50,047 nt of DNA, from the IMG/VR virus record IMGVR_UViG_3300035698_019371, positions 1 through 50,047 of that record; one strand, 5' to 3'. Under the pieces are notes generated by a model. The model did not search any database, had not been told where the DNA came from, and saw nothing but the letters and a program-made list of their open reading frames with translations. Shown here piece after piece: positions 1-50,047 of the stretch (positions are counted from its first letter, which is position 1; every line of letters begins with the position of its first letter). This DNA is from a virus. Made by a program: the position numbers and the translations under genes.

Positions 1-197
1 CCGGAAACCATTAAAGCGGTATCAAAACCTCCTACTTGAATTATTGTCGGGTAAGGGTAATTTTCCCCGTCAATTCTTTGATCTGCATAAAGCATTTCTG
101 AACCATTTTCTACCCATTCAATGCCGAGAACTAGAATAGGCTCAGTCCCAAGATTCTTTTGCAAATGATTCAATGTCTGTGGTGCAACTGTTCTCAT
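1..197 (-). CDS. Partial tail-region protein, N-terminal part only
   Basis: The gene starts with ATG at 197 and runs off the left edge, so about 65 residues are visible (begins MRTVAPQTLN). The start overlaps the stop of the preceding gene in a TAATG arrangement, which implies translational coupling. The visible part has an alternating hydrophobic pattern (ILVLGIEW) followed by a Gly/Tyr-rich stretch, compatible with a beta-rich baseplate or tail-tip component. No family is recognised. The role is inferred only from its place at the end of the tail module. Confidence 0.6.
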   Translation of the reverse strand, partial: MRTVAPQTLNHLQKNLGTEPILVLGIEWVENGSEMLYADQRIDGENYPYPTIIQVGGFDTALMVS

Positions 198-580
198 TAC
201 TCACATTCCTCAAAATTGAGAGCAATACTCATTAACTCTCCGCCAGGGAAGGGCTCTGCTTTTGAACCCCCAGTAAAACTAAATGGATTATCCCGCAAGT
301 AAACAGTCCATTTATCATTATTATGGTCTGTAAGTCGCATAGCGGTACGATAATACACTTTAATAAAGGCTCGTAATTCAAGAGCCTTGCTTCTTGCGAT
401 TTTGAAAGTAAATTGCAACCGTTTTCGCCCATCACGCTGCTTAACATATGTATATAATGTGCCGTCCATAGCCCGTACTGAAGTCATAGAAGCTGCAATT
501 TCTACTGAATCCCCCCAGTCCGGACTAGGAAGAATTATGGTTGTCTGATACCCTGGAGACGGCGCTTCTATCTTAAACAT
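197..580 (-). CDS. Small distal tail protein, function unknown
   Basis: A complete 127-residue protein starting at ATG 580, five bases after the upstream stop and overlapping the next gene's ATG. It has no signal peptide or membrane segment. The middle (FTFKIARSKALELRAF) and the ending resemble small beta-sandwich tail or baseplate proteins that follow tail-fibre genes in siphoviruses. Its C terminus is acidic (FEECE). The tail role is inferred from context; the family is not recognised. Confidence 0.65.
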   Translation of the reverse strand: MFKIEAPSPGYQTTIILPSPDWGDSVEIAASMTSVRAMDGTLYTYVKQRDGRKRLQFTFKIARSKALELRAFIKVYYRTAMRLTDHNNDKWTVYLRDNPFSFTGGSKAEPFPGGELMSIALNFEECE

Positions 581-582
581 AA

Positions 583-2013
583 TTACACCGGGATCAAGAT
601 GTATGTTACAAAATGGATTAAATCTAATTCATGTGTAATACTACGATGGTAATGTACTTCTAAGCCAAGTGTATCAACTAAATTCATTTTACCACTAGGA
701 GTATTACTGCCTATTAGCACCCCTTCAAACTCAAATGTAATTGTCCATCTTTGCTTACCATCTTGCACAGCGGTTTCATTTGGTGTTGTGATTACGCCAA
801 CCCACTCCCGCCCTTCCCAATCCTGCATACCAATTTCTTCGCCAATGTGTGTGGTACAGAATGCAAGGAGACTATCAATCTCAGCCTTTATTAAACCAGT
901 AAAAGTAACAATAACAGTTTGTACTTGAGGCCATTTTGGGTCAGCAAAAACAGTAAGTTTTCCACCACGGGTCTCACGACTAATTCTATTAAATGCTATA
1001 CGATCAATATTGTCTAGCTCAGGCGCTCGTAATTCAATTTCGTCTGTAGGCGTGGCTAATGCTGGGTATAATAATTTGAAACGTGTATTCGTAGAACCAT
1101 GTTGGATCAGTGGAGGAATTAATGGCGGAGGCGACGGTGCGCCAGTAATTGTGTTTTCCCCAATAAATGGTGTATATTGCTTATTACCACATAAACTCCC
1201 AACGTAGTATGTTAAAGCATGACCAATAAAATTTGTATGTTCCACTGTGCGCGAATACACTGCACAAAGATTCATTGTTTGCTCAAGATTAAGCTTTGAA
1301 ATTTGGACGCCCCGAGCTTTACCCCATGTAAGTGCTTGAATTATATTTAATGTTGACTCAGGGGTTTGTCTTCGGCCCATTTCATGGACTATTGCTAATA
1401 CAGAATTAACATCTAACGCGTGTGCTCGATTTAATCTGCCAGAGAGATTCAAGTCATCTTCAAACTCAACAGGGAGCCAGGGGCAACCAATATAATTTCC
1501 AATTACTTGGTTCGACCGTATTCTTGACACAGTATATAAGTAATGTGGCCCTTGCCATTCAAGTTGTTGCGCAAAATTAAGAGTTTGAACCACATGCTCA
1601 TAAAGCCCAACTTCCCAATCAGCTTGCTGTGAAAAACTGATTACTGATTCTAATGATATAAAATCATTTTCAATTAAGACATGGTTAAGTGTTTGAACAA
1701 GATTTATTGTGCTAGAAGCATTTGCTTCTATAACTGGATTAGCCACCGAAGTCAAGTTTAAGATATTTGACGCACTTTCAAAGATCGTTACCCCTTTTGT
1801 ATAATCTTGGCTCAAATTTAATGTATTTGAAACACTGCGTCCAAATATACTAGGGCCACGTACCAGCACCTGATTCAAACTTAAAGCATTATTTACACTC
1901 TCGTTGATTATTTGTGGCCGAGCTAGCACTTCAATAATCTGGCGTGTAACTTGAAGATCGCCGTCACCAGCAGCAAGAACTTCACCAAATTGTCTAGTTA
2001 CCCGTAAAACCAT
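583..2013 (-). CDS. Tail fibre or tail-tip protein with LN-L repeats
   Basis: This protein of 476 residues starts at ATG 2013 with a good Shine-Dalgarno (AAAGGTAG). Residues ~1-290 carry an irregular repeat with the core LNL-Q, spaced about 30 residues apart, with many Val and Asn; this looks like a repetitive fibrous shaft. Residues ~300-330 form a Pro-rich linker (PSPPPLIPPL). The C-terminal ~130 residues form a separate domain (RFKLLYPALATP to FEFEGVLIG) resembling a small tail-associated beta domain. It lies directly downstream of a lectin-like protein and upstream of distal tail genes, which supports a distal tail or receptor-contact role. The exact family is not identified. Confidence 0.6.
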   Translation of the reverse strand: MVLRVTRQFGEVLAAGDGDLQVTRQIIEVLARPQIINESVNNALSLNQVLVRGPSIFGRSVSNTLNLSQDYTKGVTIFESASNILNLTSVANPVIEANASSTINLVQTLNHVLIENDFISLESVISFSQQADWEVGLYEHVVQTLNFAQQLEWQGPHYLYTVSRIRSNQVIGNYIGCPWLPVEFEDDLNLSGRLNRAHALDVNSVLAIVHEMGRRQTPESTLNIIQALTWGKARGVQISKLNLEQTMNLCAVYSRTVEHTNFIGHALTYYVGSLCGNKQYTPFIGENTITGAPSPPPLIPPLIQHGSTNTRFKLLYPALATPTDEIELRAPELDNIDRIAFNRISRETRGGKLTVFADPKWPQVQTVIVTFTGLIKAEIDSLLAFCTTHIGEEIGMQDWEGREWVGVITTPNETAVQDGKQRWTITFEFEGVLIGSNTPSGKMNLVDTLGLEVHYHRSITHELDLIHFVTYILIPV

Positions 2014-2014
2014 T

Positions 2015-3049
2015 TTAGACTACCTTTACACCAAACTTTGCCGCATTGATGTCAGCCTCTATCCAAAGGTTTCCTGTATCAGGGTCTAATTCTTCTACCC
2101 GGCTTCTAACAACCCAATTTGTGCTGCCGACTACTTGCCCTGCATCATCATACTGATTGCCACCAGACTCAATTGGGGTTTTAATACTAAACGGTGTAGC
2201 GTCCGTTTCTCTGCACTGTGTATTGATTTGAAGCCCTTTAATATCACCTAAATTAGATAAATTCCCGTAGTCATATAGATCAGTTTCATTAGCAGTATTA
2301 CTTTCAACATAGGACGTGTCATCATCAACTATAACTTCATCGACAGCGGTATAATGGGCTGGTCCAGGTGATACAGTTGCCCAACCAGTAGTATCGTCGC
2401 CGTCTGGGTGTATGGCTACAACTTTACAATTTCCAAGAAAATCATTATTAACGGCGCCGCTGCCATCACAAAGATAAAAGTCATCCCAACTTGGCTTAGC
2501 ATAACTACTTGGCTTAAATCTTACTTGATCATGATAATTGTGAGTGCCTTCTTTTGTGTCTACCCCTGTGTCACTTAATACTGTAGCCCCGCCCACGCGA
2601 ACTTCATATGTCCCCACTGTATCACTGCATTTTATTTTCATTTCTATATAATACCATGTACCAACGGCTAAACCTAACCCCACTGTAGTTTCAATAAGAG
2701 TGTTGCCACGATAAAGTTGAAGCTCACTGCCCCAGTCCTGCCAACGAAGATTCATTCCAAGTGTCACCCCATCATAAAAGCTAATAATATAACAAGTTCT
2801 ATTATCCTTATTATTCAGACCGACACCAGCGATTAAAGTATCGTCAGTTGTTAAAGCAGGTGGTAAAACAAATTGACAAGTATTTGTGTTAAACTCAAGA
2901 CAATATCCACCTAATCTCCCAGTCTCAATATCCATAGAACTTTCACTGCCTACACTAGTATATTTTCTCCCAACTACTCCAACCGGGGATGGCGCACTTC
3001 CTGTAGCTGTGCCAAAGCCTTCAAAACCTTCAACCCAGAGTAAAGCCAT
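2015..3049 (-). CDS. Concanavalin/LamG-like structural protein
   Basis: The most likely start is ATG 3049 (MALLWVEGFEGFG), because AAAGGG lies about 9 bases upstream; a longer frame extends to 3136 but runs through the terminator hairpin. The product is ~344 residues. Residues 1-210 show the strand pattern of a concanavalin-like jelly roll: GFEGFGT at the N terminus, then TWYYIEMKIKCSDTVGTYEV and WDDFYLCDG. Such domains in phage virions usually bind glycans or decorate tails. The C-terminal ~130 residues are a second, unrecognised beta-rich region. It is probably a virion-associated lectin-like tail protein; no catalytic motif is visible. Confidence 0.65.
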   Translation of the reverse strand: MALLWVEGFEGFGTATGSAPSPVGVVGRKYTSVGSESSMDIETGRLGGYCLEFNTNTCQFVLPPALTTDDTLIAGVGLNNKDNRTCYIISFYDGVTLGMNLRWQDWGSELQLYRGNTLIETTVGLGLAVGTWYYIEMKIKCSDTVGTYEVRVGGATVLSDTGVDTKEGTHNYHDQVRFKPSSYAKPSWDDFYLCDGSGAVNNDFLGNCKVVAIHPDGDDTTGWATVSPGPAHYTAVDEVIVDDDTSYVESNTANETDLYDYGNLSNLGDIKGLQINTQCRETDATPFSIKTPIESGGNQYDDAGQVVGSTNWVVRSRVEELDPDTGNLWIEADINAAKFGVKVV

Positions 3050-3080
3050 TTTATCATACCCTTTATATTGAAACTTAAAA

Positions 3081-3115
3081 CATCTAGGCGTAAGCCAAGT
3101 GCTTACGCCTAGATG
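3081..3115 (-). terminator. Perfect 14-bp hairpin between tail genes
   Basis: Arms 3081-3094 and 3102-3115 are perfectly complementary around a 7-base loop. On the minus strand the hairpin is followed by TTTTAAGTTT, a short U-tract. It lies between the stop of the 166-residue tail protein and the start of the lectin-like gene, so it may partly terminate transcription or protect mRNA 3' ends. Confidence 0.75.
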
Positions 3116-3128
3116 ACCGAGGGAGAGA

Positions 3129-3629
3129 CTACCCACTAACAGTATAAGTAATCTTCAAAGTGTCGCCGTTTTCGACAGAAACAGTTGAGCTAAAAGCTGC
3201 TGTTGCCCATAGCGTGCCGGCAGCGCCGCCTTTTACATTATTGTCAGCAACAAATATACCTTTCAATGTTTTGGTATCATTGATGGCAAAATCCACTGTA
3301 GCAGCATTGGTAACTTGGCGCGCAGCAGCAGCACCAACGGTCCATTGTGGTCGTGTAGCTGCTGCATAAGCTTGACTCTCAGCCCAGCCAGCATGGCCGC
3401 CCATAGTGTCGGCGTCAGACCAACTGGTCCAGGCGAAATTGTCTACTAGGCCGAGATACCAAAGGGCAGATGGGGCAGCAGCACCACCACCATCGTACAT
3501 ATCGTCAAGAATCTTATTCAAACCTACATCAACAATGCCGTTTGGGACTTGGTATACACCAATTAATTTCCCTACTTTGTTATAGTGTTTAACAAAAAAC
3601 CAACCGCGCGGCTTAAATTCACTTTTCAT
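3129..3629 (-). CDS. Phage tail/fibre structural protein
   Basis: A 166-residue protein starting at ATG 3629 behind a GGAGG Shine-Dalgarno. The central part (WYLGLVDN, DTMGGHAGWAE, ATRPQW) and the ending GDTLKITYTVSG match a family of small structural proteins found in many tailed phages. In these, an N-terminal segment is followed by a Gly/Ala-rich beta domain that senses or caps a fibre. It has no signal or membrane segment. The stop is TAG, followed directly by the repeat GAGACTACCCACTAA (plus strand) and a strong hairpin. Family-level similarity is from memory. Confidence 0.65.
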   Translation of the reverse strand: MKSEFKPRGWFFVKHYNKVGKLIGVYQVPNGIVDVGLNKILDDMYDGGGAAAPSALWYLGLVDNFAWTSWSDADTMGGHAGWAESQAYAAATRPQWTVGAAAARQVTNAATVDFAINDTKTLKGIFVADNNVKGGAAGTLWATAAFSSTVSVENGDTLKITYTVSG

Positions 3630-3677
3630 TGGAAAACCTCCAAATAATTATTTTCTGGGCTGTGTGTATATAACTGA

Positions 3678-3709
3678 TGTCAAGGCTTGGCCCGTAGCAT
3701 GACTTGACA
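3678..3709 (-). terminator. Weak inverted repeat after the tape measure gene
   Basis: A 7-bp inverted repeat (TGTCAAG / CTTGACA) with an 18-base loop lies just past the tape measure stop at 3713. No strong U-tract follows, so it may be an mRNA 3'-end structure rather than an efficient terminator. Confidence 0.3.
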
Positions 3710-3712
3710 CTA

Positions 3713-5740
3713 TTAATTTAGACGTGAAGTTCCACGCCTTAGCTCTCTACGCAAAGCTGTTGCAATTTCACGTGCCGTTTGATGTGTGGACTCTTTCTGT
3801 GCAACTGAAACATTGATGTCACCAATATTTGTTACCGGGCCACCACGGTCTCGGTAAACAGGTTGGCTTCCAGAATTCATAGCTTGAAGTTCAGACGCAA
3901 AACGCCTTGCACTTCTAGCATTTACAATAAATTCTTTAGGAGAAGCCATAATTGGAATTCTATCTTGTCCACGAGGTACAAACCCCCCTTCTTGACGGTA
4001 TTGTACTGCTGGGCCCCCGTAGTAAGCAGCACCAGTAGTAGCTAATGCTACTTGAGAAGCTGCTTCAGCAGCCCTGTAAGCTGCTCGTGCAGCAGCTTCC
4101 ATAGCACTCGCTGCGCTGTATCCAGCCCTAGCAGCGGCATTTAGTTGAGTAGTCCAATTACGGGCCGCTAGAGAAGCTGTTCTAGTAGATGTTGTAGCAT
4201 TATCAATAGAATTGTCTAGATTTTTAACAGCTTCAATGCCCATATTAATATGATCTCCTACAAGTACAAAACCCTCCATCATACTATTAACAGAAAATGT
4301 CGCAGAATCTATGCTGCTAGCAATTAGGGCAGCAGTATTAGATGTATTGAGCATAAGCTGTTCAACGCTCCCGACACTTTGAAGAACAGTAGTAAATTTA
4401 TTATCGACTATAATTAGTTCTTCTGCTAATTGACGTGCAGCAAGAGCCTGAGCCTCAAGCTCTTCTTTTGTTTTTGTAGGGGGTACTACTGGTTTTGGCC
4501 CAGCAGGGCCTCCAACTTGTTGTGCTTTAGCCAGTGTTAAATCTTTTTGGGCCTGTGAAGCACCTTGAAGTTCAACTTTTAGTAGACGTGCTTGCTCTGT
4601 TTCACCAGCTAGGGCTGTTTTTGCTGCTGCAGCTAGGCCGGGCATTTCAACTGTTGTTTGCTTTGCCTTTTCTAATTGTTCTACAGTTTTACCGGACTCA
4701 TCTGTAACTGCTTTTTGAGCTTCAGTAATGTTTAATTGATCCGTGGCCGTTTGGTCAAGTAATTCGTTAACTCTTTCATAGGGTTTTGCGCCTAGTTTAG
4801 CTTGTTCAGCCCTTGCCGCCTCAACGGCTACAAGGTCTTCCGCCGCCTCTCTCATGCTATTAAGACCGATTTTACTCTGGTCTATTTGGTGTTGAGATAA
4901 TTTACCCTCAGCTACTAAAGCTTTGTAGGTTTTTACTAAGTCTACGTATTTTGCCCTCTGTACATCCGTTAAATTTATACCTAGCTCAGCTGTTATTTGT
5001 AGTATATTCGCTAAACTCATCATTCGTCTGCGGAAGCGCTCAGCTACATCGGCAGTTTTATTAACTTTATCAGCAAGTGAATCCCAATAACTGTGGTATG
5101 TACCTGGGCTAAAAGCCTCTGAAGCCTGCTGAGCTTTACGAAAACTTTGAGTCGTTCTGGCATCAATTGTGTCTTGTAAATTTTCATACTTTTCTTTAAC
5201 CCCTTCAAGCACCTCCTCCATCCTAGCCCCATATTTTCCAGGGTCACCTAATGGGTCAATCTCGTGGAACCGTTTTATATACTCATCAATAATATACTCA
5301 TTTTCAATTACAATCTTAACGCCTACAGTGTAAACTTTGCCCTCTATTACTTCTGCAAGCTGATTCCGTAGTTTATACCAATCAAATTGAGCTTGATCAA
5401 AAGCCTCTTGAAGACCGTCTCTTATCTCGCCCATTGCCTCCATGCCGCCCATTTTTTCAAACATGCTGAAATCAAATGCCGCATCTAAGCGTTTTTTTAT
5501 TTCTATCGTTAATTCAGCCATTCGTTCAACGTCCTCAAGACGTTGCTCGGGGCCTTTTATAGCACCATCGGCCATTGGATCAGCAAGTTCGACTTTTTTC
5601 GCCAAAAGCTCTTCAAGTACTTTGCCTTCGCCATCAAGACGTTTAAGTTCGTCCCGATGAGCTTTATCCCTGAATTTTTTACGCTCTAACTGGAATGTTA
5701 TTTCACCCCTAATTCGATCGGCACGTATCTTTTCAAGCAC
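3713..5740 (-). CDS. Tape measure protein, C-terminal part (after in-frame TAG)
   Basis: This frame holds 675 residues from a possible GTG at 5740, but it is in the same reading frame as the upstream tape measure ORF. Only one TAG (5780-5782) and 13 further codons, which look like normal protein (ELKNYSDIKRAEA), separate them. The content is coiled coil and Ala-rich helix. The end is typical of tape measure C termini: GGFVPRGQDRIPIMASPKEF, a repeat of R/A, then GGPVTNIGDINVSV and a basic tail. No good Shine-Dalgarno precedes the GTG. The likely full product is a ~1,445-residue tape measure made by readthrough or by suppression of TAG; otherwise it is a separate protein or a nonsense mutant. 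Confidence 0.8.
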   Translation of the reverse strand: MLEKIRADRIRGEITFQLERKKFRDKAHRDELKRLDGEGKVLEELLAKKVELADPMADGAIKGPEQRLEDVERMAELTIEIKKRLDAAFDFSMFEKMGGMEAMGEIRDGLQEAFDQAQFDWYKLRNQLAEVIEGKVYTVGVKIVIENEYIIDEYIKRFHEIDPLGDPGKYGARMEEVLEGVKEKYENLQDTIDARTTQSFRKAQQASEAFSPGTYHSYWDSLADKVNKTADVAERFRRRMMSLANILQITAELGINLTDVQRAKYVDLVKTYKALVAEGKLSQHQIDQSKIGLNSMREAAEDLVAVEAARAEQAKLGAKPYERVNELLDQTATDQLNITEAQKAVTDESGKTVEQLEKAKQTTVEMPGLAAAAKTALAGETEQARLLKVELQGASQAQKDLTLAKAQQVGGPAGPKPVVPPTKTKEELEAQALAARQLAEELIIVDNKFTTVLQSVGSVEQLMLNTSNTAALIASSIDSATFSVNSMMEGFVLVGDHINMGIEAVKNLDNSIDNATTSTRTASLAARNWTTQLNAAARAGYSAASAMEAAARAAYRAAEAASQVALATTGAAYYGGPAVQYRQEGGFVPRGQDRIPIMASPKEFIVNARSARRFASELQAMNSGSQPVYRDRGGPVTNIGDINVSVAQKESTHQTAREIATALRRELRRGTSRLN

Positions 5741-5779
5741 AGCTTCAGCCCGTTTTATGTCACTATAATTTTTCAGTTC

Positions 5780-8053
5780 CTAAGCATGGGCTACTGCTTT
5801 TTTAGCCCCTTCTTCTGCAACATAAGATAATGCGCGCGCAGCTTTAGTTTTTTCTTCATTGGCACCAGCAACAGCATAGGCCGCACTAGTTTTAGCTGCT
5901 GCAATTTGTGCGCGGGTTATTTGAGCCCATAATTGCTGTCGAGCATTCATGTGCCGTAGCTCGGTCTTGAAAGCGCTATCAGCAATAGCTTTTTGTGTTT
6001 TAGCTACTTCTTCCATTGACGTTTTAACAGCTTTGTCAGCGCCTAAAGCAGCCTTTTTAATTTCATCGATTCCTTTCTTCCTTAGCGCCATTAAATTGCT
6101 AATTGTTTCTTCAAGGGAGCGCCCAATAGCTGTACTGCCGGCCTCAAAGATATCCATAGCCTTTCTGTACTCTTTTGTTAAATTTGAAAAGCCTTCACCA
6201 GTAATTTTTCTACGCTCTTCAAACTCTTTACGCGTTGCTTCAATACGCTTACTTGAAGCTTCAGCCTGTGCTTTAGTTACTTCTTCTAATTGTCGTTTAT
6301 GTTCCTCAAATAATTGTTGATTCCCTCTCAGGCTTTCCTGAATTTGCTTAGTAACCCAAACTGTTGCTAATGCTGCTGCAACAGCAATTGCAACAGGCAA
6401 AAATGACATTAGTGTCACGTATAATGCTTTAACAGAGCCCATTAAACCTAACGTAGCAACTGATGCAATACCAAACTTGCCACTCATTATTAAAGCGGCC
6501 ACACTAACAGCAGTTATAGCAGCACCAAGATAAGCAAAATTTTCAACTAAAAACGTAAGAGCTTTAGCAAGATAAATACCATTTTCTACTAGTGTTTTAC
6601 CAAATTTGAGCATTTCATTTTTAAGTTTAATCCATGCTTTTACTGCTTTACGGCCAGTCGTTTGTTCCATTTTTTCAAAAGCTATAGCCGCTGCCTCAGC
6701 AGATTCTTCCATTGCTAATAAAGCTTCAGTAAGTGCATTACCTTCCTCTGATGTAAGATTCAAAGCACCTACCATAGCACGAACACGACCCAATAGATCA
6801 GCAAACTCTTTATCATTTCCAGCAGTTGCATCCTTCATCTTGAGTAACACGCCTTGCAAGCCACCAAAACGACGAATAGCTTCTGGGCCAGTTTCTACTC
6901 CCCAATCTCTATATAACTCTTGCAACTTCTTAGTAGGTCTCATAAGCTTTTGAGTTACTTGAGTTAATTGTGTAATAGCTGTGTGTGCCGGAACACCTTT
7001 TTGGGTAAGAGCCGCTAAAGCTGCTGCCATTTCTTCGTAACGGATGCCGAGAGCGGCGGTAAGTGGTGTCACGCGTCCAAGTACGTCGCCAAATTCGCCC
7101 ATCCGAAGACGGCCTAATTCAATCGTCTTAAAAAGAACATCAGCAACCCGGTCTACTTCAGACACCTCTAAGCCATAACTGTTCATTACAGAAGACAAGG
7201 CATTGACTGATTCCTTTAACTGTGAATGCGTAGCAATAGAAAGTTTTGCAGCAGTCTCTTCAAAACGAAGCGCATCTCCGGCCTCAACAACTTGATTTGA
7301 TAAAGTTTGATATAAACCTTCAGCAACTTCGTCTGCTGCGATACCAAGACTACTAGAAAGATCAAGAACAGATTGACTTATATCAGTTAATGAGCCAAGA
7401 GCACCAGTAGAAATTGTGTCAATTTCACCGACAGCTAAAGATAATTCCAAAGCAGCGTCATGAGCTTCTTGTAAACTGCTCACTAGTGCGCTAATTGCAC
7501 GCACAATTACCTGTGCCTGAACTACTCGAATTATAGTTGTCCAAGACAAAGTAATTGCAGAGCCTGCTTCTTTACCTGCATTGCCAGCTTTTTTCATGGC
7601 TTTTGCAGTCTGAGCCCCTGCTGCTACTGTAGTACTACTTGCCTGTGCAGTAACTTGAGCCGCTTGTTTAGTTACTTGACCAAGCCCCACTACCGCCTGG
7701 CTACCTTGTTTTAATCCAGCACTGTATTGGGTAAATGCTGCACCTGTAGAAATAGTAGTAGTGCCTAAATTACTTATGGCTTGAGTAGCAGTCTGGGCTG
7801 AAGCTGGGACGGCACTAGGGACAGTACTAACTTTGCCCAGCCCTACAGTAGCGAGCCTAGCTTGGTTAGCGGCGCTGGCTAATGCTCGAAATGCTTTAAT
7901 AGCTGGTTGTGCTTTACTAACAAATTTGCGCAGAGCACCACTGGTAGTTTGCAAGCCTTGCTTAAATTGATTAAGCTGCTCTTGCAATTTACGTAGTTCA
8001 TTAATTGCGCGAGAGGCATCAAAACCTAGCCTCTGAGTAATTTCCTCTGGCAT
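5780..8053 (-). CDS. Phage tail tape measure protein, TP901-like N-terminal part
   Basis: A 757-residue protein whose ATG (8053) overlaps the previous gene's stop. Residues ~190-450 form the TP901-type phage tail tape measure core: VGEIDTISTG, then YGLEVSEVDRVADVLFKTIE, then GRVTPLTAALGI and AALAALTQKGVPAHTAITQL. Two hydrophobic stretches near residues 500-570 (AAITAVSVAALIMSG, VAIAVAAALATVW) are the usual membrane-active segments of tape measures. The rest is long helix with coiled-coil character. The protein sets tail length and is ejected with DNA. It ends in TAG, but the same frame continues for 688 codons beyond it (see the C-terminal part). Confidence 0.9.
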   Translation of the reverse strand: MPEEITQRLGFDASRAINELRKLQEQLNQFKQGLQTTSGALRKFVSKAQPAIKAFRALASAANQARLATVGLGKVSTVPSAVPASAQTATQAISNLGTTTISTGAAFTQYSAGLKQGSQAVVGLGQVTKQAAQVTAQASSTTVAAGAQTAKAMKKAGNAGKEAGSAITLSWTTIIRVVQAQVIVRAISALVSSLQEAHDAALELSLAVGEIDTISTGALGSLTDISQSVLDLSSSLGIAADEVAEGLYQTLSNQVVEAGDALRFEETAAKLSIATHSQLKESVNALSSVMNSYGLEVSEVDRVADVLFKTIELGRLRMGEFGDVLGRVTPLTAALGIRYEEMAAALAALTQKGVPAHTAITQLTQVTQKLMRPTKKLQELYRDWGVETGPEAIRRFGGLQGVLLKMKDATAGNDKEFADLLGRVRAMVGALNLTSEEGNALTEALLAMEESAEAAAIAFEKMEQTTGRKAVKAWIKLKNEMLKFGKTLVENGIYLAKALTFLVENFAYLGAAITAVSVAALIMSGKFGIASVATLGLMGSVKALYVTLMSFLPVAIAVAAALATVWVTKQIQESLRGNQQLFEEHKRQLEEVTKAQAEASSKRIEATRKEFEERRKITGEGFSNLTKEYRKAMDIFEAGSTAIGRSLEETISNLMALRKKGIDEIKKAALGADKAVKTSMEEVAKTQKAIADSAFKTELRHMNARQQLWAQITRAQIAAAKTSAAYAVAGANEEKTKAARALSYVAEEGAKKAVAHA

Positions 8054-8562
8054 TATTTTATCTTTTCTACTTTGAGGAAGTTATATGGATTAGGTAAAGC
8101 TGTAAAGCGTGAGAATGCTTCAAACTCTTTTACACCCGCTTCTTGAAAATGGTAAGGTGTAGGATGAGTCAACCCTGCGCGCCGAAAAGGTGCTGGCGGG
8201 CCAGGACCCCATACAGCACGATTATACTCATTGTATGCAAGATAACGCAACGAGCTACGGTAATAAAAATGCCAGCGGGGGGCAGAAGATTTCAAGCCAC
8301 CCTTGCCCGTAGAAAGACCTAATGATTCCCTATCAGTACGGCTACGTTGTGGGCCATAAGGAATACTCATGCCTACGTCGTGGGCAAGGGCTTGAAATGT
8401 GGCTCTAGATGCTTTGGACCATGTAGGAATAATGGAAATAACTGTGGCTTGCAGCCAACTTTGAGCCGCCTGCTTAATCCAATCCTGCATATACTTATCA
8501 AGTTCAGCTTTGTAAGCAGATAGATTAAGTTTTGGCGCCTTAAAATTTGATTTCCATTTCAT
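8053..8562 (-). CDS. Tail-region protein between chaperones and tape measure
   Basis: This 169-residue protein starts at ATG 8562 and overlaps both neighbours by about one codon, indicating tight translational coupling. The N-terminal ~60 residues are helical (KAELDKYMQDWIKQAAQ). The rest is rich in Arg, Tyr and Pro (RWHFYYRSSLRYLAYNEYNR, GPGPPAPF). No known domain is recognised. The position between the tail assembly chaperones and the tape measure suggests a tail completion or baseplate-initiator role, but this is inference only. Confidence 0.6.
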   Translation of the reverse strand: MKWKSNFKAPKLNLSAYKAELDKYMQDWIKQAAQSWLQATVISIIPTWSKASRATFQALAHDVGMSIPYGPQRSRTDRESLGLSTGKGGLKSSAPRWHFYYRSSLRYLAYNEYNRAVWGPGPPAPFRRAGLTHPTPYHFQEAGVKEFEAFSRFTALPNPYNFLKVEKIK

Positions 8563-8795
8563 TATCGCTTTCTCCTACGTCCTCTAGTTGCTGGTTGTTT
8601 TTTAGCATTACCACCAAGCATAGCTTTCTTCTCTTCTAACTCATCATACTCACGAACTTGATTGTATGCTAAGATGAGTGCTTGTATCCATACATTATTA
8701 TCGTTCCAATTTTCTCTTACTCCTGGGGGTTGGATTCTGAGTCGTTCGCAGGAACGCCAGATTGCATATTCTCCAGTTCGGTATCTAGGCCACAA
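8562..8795 (-). CDS. Tail assembly chaperone, downstream frame (GpT-like part)
   Basis: This frame (77 codons from a TTG at 8795) overlaps the 3' end of the 182-residue upstream gene by ~79 bases and lies in its -1 frame. It has no ribosome site of its own. The frame is open upstream to about 8845, so it is probably the extension made by programmed -1 frameshifting, as in lambda G/GT and most siphoviruses. The sequence (WIQALILAYNQVREYDELEE, then a basic tail GRRRKR) fits a GpT-like domain. A candidate slip site is the GGTTTTT run (plus-strand 8828-8834), but it is not a canonical heptamer. A CCCCC run near the end of the first frame is an alternative. Confidence 0.65.
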   Translation of the reverse strand: MWPRYRTGEYAIWRSCERLRIQPPGVRENWNDNNVWIQALILAYNQVREYDELEEKKAMLGGNAKKQPATRGRRRKR

Positions 8796-9265
8796 TATTC
8801 GCTTGGAACCGGAACTGGACCACGTAGAAAAACCTCGCGGGCTTCCTTTAATTTAGTCTCATCTAAAGCGTTTGCTTGCATCACACAAACAATGATGCGA
8901 TTAACCTCAGTACCTGAGATACCAGCTTGTTTAAGTTCATCATCCCAATTAGACCATGTTGAAGGGTCATCAATATTAGTCTTCTCCCACTCAATTTCAC
9001 TGGGTTTAAGAGACTGTAGCACCATATAAGCAAAACGTAGCTCACCGTGTTTAGTGACCCGTTGCTTGTATGATTCATCTTTGTCATTTGGCTTCCAGCC
9101 ATCTTTCGTGCGAATCCCAGGCGGCTTTGGCGCAGGGCACAAAACTTCAAATGCGTCCATGTCCATGACAGCCTGAGCACGAATAACAATATCATTCCCT
9201 TCTAAACGCGGCAGAACAAGGACTTCTTCTGCCGGACCTGTAAGTTCAACGCCACCAATTTTCAT
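8717..9265 (-). CDS. Tail assembly chaperone (GpG-like)
   Basis: This 182-residue protein starts at ATG 9265 (MKIGGVELTGPAEEVLVLPR) and lies directly after the tail tube genes and directly before the tape measure, the canonical place of the GpG chaperone. It is acidic and helical with no membrane segment; a helix-rich core (ELRFAYMVLQSLKPSEIEWE, EVNRIIVCVMQ) is followed by a Pro/Ser-rich tail. Together with the overlapping -1 frame it would form the G/GT pair that coats the tape measure during tail assembly. Assignment rests on position, size and overlap, since these proteins diverge widely. Confidence 0.7.
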   Translation of the reverse strand: MKIGGVELTGPAEEVLVLPRLEGNDIVIRAQAVMDMDAFEVLCPAPKPPGIRTKDGWKPNDKDESYKQRVTKHGELRFAYMVLQSLKPSEIEWEKTNIDDPSTWSNWDDELKQAGISGTEVNRIIVCVMQANALDETKLKEAREVFLRGPVPVPSEYCGLDTELENMQSGVPANDSESNPQE

Positions 9266-9293
9266 ATCTGTCTCCCAAGGTTAAAGAAAGCGG

Positions 9294-9314
9294 AGCGGGT
9301 TTAATCGCCCCGCT
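9294..9314 (-). terminator. Hairpin terminator after tail tube gene
   Basis: The stem AGCGGG/CCCGCT is followed on the minus strand by CCGCTTTCTTTAA. It sits directly after the stop of the second tail tube paralogue. A similar hairpin with the same TTTCTTTAA tail follows the major capsid gene, so both may trim output of downstream genes relative to highly expressed structural genes. Confidence 0.65.
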
Positions 9315-9325
9315 AAATAATTAGT

Positions 9326-10387
9326 CTACGCACAACCATCTAAGGTTCCACGTTCTGCACTAGCTTCACTTATATTACAACGACCCGATACAGCGATAGT
9401 CGCTTCACCGAGATCGTACTCTAACGACTCGTAACGAAAATCAGTGAATGTAATCATTTCATCTTCATCTGAACCACATGGTACACAATGAAGAATAACC
9501 ATGTCAATAGCATAAGGCTCGCAAAGATCGTCTGAGCTTGATACCCATTCAGATGCAGCCCCGTCTTGCTTTAACGCATCAACAGGGGTAATATCTTCAC
9601 TTGTGCCTGTTGTGATATGCTCATAGACAAATTCTAAGGATACTTCAAGTGGTTGCTCGTCACCTTCCTTAACTGTATCGAGATCGCCCCGATCAAGCAA
9701 ATACTCATACTCCTTAGCTTCTGTCCATGTAATGTTCCCTTCGCCAACTTTTACTTCAATTCGCTGAGAGATAAAAGTTAATACATCAGACTGGGCTGGG
9801 GCTACTGTGCCCCAAGCAGGTTCAAAATCGATATTTGTTGTTGGACTAGGGCCACCTTTAACTGTCTCTGTAACAGTAATAACTTGATCACCACCAGCAA
9901 GATCAACATCAGCGGCTACTAACATCTCGCAATCCAACTCTCCTTCAGCACCAGTGAACGTAATAACCCAATCGGCTGCAGGACCAGGGCCCCCAGTTAC
10001 AGTTACATTTCCAGCACCTATTGTTGGCAAAGCTTCTAAAGCGGCTGAAACAGCAGCATTAGCGGCATTCCATAAAATATTACCTGATACTGAGCCTTCA
10101 TAGTTAAGAGTAAAATTCCCAGACGTTTCAGCGTCATTAATGCCAACAGTTTGTGACTCATCGGTCCCATAACGATCAGTAACGGTATATGTAGTTGTAT
10201 TATTTGCAGTATTAACTGTAAATCGTGCTCCAATTGGCACTAAGTCAACATCAGTTGCGTTCAAATTTATTGTATTAACAGCACAATCAAGGTCGGCTGC
10301 ATTTGGAGTAGCTTCTGCAATTACTCCGTTACCACTCAAGCCGTCTTGAATATAGATAGTGGCGTCACGCAATTCAATACGTGCCAT
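9326..10387 (-). CDS. Major tail tube protein, copy 2
   Basis: A 353-residue protein. It and the upstream 353-residue gene are tandem paralogues, nearly identical over the first ~25 residues (MARIELRDATIYIQDGLSGN) and the last ~160. Residues ~85-165 hold a small beta domain (NFTLNYEG, ALEALPTIGAGNVTVTGGPG, WVITFTGAEG) that also occurs as the repeat unit in the 963-residue protein at 29.8-32.7 kb. The C-terminal part (EYEYLLDRGDLDTVKEGDEQ, SLEFVYEHITTG) fits a tail-tube fold. The location before the chaperones and tape measure supports a tail tube role. The stop is TAG, followed by a terminator hairpin. Confidence 0.75.
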   Translation of the reverse strand: MARIELRDATIYIQDGLSGNGVIAEATPNAADLDCAVNTINLNATDVDLVPIGARFTVNTANNTTTYTVTDRYGTDESQTVGINDAETSGNFTLNYEGSVSGNILWNAANAAVSAALEALPTIGAGNVTVTGGPGPAADWVITFTGAEGELDCEMLVAADVDLAGGDQVITVTETVKGGPSPTTNIDFEPAWGTVAPAQSDVLTFISQRIEVKVGEGNITWTEAKEYEYLLDRGDLDTVKEGDEQPLEVSLEFVYEHITTGTSEDITPVDALKQDGAASEWVSSSDDLCEPYAIDMVILHCVPCGSDEDEMITFTDFRYESLEYDLGEATIAVSGRCNISEASAERGTLDGCA

Positions 10388-10405
10388 AATTTAGTTCCTT
10401 TATGA

Positions 10406-11467
10406 TTATGCGCAGCCGTCTAAAGTTCCACGTTCTGCACTAGCTTCACTTACGTTACAACGACCAGACACAGCGATAGTTGCTTCACCAAGATCATACT
10501 CTAATGACTCGTACCGGAAATCAGTGAATATAATCCTTTCATCTTCATCTGAACCACACGGTACACAATGGAGAATAATCATATCAATAGCATAAGGCTC
10601 GCAAAGGTCGTCCGAGCTTGATACCCATTCAGATGCATCCCCATCTTGCTTTAGAGCATCGACAGGGGTGATATCTTCACCTGTACCAGTTGTGATATGT
10701 TCATAGACAAATTCTAAGGATACTTCAAGTGGTTGCTCATCACCTTCTTTAACTGTGTCGAGATCACCTCGATCAAGCAAATACTCATACTCCTTAGCCT
10801 CTGTCCATGTAATGTTTCCTTCGCCAACTTTTACTTCAATCCGCTGAGAGGTAAAAGTTAATACATCAGCCTGCGCCGGGGTTTCTGTGCCCCAAACAGG
10901 TTCAAATTCAATATTTGATGTTGGAGTAATACTGCCTTTAACTGTTTCTGTAACAGTAATATTTCCATCGCCACCGGTAAGACTAACGTTAGCGCCTACC
11001 AGTGCATCACAGTCTTTACTGCCTTCATCGCCAGCGAACGTGACAACCCAATCAACATTAGGGCCAGGGCCACCAGTTACAGTTACATTTCCAACACCTA
11101 TCGTTACTAAAGCTTCTAAAGCGGTTGTAACAGCAGCATTAGCAGCATTCCATGCAATATTAGCTGTTACTGAACCTTCATAACTAAGAGTAAAATTTCC
11201 AGCCGTTTCGGCGTCATTCATGCTAACAGTTTGTTGCTCATTAACTCCATAACGACCAGTAACGGTGTATGTAGTTGTGTTATTTGCAGTATTAACTGTA
11301 AATCGTGCTCCAATTGGTACTAAGGCAGTATTAGTCGAATTCAAAACTACTGTATTAATATCACAATCTCCGTCGACTGCAGCCGGAGCAGCTTCTGCAA
11401 TTACTCCGTTGCCACTCAAGCCGTCTTGAATATAGATGGTGGCATCGCGCAATTCAATACGTGCCAT
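10406..11467 (-). CDS. Major tail tube protein, copy 1
   Basis: This is the upstream member of the tandem pair; it is 353 residues and starts at ATG 11467. It differs from copy 2 mainly in residues 25-200, that is, in the inserted beta domain and its flanks. The DNA of the 3' ~480 bases is very similar in both copies, so the duplication is recent or maintained by gene conversion. It is a tail tube candidate by position. Two tube subunits could mix in one tube, or one could be a decorating or alternative subunit. The stop is TAA here and TAG in copy 2. Confidence 0.75.
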   Translation of the reverse strand: MARIELRDATIYIQDGLSGNGVIAEAAPAAVDGDCDINTVVLNSTNTALVPIGARFTVNTANNTTTYTVTGRYGVNEQQTVSMNDAETAGNFTLSYEGSVTANIAWNAANAAVTTALEALVTIGVGNVTVTGGPGPNVDWVVTFAGDEGSKDCDALVGANVSLTGGDGNITVTETVKGSITPTSNIEFEPVWGTETPAQADVLTFTSQRIEVKVGEGNITWTEAKEYEYLLDRGDLDTVKEGDEQPLEVSLEFVYEHITTGTGEDITPVDALKQDGDASEWVSSSDDLCEPYAIDMIILHCVPCGSDEDERIIFTDFRYESLEYDLGEATIAVSGRCNVSEASAERGTLDGCA

Positions 11468-11479
11468 GATTTAGTTCCT

Positions 11480-11977
11480 TTACAATTTTAGGTACATTTC
11501 GTAACGACCATCAATCACAGCTTGTCGAATGCGGTCTTCACGACTTATTTGACCGAAGTAAACTAATTTAACTGACTCACTTGCATTTTTCCGCTGTGTT
11601 AAGCAGCCAATCAAAGAGCCATCATCAACAATAGGATCAGGTCCATATTTGCTTACAGGGATACGTGTAGACATAGCCTGTGCAAACTTCCCTCCCCATC
11701 TCGCAATTCCATATGCGTCTTCTTGTGACATCATCATTCTGTTAGTTAACAGTATGTTAATATCAGTCCATGTTCGCCAGCATCCATGACTGACTTCTCT
11801 GACGAATGGACCGCTGACACGTAGTTCAGCATGATCCTCCCGCGTCGTTTCTGGCTCGCGTTCGTCGACACCTTCGACCAGTAGCGGTAAATTAAGCCCG
11901 TCTGCAATGTCCTTAAAGTATACCGAGATTGAAGCAAAAACCCACCGTGCCAGGTTTTCGTTCAATGTTGTTGCCAT
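11480..11977 (-). CDS. Tail terminator/completion-like protein
   Basis: This 165-residue protein starts at ATG 11977 and lies 12 bases upstream of the first tail tube gene. The N terminus is helical (ARWVFASISVYFKDIADGLN); the middle is a mixed alpha/beta region (RVSGPFVREVSHGCWRTWTD) followed by INILLTNRMMM. No membrane segment is present. The place between the head closure gene and the tail tube genes is that of tail terminator (gpU-like) proteins. That function is inferred from gene order and size, as the family is not recognised. Confidence 0.55.
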   Translation of the reverse strand: MATTLNENLARWVFASISVYFKDIADGLNLPLLVEGVDEREPETTREDHAELRVSGPFVREVSHGCWRTWTDINILLTNRMMMSQEDAYGIARWGGKFAQAMSTRIPVSKYGPDPIVDDGSLIGCLTQRKNASESVKLVYFGQISREDRIRQAVIDGRYEMYLKL

Positions 11978-12001
11978 TATACACCACTCCAGTTAAATTG
12001 T

Positions 12002-12502
12002 TTACACTAACGTTTGCTCTAACTCTAATTTTTGAGTTATGTGTGCAATGAAAACTTGCTCAGGCCGGACACCTTTTACTTCTCTGGCAACAATAACCCA
12101 GGCGGTATGCTGCTCAAATTCTTCAATATTTTTCATGTCATAACGTCGCCCGTTATACACAATCCAATCATCATTTGTAAACTCATGGTCAGTAGGCATG
12201 TCGCGTGCGTCAATAATAAACATCCGTGTCCCAGCATCATAAGTACCCCCGTAAACAAACATCTTATTTGTTGAAATTTGGGTAATTGTCTGCACAACTT
12301 CTCTTGCAATTTTTACAGGTAGTACAATGCACTTACGCACAACAGTTACAACTTTACTAACTGTTTTTACCCCTGACTGGTAATCAGTTTCCGTGTCTAT
12401 GAGTTTATATACATCGGCCCTTCCGCCATACTGCCTTTTTAAGCTGTAAAGAGTGCGACGAATAAAGCGATTTAGAGTATGATTACCGGCAGCATTAGTC
12501 AC
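12002..12502 (-). CDS. Head closure/head-tail joining protein
   Basis: A 166-residue protein starting at ATG 12502, overlapping the upstream holin-like gene by 8 bases. The N terminus is basic and helical (RFIRRTLYSLKRQYGGRADV). The rest is beta-rich, with RMFIIDARDMPTDHEFTNDD and DWIVYNGRRYDMKNIEEFEQ, a pattern typical of head closure (SPP1 gp16-like or FII-like) proteins, which contain a nearly identical W-x-V-x-x-G-R-x-Y-x-I strand. It probably seals the portal-connector complex and forms the tail-binding surface. It is assigned from that motif plus position. Confidence 0.6.
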   Translation of the reverse strand: MTNAAGNHTLNRFIRRTLYSLKRQYGGRADVYKLIDTETDYQSGVKTVSKVVTVVRKCIVLPVKIAREVVQTITQISTNKMFVYGGTYDAGTRMFIIDARDMPTDHEFTNDDWIVYNGRRYDMKNIEEFEQHTAWVIVAREVKGVRPEQVFIAHITQKLELEQTLV

Positions 12503-12794
12503 TGCTAAATTCCTTTTGCTGTGGCATTTCTTGAGGGGGTGAGGTTATATAAGGGCACTTTGTTGAGACGCGATCCATTACACGGCCAACCCATTTAATA
12601 ACTTCAGTGCTCTGTACAAGAGCGGTAGTACCTTTTTCAATAAGGCTAATGAGAATTTCTCTCTGGTAGTCCTCAAGTTTTTTTATACGTTCAAAAAGCT
12701 GTGACTCCCGTTTCCAATCGCGCCAAATAAAGAAAACTATGACCCCTACTATAGGGCCAACGTCTCGTACAATCTGAAAGAATATTTTATCCAT
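12495..12794 (-). CDS. Small membrane protein, holin-like
   Basis: This 99-residue protein starts at ATG 12794. Residues ~8-26 (VRDVGPIVGVIVFFIWRDW) are a single membrane segment near the N terminus, followed by a charged helix and coiled coil (KRESQLFERIKKLEDYQREI). The topology resembles the BhlA/UviB group of phage holin-like proteins. However, it sits between the major capsid and head closure genes rather than next to a lysin, so it may instead be a virion or envelope-associated factor. No lysin gene is identified nearby. The function is tentative. Confidence 0.55.
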   Translation of the reverse strand: MDKIFFQIVRDVGPIVGVIVFFIWRDWKRESQLFERIKKLEDYQREILISLIEKGTTALVQSTEVIKWVGRVMDRVSTKCPYITSPPQEMPQQKEFSSD

Positions 12795-12819
12795 AATTAC
12801 GTCCTTTAAGTTAAAGAAA

Positions 12820-12847
12820 CCGGGGCAGGAGCGGTGCCCCGCCCCGG
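12820..12847 (-). terminator. Strong GC-rich terminator after major capsid gene
   Basis: The arms CCGGGGC and GCCCCGG enclose a GC-rich loop and are followed on the minus strand by TTTCTTTAAC. It lies 16 bases past the capsid stop codon. This is a plausible partial Rho-independent terminator, commonly found after highly expressed capsid genes. Confidence 0.75.
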
Positions 12848-12863
12848 AATAAATTACACCAAA

Positions 12864-14201
12864 TTAACCAAGCAGGACGCAGCCCAAATCCTCATCCAAG
12901 AGTGCAACACCACACAGAAGGTCCAGAGTCACAATTGTGCCCTGGGAAGTGATGTTATACTGCATTGAAACACGCATTGCGACATCGTTGTACACGCCAA
13001 CACTAGAACGAACACCAAGAGCAGTATTCGGCAGTGCTAACGGACGGGTTACGAGTGCAATAGCATTCCGATGGAATGCAAGGTTATAAGCACCAGGCGG
13101 TAAGATGAACGCAGTATTGGCACCGGCTAGAATATTAACCTCTAGCGGACGATCCAAAAGGACCGTATAATCACCACCATCTGTATAAGCCTCAATAATG
13201 GTGTACAGCTTGCGCGTCACACCAGTAAGAAAAGCTACCATTTGGCCCACAACAGGTGGCTTCCCTGCTGTATAGTTCACCAGGACAAGGCCCTTAGAGT
13301 AACCAGCAGAGTAATTAGCACTTAAATCGCACGCCTTAGCAATGGTGCAAACGGCATTAATTGTCACTGCGCTGAGTAGACCAGTAGAGATGTTCACACT
13401 GTTTGTAGTGTTACCATCGTCAGTTTGGGCGGTGATAACATGAGGTTGACCCTCGCCCGCAAACCAAATATACTCACCGACGGTGGCAATATAATTGGCA
13501 CCAAGGGTAATGGCTAGGTTAGCTGTTTCGCCAATAACTTCAGCAGCATCCACAATGCCGTCCTGGTAATCCACTGAGGTTGATTTTGTTACAGCAGGAA
13601 CGTTTTGATCCATATAAGTATCAAAACCTAAAATACGCCCCAGGCTAGCTTCACGAAGAGCAGAACCGTCATCGCCCCGTTGATTAGCGGCAAGGAACAG
13701 TTCAGTCTTTAGCATCTCAGTCTCAGACTGTGGGGACAAAACTAGATTTCGTCCAGATGCCCACGCCTTTTTAACATTCATCTTTTCTCGACATTCCAGG
13801 AGATAATCTTTAGCGTTATCGTCGTCCATCTCCATTAGATTGCCAACCTTGTTAGCAAGGAACTGGTGAGTTTGACCAACTAATACACGATCGACTGTCC
13901 GGGCAACTTGCATCGCGGCGGGAGTCAGATAGATGTCAACTAGGTCTTGGAAAGACTTTGAGGCTTCCCCATCCTTAATTGTAAATGACACATAGACGTG
14001 TTGATTTAGCTCAACTGGCACATCAGTGACAATTGCATTTTGATTTTCAACACTGTCGGCGTCGGTCTTACGTTGTGTCCTGAACTCAGAGGGCCTCCGA
14101 GTTCTTACTATGTCACCATAATTAGCGACAATAGGACTAAAATCTCTGTGAACGAGGCGGGCCATGACCATATTTTCTTCGAGAATGGCCAACCCTTCTT
14201 G
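12864..14201 (-). CDS. Major capsid protein, exon 2
   Basis: The 445 codons from CAA at 14201 to TAA at 12864 encode nearly all of the coat protein. The opening (QEGLAILEENMVMARLVHRD) matches the N-terminal helix and arm of P22-like HK97-fold coat proteins. Later parts (VELNQHVYVSFTIKDGEASK, LTPAAMQVARTVDRVLVGQT) follow the same family. The frame could be opened at a TTG (14204) behind AAAGGTGA, but an upstream 26-codon exon (14872-14949) completes the N terminus after removal of a 670-base group I intron; the joined protein is ~471 residues. Neighbours are the scaffold gene upstream and the head closure gene downstream. Confidence 0.85.
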   Translation of the reverse strand, partial: QEGLAILEENMVMARLVHRDFSPIVANYGDIVRTRRPSEFRTQRKTDADSVENQNAIVTDVPVELNQHVYVSFTIKDGEASKSFQDLVDIYLTPAAMQVARTVDRVLVGQTHQFLANKVGNLMEMDDDNAKDYLLECREKMNVKKAWASGRNLVLSPQSETEMLKTELFLAANQRGDDGSALREASLGRILGFDTYMDQNVPAVTKSTSVDYQDGIVDAAEVIGETANLAITLGANYIATVGEYIWFAGEGQPHVITAQTDDGNTTNSVNISTGLLSAVTINAVCTIAKACDLSANYSAGYSKGLVLVNYTAGKPPVVGQMVAFLTGVTRKLYTIIEAYTDGGDYTVLLDRPLEVNILAGANTAFILPPGAYNLAFHRNAIALVTRPLALPNTALGVRSSVGVYNDVAMRVSMQYNITSQGTIVTLDLLCGVALLDEDLGCVLLG

Positions 14202-14871
14202 CAATTTTGTTACTCACCTTTCGGCGGGATTAGTCATTTCTGCTAATCTCTATATGTCGCCATATAGCTCAGACTCTATCTTCACCCTATCCTTTATATA
14301 TTTTACACAACTTTCAAGACGTTTAAGATGTTCTGAGGATTCATTACGAAGCGTGTGATTACAATAAAGACAAATTACTCCGATTACTTCTCCATCTATA
14401 TGGTGAATATGTTGGTGTCTTTGACACTTAAACTTTTCACCACAACACTCGCAGTGTGTAATACTATAAAGTTTCTTAACTTCATCAATAGTTAAATTAT
14501 ACCGATACATAGCTTTATGTAAACGTTGGCACTTTTTACAATAATGGTAAGGTTTTCCTTTTGCATTTACAAAAGAATCAAGTGACTTAAATTCCTTACA
14601 TTCTGTACAAAATGCTTCCTTATCTGTAATGATCCGTACCCATCGTTTACGTTTCTCGTTATAATAATAACCTTTTTGATTCCTTGTTAGAAATGTTTTA
14701 ACAGGAGTGGTGCGTATAGTCGTTGAGGGTTTCGATTTCTTCGATCTTCCCTGCTGATTGTCTGCATCAAACAGATTGTTACGCTTAGCGTACTGTTGAA
14801 TACTCAGGTTTTCCAGCATATAGCACCATTTATTACTTATAAATTACTCTATAAGAGGCCCAAGAAACTCA
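14202..14871 (-). other. Group I intron in the major capsid gene
   Basis: Exon 1 ends in U (GGCU) and the intron ends in G, as required for group I splicing. The intron's first 17 bases contain CUUGGGCC, which pairs with the joined exons GGCU/CAAG, with a U-G wobble exactly at the 5' splice site (P1) and CUUG-CAAG as P10. A P4-like AAUCAGCAGGGAAG lies at plus 14746-14759. The P7 5' strand (ACGACUAU, within 14712-14725) can pair with AUAGAGUCU (14271-14279). A P9 hairpin CUAUAUG-GCGA-CAUAUAG (14250-14267) has a GNRA loop, and a GCC-GAAA-GGU hairpin lies near the 3' end. Removal leaves the capsid frame intact. Confidence 0.85.
14250..14819 (-). CDS. Intron-encoded HNH/endonuclease VII-like homing endonuclease
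   Basis: A 189-residue reading frame inside the group I intron. The N-terminal ~60 residues overlap intron core pairings (P4-P7), so the true start may be later, although no other good start is visible. A zinc pair (FCTECKEFKSLDSF with HYCKKC) is followed by the endonuclease VII/HNH core: HCECCGEKFKC, HIHHIDG and ICLYCNHTLR, with Cys-x2-Cys pairs and the His-His-Asn catalytic set. The stop codon lies in the P9 hairpin. Such enzymes cut intronless alleles to spread the intron. Confidence 0.85.
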   Translation of the reverse strand: MLENLSIQQYAKRNNLFDADNQQGRSKKSKPSTTIRTTPVKTFLTRNQKGYYYNEKRKRWVRIITDKEAFCTECKEFKSLDSFVNAKGKPYHYCKKCQRLHKAMYRYNLTIDEVKKLYSITHCECCGEKFKCQRHQHIHHIDGEVIGVICLYCNHTLRNESSEHLKRLESCVKYIKDRVKIESELYGDI

Positions 14872-14949
14872 AGCCCAAAGCTCAGGAATAAGCGCCTCAT
14901 TATCATTGACAAAGCATGCCAAGACAGGATTTGCATACAAAAGGTTCAT
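14872..14949 (-). CDS. Major capsid protein, exon 1
   Basis: There are 26 codons from ATG 14949, preceded by GGGAG at an 8-base spacing. The peptide begins MNLLYANPVLACF and ends in ALIPELWA. Joined to exon 2 it gives LWAQEGLAILEENM, matching the P22-like coat N-terminal helix; without splicing the frame ends at once in TGA. A small GC palindrome (plus 14975-14988, GCCCTT/AAGGGC) lies upstream of the ribosome site and could be a leader hairpin. Confidence 0.8.
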
Positions 14950-15045
14950 GGTTTTACTCCCATGTTTGGTATACGCCCTTACAAGGGCAGGTTCCGTGCT
15001 GCCCTACGCCGGGCAACTGTAGTTATTTTTCACCCCGTTTTTAAC

Positions 15046-16002
15046 TTAGTGGGATTGAGTACGACGCAGACCCAAGGCTTCCGGGTTTTCCTTACGCATC
15101 CTACGATACTGTTCTGCACTCAATTTTCTTACATCAACTCGCCCACCTTCCCCTGATGTTACGCCACCAGTAGCGGCACCCGATCCAATACCACTAACAA
15201 CATTTGCACGGAAAAGATTGCCATAATATTCAGGCATTTCTTTCATTCGTTGTACTGCTTCTTGGGGGGTGCGTAAAGTTACAATTCGTTCTCCGGTTTT
15301 TTCATCGATGTCCGGAAAATCAATCAATGGGACCATTTGATCCTCAAGTTCATTGCCTTCAGTGTCTGTCGCCAGGCGCATTTGTGTTACCGGACGGAGC
15401 AGACCTACAATTTGTACAGGGTTGAAAGCTTCTGCTGCAACAGCAGCATCTTGCAATGAGCGTTGAATAACAGAATCCTTATACATATGTTCCCACTTAT
15501 TAGCTGAATCCTTAAAGCCTGTAATCTCTAGCTTAAACCGTTCTCGTTCTTGCTTTCGTTCATACTCGGCTTGCTGCTCCTTCGTTCTGAATGCCTTCTG
15601 CAAATCTTCTAGCTCACTCTCCAACTTTTGACGATGTTCAGATGCCAAAGTTTTGTCAGCAAGCATATCAGTGTAGGCTTTTTCTAAATTTTTGTATTTC
15701 TCTTGATGCTTTCGCCGGTCATCAGCAAGAAATTTGTTTATATCATCTTGATTAAAGGCTTTTTTCCTTGCCGCCGATGCCTCTGCGGCTGCCTGACGTG
15801 CTTCAGCAGCCTTTCGATCAGCTTCTTCCCGTGCTACTTTAGCCTCTTCTTCAGCTTGCTTTAGACGGGTGACGAGGTTTTCAGAGCCTGCGCCAACATC
15901 ATCATCACTATCATCACCACCAACATCATCGGCATCATCGTCTTCACCATCAAAACAAGTAAGAACAGGAAAACTATACAACAAATCAAATTCGTAACTC
16001 AT
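15046..16002 (-). CDS. Capsid scaffold protein
   Basis: The start is ATG 16002 (MSYEFDLLYS), because AAGGAG lies 6 bases upstream of it; an earlier in-frame Met at 16020 lacks a site. The product is ~318 residues. An Asp-rich segment (DDDADDVGGDDSDDD) is followed by ~150 residues of Lys/Glu/Ala-rich coiled coil (EEEAKVAREEADRKAAEARQ). The C-terminal part ends in a basic helix (KLSAEQYRRMRKENPEALGL), typical of the coat-binding helix of scaffolds. Position between the connector and coat genes, acidity and coiled coil support a scaffold role. No protease domain is visible. Confidence 0.8.
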   Translation of the reverse strand: MSYEFDLLYSFPVLTCFDGEDDDADDVGGDDSDDDVGAGSENLVTRLKQAEEEAKVAREEADRKAAEARQAAAEASAARKKAFNQDDINKFLADDRRKHQEKYKNLEKAYTDMLADKTLASEHRQKLESELEDLQKAFRTKEQQAEYERKQERERFKLEITGFKDSANKWEHMYKDSVIQRSLQDAAVAAEAFNPVQIVGLLRPVTQMRLATDTEGNELEDQMVPLIDFPDIDEKTGERIVTLRTPQEAVQRMKEMPEYYGNLFRANVVSGIGSGAATGGVTSGEGGRVDVRKLSAEQYRRMRKENPEALGLRRTQSH

Positions 16003-16012
16003 CTCGTACTCC

Positions 16013-16537
16013 TTAATCAACCCTACTTAATTTTACTTCATCCGCGTCACGCAGAAAAGGCTTAATATATCTCCAAGCCGTTGCACTAGGAATGCCATGC
16101 ATAAGGTGCTCAATCTGCGATTGATTACGAGCGTAGGTGGTCCGTACTGACGCGTACCCTTGACTAATGACGCCAAGATTCTCTACCTCAAGATCAGGGT
16201 CGACTCCATCCAAAAGGGCGTGGGTAATTTCCCAACATGCTATTTTAATTGCATCTGGTACTTCAGTGTCCTCGCCTCGCGGGAATTCCAATTCCTGCGA
16301 TAACTCCGCATCGCGGATTTCTTCGTCTGTAACATCAAGTTCTACCCAATTTTCATCATACATGATATCAAAGACTGTAGCTTTGAACCCTTTGAAATTC
16401 AAAGAGTCTATAAGTTGTGTTGCCTTAATTAAAGCTTTAGGCCGGTCACCTGCAGCAGCATCATACCAAGCCTCTTCATGAAGCCTATTATCAAAGTATT
16501 CATTAGCCTCTGCAAGTGTGCCATAATAACTGTACAT
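16013..16537 (-). CDS. DnaT-like/head-tail connector protein
   Basis: A 174-residue helical protein starting at ATG 16537, between the portal and scaffold genes. It opens with YYGTLAEANEYFDNRLHEEA and continues DRPKALIKATQLIDSLNFKG, a signature often labelled 'DnaT-like ssDNA-binding protein' in phage genomes. In structural modules these proteins act as head-tail adaptors (gp6/gp15-like). The later part (WEITHALLDGVDPDLEVENL) fits the same family. An adaptor role is preferred here because of the neighbours. Confidence 0.7.
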   Translation of the reverse strand: MYSYYGTLAEANEYFDNRLHEEAWYDAAAGDRPKALIKATQLIDSLNFKGFKATVFDIMYDENWVELDVTDEEIRDAELSQELEFPRGEDTEVPDAIKIACWEITHALLDGVDPDLEVENLGVISQGYASVRTTYARNQSQIEHLMHGIPSATAWRYIKPFLRDADEVKLSRVD

Positions 16538-16573
16538 GTTAGCGTTCCTTAACTAATGCAAGTCTCTATCTTC

Positions 16574-18385
16574 TTATTTAGCTTGACCACGTTGAGGCTT
16601 TTTAGTTGTTTCTTTGAGTGTAGTTTCTGTAGCTTGTTCCCGCTCCTCCACTCCTTCTCGTGCAGGTTCGCCTGAAAGGTCTTCTACACCACGAGCGGCT
16701 GGCCTCTCAAGTCCTTCTTTACCGGCTGTTTGTGCCTTTAGAATCCGTGCTGCTCTATCTGCATGGTCTTTACGGGCTTGCAGATACGCATTTTCTGGGA
16801 AACCAAGAGCCATAGAGGCGTCTTGTTCACCGACAAGACCCGCTTCTTTAGACCTGATGATAATATCAGGATTGCTAGTAGTGTAATTAGCTCCATCAAT
16901 CTCATCAAAAATTTGGTCCATTGTTTCAACGTTAACTTTTCCGCCAAGTAATGATGTTACAATATCCTTGGCAAGTTCTTTTTTAACAGTAACGCCGGGA
17001 ACAGTAAACATTAACTCAGAAAGTTCTGATGCTTCTTTAATACGATCCTTATCAGTCTTTAGACTATACCGATCCGGATACTTGATTGTTGCAACTTTTC
17101 GTTTCTTTATTTGTCGCTCTTCATACGCGGCCCAGTGATCAGTAATTTTTCGTTCGGCACTTTCTAAAACTAATCCTAGATACGATAACCCGGCTTCTAA
17201 TCCTTGGTCACTCATTTTCATAGCTTCAGCAGAAGTTACTCGCCTACCTACTTTATTTTGAACTGCCAAATTTACAAGTTTACGAATATCATCTTCAAGT
17301 TTTTCTTGGAGTTTCAAAGATGCTTCTAGTGGTTCTGGTGACGGGTGAATAAATGCTGGGCGTTCAGCTTTAATATCATAAAACCGTCCATGTGTAGGTC
17401 CTACTCGCATATCCCGACTCATTGATCTTTGCCCACCTGCCATAGCAGTCCCATCAGGATTAGCACCATGTTTTAAGTGGTCGCCAACGGCTCGCATATC
17501 TTGTTGCTCAGTATAAAATGGGAAGTTGGCTTTTAATGCATAGGAAACATCACTTGAAGTCAGATTAAGTAATGCAGATTGATGTTTTACAACATCTTTT
17601 AAGAGGCTGTCACCAATATCTAATAAAACAAATGGAATACGTCGTAGAGCAAGGATTATAGGCTCAGCAATACCTTGTGCGTTACCAACTGCATCGATAG
17701 GAGACCCCTCTGAATTATAAAACTGTGCGCGGACAAAACCATCATCCTTATCAACCCAAAGTAATCGATATCGTTCATATTCGCCACTTGGTAGCTCGAT
17801 AGCACTAAGTTGTTCGGGCGCAATATAATCTAACCCTTTGTCACGTAATAATAATGCTTGAAATTCTAGTGGGTTTTCAGGTTGTGTGCAAGACCATGAA
17901 AGAATATCTTCTATATTATACCGATATAAGTACGGTCGTACACCATTTACATCAGCTAATGTTTCACCACGAGTTCTCGGAGCATCAATAAATATGCCAA
18001 CTTTTCCCATTACAAGTAATTCTGTTAAAACATTAACGCCCATAAAGGCATTCATGCTTGTTCCCCGCATATCAATGCCGCCTAGCTCACCTGCAACAGC
18101 TTTCTTATAATCGGCACTACCATTTTTACGAATAACATCACGCATCCGTTGAAAAATAGAGTTTCGGATATCATTTACAGCGGCTTTAGCATATGTTGGA
18201 GTTGGGGTAATTTCCATACGCGAATAGAAATCCTCATCAGATTCACGTTCTGTGAATTTTCGCAGATTATTTTGAACAAAATAATCACCGCCTTCGTAAC
18301 ATTCTCGCCACTCGTCCCAATAACCCATAGAGTAAGCAATAGAAGGGTGCCTCGCATCAATTACCCTAAAATTCGTATTGTCCAT
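16574..18385 (-). CDS. Portal protein (DUF4055-like)
   Basis: This 603-residue protein starts at ATG 18385, 31 bases after the terminase stop. The N-terminal third (YYDEW-like YWDEWRECYEGGDYFV, then RNSIFQRMRDVIRKNGSADY) and the segment ELLVMGKVGIFIDAPRTRGE agree with the DUF4055 group of portal proteins. A long C-terminal helical region (SAEAMKMSDQGLEAGLSYLG) would form the stem and crown. The C terminus is low-complexity, rich in Glu, Thr, Lys and Arg. It forms the dodecameric DNA channel at one capsid vertex. Confidence 0.85.
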   Translation of the reverse strand: MDNTNFRVIDARHPSIAYSMGYWDEWRECYEGGDYFVQNNLRKFTERESDEDFYSRMEITPTPTYAKAAVNDIRNSIFQRMRDVIRKNGSADYKKAVAGELGGIDMRGTSMNAFMGVNVLTELLVMGKVGIFIDAPRTRGETLADVNGVRPYLYRYNIEDILSWSCTQPENPLEFQALLLRDKGLDYIAPEQLSAIELPSGEYERYRLLWVDKDDGFVRAQFYNSEGSPIDAVGNAQGIAEPIILALRRIPFVLLDIGDSLLKDVVKHQSALLNLTSSDVSYALKANFPFYTEQQDMRAVGDHLKHGANPDGTAMAGGQRSMSRDMRVGPTHGRFYDIKAERPAFIHPSPEPLEASLKLQEKLEDDIRKLVNLAVQNKVGRRVTSAEAMKMSDQGLEAGLSYLGLVLESAERKITDHWAAYEERQIKKRKVATIKYPDRYSLKTDKDRIKEASELSELMFTVPGVTVKKELAKDIVTSLLGGKVNVETMDQIFDEIDGANYTTSNPDIIIRSKEAGLVGEQDASMALGFPENAYLQARKDHADRAARILKAQTAGKEGLERPAARGVEDLSGEPAREGVEEREQATETTLKETTKKPQRGQAK

Positions 18386-18416
18386 TATTTTCTCTCCACT
18401 ATGTCATTTCTACTAC

Positions 18417-20087
18417 TTATAAGAAACGACCAATATTCCGGCCGGTAACAATAGACGCTGCTAATGGTAATGCAATCTCAGCATAATTCAAAGCATGAGC
18501 CATATGATCAGCCCCAGTCGTCAGATACGCAGCCTTGGGATTACCGTTTTCATCTTTTTCATACGTTCTTACGATATTTTTCATGTGTTCGCGAAATTCA
18601 AAGCTAACATCACCTGGTAACTGAATCCGATCGCTATGATAACGTCCAAGTGTAGCATCTAACCAATTTGTACGGTCTACGGTAGCAATAGGAGCGCCCT
18701 CGTCCTCCTCAGATATTGAAACTTCTTTCCCGCTCTGGCCTCGTCGATATCTACATAGATGAACATATCCTGCAAATCTACGGGCAAATCGCCTAGCATC
18801 ATTAATTTGCGGGTCTGCATCAATAACACAGCCCATTATTTGCCATTCCCGCATTAACCTATCAAGTTCCTCAAATGTATCGCCTGGAACTTTTCCTTCC
18901 CATAATACCTTAGCAAATGATGCAGCATTAATGTCGTATCCGTAGTCATCAAAGAAATATTCAACTATAACTACATGATGCACTTTTCCTTGATCAACTC
19001 CCATTGTTACCATTCTCTGTCCGCCAACAGTTGGACGAGTAGCTTGATCATTTTTTGAGTAGTTTGCTATACTGGTTTCAAGCTCTGCATCTGATACTTG
19101 CCCGCCGTCAGGTATAAATGGCATGCCAAGTTTAGAATTATGGAATTCACAATGGGCAGCTTCATCTCCTAAACCACGAAAATAAGCTAGTACAATTTCT
19201 CTTGGCGTGACAGTAGAAGAGTATAACTGATTTATATACCAAGAACGGTGACTGTTATCGGTGTCTACTGTTGGATGCCACTCTCCCTGTGCTAACCAAG
19301 TAGGTTTATCTTCATGATCTAATTTATGCTGGCACTCTTTGCATTTTATATAACTTTCCTTTATTCGCGGATCAGTTATAACATCCCCTACAATTTCCAT
19401 ACACTCAGGCCATAGTAATTCTGTTAATTTGCTACAATGTGGACACTTAAAGATAAAATGCTCTTGCGTACCTTGCATATATAGCTTGTGAATCCCATAC
19501 TTTGGTACTGTGGGTGTTGAAATTGCCCAAACCGATTTGTCCACATGGCCTGACAGACGCTCTAAAGCAAGCCAGATTTGCTTTTGATCCATCACATCTA
19601 CTTCATCTAAAATTAAGGCTGAAACTGGAATTGATCTTAAATTTGAATCACTTCTGCTTCCTCTGATATAAAGAGTTATACCACCAGCCTGTTTCAAAGC
19701 AATTGTATTAGTATCTGTAAAAATTTGCTTTAAGTAAGGGCTATAGAGTAAAGCTACATTAAATCTACCTCTTACAAAATCACTAGCACTCTTTTCAGTT
19801 GGGAGAACATACAAAACATCCTTTTTTAATACATCAATCATATAAAATGCAATGTTAATAGCAACTTCCGTTATGCCCATTTGAGCAGCTTTCATAGCTG
19901 TATTAAATTCAGCTTTTGAGTCATGTATATCTCTGACCCATGGATGATATTTATAGCCATAAGGCCCTGCAAAATCGCCACCCATTACACGACGATGAGA
20001 CGCCCATCGGGAGCATTGGTTAAGCGTGCGGCTTTTCAGCCCTTCTGCAATAGCTTCACTAAGTGTTATTAAAAGGTCACTACTCAT
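18417..20087 (-). CDS. terL: Terminase large subunit (GpA-like)
   Basis: A 556-residue protein with the signatures of the GpA family of packaging ATPase-nucleases. The adenine/Walker A region is the variant KAAQMGITEVAIN (residues ~66-78). Walker B is ALILDEVDVMD. A zinc knuckle follows (FKCPHCSKLTELLW with YIKCKECQHK), a hallmark of GpA-like terminases. The nuclease half starts with MVTMGVDQGKVHHVV and has CVIDADPQIND and a late acidic/His segment (GADHMAHALNYAE). It cuts concatemeric DNA and pumps it through the portal encoded next. Confidence 0.92.
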   Translation of the reverse strand: MSSDLLITLSEAIAEGLKSRTLNQCSRWASHRRVMGGDFAGPYGYKYHPWVRDIHDSKAEFNTAMKAAQMGITEVAINIAFYMIDVLKKDVLYVLPTEKSASDFVRGRFNVALLYSPYLKQIFTDTNTIALKQAGGITLYIRGSRSDSNLRSIPVSALILDEVDVMDQKQIWLALERLSGHVDKSVWAISTPTVPKYGIHKLYMQGTQEHFIFKCPHCSKLTELLWPECMEIVGDVITDPRIKESYIKCKECQHKLDHEDKPTWLAQGEWHPTVDTDNSHRSWYINQLYSSTVTPREIVLAYFRGLGDEAAHCEFHNSKLGMPFIPDGGQVSDAELETSIANYSKNDQATRPTVGGQRMVTMGVDQGKVHHVVIVEYFFDDYGYDINAASFAKVLWEGKVPGDTFEELDRLMREWQIMGCVIDADPQINDARRFARRFAGYVHLCRYRRGQSGKEVSISEEDEGAPIATVDRTNWLDATLGRYHSDRIQLPGDVSFEFREHMKNIVRTYEKDENGNPKAAYLTTGADHMAHALNYAEIALPLAASIVTGRNIGRFL

Positions 20088-20107
20088 TAGCCTTCATACC
20101 ATTAAGT

Positions 20108-20551
20108 TCAATGTCCAAAGCAGGGGGAAGATTCCTTCCTGACGGGAACCTCTGCGCAGATATATTCATGCAGTCGTGACGAAAATGGAACCGCTGACAA
20201 AACTTCCTCTTCCTTGTCCTCTCCCTTTTCCTCTCCCTTTTCCTCTTCCTCTCCCTTTTCCTTTTCCTCTTCCTCTACCTTTTCCTCTTCCTCTTGTCTA
20301 AGGCAGGTAAGTTGATTTAATAACTCTTCATCATACACTCGCCATAAGCCGTCTACCCACATCTTTGCTGTTATAGGGTGATTCCCCTCATCCAACCCCA
20401 CTAATACTATGGCAAGAATGTCTTCCTTTTCACCGGGGAAGGTAATCATTTCAGCTTCAGCGGTCGAAGATTGGCCTAACACATTACCGTTACTGTAGAA
20501 TACCTTGGCAGTATAAGTTGGATAGTGCCGTATTGGATTTTTTATTAACAT
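20108..20551 (-). CDS. Unknown acidic protein with Glu/Lys-rich run, terminase-adjacent
   Basis: This 147-residue protein starts at ATG 20551, two codons after and in frame with the previous gene's TAG. Residues 1-80 form a compact beta-rich domain (YTAKVFYSNGNVLGQSSTAE, ILAIVLVGLDEGNHPITAKM). Residues ~85-120 are an almost pure Glu/Lys/Gly run encoded by a purine-only repeat. The last 30 residues return to normal composition. It ends in TGA. Sitting just upstream of the large terminase it could be a small terminase or accessory, but no HTH is evident. No function can be assigned. Confidence 0.55.
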   Translation of the reverse strand: MLIKNPIRHYPTYTAKVFYSNGNVLGQSSTAEAEMITFPGEKEDILAIVLVGLDEGNHPITAKMWVDGLWRVYDEELLNQLTCLRQEEEEKVEEEEKEKGEEEEKGEEKGEDKEEEVLSAVPFSSRLHEYICAEVPVRKESSPCFGH

Positions 20552-20554
20552 TAT

Positions 20555-20962
20555 CTAGTCCTCTTCCCCTTCTTTTTCTTGTTGTTTTGACGGAGACGAG
20601 TCCCACTTTTTGAGGCGACTTTCCGACCGTTTGCTCCGGCATTTGATACAATTGTTCCTTTTTTGCTCCACCACGGGTTTAATGGGCGTAAGTATTGGGA
20701 GTAAGATTTGCAAAATCATAGTCCAATTCTCAAGAAACCAGCTTCCCGTCACTGTGAACGCTTCTTGTAAACTTCCCTTAGTTTTTTGAAGCCAGGGAGC
20801 GGTTGGCATTTTACCTTCTATGGCTGCTCGCCACTTCGCTACTACCTTAGCATCAAAGGAATCGGCAGCAATTCTCCGGTAGATACTTTGACCAAGTATA
20901 CCACGTCTACGTTGACGCCGGGCAACTCTCCGAACTTTTCGACCAAAATCAAAAGTAAGCAT
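20555..20962 (-). CDS. Unknown basic protein upstream of terminase
   Basis: A 135-residue protein starting at ATG 20962. The N terminus is strongly basic (RKVRRVARRQRRRG). A hydrophobic segment near residues 77-96 (WFLENWTMILQILLPILTPI) could be a membrane helix. The C terminus has a CIKC pair and a charged tail ending EEGEED-like. The stop TAG is followed in the same frame by ATA-ATG of the next gene. The protein may contact membrane or nucleic acid; no family is recognised. Confidence 0.5.
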   Translation of the reverse strand: MLTFDFGRKVRRVARRQRRRGILGQSIYRRIAADSFDAKVVAKWRAAIEGKMPTAPWLQKTKGSLQEAFTVTGSWFLENWTMILQILLPILTPIKPVVEQKRNNCIKCRSKRSESRLKKWDSSPSKQQEKEGEED

Positions 20963-20974
20963 TTATTCTGTCTC

Positions 20975-21283
20975 CTATGAGTCAATTTCATCTAGTGCTA
21001 AAAATAGTCGGGCTATTCCAAGTGAGGCTAAACTTGCAATTGTTACAACTCCGAACGACACTAAAATAAAGCGTCCTAATGGTATCAAGCCTAATCTCCA
21101 CCACACAACTCCAAACGCAAACCAATGACTCAAACAATATGGACAATGAATTAGTTCTTCCGCCCATCGGCCTAACTTTGACACTTGAGTCCTAAGATAC
21201 CCCATGACATTTGACTTAGAAATTGTCATAGTGATACTTGCAACAGCAAGACCGATCAGTAGCATCTCAAATAATAAAAACAT
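20975..21283 (-). CDS. DUF1360-like membrane protein
   Basis: This 102-residue protein starts at ATG 21283, which overlaps the previous stop. It has an N-terminal membrane segment (FEMLLIGLAVASITMTI), a central CPYCLSHWFAFGVVWW motif and a C-terminal membrane segment (LVSFGVVTIASLASLGIARL). A Cys-x2-Cys inside a CPYC(L)-x-x-W context is the signature of DUF1360, small membrane proteins of unknown role found in bacteria and phages. The gene lies next to a membrane-anchored thioredoxin-like gene, so a thiol-linked partnership is possible. Confidence 0.7.
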   Translation of the reverse strand: MFLLFEMLLIGLAVASITMTISKSNVMGYLRTQVSKLGRWAEELIHCPYCLSHWFAFGVVWWRLGLIPLGRFILVSFGVVTIASLASLGIARLFLALDEIDS

Positions 21284-21735
21284 TAGTAAATATCATAGTC
21301 ATTAGAGTCATCGTTATTTTTCTTCAAAGCTCCCCTAATCCGTGTTTCAATGCCCGCTTTATCTTCAGGATCAAATCCTATAATTCGTTGAACTTCTTCA
21401 TTATTAGTGTAAATAATAGCTGTTGGAAGAAGTGCAATTCTGTCTTCTTTAGCCTTTTTCCTGTTGATCATCATGTTAAGATAAAATACACTAAAACCCT
21501 CTTTCTCCAGTTTTTTGCCAATTGCTTCCATTTGAGGACATTTGACACACCACTCTGCTGTCCAGATAAGAAGATAGTTTGAAGGATAGTCTTCCTTTAC
21601 CATCTGATATTTAACCAATTGATTATCAACATCCTCAGACGCGCTAGGGCGATTAGTCTTGACAGTTGAAAAAGCCACAGCAATAGCAGTAATGGTATAA
21701 ATTGCTACTAATACAGTAATAATTAGTTGTTTCAT
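21283..21735 (-). CDS. Membrane-anchored thioredoxin-like protein
   Basis: A 150-residue protein starting at ATG 21735. Residues 4-24 (LIITVLVAIYTITAIAVAFS) are an uncleaved signal anchor or signal peptide. The thioredoxin fold follows: strand LLIWTAEWCVKC with the redox motif WCVKCP at residues ~61-66, FSVFYLNMM, and a cis-proline loop (IALLPTAIIYTNN), ending EVQRIIGFDPEDKAG. It is probably exported and catalyses disulfide exchange outside the cytoplasm. Its direct upstream neighbour is a secreted papain-like protease with many Cys residues, and its downstream neighbour has a CPYC motif. Confidence 0.85.
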   Translation of the reverse strand: MKQLIITVLVAIYTITAIAVAFSTVKTNRPSASEDVDNQLVKYQMVKEDYPSNYLLIWTAEWCVKCPQMEAIGKKLEKEGFSVFYLNMMINRKKAKEDRIALLPTAIIYTNNEEVQRIIGFDPEDKAGIETRIRGALKKNNDDSNDYDIY

Positions 21736-21741
21736 CGTATA

Positions 21742-23910
21742 TCACCAAATTTGATAGTTTGGAATTTTAACTCGTGGGTACCCGACATAACCGCTCAATG
21801 CGATGCTATCACCTTGCTCCATTGCGTACTCAATGACACTTGCGTCGACCCAGAAACTTCCTTTCGGCTGGCCATGACGGGTAGAGCCTCTAGCCCATCC
21901 TGAGCCCCAACTATTTTGAATTAATGCTCCAGGCCGCCTGTAATTATCATCAATACCAATAATTGCCATGGCATGGTTCCAAGGCCGGCGCGAGCGGCGG
22001 ATAAAACCATCTCTATTACGTCGCGTATAGAAGCCAGTACTACTACACATCGCTACTGGGTAACCATTGGCAACAGCATCTCTACACTCTTCCCAAGATC
22101 GAACAATCGAGCAAGTTTTTACTGGGTGCTCACGGCAAAGAGGCTCAAGATCATCTGGTACACCCTTCTTGCCAAGAATGCGTGCTGTGGTGCCACTATA
22201 TTTAGTATAGTCATACTTACCTAAGTAAGGTTGTCGAAGTAGAACGCCCCACTCTCTAACAAATTCAGATGCCCAAACTCCCATCGAACCATCGCCACTA
22301 ACTTTATTTTTGCCAACTTCAATACGCGACCCTGCGTAAATAATTTCAGTAGCACATTTTGCAACCCACCGTTCCGGCTGTTTACGCATAGCAATTCGTA
22401 CAGCAGTTAGCACATCAATACCAAGTCCGAAAGCATGGCCGACACAATTATGAACAGAATACCCATTTGCTATGAATGAATGATCATTTTCTACATCCAA
22501 ACAATAAACAGTTGTTGCAACTTTAGAGATTCTTGAAATTGATTGAAGCTTACGACTTGCCCCAAAATTTCCCCTCTGCTGTACTGGATAAATTCTATTA
22601 TTTACTCCAGGGTACAGTTTAGCAGTATCTGCAACATTAAAACAAATTGTATAAGCTTGAGCCCTATTCTCTTGTTGATTATTTACTTTTTTTATTACCG
22701 GTTCAAAATTACAATAATTAGCAAGGCGGCCCATACCTATAATTAAGTCACTTGAGACACTTACGCCTGAACATCTAGCACCTCTATTTTTTCTAGCACA
22801 CTTACAATTTTTTCGGCCATGGCAACTTCCATCGCCTTCAAGCCAGCCAAGCAAACATTCTAATTGTATCACTTTTGAGGCTGTTAAAATGTTAATAGGT
22901 ACTTTTTTCGTATAAGTATTGCCAGGTATTAGATGCTTAAAAAACATAGCAACTGCTTTATTTTGGCATCTTACATATTTTACAGTAGGTTTACTTGGTA
23001 CTGAATAAACGTTGCATTTAATGCCAAAAATTTGATGCATCGAGATTGCAATTCTATTAGCAAATTTCTCTTCTGTTGCCCCAAGATTAAAATCAACTTT
23101 GCACCATTGCCCTGGTTGACATTCAGTTCCATTCGCTCTACTGCAACCGCCCTCTGCTAAATAAGCTCCAATTATATAAGCTAAATTAGTGTCCAAATGA
23201 ATGTAACGGTTTACCCATTTTGAACTATTTTTTGCTCGTAACTTATCGTCTCGAATCTCGGCATCAGGACAAATATCCAATAAATCCCATGTCTTTTCTT
23301 TTGCAGGTCCACAGTATTTTTGAACAAAAACCTTATCATCTAGACTAAGAAGGTTGGCAGGTTTCCACTCACCTTCATTTACCCAAATTAAATGATCTGG
23401 TGTACAAACAATATCTTCAATACAACCTTTAGCTTGGAAACGAACCATACTTTTATTAAATGGTTTACGTATAGTTCGAGTAACTTTTTGTGGTACACCT
23501 AAATGACTTAAAACAAACTCACCAACTTTGATTCGTTCAATTTCCCTTCGGCTGCCATTAGCCATAGTCACCATTGTTCCAGCATAAAAACAATCACCAA
23601 TTGCCTGTTGATGTGAAATTAAAGGACCACCAGTAACCTCTTCAAAATACTTGTAAAGTAAAACTATTTTACCCTTGCCGGTGCCTCTAATTGCACCATT
23701 TTGCTGACTCAGAAATGGTTTTCGATTAACTGCTATAAAATTTTCACGCGCAGATAAATCATTGACCCAGCCACACTGTAGCGGTTGTTCTGTATTATCA
23801 TTAATCCCTAAAGGGGCCCCATAGCCAAAGCGGTTAAAATTTAACTGCTTGCTCAATAAGGGTACCCCTGCTGCTGCCAGGATTTGTTTTAACATATCAC
23901 GTCGGTTCAT
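21742..23910 (-). CDS. Papain-family (C1) cysteine protease interrupted by an intein
   Basis: The 722-residue precursor starts at ATG 23910. Residues 1-21 (MNRRDMLKQILAAAGVPLLS) form a twin-arginine-like export signal. The mature ~340-residue extein has a C1 peptidase core. The oxyanion Gln lies in HQQAIGDC, with the catalytic Cys at residue 489, six positions after that Gln once the intein is removed. The catalytic His is in RPWNHAMAIIG, and Asn in LIQNSWGSGW. The intein (residues 107-488) sits exactly before the catalytic Cys, so the protease is inactive until splicing. A secreted protease in a phage might process virion or host surface proteins; its target is unknown. Confidence 0.9.
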   Translation of the reverse strand: MNRRDMLKQILAAAGVPLLSKQLNFNRFGYGAPLGINDNTEQPLQCGWVNDLSARENFIAVNRKPFLSQQNGAIRGTGKGKIVLLYKYFEEVTGGPLISHQQAIGDCFYAGTMVTMANGSRREIERIKVGEFVLSHLGVPQKVTRTIRKPFNKSMVRFQAKGCIEDIVCTPDHLIWVNEGEWKPANLLSLDDKVFVQKYCGPAKEKTWDLLDICPDAEIRDDKLRAKNSSKWVNRYIHLDTNLAYIIGAYLAEGGCSRANGTECQPGQWCKVDFNLGATEEKFANRIAISMHQIFGIKCNVYSVPSKPTVKYVRCQNKAVAMFFKHLIPGNTYTKKVPINILTASKVIQLECLLGWLEGDGSCHGRKNCKCARKNRGARCSGVSVSSDLIIGMGRLANYCNFEPVIKKVNNQQENRAQAYTICFNVADTAKLYPGVNNRIYPVQQRGNFGASRKLQSISRISKVATTVYCLDVENDHSFIANGYSVHNCVGHAFGLGIDVLTAVRIAMRKQPERWVAKCATEIIYAGSRIEVGKNKVSGDGSMGVWASEFVREWGVLLRQPYLGKYDYTKYSGTTARILGKKGVPDDLEPLCREHPVKTCSIVRSWEECRDAVANGYPVAMCSSTGFYTRRNRDGFIRRSRRPWNHAMAIIGIDDNYRRPGALIQNSWGSGWARGSTRHGQPKGSFWVDASVIEYAMEQGDSIALSGYVGYPRVKIPNYQIW
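22447..23592 (-). other. LAGLIDADG-containing intein in the protease gene
   Basis: This 382-residue insertion starts with Cys (CFYAGTMVTMANG) and ends VHN before a Cys. Splicing block B is CTPDHLIWV with the conserved Thr and His. The two dodecapeptide motifs are IIGAYLAEGGC and LLGWLEGDGSC, so the homing endonuclease looks intact, with acidic catalytic residues in both. The C-terminal blocks are VYCLDVENDHSFIANGYSVH and N. The +1 residue is the protease's catalytic Cys, so intein chemistry and protease chemistry share one residue. Confidence 0.93.
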
Positions 23911-23927
23911 CTATGCACCCTTTCTGT

Positions 23928-24824
23928 TTAATTAAACAGTGACGCATAAGTTTGCAAGCTTTTAGCAACTTCTAACCATATAACTCGGTGCTGTTCAGGG
24001 GTAGAAAGTTTACCTTGATTAGCTAATGTCTTCATAGCTGTTTGAAACTCTTTTAATACTGGCAGCCATTTGATCAATGAGTTACCTAATGCGGCTCGAT
24101 TACCGTCCGCAGTAGCTTTAACAATATCATCAACTGTTTGCAAGTTACCTGCTTCAATCTGGTCAGCTATACTCTCAAAACTCATAGCCAACATGTCGGC
24201 CTCATCGTCTGTACACTTGTTAATTGAACACCAGTAAGGTATCCATTGACTTAGATCAGTGTTGCTGGCCGGTTTAGCTATATTAGGATACTCGCCAGGA
24301 CCAATAGGATCATCAGGGTCAACAGAGTCGTCGGGGTTATCAGGGTTGTTAGGGCCGTCAGGTTTAACTGCACCTGTAATAGTTATAGTATGAGTTGCAA
24401 CATCGACTGTGCCGTTATAAGCACATGCTATAATAAAGATATAGTCACCAGACTTACGAGCACTAAATACAGCAAGTTGCCCGTCCTGGTAAGCCTCAAA
24501 ATCCACTGTCTCAGGTATTTTAATCCATTTGAATGATTGTGCAACACTTTTAGATAAGTCAAATCGTATAAGCTCGCCAATTACAGCTTCTTCTGGAGCC
24601 ATAATTATAATTTGAGCAATTTGATCAGACTGTGCGGCGTCATCCGGGTCAGCGGCGCCGCGAATTTGTAATCTGGCCGCTTTTTCTGTTGTGGTTACAG
24701 TTGTGTTTACAGTTGAAGCCTTAGCTGGCTGCGATACTCTCATATAAGAGTTAATTAGCAGGCAAGAACTTACAATGACTGCAAGCACCATCGCGGCGGT
24801 TTGTAGTCTCTTCCAATTCCGCAT
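23928..24824 (-). CDS. Secreted/anchored protein with PKD-like domain
   Basis: This 298-residue protein starts at ATG 24824. Residues 8-27 (TAAMVLAVIVSSCLLINSYM) are a signal peptide or anchor. Residues ~70-150 form an Ig/PKD-like beta domain (IIIMAPEEAVIGELIRFDLS, SGDYIFIIACAYNGT). An Asp/Pro-rich linker (PDGPNNPDNPDDSVDPDDP) leads to a ~110-residue helical C-terminal domain (DDEADMLAMSFESIADQIEA). It lies 17 bases upstream of the secreted protease gene, so the two probably act together outside the cytoplasm or in the virion. The architecture is uncommon in phages. Confidence 0.65.
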   Translation of the reverse strand: MRNWKRLQTAAMVLAVIVSSCLLINSYMRVSQPAKASTVNTTVTTTEKAARLQIRGAADPDDAAQSDQIAQIIIMAPEEAVIGELIRFDLSKSVAQSFKWIKIPETVDFEAYQDGQLAVFSARKSGDYIFIIACAYNGTVDVATHTITITGAVKPDGPNNPDNPDDSVDPDDPIGPGEYPNIAKPASNTDLSQWIPYWCSINKCTDDEADMLAMSFESIADQIEAGNLQTVDDIVKATADGNRAALGNSLIKWLPVLKEFQTAMKTLANQGKLSTPEQHRVIWLEVAKSLQTYASLFN

Positions 24825-24834
24825 TTTTTAATCC

Positions 24835-25077
24835 TTAAAGAAAAATTCGCACTCTTGTAGATTTGCCGGGCCAACGAATCTGCATATTTACAAAGCAATC
24901 TTCACAAATATGACTACCTCCATATTTTACGATTTCACCACATTTGCAAATTGGCATGTCTTGTTGATCCGTTGACTCAGCTTCTAAAAGGCGGCCAGGA
25001 GGTAGGGGATTTGGCCGCCCCTTACTATTCTTACGCCGTTTATGGCGTCTTAGCATTCGCCTTAATCGTTGTGACAT
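24835..25077 (-). CDS. Small basic zinc-ribbon protein
   Basis: An 80-residue protein starting at ATG 25077. The N-terminal half is very basic (RLRRMLRRHKRRKNSKGRPN). The C-terminal half carries a probable zinc ribbon: CKCGEIVKYGGSHICEDC with two Cys pairs 15 residues apart. It probably binds nucleic acid. The adjacent genes also encode small basic proteins. Confidence 0.6.
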   Translation of the reverse strand: MSQRLRRMLRRHKRRKNSKGRPNPLPPGRLLEAESTDQQDMPICKCGEIVKYGGSHICEDCFVNMQIRWPGKSTRVRIFL

Positions 25078-25081
25078 TAAA

Positions 25082-25366
25082 TTAGTCTTGGTTAAAGATG
25101 CTACTTAAAGCTTCAATAAACTGCATAATAAGTTCAAGCAACATCATGATAAAAGTAATGTCAAAGCCAACAATATTGTCATCGACTCCTAAATCTTCGG
25201 CTGCGGCACAGAAAGCCATTTGCGCATCAGCATCACCAACACGCATCTTTTGTAGAAATGTGCCGACCCTGCAATCAAGATAATCTTTAGAAGCCTTTCG
25301 AGCCACTCTAATTGCTAAACGTCGTTGCCGCCTTACACTCATTCTAACACCTGTCTTAATGTTCAT
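25082..25366 (-). CDS. Small unknown protein with C-terminal hydrophobic helix
   Basis: The likely start is ATG 25366 (MNIKTGVRMSVRRQRR), 94 residues, because AGGGAGAAG precedes it; a longer frame overlaps the upstream gene. The N terminus is basic, the middle helical and Ala-rich (DADAQMAFCAAAEDLG), and the C terminus strongly hydrophobic (ITFIMMLLELIMQFIEALSS), which could be a membrane or amphipathic helix. It might be a small virion or lysis-related protein. No family is recognised. Confidence 0.55.
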   Translation of the reverse strand: MNIKTGVRMSVRRQRRLAIRVARKASKDYLDCRVGTFLQKMRVGDADAQMAFCAAAEDLGVDDNIVGFDITFIMMLLELIMQFIEALSSIFNQD

Positions 25367-25389
25367 TTCACTTCTCCCTTTTGTTGAGT

Positions 25390-25581
25390 TTAACCCTGTG
25401 CAATACGTGTCAGGGTTTTTGCTAATGCACACCGCTTTTGAGCTAACGGTGACAATTTCCCCTTTGGCTGAGCACAAAATGCTCGCCAAGTAGTGAATCC
25501 AGCTTGCTTTGCCATATTAGTTAATGCGCCTTCTTTTATGTCGGCAGCTTGAATCCACTTTTTTGATTTCTTTTTAGCCAT
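25390..25581 (-). CDS. Small basic protein of unknown function
   Basis: A 63-residue protein starting at ATG 25581 (MAKKKSKKWIQAADIKEGAL). The segment KEGALTNMAKQAGFTTWRAF resembles short basic proteins often found in phage genomes next to structural or membrane genes. It contains one Cys-rich short stretch and no membrane segment. It lies immediately after the fibre-associated gene. No function is assigned. Confidence 0.6.
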   Translation of the reverse strand: MAKKKSKKWIQAADIKEGALTNMAKQAGFTTWRAFCAQPKGKLSPLAQKRCALAKTLTRIAQG

Positions 25582-25584
25582 AAT

Positions 25585-25923
25585 TTATGTCTCTTTAACC
25601 GGTTTCAGGTGTCTATCATGGATGGCCTGGATGGCATCCACGTATTGTGTTGTACCATCGCGCATGTCACGAAAAATTAAATCAAGACACTGACGAATCG
25701 TTGGGCTAAATTGTCGGCGCTTCCGTAAATATCTCTGCTCAGCATCAATGCTTTTCTGCTCTTGCGTGCGAGGATCATCTTGCTCCCCGTCTCTATGACT
25801 GAAACTCGTCTGAGGGCCAGCCCATTGAAAAATTTCAAATTCCGGTTCTGGGTAAGCGTCGAAAATGTCCTGATTATCCTCATGCCAAGCATGAACTTTC
25901 CCATTCTTAATAACAAGCTGCAT
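25585..25923 (-). CDS. Fibre-adjacent protein, possible tail fibre assembly factor
   Basis: The likely start is ATG 25923 (MQLVIKNGKVHAWHEDNQDI), since GGGAG lies 6 bases upstream; it gives 112 residues and slightly overlaps the end of the tail-spike gene's 3' end region. The N-terminal strand pattern (LVIKNGKVHAWHE) is common in small proteins following phage fibre genes. The C-terminal helix (EQRYLRKRRQFSPTIRQCLD) could act as a chaperone segment. Assignment rests on position. Confidence 0.5.
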   Translation of the reverse strand: MQLVIKNGKVHAWHEDNQDIFDAYPEPEFEIFQWAGPQTSFSHRDGEQDDPRTQEQKSIDAEQRYLRKRRQFSPTIRQCLDLIFRDMRDGTTQYVDAIQAIHDRHLKPVKET

Positions 25924-25936
25924 GATTACTCCCGCG

Positions 25937-27514
25937 TTATGGTCCAATAATATAAGCTTCACCGTTGCCAGGATTTGCTGCCGGGTTTTTTATCGTCCCC
26001 CATCCGCCAGAAACATCGCCGCCTTCCACGTCTATGCCGGCACCATTCTCAGCGTACAATGCCGTTTGAGCTACTTCACCATTGATGATATCACCGTTAC
26101 AGCGGAAAAATGATTCCCCTTGAACATATACACCCCGTGAACTATGAATAATGCTGCTTGGCGTCAAGGTGCATGTCGAATTGTCAAGCAAGTAAACAGA
26201 ATTATTTCTTGCCCCAGTAAGAACAGAACCCCATCTTAGGTTGATTAAGGAGTTACTTGAACCCTTCACATGATGAGCGTAAACCTTAGCGTGGTAAGAG
26301 CCATCAGCATAAATCACACAACCATCCATAGCTCTTAAAGCGTATGCCCACCCGGATGTGCAAAATCGGTTGTTTAACTGAATAGCAGCCGCGAATTGAA
26401 GTAGGATTGCAGCTTCAGTAGTTCCGTAGTCCCCCTCAAATACAATACCATCCCAGATGCCTCCGAAAAAAGTCCCATCTACTAGGAGTCCATTACCGCC
26501 GGAAAATTCCAAAACAGTTTGCATCACGGATATGTTGCATGTAATAGCACCACTCGGAAGAGCTACAACATTTGCACGTTGCCATGCTCGCACCGTCGCT
26601 ACCCTTGTACCAGCATCCCATGCGATTACTTCATGCACCCCAAGTGCAAGCCTTTCGTCGGCCCCACCCGTTGCTGTTCGGAACATGATGTAATCACCGG
26701 TCACAGTAGTTTTACCATCAGGGAGGGTTACATCGAAGTCAAAATACTGAGTGCCTGTTGGACCACCCGTCGCTGCTGCATCGATATTGCTAAGGTTACA
26801 ACTAACATGGTCTTCATACTCACCTTCAAACAACACGTTCGCGCCAAACGGGTATTGAAAAACTAAAGCTGCGGCATTAGGGTAATGCCCGGCGGCAATG
26901 TTCACGGCGACTGTGTAAATGCCCGCGTACAAACGACCAACATGTTGAATCGCTCGTGCAACAGTGAGATAAGGGTCTCCAACACCTCCGTCCCCTGTCG
27001 AATCATTACCTGTCGTTGTGACATAAACTGTCTCATTTGCTATAAGAATACGAGGCCAATCCTTTGCAACCCATTCAATTACTCCTGTGTCATTACTAGT
27101 AAGTACTTCATCATTTCCAGCAGGGAGCCAAGTAGCTGAACTTATACCATCTGATCTAAATATCTGATCACCAACATTTGCAGTCGGGGGTTGAGATTTA
27201 TAGAAAAATGGTTGATCTTCCCAAGCAACTGCGCCTGCTGCATTACTCCCTAATAATTGACTATTTCCAGCCGTCGACCATGAAGCCGCATTACTACCAG
27301 TGGAAATTAAAACTTGATCATCGTCAGTAGGTGCAGCGGCAGTAAAAAAGAATGGTACATCAATCCATTGTGCATCGCCACCAGCGTCAGCTTGAAGAAG
27401 TTGAGTTACAAAACCAGCAGCCGCAGGTAAAGTCCAACCGCCGACATCGAGAGATGTACCGGAGGGCAGTTGCTCTACTTGGCCGGCATTAATAGTAAGG
27501 GGTAGACGAGACAT
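25937..27514 (-). CDS. Tail spike/fibre with beta-helix-like domain
   Basis: This 525-residue protein starts at ATG 27514. The N terminus (PLTINAGQVEQLPSGTSLDV) matches that of the neighbouring 160-residue protein and is a probable shared attachment module. Residues ~40-150 contain three repeats of an A-P-T-x-D-D-Q-V-L-x-S/T-x-G type. From ~155 on the sequence is right-handed beta-helix-like: VYVTTTGNDSTGDGG followed by DPYLTVARAIQHV, a signature shared with pectate-lyase-like spikes. Such proteins bind or cleave surface glycans. No clear catalytic pair is seen. Confidence 0.75.
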   Translation of the reverse strand: MSRLPLTINAGQVEQLPSGTSLDVGGWTLPAAAGFVTQLLQADAGGDAQWIDVPFFFTAAAPTDDDQVLISTGSNAASWSTAGNSQLLGSNAAGAVAWEDQPFFYKSQPPTANVGDQIFRSDGISSATWLPAGNDEVLTSNDTGVIEWVAKDWPRILIANETVYVTTTGNDSTGDGGVGDPYLTVARAIQHVGRLYAGIYTVAVNIAAGHYPNAAALVFQYPFGANVLFEGEYEDHVSCNLSNIDAAATGGPTGTQYFDFDVTLPDGKTTVTGDYIMFRTATGGADERLALGVHEVIAWDAGTRVATVRAWQRANVVALPSGAITCNISVMQTVLEFSGGNGLLVDGTFFGGIWDGIVFEGDYGTTEAAILLQFAAAIQLNNRFCTSGWAYALRAMDGCVIYADGSYHAKVYAHHVKGSSNSLINLRWGSVLTGARNNSVYLLDNSTCTLTPSSIIHSSRGVYVQGESFFRCNGDIINGEVAQTALYAENGAGIDVEGGDVSGGWGTIKNPAANPGNGEAYIIGP

Positions 27515-27532
27515 TCTTCTCTCCGAGGAGAC

Positions 27533-28015
27533 TTATAGCTTTATAGGCGGCTCTATTGATATTTCCATTTCAGTGGTACTAATAGCCTTTCCAATTCTGA
27601 TTACAAACTCCCCCACCGCTGCTGGGGCTGTTTCTGTTAAGTAACCAGCGGTATCTTTACTGAGATAGTATATGGCTTTGACTGTTAAACCACCGGCCGT
27701 ACCTGCTACTACGTCCCATTGTCCTGTTGTTGCGGCAAGGATACCATCTGTTATAATATAGCCCGAAGCTGCAGCCGCAATTGTTACTGGTTGCACCAAT
27801 CCGAGAACCTGTGTTGTACCAGTTGCATCTGCTTGTGCAAGATCAATTTGACCGGCTGATTCACAATATACAGCCATACCGATATTGATTGTACCAGCAT
27901 TGTTATTGGTCATGCTGACTACATCTACTTCGGCAACAACTGCATCTAAAGTGTCACCGGCTTGAATCTGTTCAATTTGACCGGCGTTTATTACAAGAGG
28001 TTTTCGTAAAGCCAT
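27533..28015 (-). CDS. Fibre-associated protein, paralogue of next upstream gene
   Basis: A 160-residue protein. The first 20 residues (PLVINAGQIEQIQAGDTLDA) match the tail spike's N terminus. Residues ~50-160 match the C-terminal domain of the 230-residue protein encoded just upstream (YYLSKDTAGYLTETAPAAVG, FVIRIGKAISTTEMEISIEP, ending in PIKL versus PIRL). It therefore combines modules of both neighbours. It is probably a small trimeric fibre head or adaptor. Confidence 0.65.
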   Translation of the reverse strand: MALRKPLVINAGQIEQIQAGDTLDAVVAEVDVVSMTNNNAGTINIGMAVYCESAGQIDLAQADATGTTQVLGLVQPVTIAAAASGYIITDGILAATTGQWDVVAGTAGGLTVKAIYYLSKDTAGYLTETAPAAVGEFVIRIGKAISTTEMEISIEPPIKL

Positions 28016-28027
28016 GGAAAAATCTCC

Positions 28028-28720
28028 TTATAGTCGTATAGGTAGCTCAATCTCTATATCAAGCGTAGTTGTGTCAATTGCGCGCCCGACTCTAACTACA
28101 TACTGTCCGGTAGTAGTAGGGGCTACTGTAGTAATTTTACCAGCTATTACTGCATCAAGGAAGTACGTAGCTCCTGGCGTAAGCGTCACTGCACCAGTTA
28201 TGTCTGTCCAATCTGCACGTTCTACTTGCCCTTCAGTAACAAAATTACAAGTAAATGTAGGTGCAGCATTTGAAATTGCAAGTCCGGCTACCTGTACTGT
28301 ACTAGCGTCATCAGCCTTAGCTGTTGCAACATGTGTGTTTGCTTTTAGATAAAGCGGGTTACCAATTTTAATTTGAACATCTGCTTCTGCTCCTAATTGA
28401 ACTACACCTGATGCTGAAATTGTAATGGTTCCGGCACCATGACTAATAGTAATGCCGCCGCCTTGGATAAGAATTTTGTATTCAAGACCTGTAGTGTCAG
28501 CAAGCACGCCAAGTATTGAATTTGCTGCACCGGGATTCTTTAGTAATTGAATTACATTAGTTACATTATTGAGTAATTTTTCAAGGGCAACAATTTCAGC
28601 AGAGTGACGATTTCCAATTTCACCGTCAGGGTGTTTGAATACTTCAGTAGTTGGGCGACTATTCGGCGTGGTGCCATCCCACAATTGTCCATCTTCAAAT
28701 TTTGGTGAGGGCAGAGCCAT
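28028..28720 (-). CDS. Fibre protein with duplicated C-terminal domain
   Basis: This 230-residue protein starts at ATG 28720 (MALPSPKFEDGQLWDGTTPN). Residues ~60-110 are beta-rich (GGGITISHGAGTITISASGV). The last ~115 residues (ATYFLDAVIAGKITTVAPTT, YVVRVGRAIDTTTLDIEIEL) are homologous to the downstream 160-residue protein. It probably forms part of a side or tail fibre complex with the two downstream proteins. Confidence 0.65.
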   Translation of the reverse strand: MALPSPKFEDGQLWDGTTPNSRPTTEVFKHPDGEIGNRHSAEIVALEKLLNNVTNVIQLLKNPGAANSILGVLADTTGLEYKILIQGGGITISHGAGTITISASGVVQLGAEADVQIKIGNPLYLKANTHVATAKADDASTVQVAGLAISNAAPTFTCNFVTEGQVERADWTDITGAVTLTPGATYFLDAVIAGKITTVAPTTTGQYVVRVGRAIDTTTLDIEIELPIRL

Positions 28721-28722
28721 TA

Positions 28723-29433
28723 TTACTCTCCAAATTTCTTTATCCCAAGCGCGAGTGCAATAGCACCTAATTGCTTCTCTGCTTGGTCAAGCCTGTCGCC
28801 CCATCTTTTTTCATTTATTCGTTGCCAATTACTTACTTGATTCTCAAAAGATGTGCGACATCGATTTGTTTCTTTAGTATGTTCGTCAATGCGGCTGCCT
28901 AAATTCAAAAGTTGACGTTGTAAAAAATTTACGGTTTGGAGAACTTCTCCAGCGTGTGAATAGATACTGTACAACTTTTTCATGTCTTCATTTAGTTTAG
29001 TTATTTGTACCATTACATCTTCAGGTACAGTTAACTTACTAATTTCAGCCTGCAGTAATCCTAATTGCTTCTGACGTGCCTTAATGTCATCTATAAGATT
29101 TGGCATGGCATCTGCATTAACAGCTAAATTTGCTACAAATTTTTGTGTAGCTTGTAGCTCTTTTGTAATAACCAGCCAATCTACTCCGTCCGGTGCCCCA
29201 CGAATCAAGGCATCAGGACGTGTTACAGATGTGCCATCCCAAACTTTCATAATGTCACCTATTTTTCTAAGCCACTCTAATTTTGCCGCTAAGTCATGTC
29301 GTAGCTTGCAGGTTATACAAAGTGGCCAATGACCATCTGGATGAGCGTCGCCGCCTAATACCATATATTTTAATGGTTTTACTTGACCGCATGCTATACA
29401 CCGTTTAGTGAATTTCTTTTCCAAGGGGTGCAT
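28723..29433 (-). CDS. Zinc-finger plus coiled-coil protein
   Basis: A 236-residue protein starting at ATG 29433, inside the end of the lipoprotein gene. Residues 11-46 carry two Cys pairs (KRCIACGQVKP and WPLCITCKLRHD), a probable zinc-binding module. The remainder is nearly all helical with heptad character (QKQLGLLQAEISKLTVPEDV, QLLNLGSRIDEHTKETNRCR). It may be a fibre-associated or assembly protein. The function is unknown. Confidence 0.55.
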   Translation of the reverse strand: MHPLEKKFTKRCIACGQVKPLKYMVLGGDAHPDGHWPLCITCKLRHDLAAKLEWLRKIGDIMKVWDGTSVTRPDALIRGAPDGVDWLVITKELQATQKFVANLAVNADAMPNLIDDIKARQKQLGLLQAEISKLTVPEDVMVQITKLNEDMKKLYSIYSHAGEVLQTVNFLQRQLLNLGSRIDEHTKETNRCRTSFENQVSNWQRINEKRWGDRLDQAEKQLGAIALALGIKKFGE

Positions 29434-29650
29434 TAGGAATCGGCTCCGGTTGCCAAAAATGTTCTAGTCCGGTCCAATAAAGTCTTCCCCAGGCTTCCGT
29501 GTCGACATAATCATTGACATCTTGTCCTACAAAACAACCTTTATCATTACACAAAAATCCCTTCTCCCCGGCTTTATATTGCCATAAAGCCGAAGGAGAA
29601 CATCCTATCAAGAAAAAAAGTATTAACGTTAGAAAGTAGAGGTATTTCAT
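29405..29650 (-). CDS. Small lipoprotein
   Basis: An 81-residue protein starting at ATG 29650. Residues 3-16 form a hydrophobic signal (YLYFLTLILFFLIG) followed by lipobox Cys (LIGC at 14-17). The mature part of ~65 residues has two further Cys (FLCNDKGCF) and aromatic residues. It overlaps the next gene by 29 bases. Possible roles are an outer-membrane spanin subunit, a superinfection-exclusion lipoprotein or a host-surface factor. Its lipobox suggests a host with lipoprotein export. Confidence 0.7.
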   Translation of the reverse strand: MKYLYFLTLILFFLIGCSPSALWQYKAGEKGFLCNDKGCFVGQDVNDYVDTEAWGRLYWTGLEHFWQPEPIPNAPLGKEIH

Positions 29651-29669
29651 GATTCAATTGGACTCCATT

Positions 29670-29777
29670 TCATTCAATTGCCCAGCCACGGCTATGCGAT
29701 CGCGCCGTCATAGTTATACCATCCTGAGTAATAGTTACTTTCGCCAGTTGGCACTGTTGCCTCGCCTCCAGCTTCAT
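29670..29777 (-). CDS. Possible short ORF or gene remnant
   Basis: A 35-codon frame starts at ATG 29777 inside the right arm of a terminator hairpin and ends in TGA. Its sequence (KVTITQDGITMTARSHSRGW) looks protein-like, but no ribosome site is visible. It may be the remnant of a structural gene lost between the repeat protein and the lipoprotein, or noncoding sequence. Confidence 0.25.
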   Translation of the reverse strand: MKLEARQQCQLAKVTITQDGITMTARSHSRGWAIE

Positions 29778-29796
29778 GGCAATATGAAGCTGGAGG
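29765..29796 (-). terminator. Perfect 13-bp hairpin after the repeat protein gene
   Basis: Arms 29765-29777 and 29784-29796 are perfectly complementary with a 6-base loop. The hairpin is preceded (minus strand) by the repeat TTAGTGGGTAGTCTC, also found before the hairpin at 3081-3115. No U-tract follows, so it may be an mRNA end or processing structure rather than a simple terminator. Confidence 0.6.
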
Positions 29797-29817
29797 AGAC
29801 TACCCACTAAAATGCGT

Positions 29818-32709
29818 CTATATCAGGTGCTTAAGATTAAATGCTGTCATCAACACAGTATACATATCGTCATTACTGTCATCTATAGCAGCTTGTAAAG
29901 CTAAAGCTTGCAAAGCTTGAGCCCCTGGAGTCAAAGGATTCCCAGCGCCCAATCCGGATACCACAATACCAGCAGTAGTGCCTTGCGGCGGCGGCGTTGT
30001 AGTAATTATCCCCATCGTATTCAAGGCTGCCAAAGCAAGTCTAACTGTCTGCCCGCTAGTAGTTACAGAGGCGGCTCCTGGTGTGCCACCAGCAAGATCA
30101 ACATCATTAACTATAGTAAGAACATGATCGGCTCCGTCTACTGAAGTGCCGTCAAAAGTAAGAACGACAGGAGTAGTAGATAACGGGCCGCCAGAAACAG
30201 AAATGTCACCATTTGTCCATGATCCTAACCCGCCTCCAGTGGCAGCTACATCAATAGCTGTTTCAATAGTTGCCGCAACATCATTATATACAAGATTAGC
30301 TGTTGTGAATGCAGGCTCGCCAGCTACGTTAACTGAAAGCGTATAATTACCACTTGCTACTGCAACAGGGAAGATAGCAATTGATTGCACTTCGTCCACT
30401 GCTACGACACCAGGAGTAGTTGTTGACACAGCACCAGGAGTTCCAGGCCCAGTTAAATCGACATCAGCTATAATTGTATCTACGTGATTACCTTCAATAG
30501 TAGTCCCGTCGAATGTGAGAACAACAGCGCCGCTGGTTAAAGGCCCGCCAGAAACAGAAATGTCACCATTTGTCCATGACCCTAACCCGCCGCCAGTGGC
30601 AGCCACATCAATAGCTGTTTCAATAGTTGCAGCAACGTCATTCCATAAAAGATTGGCTGTTGTGAATGCAGGCTCGCCTGCTAAGTTGACGGTAAGTGTA
30701 TAATTACCACCGGATACCGTGCCATTGAATGTTGCCACTGATTGCACTTCGTCTACCCGAACAACACCTTCATTTGTTGTGGTTACAGCACCAAGGGTAC
30801 CAGGGCCAGTTAAGTCAACATCAGCTACAATTGTAGCTACGTGATCACCGTCAATAGTAGCCCCATCAAATGTAAGAACAACAGGGTTGGTAGTCAGGTC
30901 ACCGCCAGAGACAGAGATGTCACCATTTGTCCATGACCCTAACCCACCACCAGTGGCAGCTACATCAATAGCTGTTTCAATAGTTGCCGCAACATCATTA
31001 TATACAAGATTAGCTGTTGTGAATGCAGGCTCGCCAGCTAAGTTGATAGTGATTGTATAATTGCCGCCCGTTACTGTACCATTGTATGTTGCCAATGATT
31101 GCACTTCGTCTACACGGGCAGCACCTTCATTTGTTGTAACTGCAGTATTAACTGTTCCACCACCGGTTAAATCAATGTCATTAGCTATAACTAGCACATG
31201 ATTCATACTTGCAACAGAAACACCATCATATGTTAAAACAACATTAGCTGTGTTAAGGTTGCCGCCAGTAACAGTAATATCTCCATTTGTCCAACTAGGC
31301 ACAGCAGCCGCTGTAGCTGCTACATCAATAGCTGTTTCAATAGTTGCGGCATCTGCATCAAAGAGAAGATTAGCTGTATCAAATGCATCATCAGTAGCGA
31401 CGTTAATTGTAAGCGTAAAATTACCACCACTCACTGTACCAACAAACATCTGTTGTTCTTGTACTTCATTAACAGCAACAGCACCCTTAACTGATTCAGT
31501 TACGGCACCAGGAGTTCCGACGCCAGTTAAATCAATATCATTGATTATTACTTCTGTATGATTTACACTAGCAAAATTAGCCCCATCGTATGTTAGGACA
31601 ACAGGGGCAGCGGTAAGGTCGCCGCCAGAAACAGTAATGTCACCGTTTACCCAACCTGTGACGCCGGCCCCAGTAGCGGCTACATCAATAGCTGTCTCGA
31701 TAACAGCAGCAATGGAGTTGTACGCAATCCCTGCTGTATCAAACGGAGCTTCACCATTCAATTCAACAGTAAGTGTGTAGGTACCGCCGTCTACTGTGCC
31801 TGCAAAAGCAGCAATATTTTGTGTTTCGGTAACGGCAGTGACGCCTTCAACCGATGTTGTTATAGCACCAACTGTTCCAACGCCAGTTAAATCGATATCA
31901 TTGAGTAAGACTTCCGTATGATCTGCGCCTGCAAAATTAGTCCCGTCGTATGTTAGGACAACAGGGGCAGTGGTAAGGTTACCGCCAGAGACAGAAATGT
32001 CGCCATTCACCCAGCCTACGACGCCAGCCCCAGTAGCGGCTGTATCAATAGCTGTCTCGATAACTCCGGCAGCGGCGTCATGTACGATGTTTGCTGTATC
32101 AAATGCAGCTTCACCGGTTAGATTAATAGTAAGTGTATAGTTACCACCACTGACTGTGCCGATATATGCACCAATTTGCTGGACTTCGTCAACGGCAACA
32201 ATGCCTGGAGTAGGCGTAGTTACGGCACCTGTAGACCCGCCGGTTAAATCAACATCAGTAATTGTTGAAGCACCTTGATTTGTTACTGCAAAATTAGCCC
32301 CATCGTATGTTAGAGTAAGAGCACCAGCATTTAGATCAGTTCCTAATGCTACACTAATGTCACCGTTTACCCAACCTGTAATACCGGCCCCAGTAGCGGC
32401 TGTATTAATAGCATCTTCAATGTCGCCAGCAACTGCATCATAAGCAATATTTAGTGTTGTAAATGCGGTCTCATTATCTAGGTTGATAGTAAGTGTAAAG
32501 TTACCACCTGTTGTAGTACAATTGTAAGCTGCAACTGACTGCACTTCGTCTGCTTCTTCGTACCCAGCAGGGTAGTCCAAGTCGCCTTGCATATCCATAT
32601 AGCGTTGAATTTGTCGAGTTATAGCACGATCTGTACCAATCCGTATGTCGTCATGCCCGCCGGAATCCCATGTCCTTGCGTTTGCTAAAAGGTCTGTATA
32701 TACGCCCAT
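29818..32709 (-). CDS. Repeat protein of seven beta domains, virion decoration candidate
   Basis: This 963-residue protein starts at ATG 32709 behind AGGAG. After ~45 residues come seven tandem repeats of ~118 residues. Each starts V-D/N-E-V-Q with GTVSGGNYTLTVNLAGEP-like strands, a helix with consensus ATIETAIDVAATG, then NGDISVSGG and VVLTFDG, and ends in DVDLTG. The tail tube paralogues at 9.3-11.5 kb contain one copy of the same unit. The C-terminal ~80 residues (QALQALALQAAIDDSNDDMY) are helical. It is probably a long fibre or surface-decorating protein. Confidence 0.75.
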   Translation of the reverse strand: MGVYTDLLANARTWDSGGHDDIRIGTDRAITRQIQRYMDMQGDLDYPAGYEEADEVQSVAAYNCTTTGGNFTLTINLDNETAFTTLNIAYDAVAGDIEDAINTAATGAGITGWVNGDISVALGTDLNAGALTLTYDGANFAVTNQGASTITDVDLTGGSTGAVTTPTPGIVAVDEVQQIGAYIGTVSGGNYTLTINLTGEAAFDTANIVHDAAAGVIETAIDTAATGAGVVGWVNGDISVSGGNLTTAPVVLTYDGTNFAGADHTEVLLNDIDLTGVGTVGAITTSVEGVTAVTETQNIAAFAGTVDGGTYTLTVELNGEAPFDTAGIAYNSIAAVIETAIDVAATGAGVTGWVNGDITVSGGDLTAAPVVLTYDGANFASVNHTEVIINDIDLTGVGTPGAVTESVKGAVAVNEVQEQQMFVGTVSGGNFTLTINVATDDAFDTANLLFDADAATIETAIDVAATAAAVPSWTNGDITVTGGNLNTANVVLTYDGVSVASMNHVLVIANDIDLTGGGTVNTAVTTNEGAARVDEVQSLATYNGTVTGGNYTITINLAGEPAFTTANLVYNDVAATIETAIDVAATGGGLGSWTNGDISVSGGDLTTNPVVLTFDGATIDGDHVATIVADVDLTGPGTLGAVTTTNEGVVRVDEVQSVATFNGTVSGGNYTLTVNLAGEPAFTTANLLWNDVAATIETAIDVAATGGGLGSWTNGDISVSGGPLTSGAVVLTFDGTTIEGNHVDTIIADVDLTGPGTPGAVSTTTPGVVAVDEVQSIAIFPVAVASGNYTLSVNVAGEPAFTTANLVYNDVAATIETAIDVAATGGGLGSWTNGDISVSGGPLSTTPVVLTFDGTSVDGADHVLTIVNDVDLAGGTPGAASVTTSGQTVRLALAALNTMGIITTTPPPQGTTAGIVVSGLGAGNPLTPGAQALQALALQAAIDDSNDDMYTVLMTAFNLKHLI
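30050..32550 (-). repeat. Seven tandem ~355-bp coding repeats
   Basis: Internal repeats of 354-360 bp, with phase marks at a conserved GCACTTCGTC (plus strand) near 30389, 30745, 31101 and 32543 and diverged equivalents near 31461, 31820 and 32180. The three C-terminal units (30.05-31.1 kb) are most alike at DNA level, which suggests recent duplication or gene conversion. Confidence 0.8.
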
Positions 32710-32719
32710 TGGATAACTC

Positions 32720-32863
32720 CTAAGTTTTAGTTAATTCTTGTAAGGACCCTATAGCATTAACAGGGACACGTGCATCCTCCCATCGTGATGTTCTCATTGG
32801 GAACACGTTACCATAATCTAATGTAGGACTATGTTGTGGCACACTTGATTTCAAACGCAACAT
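32720..32863 (-). CDS. Small gene, possibly 5'-truncated by the IS607 element
   Basis: A 47-codon frame from ATG 32863 ends in TAG at 32720, 10 bases before the repeat protein's start. The sequence (HSPTLDYGNVFPMRTSRWED) is protein-like. No ribosome site is clear, and the start lies in a small CAAC/GTTG hairpin that may be part of the transposon end. The frame is continuous with that of tnpB beyond its TGA. It may be the 3' remnant of a virion gene cut by insertion. Confidence 0.4.
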   Translation of the reverse strand: MLRLKSSVPQHSPTLDYGNVFPMRTSRWEDARVPVNAIGSLQELTKT

Positions 32864-32899
32864 TCGCAACAAAAGTTGCAAATATGGGAAGTTTGTGGC

Positions 32900-34015
32900 T
32901 CAAGTTGCCAACGCTCGAAGCAAAATGCCCCGAGCACCATTCACGTCTCTATTAAGACCGTTGATCGTGTTGAATGGACCACGCTCAACGACCATCCCGT
33001 TGCGTGAATCTGTTCGCGATGTCCATGCCTCGCTGCAAGATAGCACGATTTTGCCTCGCTTATAAGCAATCCACGCGAGAAATTGCTTGAAGCGGTAGTG
33101 CCCGAGACCGAGCATAGCGCGAACCGTCTTTGACGAAACTCGGCGTGATGCTTTGGTCACCATGTTTGAGACTTCAAACGTAGGGAGAAGAATCACGTCG
33201 TAATGCTTTGTGAGAAAATCGGCAGCCCGCTTGTGCAAGTCATTGATGAGGTCCTGTACTTTATTACGTATCGAAAAGATTCGCTTTTGAAAGTACCTCC
33301 ATCTGTCTTTATGGCACCGCTTCCACATCTTCGGAACGCGGTTAAGAAACTTTTGCCGTTTGCTATAAAGCTTGTCGAGTCGCATAAGCATCGGTCGAAT
33401 CTGTTTCGCAAATCCCTGGCCGATCTTCACACAATCTGCCGGAGAAAACGCGGTGATAAACGTTCTGACACCCGGATCGCAAGCGACAATTGCCGTGGCT
33501 TGACTCTCGCTTTTAACGATTGCTACTTCGATCTTACATATCAGAAACCACCTACCATTTTCCCAAACTACATGTGCCATCTTATTGATGGCCGCTGCCG
33601 GAAGCCCTTCAGTGATATGACACTGAAGGAAACTTGGAAACGGTCCACCACGGGCAAGTCGCTGCACAACAAACGATTGCTTCGTAGACTTCCGCGTCCG
33701 AAACGAAAAATCGCATTTTTCGCCTCGTTTTCGTTTACGAATCACCGCTTGACGTGTTAAGTACGCTTCATTTACTGCTTCGTCAAGCAATACTGAGGGG
33801 ACATTAGGATACTCCTCTCGAACTTGTTTGCGAATACTCGCACGAAACGTGGTTTGATTTTCAACTAAGTCACCCTGCTTCCACTTTCTGAATGCTTCGA
33901 TGCAGAAATTGTAGGCGCGACGCGCAGCCCGAAGACACGCAAACCACTCATCTCTATTCTTTGGGTAGATGCGAATCTTTCGCGAGACTTCTCTTGTTTG
34001 CGGACCTCTTTCCAT
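32900..34015 (-). CDS. tnpB: TnpB RNA-guided nuclease (IS607-associated)
   Basis: The start is ATG 34015 (MERGPQTREVSRKIRIYPKN), within the end of tnpA; the longer frame to 34450 is antisense-like overlap with tnpA. The product is 371 residues. The N-terminal helix-turn region (KNRDEWFACLRAARRAYNFC) and WED/REC parts precede a RuvC fold with all three acidic residues: Asp in ACDPGVRTFI, Glu in LPTFEVSNM and Asp in NRDVNGARGI. The usual zinc-finger Cys residues between RuvC-II and -III are absent (TSRTDSRNG and GPFNTINGL replace the CxxC pairs). It is probably an active but zinc-less TnpB. Confidence 0.88.
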   Translation of the reverse strand: MERGPQTREVSRKIRIYPKNRDEWFACLRAARRAYNFCIEAFRKWKQGDLVENQTTFRASIRKQVREEYPNVPSVLLDEAVNEAYLTRQAVIRKRKRGEKCDFSFRTRKSTKQSFVVQRLARGGPFPSFLQCHITEGLPAAAINKMAHVVWENGRWFLICKIEVAIVKSESQATAIVACDPGVRTFITAFSPADCVKIGQGFAKQIRPMLMRLDKLYSKRQKFLNRVPKMWKRCHKDRWRYFQKRIFSIRNKVQDLINDLHKRAADFLTKHYDVILLPTFEVSNMVTKASRRVSSKTVRAMLGLGHYRFKQFLAWIAYKRGKIVLSCSEAWTSRTDSRNGMVVERGPFNTINGLNRDVNGARGILLRALAT

Positions 34016-34520
34016 AGTAGGAATTGCAAAAGGAAGTGATGAAGCCGATAAGCAATTCCGTGCTGAACTGTTCGTATTCTTCACTCTCCGAGCTAAGTGA
34101 GACAACGGACCCATCGCTGCGCTCGAAGAAGCTTTCGACGAATCGGAATCCAACTCGCGACAATCTGTCACGGTTGGACACCACAACATTGATTGCAACT
34201 CCCGACAGCGCTCGTTCCAATAGGGTAACAAATCCCCTTCGTTTGAAATTGAAACCAGAGCCGATGTCGGTAATGACTTCAATCTTCGGGAACGCTTTGT
34301 TGATTTGCTCCCTTTGGGTGTCAAGGGAAGACAATTGCTTTCGGGAGGAGACACGGGCGTATCCAACATATTCTGCGCAGTAGGCGGCAACGCCAATGCG
34401 AAATTGCTTGCCTTTAGTTCGCTTGATATATTTGAATTCATCATTAGCAATCCACCTACGAATCGTTTGTGGCGTCACGCCATATAGGCTCGCCACTTGT
34501 CCAGTAGTCTTCCACTTCAC
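33954..34520 (-). CDS. tnpA: IS607 serine recombinase/transposase
   Basis: A 188-residue protein starting at ATG 34520. Residues 1-45 are a MerR-like winged HTH (TGQVASLYGVTPQTIRRWIA). The serine-recombinase catalytic domain follows, with nucleophile Ser in YARVSSRKQ, SLDTQREQI, DIGSGFNFKRRGF and catalytic Arg residues in SNRDRLSRVGF. This N-terminal HTH plus C-terminal catalytic order is specific to IS607. A promoter lies ~50 bases upstream. Confidence 0.92.
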   Translation of the reverse strand: MKWKTTGQVASLYGVTPQTIRRWIANDEFKYIKRTKGKQFRIGVAAYCAEYVGYARVSSRKQLSSLDTQREQINKAFPKIEVITDIGSGFNFKRRGFVTLLERALSGVAINVVVSNRDRLSRVGFRFVESFFERSDGSVVSLSSESEEYEQFSTELLIGFITSFCNSYYGKRSANKRSLAKDSHLPKE

Positions 34521-34571
34521 GATGTTGCATTTGTTGCGTCTATTTCAAGCAGTCGCTCCTCTTCTATCTCA

Positions 34572-34599
34572 ATTCTATTTGTTTTAACCTATTTGTCAA
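34572..34599 (-). promoter_or_regulatory. Sigma70-like promoter for tnpA-tnpB
   Basis: On the minus strand TTGACA (34594-34599), a 16-bp spacer, and TAGAAT (34572-34577). The -35 is preceded by AC as in the phage promoters further right, so either the element brought a similar promoter or it inserted next to a phage one. Confidence 0.6.
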
Positions 34600-34652
34600 G
34601 TAAAGAAATCGTGTATACTGTATGTTTCACTTATACCTGTTGGCGGGGTTAA

Positions 34653-34691
34653 GGCGGCGGGCGGCGGGCGGCGGGCGACGGGCGGCGGGCG
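34653..34691. repeat. GC-rich GGCGGGC microsatellite
   Basis: About 39 bases made of units GGCGGGC with one GACGGGC variant. It lies between the IS607 promoter and the hairpin-rich region. It is very unlike the surrounding ~45% GC DNA. It could arise by replication slippage and could form G-rich structures on the plus strand. Confidence 0.85.
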
Positions 34692-34829
34692 AACACCGCT
34701 GAGAAGCCACCTGAAGCAGTCCAGAATCGATGTTTATTAAATCTAAGGTCCCAACACCATTAAATAATAGGACCGCTTAAACGGCCACACAAGGACGAGA
34801 ATCATAGAGTCAATGTAGCTTGCAGGTTG

Positions 34830-34871
34830 TCGGGGTCAAGAGCTACCGAGCGCCATAAATCTTGACCCCGA
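34830..34871 (-). promoter_or_regulatory. 11-bp hairpin containing the CGGGGTCA box
   Basis: Arms 34830-34840 and 34861-34871 are perfectly complementary with a 20-base loop. The arm contains TCGGGGTCA, the same box found ~27 bp upstream of three phage promoters. On the minus strand it lies downstream of the amidoligase array, in a 500-base region without a gene. Confidence 0.6.
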
Positions 34872-34874
34872 AAA

Positions 34875-34915
34875 GTGGCGCAAAAGAAACCCGCGCCACA
34901 AATAAGAAATGGCGC
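34875..34915 (-). promoter_or_regulatory. Mutually exclusive hairpins (attenuator-like)
   Basis: Three GGCGC/GCGCC segments lie close together: 34875-34881 can pair with 34893-34899, while 34893-34898 can instead pair with 34910-34915. On the minus strand the first stem formed is followed by a U-rich GGGTTTCTTTT. This alternation resembles terminator/antiterminator or attenuator logic, though no downstream gene other than the IS607 pair is near. Confidence 0.5.
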
Positions 34916-34923
34916 ATAATTAA

Positions 34924-34965
34924 AGCCCCTCTGACATAGGTGTTATCCCCTACTGTCGAGGGGCT
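34924..34965 (-). terminator. Terminator after the amidoligase transcription unit
   Basis: The arms AGCCCCTCGACA and TGTCAGAGGGGCT (minus strand) form a ~12-bp stem followed by TTTAATTA. It is the first strong hairpin ~160 bases after the last amidoligase gene and probably ends that transcript. Confidence 0.7.
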
Positions 34966-35126
34966 CATTGTGCGTCCGTTCGTAGTGTCAAGCGCCCGCC
35001 TTGTTAGGGGTATGGCGGCACCCACCAGTTTCTCACCTGATACACTACCAATCCGTCTGTGGCACCTAAATAATATTTATAACCGTGCCACTACATACAC
35101 TTCTACTAAAATACTAAACTCATACA

Positions 35127-36704
35127 TCACGACAAACCAAACCGGCTGTTACACTGAGGGCAGTTCTCATCACCACAATGACCATTTTCAGCGAAAGGCT
35201 GAACTGCACTAGGGCGGTTTGAAGGCGGATAACGGTTAGACCACTGGCGCATTTCATCGTCAGAAAGCCCTGTCTCCTCAGAATCTTCACAGTTTACGTC
35301 TTCGCCGGACCAGAGCGCAGCAAGCCTATGGCCATGTCGCCCAGCAACTCTACGCCAATAATCAAGCAAATCAGAGTCGCCGATTAATTCGACAAGGCCG
35401 CGCCAATTGGTCCGAGTAATACCACCGATGACCTTATCAATATCGTCAAAAGTTAAACTTTTGACAGCATCAACAAAGCGAGCATGTAAGGCAACCCAGT
35501 TGCAAATCTCCCGAGAGTTAAGACTGCCCCCATATAAGCGAATCTCAATACTGCCGTGACACAGATAAGCCCGCCAATTGACAAACTCAAAACGATCACG
35601 AGCCTCGACAAAATCCTCAATATGCTCGGCACATCGAATATCGTCAGGTCTATACTGAGGGGAGCCACACATTGAATTGTCAGCACGTATATTACTAACA
35701 AATTTCTTCCAAAGCGGGTAACTCTTGCGATAGGCATAAGCTACTTGAAGTATCTCAACGCTTGAAAGGTCACGGGCGTCAATATGGACATGAAGCCCAC
35801 AACTCCGATCAACGGTCCAACGCATAACTTTAGCTTCTTCGCATATTTTCCTAATTTCAGCAAAACCTTCATCACCCTGCAAAATTGGAGAAATGAATTC
35901 ACGCCCAGGAGTGGAACATTCATAAACACACCCCCATTCCGTGATACCTTGCAAACTCCTATGATCATTACAACACTCTGTCTCTATTTCAACGCCATAA
36001 CAACGCTTGGAACCGACACGATCAAACGTGCTAGCACAACCACTCCAGGTCTGAACTTTCCAAATCTCTGCGTGACCGAAACACCTCTCACAAAAAGGAT
36101 CACCATCCCAGCCACGCATATCGCAGCGATTATATGATCCGCCACAATTAGAGCATCGAAAATAATGCTGCTCAAAACATTCTTCACAATACTTATTGTC
36201 GCCTCGCGGAGCGTTGAAACACGAATTGAGAGAAAACACCTCGCCGCAAGTAGCACAATTGAACCAGTACAAATCCCAACAGGCGGTACAATACTCTTCA
36301 TCAGAATTCGTAGGATGGGTACGAATCTCAGCAGCCGCTCGAAAGGTACGACGACCGCAATGTGTACAGATGGAAAAAATAGCATGGTCACAACTACTGC
36401 ATCTCTGCTTATTATCGGGGCCAAGCCTAAGATCATTGCACTCGCCCCAACTACTATACCGAAGAAATTTACCACAATCTATACACTCGGCGTAAAGATC
36501 ATCGATGCATCTCTTACACATTGAGCCTTCAGGTGTTGAGCGCATAGAGCTAGGCGACAACTCGCGTCCACAGTCGCCAGCACAAAGAGCCGAGCCGCCG
36601 GACAAAGGGGGGAGAGGGTCGCCATTAAATAGACTTGGCTGTGTGTCTCCCGTAGCCGCTTGCCACGACTCATGATAATAAGTGGTTGGTGGAATAAACG
36701 GCAC
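35127..36704 (-). CDS. Amidoligase-superfamily protein with long zinc-knuckle N terminus
   Basis: A 525-residue protein from GTG 36704 (AGGGG upstream). Residues 41-210 hold at least eight Cys-x2-3-Cys knuckles (CAGDC, CKRC, CIDC, CSSC, CTHC, CTAC, CATC, CEEC, CSNC, CERC), that is, 4-5 treble-clef or LIM-like zinc modules. The catalytic domain follows with GVEIE at 237-241, GREFISPILQGDEG at ~267-280, CGLHVHIDARD at ~302-312, FVNWRAYLCHGSIEIRLYGG at ~380-400 and a helical end. This order fits the Amidoligase_2 (COOH-NH2 ligase) family, which uses ATP to form amide bonds. A further CGDENCPQC pair ends the protein. The substrate is unknown. It is followed by TGA and a terminator. Confidence 0.8.
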   Translation of the reverse strand: MPFIPPTTYYHESWQAATGDTQPSLFNGDPLPPLSGGSALCAGDCGRELSPSSMRSTPEGSMCKRCIDDLYAECIDCGKFLRYSSWGECNDLRLGPDNKQRCSSCDHAIFSICTHCGRRTFRAAAEIRTHPTNSDEEYCTACWDLYWFNCATCGEVFSLNSCFNAPRGDNKYCEECFEQHYFRCSNCGGSYNRCDMRGWDGDPFCERCFGHAEIWKVQTWSGCASTFDRVGSKRCYGVEIETECCNDHRSLQGITEWGCVYECSTPGREFISPILQGDEGFAEIRKICEEAKVMRWTVDRSCGLHVHIDARDLSSVEILQVAYAYRKSYPLWKKFVSNIRADNSMCGSPQYRPDDIRCAEHIEDFVEARDRFEFVNWRAYLCHGSIEIRLYGGSLNSREICNWVALHARFVDAVKSLTFDDIDKVIGGITRTNWRGLVELIGDSDLLDYWRRVAGRHGHRLAALWSGEDVNCEDSEETGLSDDEMRQWSNRYPPSNRPSAVQPFAENGHCGDENCPQCNSRFGLS

Positions 36705-36781
36705 CGGTATCCCCTACTCTTTTTGCTTACTTGAAGTACGCATGTAGCCACAGATTGTGCAGCGGTAAGTTCGCGAAGTGT

Positions 36782-37801
36782 TTAACCGGCATAACGCTCG
36801 GCAGTCTCATCAACCGTAGGAAGGGTTAACAAAGCTCCCGAACCGTCAACCTCAGTGTACCCATGAGCATCAGCATACTCATCAGTAGGAGAAATATCAT
36901 GCTCACTGGCATCAGTATACTCTGCCCATGCTTGTTGCCATTCAACATCATAATCCCGGGGAGGCAAATCTTCTCCGGCGGCATCCTTATTCTTGAAATA
37001 CGGACTAACATCTTGACCAGTGGTCCAAGTGCCGCCTTCTTTATGGTAGGCAGAACTGCCTCTTCCGTGGCCGTAAGTAGCCTCAGTGTTCCATGATGTG
37101 TGACCGCACCGGTAGTTTGTGTACCAGGGGCTATGTGCTGCCGATACAAATGGCTTGAGCGGGGAATCGGCATCGAGGGAATTGTCGACAGTACCATCAG
37201 GGCTGATCCTGATTACTTGACCGTCTTTCAGCACTTTACTGCCACCACCGGTACAGCTATCAAGATGCAACCAGCTTGACGAGTAATAAAGTACACCGTC
37301 GATAATGTCGTAAGCAAGTTCGCCACTATGGCAGAGCAAGTAGAAATATTCTCCGTCAAACCAAGTTAATCCCCAGTAGCCGGCAATATCCTCAAGACCT
37401 TTTTGATAATTACCCCGCGCTTTGTTAAGCGCCCAAAACAGGTGCTCAGAATCAACTTGAAACTTTGCAGGGGCTTGGCAAATCCCATTGTGGGAACCAA
37501 TGATTCGTCCGTAACGGAACGGGTGGGCGTTGCGACGGTTCACCCTGCCGCGAGTAGCAAAACGAGTATGACCGGCTACAAACCAGCTTGAGCTATGCGA
37601 GTATTGAAGCCACGCCTTCATACGCTTTTTGCGTAGAACGTCGGCCGGATCGCCCGCGCCTTTTGTCATTTTCCCCGATGAATCAAAGAAGCCTAGTGAG
37701 TCTGTACCACGCTCCCGATTTGCCCACGTTAGCGCCCGGATAATTCCTATATCCCAGCTTTCCCCAGGTTGAACTACAACAGCGCCGAAAATTCCACACA
37801 A
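36782..37801 (-). CDS. Class II glutamine amidotransferase (stand-alone)
   Basis: The 339-residue protein is read from TTG 37801 (GGAGG 9 bases upstream) so that, after removal of Met, Cys2 is the N-terminal nucleophile (MCGIFGAVV). Other GATase II motifs follow: RERGTDSLGFF, GHTRFATRGRVNRRNAHPF, GSHNGIC and VDSEHLFWAL. The C-terminal ~110 residues (GHGRGSSAYHKEGGTW onward) are low in hydrophobics and have no known domain. No synthetase domain is attached, so the enzyme should hydrolyse Gln to Glu plus ammonia, which could feed the amidoligases encoded on both sides. It has its own promoter at 37913-37940. Confidence 0.9.
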   Translation of the reverse strand: MCGIFGAVVVQPGESWDIGIIRALTWANRERGTDSLGFFDSSGKMTKGAGDPADVLRKKRMKAWLQYSHSSSWFVAGHTRFATRGRVNRRNAHPFRYGRIIGSHNGICQAPAKFQVDSEHLFWALNKARGNYQKGLEDIAGYWGLTWFDGEYFYLLCHSGELAYDIIDGVLYYSSSWLHLDSCTGGGSKVLKDGQVIRISPDGTVDNSLDADSPLKPFVSAAHSPWYTNYRCGHTSWNTEATYGHGRGSSAYHKEGGTWTTGQDVSPYFKNKDAAGEDLPPRDYDVEWQQAWAEYTDASEHDISPTDEYADAHGYTEVDGSGALLTLPTVDETAERYAG

Positions 37802-37912
37802 AGGTCAAAACCTCCGTTACGGCAATTCGAGTCACATATCAGCTACCCACGCCGGGCAAGCCCTTGACAATGCTGAGCAAGGTGCCGCAACAGGTTGCCT
37901 CGCTCTACTTAA

Positions 37913-37940
37913 ACTATATCACATCAGGACCAAAAGTCAA
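37913..37940 (-). promoter_or_regulatory. Promoter upstream of the glutamine amidotransferase gene
   Basis: TTGACT (37935-37940), 16-bp spacer, TATAGT (37913-37918) on the minus strand. It sits ~110 bases upstream of the TTG start, leaving a ~100-base leader. Confidence 0.7.
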
Positions 37941-37972
37941 GCTGCACGCACGATTTTCTTTTTATTTTCTGA

Positions 37973-39064
37973 TTAACTAATTCGCACCCTTCGGAGGTGG
38001 CGGGGAGGACAATTTACCGATCCCGGCCCTCGAAGAGGTTGCTGGCCAATGTATCGAGCCCTATTAGCTAACCAATCGGCAAGATTGGTATCACTGATTA
38101 AGCCAGCAAGAATCCGAAATTGCTTATTACCCTCATAATTAAACAAAAACTGTATAGCGTTAAAAGACAACTCTTTGACACAATCCATAAATCTGCAATG
38201 AATGGTAATCCAATTGCAAATTTGATCAGCGTCAAGAGTCCCCTCAAGCAAACGAACCTCAAAAGTCTTATGAGCATAGTAGGCGGCTAAATTAACATAA
38301 TTGTAACGATCAGTACGACAGGAAAAAGTTTCAAATTTTACACCATCCTCACAAGCCTGTTGAATGTCCGAAGAACTATATGTTGGACTATGGCAATAAA
38401 TGTCACGAGCCCTATGACTACTCACGCAGCGCTTCCACATTGAATAAGTCTTAGCGTAAGCATAAGCGATTCGATACAACTTTTGATCGGATTCGTCACG
38501 CATATCAAAGTGTGTATGACAACCGCAATTATCATCTACTTCCCAGCCCTGCTGCGTGGCAAAAACCAACAAACTCCTAATATGATCAAAGCCCTCATCC
38601 CCATACAGAATAGGAGAATCGAATTCAGCCCCATCAACACTAGGGTCATCCTTGCACCCAAAATGAGTTTGATCATACAATCTGCCGCGACGAGGGCAGC
38701 AAGAGGTCTCTATTTCGACGCCATATTTCCGCTTGGAGCCGATGCGCTGATATGTTGCGAAGGACACGTCAAAAGGCTCTGTGTCCCAGTAATCCCTGCA
38801 TCCTGCCCGCCGTCTATATCGGCAAACGCCGCAGAAGTAGCCATTTTGATCCTGATACATCTCACCTCCAATATGCTGCATGTCGTGGTAATTGCGAAAA
38901 GCCCCATGCGTCGGGTGCCGAATCAAATCGCCACAGTCCGTGCAAATGGCATAATGGGTATCAAAGCACTGAATACACAAACGCTCAAAGATGGACCTCT
39001 CAGCGGGGGGTCGAATTTCGCCGCATTCCCGACATGGGAGGGTGGGGAGTATTGTAGTAGGCAC
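37973..39064 (-). CDS. Amidoligase-superfamily protein, short zinc N terminus
   Basis: A 363-residue protein from GTG 39064 (AAAGGG upstream). Residues 11-90 carry three Cys pairs (CRECGE, CIQC, CTDCGD) plus CGVC. The catalytic region is RKYGVEIETSCC, then DPSVDGAEFDSPILYGDEG, CGCHTHFDMRDESD and FEVRLLEGTLDADQICNWIT. It shares the linker FATYQRIGSKRKYGVEIE almost exactly with the next three genes, which shows recent tandem duplication. It is predicted to be an ATP-dependent amide-bond ligase; no substrate is inferable. Confidence 0.8.
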   Translation of the reverse strand: MPTTILPTLPCRECGEIRPPAERSIFERLCIQCFDTHYAICTDCGDLIRHPTHGAFRNYHDMQHIGGEMYQDQNGYFCGVCRYRRRAGCRDYWDTEPFDVSFATYQRIGSKRKYGVEIETSCCPRRGRLYDQTHFGCKDDPSVDGAEFDSPILYGDEGFDHIRSLLVFATQQGWEVDDNCGCHTHFDMRDESDQKLYRIAYAYAKTYSMWKRCVSSHRARDIYCHSPTYSSSDIQQACEDGVKFETFSCRTDRYNYVNLAAYYAHKTFEVRLLEGTLDADQICNWITIHCRFMDCVKELSFNAIQFLFNYEGNKQFRILAGLISDTNLADWLANRARYIGQQPLRGPGSVNCPPRHLRRVRIS

Positions 39065-39076
39065 TGTTGCAACCCT

Positions 39077-40078
39077 TTAATTGAGAGAACCAGGAGAAAA
39101 AACTTCAATCCGCTTAACTAGCCAATCGACAAGATCGACATCATCAATAATTTCGACGAGGGCCGAAAGAACGTGCCTAACGTCGCCAGCAAGCCAGCAA
39201 TGAAGATCGTCAAAGCTAAAACCTTTGACATAATCCATAAAGCGAGCATGGATTGTAATCCAGTTACAGATCGTCTCAGCGTCAACAGTCCCCTCAAGCA
39301 GACGAACCTCAAAGGTTCTATGATCCTCATAAGCAATCAGATTAACATAATCATAACGATCGCAGTCAATACAGAAATCTTCAAACTGAAGCCCCACTCC
39401 CTCTACTTCTCTGCGAATGTCAGCAGCCATGTAACTTGGTTCATGGCAGTAAGAATTGTCTCGGCGTTCCCTACTCACACAACGAGACCAAAAGTAATAA
39501 GTCTTAGCATAAGCATAAGCGATACGAAACAACTCTTGAGCAGATTCATCACGCATGTCATAGTGTGTGTGGCAGCCGCAATCACTGTTTGTTGCCCAAC
39601 GCTTTTCTTCGGCGTAAGCCAAAAATTTCTCAATTTCAGCAAAACCCTCATCCCCATAAAGAATAGGTGAAGGGAATTCGCTACCGTCAATGGAGCAATC
39701 TGCTTTACACCCAAAAATGGTACTGCCGTGCAAATCTTCAAAACCCCTACAACTGGAAGTTTCAATTTCAACGCCGTACTTACGCTTGGAACCGATGCGC
39801 TGATAAGTTGCAAAAGACACGCCAAAAGGAGTAGGCGACCAATACGCGACGTGTCCGCCCCTGTTATAATTAAGCCAGCAGCCAAAGCACAAAGGATGCC
39901 CAGAGTCGGAAACATAACTCGTACTACGTGGCCGGATCAAAGCGCCGCAACCCGTGCAAACGCAATAATGCCGCTCAAAGCACTGTTTGCAAATGCCGTT
40001 AAAAACCGACATATCCTTACGTCGATGCCGCCAGCCGCAACTGTCACAAAGAACTCGCTCAAGCATGTATGAGGGCAT
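39077..40078 (-). CDS. Amidoligase-superfamily protein, short zinc N terminus
   Basis: The start is set at ATG 40078 (MPSYMLERVLCDSC), since it aligns with the paralogues' MPSCLLDRATCHTC and MPACMLDYVQCDIC and has AGG upstream; an earlier Met at 40105 is only ~17 bases from the predicted transcript start. The product is ~333 residues. Zinc pairs are CDSC, CKQC, CTGC and CFGC. Catalytic motifs are GVEIETSSC, SEFPSPILYGDEG, CGCHTHYDMRDES and FEVRLLEGTVDAETICNWIT. Expression is from the perfect promoter at 40129-40156. Confidence 0.8.
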   Translation of the reverse strand: MPSYMLERVLCDSCGWRHRRKDMSVFNGICKQCFERHYCVCTGCGALIRPRSTSYVSDSGHPLCFGCWLNYNRGGHVAYWSPTPFGVSFATYQRIGSKRKYGVEIETSSCRGFEDLHGSTIFGCKADCSIDGSEFPSPILYGDEGFAEIEKFLAYAEEKRWATNSDCGCHTHYDMRDESAQELFRIAYAYAKTYYFWSRCVSRERRDNSYCHEPSYMAADIRREVEGVGLQFEDFCIDCDRYDYVNLIAYEDHRTFEVRLLEGTVDAETICNWITIHARFMDYVKGFSFDDLHCWLAGDVRHVLSALVEIIDDVDLVDWLVKRIEVFSPGSLN

Positions 40079-40128
40079 GAGCTTTAACCTACAAAGTGTT
40101 TTCAAAGTTATTCTTGTACCTACACTAT

Positions 40129-40156
40129 ATTATACCCTCTACCAAGCCCTTGTCAA
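40129..40156 (-). promoter_or_regulatory. Perfect consensus promoter with upstream CGGGGTCA box
   Basis: TTGACA (40151-40156), 16-bp spacer, TATAAT (40129-40134). The sequence GGTTTTTG precedes the -35, and the box TATAGTCGGGGTCA lies at 40183-40196, 26 bp upstream of the -35. It drives the 39.1 kb amidoligase. Confidence 0.85.
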
Positions 40157-40280
40157 ACAAAAACCGTTAAAATCAATAAATTATATAGTCGGGGTCAGTG
40201 GGAATCTCACTCTATATAACACCCCCATCCTCACAAAGCGGTCAAGTGCTACTATACCTGCGACGATTGATACAATTCCC

Positions 40281-40330
40281 GGGTGGGTTATCAGTCAGGG
40301 CAGAGTATTGTAAGATGATGTAAGCCCGGC
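40281..40330. repeat. Dispersed ~50-bp repeat, copy 1 (copy 2 at 45232-45281)
   Basis: Both copies share TATTGTAAGATGATG and a GGTTATC-GTCAGGG-like start and end in AAGCCCG. On the minus strand each could encode a short IILQY peptide at a gene 3' end. Both lie just past decayed-looking 3' ends of small frames, so this may be the 3' end of a duplicated gene or a mobile regulatory element. Confidence 0.6.
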
Positions 40331-40352
40331 GTCCCCATCTCAACGGTTTATG

Positions 40353-40505
40353 CTAGTGCTGGTGCCGCCAGGGCGCCTGTTCATTTGATAGCGTCCCTGG
40401 GGCTTGGCCAAAAATTCTCTCCGATGCGCGCTGGTGATAATCCTCCGCTTGCTGGGTGGCAGCTAGAGTTTGTTCAAAATCTCTTGTCGCCGAGGCTTCC
40501 GGCAC
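40353..40505 (-). CDS. In-frame extension after an amidoligase TAG, or separate small gene
   Basis: A 50-codon frame begins with GTG right after the TAG of the 40.5 kb amidoligase and is in its frame. The peptide (ATRDFEQTLAATQQAEDYHQ) is clearly protein-like and helical, ending in TAG. No Shine-Dalgarno is seen at the GTG. The last ~12 codons resemble, at DNA level, the amidoligase's own C-terminal codons (TTATTGAATGAA versus CTATCAAATGAA), so an internal duplication is possible. It may be a C-terminal extension made by readthrough. Confidence 0.45.
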   Translation of the reverse strand: MPEASATRDFEQTLAATQQAEDYHQRASERIFGQAPGTLSNEQAPWRHQH

Positions 40506-41579
40506 CTATTCATTCAATAGTGATTCCAGGGCCCGGGCAAGAGCTTGCTCTGCCGTACCTACGCTCGGCCGCCTCATACGCCGCTGATTAATTCTTGTTA
40601 ATCGACGAATCAGCCAATCACTAAGATTGTTATTACCAATAATTCTGATGAAGGCTGAAATATTGTGCTCAATGCTTTCGCCAAACAAACAGTCAAGCTC
40701 ATCAAAATTGAGATTTTTTACATAATCCACAAAACGAGTATGGATCATTATCCAGTTACAAACAGTACGAGTGGCAATTGTTCCTTCAAGCAGACGAATC
40801 TCAAAAGTCTTGAAACGGTTGTAAGCGCTTAAATTGGCGTAGTCGTAACGTTGCTGCCTGGCAAAGCTATTAAAAGGTGCCCCTGTCTCACAACATCTAC
40901 GAATATCGTTACCCGTATACCCCGGTCGGTGGCAGTACGAACAGCGTCGTCGCCGGGGGCTTACACAATGAGACCAAAAAGAATAAGTCCTAGCGTAGGC
41001 ATAAGCAGTATGGTACAACTCTTGGTCAGATTCGTCACGCATATCCAAATGGATATGACAACCACAACCGCTATCAACAGTCCAACCCCGACTCCTTGCG
41101 CCAGTTAAAAACTCCCTAATCTCAGCAAGACCCTCATCGCCGTAAAGAACCGGTGAAGGAAATTCTCTACCGGAAATGGAACCATCGTATTTACAGCCAA
41201 AGACAGTATTGCCGTGTAGCTCTTCAAAACCCCTACAAGTGGAAGTTTCAATTTCAACGCCATACTTGCGCCTGGAGCCGATGCGCTGATAAGTTGCAAA
41301 AGACGCGCCAAACGGGGTGAGGGGCCAAACGGTGTCCCCCCGTCGAGTGGCATAACAAAAGGGGCACAGAGGTCGCTGGGGATCGTTGTAATATTGCGGG
41401 TGAGGTACATCAGAGCGGGCCAACGGGCTAGGGATGAGAAGCATCCCACAATCAGCGCAAAGTTGGTAAGAGCGGGTAAAACATTGATTACAAATACCGT
41501 CAAGAACCGACATATCCTTACGTTGGGTACTTTCGTGGCAAATGTCACATTGAACATAGTCAAGCATGCATGCAGGCAT
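40506..41579 (-). CDS. Amidoligase-superfamily protein, short zinc N terminus
   Basis: A 357-residue protein from ATG 41579 (MPACMLDYVQCDICHES; GAGGG upstream). Zinc pairs are CDIC, CNQC, CADC and CPFC. Catalytic motifs are RKYGVEIETSTC, GREFPSPVLYGDEG, CGCHIHLDMRDESD, DYANLSAYNRFKTFEIRLLE and GTIATRTVCNWI. A basic/Ala C terminus (AEQALARALESLLNE) is longer than in its paralogues. The stop is TAG, followed in frame by 50 protein-like codons. Confidence 0.8.
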   Translation of the reverse strand: MPACMLDYVQCDICHESTQRKDMSVLDGICNQCFTRSYQLCADCGMLLIPSPLARSDVPHPQYYNDPQRPLCPFCYATRRGDTVWPLTPFGASFATYQRIGSRRKYGVEIETSTCRGFEELHGNTVFGCKYDGSISGREFPSPVLYGDEGLAEIREFLTGARSRGWTVDSGCGCHIHLDMRDESDQELYHTAYAYARTYSFWSHCVSPRRRRCSYCHRPGYTGNDIRRCCETGAPFNSFARQQRYDYANLSAYNRFKTFEIRLLEGTIATRTVCNWIMIHTRFVDYVKNLNFDELDCLFGESIEHNISAFIRIIGNNNLSDWLIRRLTRINQRRMRRPSVGTAEQALARALESLLNE

Positions 41580-41588
41580 GGGGCCCTC

Positions 41589-47789: not shown

Positions 47790-49139
47790 TCAAACTGCGC
47801 AAAGCCCAGTAAGGTAACCATGATTACGGCTCTTGGCCTTCTCGCTGTAGTAGGTTGAAAGATTAGAATCCTTCCAAACCTCTTTGGTGATTAAAGCAAA
47901 CATACCGTTACAATCTAAACCTCTGAGCGCTCTTTTGGCGCCTTCGTAACCTAATTTAGCGGCCCAGTCGGCAAAACGGATATGAGCCTTTACCCAATTA
48001 ATGATCTCAGTATCGTCACATACCCCCTCATACAGACGAATCTCAATAGTGGAATGATCACGATAAGCATAAAGATTGCACCAGTTATACCGCGAGTTAC
48101 AACGAGCCCAGCTAGAAAAGCTATGACTAGCCTGTATCGCACGGGCAATATCAATGCATGACCATCGAATCTCATGGCTGTAAGTACCGGTATGCCTACG
48201 GCAATCAACAAAACTCATCCAAACCTCTTGAGTCCTGCGATAGGCATAAGCGATAGCGTACAAAGAATCATCAGATTCGTTACGCATGTCAAGATGCAGA
48301 TGATAGCCAGCACTGTTGCCAGCCCGCCACTTATAACGCTTTGCAATTTTCCCCCATTCCCGGATAGCAGCTAAACCCTCATCCCCACTGAGGATATCAG
48401 AATAGAATTCTTTCCCCGAGACGGTGCAATCATCTTTTACACCCCAAGCTGGCGTGCCTCTAAGACTGGTGTAGTTGGTACAGACATCAGTTTCTAACTC
48501 TATACCAAAACAACGAGCAGAACCGATCTCAGCGGTATGAACGGAAGTATTGCGAAAACCACCCGGGGGGAAATTACTCCCACCGCCCGGATACTCCTCC
48601 TGACAATCTTCACAGCACATTCCTTGCGAACATAGCATCAGATGGCAGTTTAGCTCTGCCTCACCACATACAGTACAACGACCATAGTGTAGGTTATAAC
48701 AAATCTGGCAAACATAGTCGCCTGCCACAGTCCGGATAGACTCATAAGCATAGGTGGGCTGATCACACTCTACGCACCATTGTGCCAGGTCAAATCCACA
48801 ATCTGGGCACAGTATATCACCTGCGACACTACGCGGCCTGCGACCGTCGCTAATGATGCGCTGTACCACAACCCGCTCGTTACTCCAAAAAGGCAGGTTA
48901 CAATTATCACATATACTAGAAGTGTTAAAAGCACACTCTTCGCACCACTGGTTACCATCTAAGGTTTCCACAAGATCAATGCATTCGACCACCTGCCCAC
49001 AAGCTGAACAAATAGCTAAATCATCATCTTCTAAACAATTGTAACAGAGTATTTCACCATAACGAGATGTATAAACCCCATTAGTAATGGAACGCCTACA
49101 CCCGCTACACGTGAAATTAGTCACCGCTCTTGGAGGCAT
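47790..49139 (-). CDS. Amidoligase-superfamily protein with long zinc-knuckle N terminus
   Basis: A 449-residue protein from ATG 49139, with a weak ribosome site. The zinc region (CSGC, CYNC, CSAC, CEEC, CDNC, CPDC, CVEC, CQIC, CTVC, CEDC) matches the 46.3 kb paralogue in spacing. Catalytic motifs are RCFGIELETDVC, GKEFYSDILSGDEG, GYHLHLDMRNESDD, WCNLYAYRDHSTIEIRLYEG and VCDDTEIINWVKAH. It is first of the amidoligase genes in transcription order in this window. The stop is TGA. Confidence 0.78.
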   Translation of the reverse strand: MPPRAVTNFTCSGCRRSITNGVYTSRYGEILCYNCLEDDDLAICSACGQVVECIDLVETLDGNQWCEECAFNTSSICDNCNLPFWSNERVVVQRIISDGRRPRSVAGDILCPDCGFDLAQWCVECDQPTYAYESIRTVAGDYVCQICYNLHYGRCTVCGEAELNCHLMLCSQGMCCEDCQEEYPGGGSNFPPGGFRNTSVHTAEIGSARCFGIELETDVCTNYTSLRGTPAWGVKDDCTVSGKEFYSDILSGDEGLAAIREWGKIAKRYKWRAGNSAGYHLHLDMRNESDDSLYAIAYAYRRTQEVWMSFVDCRRHTGTYSHEIRWSCIDIARAIQASHSFSSWARCNSRYNWCNLYAYRDHSTIEIRLYEGVCDDTEIINWVKAHIRFADWAAKLGYEGAKRALRGLDCNGMFALITKEVWKDSNLSTYYSEKAKSRNHGYLTGLCAV

Positions 49140-49184
49140 AGCAATATAACCCGCTTATTCAGAAAATTGGAGTCTGAGGCCAGT

Positions 49185-49679
49185 TTAACGCTCAACAGGG
49201 GTAACAAGCATGTGTACCGAATCCTCTGTAACATTTGCGCCAGCCCGCATGTCCAGCCCATGCCGGTAATACTGCGCGCTCACAAAAAGTCGTACTGTCT
49301 TAATAACCTCATCTTGCGGCACAAGCCATTCTGAGGTACTTCCGTTTTTGTATCGAAACTGGACACAATGTTTACCACGACCGCGCCGAACCTCACAGAT
49401 AGTATGATCATATTGTCGCCCATGAGGGATGCGGCGGTAATCACGCCGACCATCATAAGCTGCATGCTTTGACTTTTTACGAGTTTCTTGGTACGCGGCA
49501 TAACATGCCTGAACTTGGAATTCGTTTGTGTTATCAACAATTGACCAGTCCAGGCTACCAGCCATAGACTCCCAATCCAAACGACTGCCAAGAGCCACAC
49601 GATGTTGATAACCAGACTGTGAGTCAATGCGCAGCCACATCATTACAGGACGGTAAAGTGTTGCCTTTGCTGCAATCAT
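49185..49679 (-). CDS. Unknown protein upstream of the amidoligase array
   Basis: A 164-residue protein from ATG 49679. It has a basic, Tyr/Arg-rich middle (KKSKHAAYDGRRDYRRIPHG) and strands resembling a small beta domain (KHCVQFRYKNGSTSEWLVPQ). No signal or membrane segment is seen. It may bind nucleic acid. Function unknown. Confidence 0.6.
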   Translation of the reverse strand: MIAAKATLYRPVMMWLRIDSQSGYQHRVALGSRLDWESMAGSLDWSIVDNTNEFQVQACYAAYQETRKKSKHAAYDGRRDYRRIPHGRQYDHTICEVRRGRGKHCVQFRYKNGSTSEWLVPQDEVIKTVRLFVSAQYYRHGLDMRAGANVTEDSVHMLVTPVER

Positions 49680-49700
49680 GAAAATTCTCCGTTGTTAAAA

Positions 49701-49865
49701 TTACTCACGCCCGCGAACTTGTTCAAAATTCGCATTTTTCGACTTTGCCAGTTGGCGTGCTTGTTCTAGCGTAAACAGTTCTGCCGCCCAAGACCACTCA
49801 GACCAGGTGTGCGATTTAGTCCAGTAGTAAGGGTGTTGCTCAATTTTACAGAAAACTCGATACAT
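49701..49865 (-). CDS. Short protein, 54 residues
   Basis: ATG 49865 to TAA 49701 encodes a 54-residue protein (MYRVFCKIEQHPYYWTKSHT, then helix ELFTLEQARQLAKSKNANFE). The ending resembles small phage proteins with a C-terminal helix-turn. It lies 21 bases upstream of the 164-residue gene. It was identified directly in the sequence because its size and composition are protein-like. Confidence 0.55.
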   Translation of the reverse strand: MYRVFCKIEQHPYYWTKSHTWSEWSWAAELFTLEQARQLAKSKNANFEQVRGRE

Positions 49866-49950
49866 TATGTATACCCTCTACGCCCCAAGTTTCCCTTGTT
49901 GAGTTAACCCTTAAATAGGCAGCAAAGACAATTGAACCCGCACGGCTGAG

Positions 49951-50022
49951 TCAACCCATACCGCCGGTTAAATCTCCAAGACCGGTACACAGCATACCAC
50001 TGGAGTTTTCGTTTCGGGCCAT
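49951..50022 (-). CDS. Possible 23-residue leader ORF
   Basis: ATG 50022 to TGA 49951 (MARNENSSGMLCTGLGDLTG) with AAGGCG about 6 bases upstream. The TGA is again followed in frame by about 34 open codons that overlap the next gene's start. It could be a leader peptide, or chance; the rest of 49866-50047 shows no tRNA and no recognised element. Confidence 0.3.
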   Translation of the reverse strand: MARNENSSGMLCTGLGDLTGGMG

Positions 50023-50047
50023 AAAAACGCCTTTTTCGTTTTCCGCC

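Follow-up and report, generated by a model that had tools for sequence, protein, structure and literature searches.

A class-1 intein at the catalytic cysteine of a papain-family protease in uncultured tailed phages

An interrupted protease gene in a tailed-phage record

The window, that is, the whole 50,047-base stretch of the virus record analyzed here, carries on its minus strand genes for capsid, portal, terminase, tail-tube and tape-measure proteins. The same strand encodes a protease precursor in a 722-codon open frame, with the following host-protein (extein) features:

21742-23910, minus strand: precursor gene (722 aa), a Tat-type leader and a papain-family (C1A, xylellain-type) protease with an intein inserted into it
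23812-23910, minus strand: twin-arginine-like leader MNRRDMLKQILAAAGVPLLSKQLNFNRFGYGAP, with the RRxxLK motif conserved across the leader-bearing clade
23593-23910, minus strand: N-extein, 106 aa, with the C-terminal end ...HQQAIGD and containing the oxyanion-hole Gln
23605-23607, minus strand: codon of the oxyanion-hole Gln (Q102), within the N-extein
21742-22446, minus strand: C-extein with the catalytic Cys, His and Asn, the latter followed by SWG
22444-22446, minus strand: codon of the catalytic Cys, which starts the C-extein and is the +1 residue
21973-21975, minus strand: codon of the catalytic His, in the C-extein
21913-21915, minus strand: codon of the catalytic Asn, with SWG next, in the C-extein

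The Pfam Peptidase_C1 model matches the window precursor with an E-value of 0.012 and 16.1 bits, below its cutoff of 20.7, and reaches a best E-value of 6.7e-4 among 89 relatives; this sub-cutoff score is that of a divergent member and reflects the score threshold, not a biological feature. The fold was modeled on an intein-free homolog (L002) that is 76% identical to the window over the C-extein. The resulting model (pLDDT 92.3, pTM 0.89) places Cys107 at the start of a long central helix, and its top Foldseek match is xylellain (E=2.4e-11). Alignment with VIA-align to xylellain (PDB 3ois) yields a Z of 23.2 (242 aligned residues, rmsd 3.2), while papain and cathepsin zymogens score between Z 18 and 21. 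In a profile alignment, the regions around Cys, His and Asn in the protease family line up with those of 3ois. Across the 89 intein-free homologs aligned for conservation counts, Gln102, Cys107 and His266 (L002 numbering) are present in every sequence, Asn286 in 85, and SWG is invariant; the window exteins retain every invariant family residue. Judged from sequence and predicted fold, the extein of the window ORF is a papain-family C1A protease of the xylellain type. Alignments to C1 zymogens start at model residue 34, ahead of the mature domain, which suggests that the N-terminal segment behind the leader is a pro-region.

The window leader, MNRRDMLKQILAAAG, fits RRxxLK. The wider pattern M[N/D/H/K]RR[D/E]xLK is conserved in one clade of the family, several members of which have canonical M[D/N]RRDFLK leaders. 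TAT models match relatives with E-values of 3.3e-4 (Pfam TAT_signal) and 0.0089, the window's own leader scoring below threshold.

Anatomy of the intein and its junction with the active site

The insertion separates the oxyanion-hole Gln from the catalytic Cys and has the following features:

22447-23592, minus strand: class-1 intein, 382 aa, from Cys1 to His-Asn, with exact boundaries and splicing motifs
23590-23592, minus strand: codon of intein Cys1, the first intein residue
23392-23403, minus strand: intein block B TPDH (T64-P-D-H67)
23146-23184, minus strand: LAGLIDADG motif 1, LAYIIGAYLAEGG, of the putative homing endonuclease domain (motif reading)
22828-22854, minus strand: LAGLIDADG motif 2, LLGWLEGDG (motif reading)
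22444-22452, minus strand: C-terminal splice junction His-Asn/Cys, in which the Cys encoded at 22444-22446 is the +1 nucleophile of splicing as well as the nucleophile of the C1 protease

The defining residues of a class-1 intein are all present (C1, T64-P-D-H67, H381-N382 and the +1 Cys), the C-terminal end VYCLDVENDHSFIANGYSVHN being followed directly by the +1 Cys. The insertion is matched by Pfam Intein_splicing (37 bits, cutoff 35.8) and by NCBIfam intein_Cterm (E=3.7e-6), two LAGLIDADG motifs that include acidic residues lie between its blocks B and F, and its GC content is 35%, versus 41% and 47% in the exteins. Excision of the 382 residues in silico yields QQAIGDCVGHAFG, a stretch that intein-free homologs encode uninterrupted; since these homologs encode the excised junction continuously, chance does not account for the boundaries. 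A Hedgehog/BIL-type domain was ruled out on account of the canonical His-Asn/Cys end and the homing endonuclease domain, and a sequencing or frame artifact on account of the open frames and of further full-length inteins at the same site.

An earlier note on this DNA had placed an intein at 22447-23592, exactly at the nucleophile of a secreted papain-like protease with a twin-arginine-like leader, and had proposed that one Cys serves first in splicing and then in catalysis. The boundaries hold to the residue, the +1 Cys is the invariant C1 Cys found in an uninterrupted GD-C context in intein-free relatives, and the fold, the catalytic residues and the clade-wide leader motif all agree with that reading. 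The double use of the Cys is borne out at the level of residue identity, with splicing and proteolysis as the predicted activities. An Asp at -1 favors N-terminal cleavage in some inteins; the window precursor has such an Asp, fixed by the extein, so splicing of its intein may be slow or incomplete.

Intein-free alleles and evidence of mobility

Used as a query against IMG/VR, the C-extein retrieved 13 relatives with 35-76% identity. Eleven are uninterrupted at the insertion site, reading ...Q-x-IGDC[VT]... (APDC in one), while the other two (L004 and L012) share the window's intein, inserted at the same bond. Wider scans, some of them seeded with inteins, raised the count of distinct family members to about 140, 12 of which harbor a total of 14 inteins at four positions; this proportion should not be read as a frequency, because intein-seeded scans enrich for interrupted alleles. 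Intein-free alleles, which the earlier note had proposed looking for in related phages, were thus found to be continuous across the junction both in the 11 aligned relatives and in the larger alignment of 89. The majority of relatives, including the closest in the tree, are intein-free and show the same gene order.

The family has no PHROG match, and neither a leader-bearing nor a leaderless member used as query gave a tblastn match among 50,697 records of cultured phages. Its single bacterial contig (L092, labelled Anaerolinea) is possibly a phage contig. In two members (L065:4875-6022 and L088:3460-4472) the protease frame is split into two overlapping ORFs, attributable to a frameshift, a sequencing error or decay, and several of the large phage contigs L078-L084 encode a second, longer C1-like paralog (453-592 aa) a few kb away.

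Inteins are patchily distributed on the protease tree: the window's nearest neighbor (L008) has an empty site, and so do L002 and L003, which lie beside the intein-bearing L004. Intein identity exceeds extein identity in comparisons of the window with L004 (76 v 67%) and L094 (73 v 59%), and synonymous divergence is about 1-1.5 for the intein in window pairs against saturation in the exteins, which suggests that the intein moved after the host genes had diverged; as extein synonymous sites are saturated and the intein differs in base composition, this argument for lateral transfer is suggestive only. The dN/dS ratio is well below 1 in both the endonuclease domain, where lateral homing would predict it, and the splicing region. 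In L012 the motif-1 acid is replaced by Lys, and the Cys-site insertion of L095 is a mini-intein of 158 aa without an endonuclease; by their motif content, the intact window copy, the L012 substitution and the L095 loss are expected stages of homing decay.

Inteins beside all three catalytic residues

The main new point is that inteins lie beside all three catalytic residues of this protease family. Insertions at GD^C are found in seven members (the window, L004, L012, L094, L095, L098 and L099), with a near-identical case on a partial contig, L097, kept outside this count. One intein lies directly behind the catalytic His (WPH^C, L068) and another two residues further on (WAHQM^C, L085), and five lie three residues past the catalytic Asn (NSWG^S; L012, L029, L094, L173 and L176). 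L012 and L094 are therefore double-intein proteases. The His- and Asn-adjacent inteins map as follows:

L068:5616-6728 and L085:2583-3689: His-adjacent inteins
L012:6553-7563, L029:5853-6878, L094:4696-5709 and L176:3001-4008: Asn-adjacent inteins

Cys-site and Asn-site inteins belong to separate families, and the pair of inteins near the His share 25% identity with each other. All four insertion positions fall within three residues of a catalytic residue (P=8e-5 under uniform placement; P=0.004 with placement restricted to the 20% most conserved boundaries). The Cys-site boundary itself is at the 99.7th conservation percentile, its Cys being invariant in the 89 homologs. In sister proteins the inteins adjoin His or Asn of the active site, so the family as a whole has no common scheme of reusing the Cys. 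Unrelated phage proteins, L177, L178, L182 and L189 among them, likewise harbor relatives of the Asn-site intein.

The conserved neighborhood and the thioredoxin-like gene

The protease gene belongs to a conserved module, ordered as 298-aa protein, protease, thioredoxin-like protein, DUF1360 protein, two small genes, TerL and portal, and this neighborhood is identical with or without the intein. In the window, its members adjoining the protease are:

23928-24824, minus strand: conserved upstream partner, 298 aa, with an N-terminal hydrophobic segment and without a Pfam or PHROG match
21283-21735, minus strand: thioredoxin-like CxxC protein (WCVKC) with an N-terminal hydrophobic anchor; Pfam Thioredoxin, 28 bits (cutoff 23.5)
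20975-21283, minus strand: DUF1360 protein, a member of the conserved module

In most family loci, be they leader-bearing or leaderless, the gene for the 298-aa protein directly precedes the protease gene, and its product is a candidate substrate or partner of the protease. The thioredoxin-like gene was counted in those distinct loci that extend 2 kb or more downstream. Of the 39 loci whose protease has an RR leader, 38 contain it (33 of the 34 intein-free and all 5 intein-bearing ones), as do 22 of the 67 loci lacking such a leader, so that, with phylogeny ignored, Fisher tests associate it with the leader (p=5.7e-12) and not with the intein (p=0.51). Some loci scored as leaderless are truncated (L097 and L173), which weakens the leader contrast and does not create it. 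A thioredoxin specific to the intein was ruled out, as the gene follows 33 of the 34 intein-free leader-bearing proteases. Most thioredoxin-like proteins of family loci have a hydrophobic N-terminal segment, and a simpler reading is that the protein possibly folds or maintains an exported cysteine protease in the envelope.

A probable homing element at an indispensable residue

The reading that we consider very probable is that a homing intein came to occupy the best-conserved boundary of a putatively Tat-exported protease of the xylellain type in tailed phages. The class-1 LAGLIDADG intein would home into this boundary of the protease gene and splice in the cytoplasm through an N-S shift at Cys1, transfer to the +1 Cys, cyclization of the Asn and a final S-N shift. 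Splicing would rejoin the Gln-x4-Cys motif, the freed thiol of the +1 Cys would become the protease nucleophile, and the folded protease would then be exported through the Tat route. The Tat route carries folded proteins, and hence cytoplasmic splicing ahead of export would be the natural order of events. One Cys would come to have two uses because homing elements persist at sites where mutation or imprecise deletion kills the enzyme, and because this site offers a +1 Cys.

Under this reading, the precursor must, from its sequence, be proteolytically dead, as a by-product of the insertion and not as a conserved control device. An AlphaFold model of the 722-aa precursor, built with 13 sequences, reached a pLDDT of 33 and was discarded, so masking of the active site in the precursor is argued from topology. 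Protease activity would depend obligatorily on splicing; no evidence of regulated splicing emerged from the analysis, and the splicing rate might have a regulatory effect.

The earlier note had also proposed a safety lock, possibly under redox control given the thioredoxin-like gene that follows. In such a scheme, slow or signal-dependent splicing would silence a harmful protease until late infection or until reducing or oxidizing conditions arise. A working Cys-Gln pair is indeed impossible in the precursor, the redox gene following the protease is real, and redox- or zinc-sensitive conditional splicing is known in other inteins (PMC6195587, PMC7360933). Mini-intein L095 moreover persists without an endonuclease, which implies that something besides homing retains it for now. 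We nevertheless regard a conditional lock as unlikely, given that most alleles are intein-free in an unchanged neighborhood, that the thioredoxin-like gene goes with the leader and not with the intein, that unrelated inteins sit beside His or Asn in sister proteins, and that the aligned C1 pro-region, a zymogen-type segment, may already silence the protease. In other inteins, a redox trap is formed with an N-extein Cys at -3; no N-extein Cys was found at this position in the window precursor, which also speaks against redox control. The broader proposition that this exported phage protease family has been repeatedly gated by splicing, and not by its propeptide, before Tat export, with inteins selected for delayed activation, is less likely still. 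Least likely of all, and very improbable, is a decaying or splicing-defective intein in a dead or dispensable gene: the -1 Asp could favor N-terminal cleavage and L012 has lost a LAGLIDADG acid, but the window copy keeps all splicing residues, the open 722-codon frame and every invariant extein residue, and dN/dS in the splicing region is low.

Relation to known systems

Other inteins sit near catalytic Cys or Ser residues. The insertion of inteins into active sites is well known in general (PMC5784728, PMC7765530), and mycobacteriophage inteins occupy active centers such as that of the terminase TerL, a protein invaded at five different sites (Kelley et al. 2016, PMC5050341). The TerL inteins resemble those described here in their phage host, their mobile, homing-endonuclease nature, their independent insertions at invariant motifs and their patchy empty alleles. 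TerL, however, is a DNA-handling enzyme, whereas the host protein here is a putatively exported papain-family protease, in which the host's catalytic nucleophile doubles as the +1 residue at one site and insertions have reached all three catalytic residues. Xylellain-type peptidases have been transferred to Caudoviricetes (PMC10380794). The present family shares with xylellain (16% identity) the papain fold, the Q-x-IG[D/S]-C motif, the catalytic His and the NSW motif, but constitutes a separate family, encoded by uncultured phages; one of its clades has a Tat-type leader, and some members carry inteins. Mycobacterial DnaB inteins (PMC6195587, PMC7360933) embody the shared idea that splicing rate gates a host protein, and have catalytic cysteines in the intein; in contrast, a conserved sensor was not seen here, with no junction-adjacent N-extein Cys and a redox gene that is independent of the intein. 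Literature searches of incomplete coverage turned up neither a papain-family protease nor a Tat substrate reported to contain an intein.

The family thus offers an unusually clean case of inteins persisting where the host cannot mutate, with a +1 Cys that is also the catalytic nucleophile, and it brings together independent invasions at the other two catalytic residues, double-intein proteases, a mini-intein and empty alleles. Because protease activity could serve as a readout of splicing rate, selfish homing and a useful switch can be directly set against each other by experiment in this family.

Additional features of the window

Four ORFs on the minus strand (35127-36704, 40506-41579, 46328-47665 and 47790-49139) match phage amidoligase families and are accompanied by a glutamine-fructose-6-phosphate aminotransferase-like ORF (36782-37801); by these family matches, the five ORFs make up an expanded, putative amide-bond-forming module. 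Two tandem minus-strand ORFs of equal length (353 aa; 9326-10387 and 10406-11467) match tail sheath/major tail protein families and are likely the product of a duplication. A transposase-family ORF (32900-34450, minus strand; phrog_506, E 2.7e-28) also lies within this phage record.
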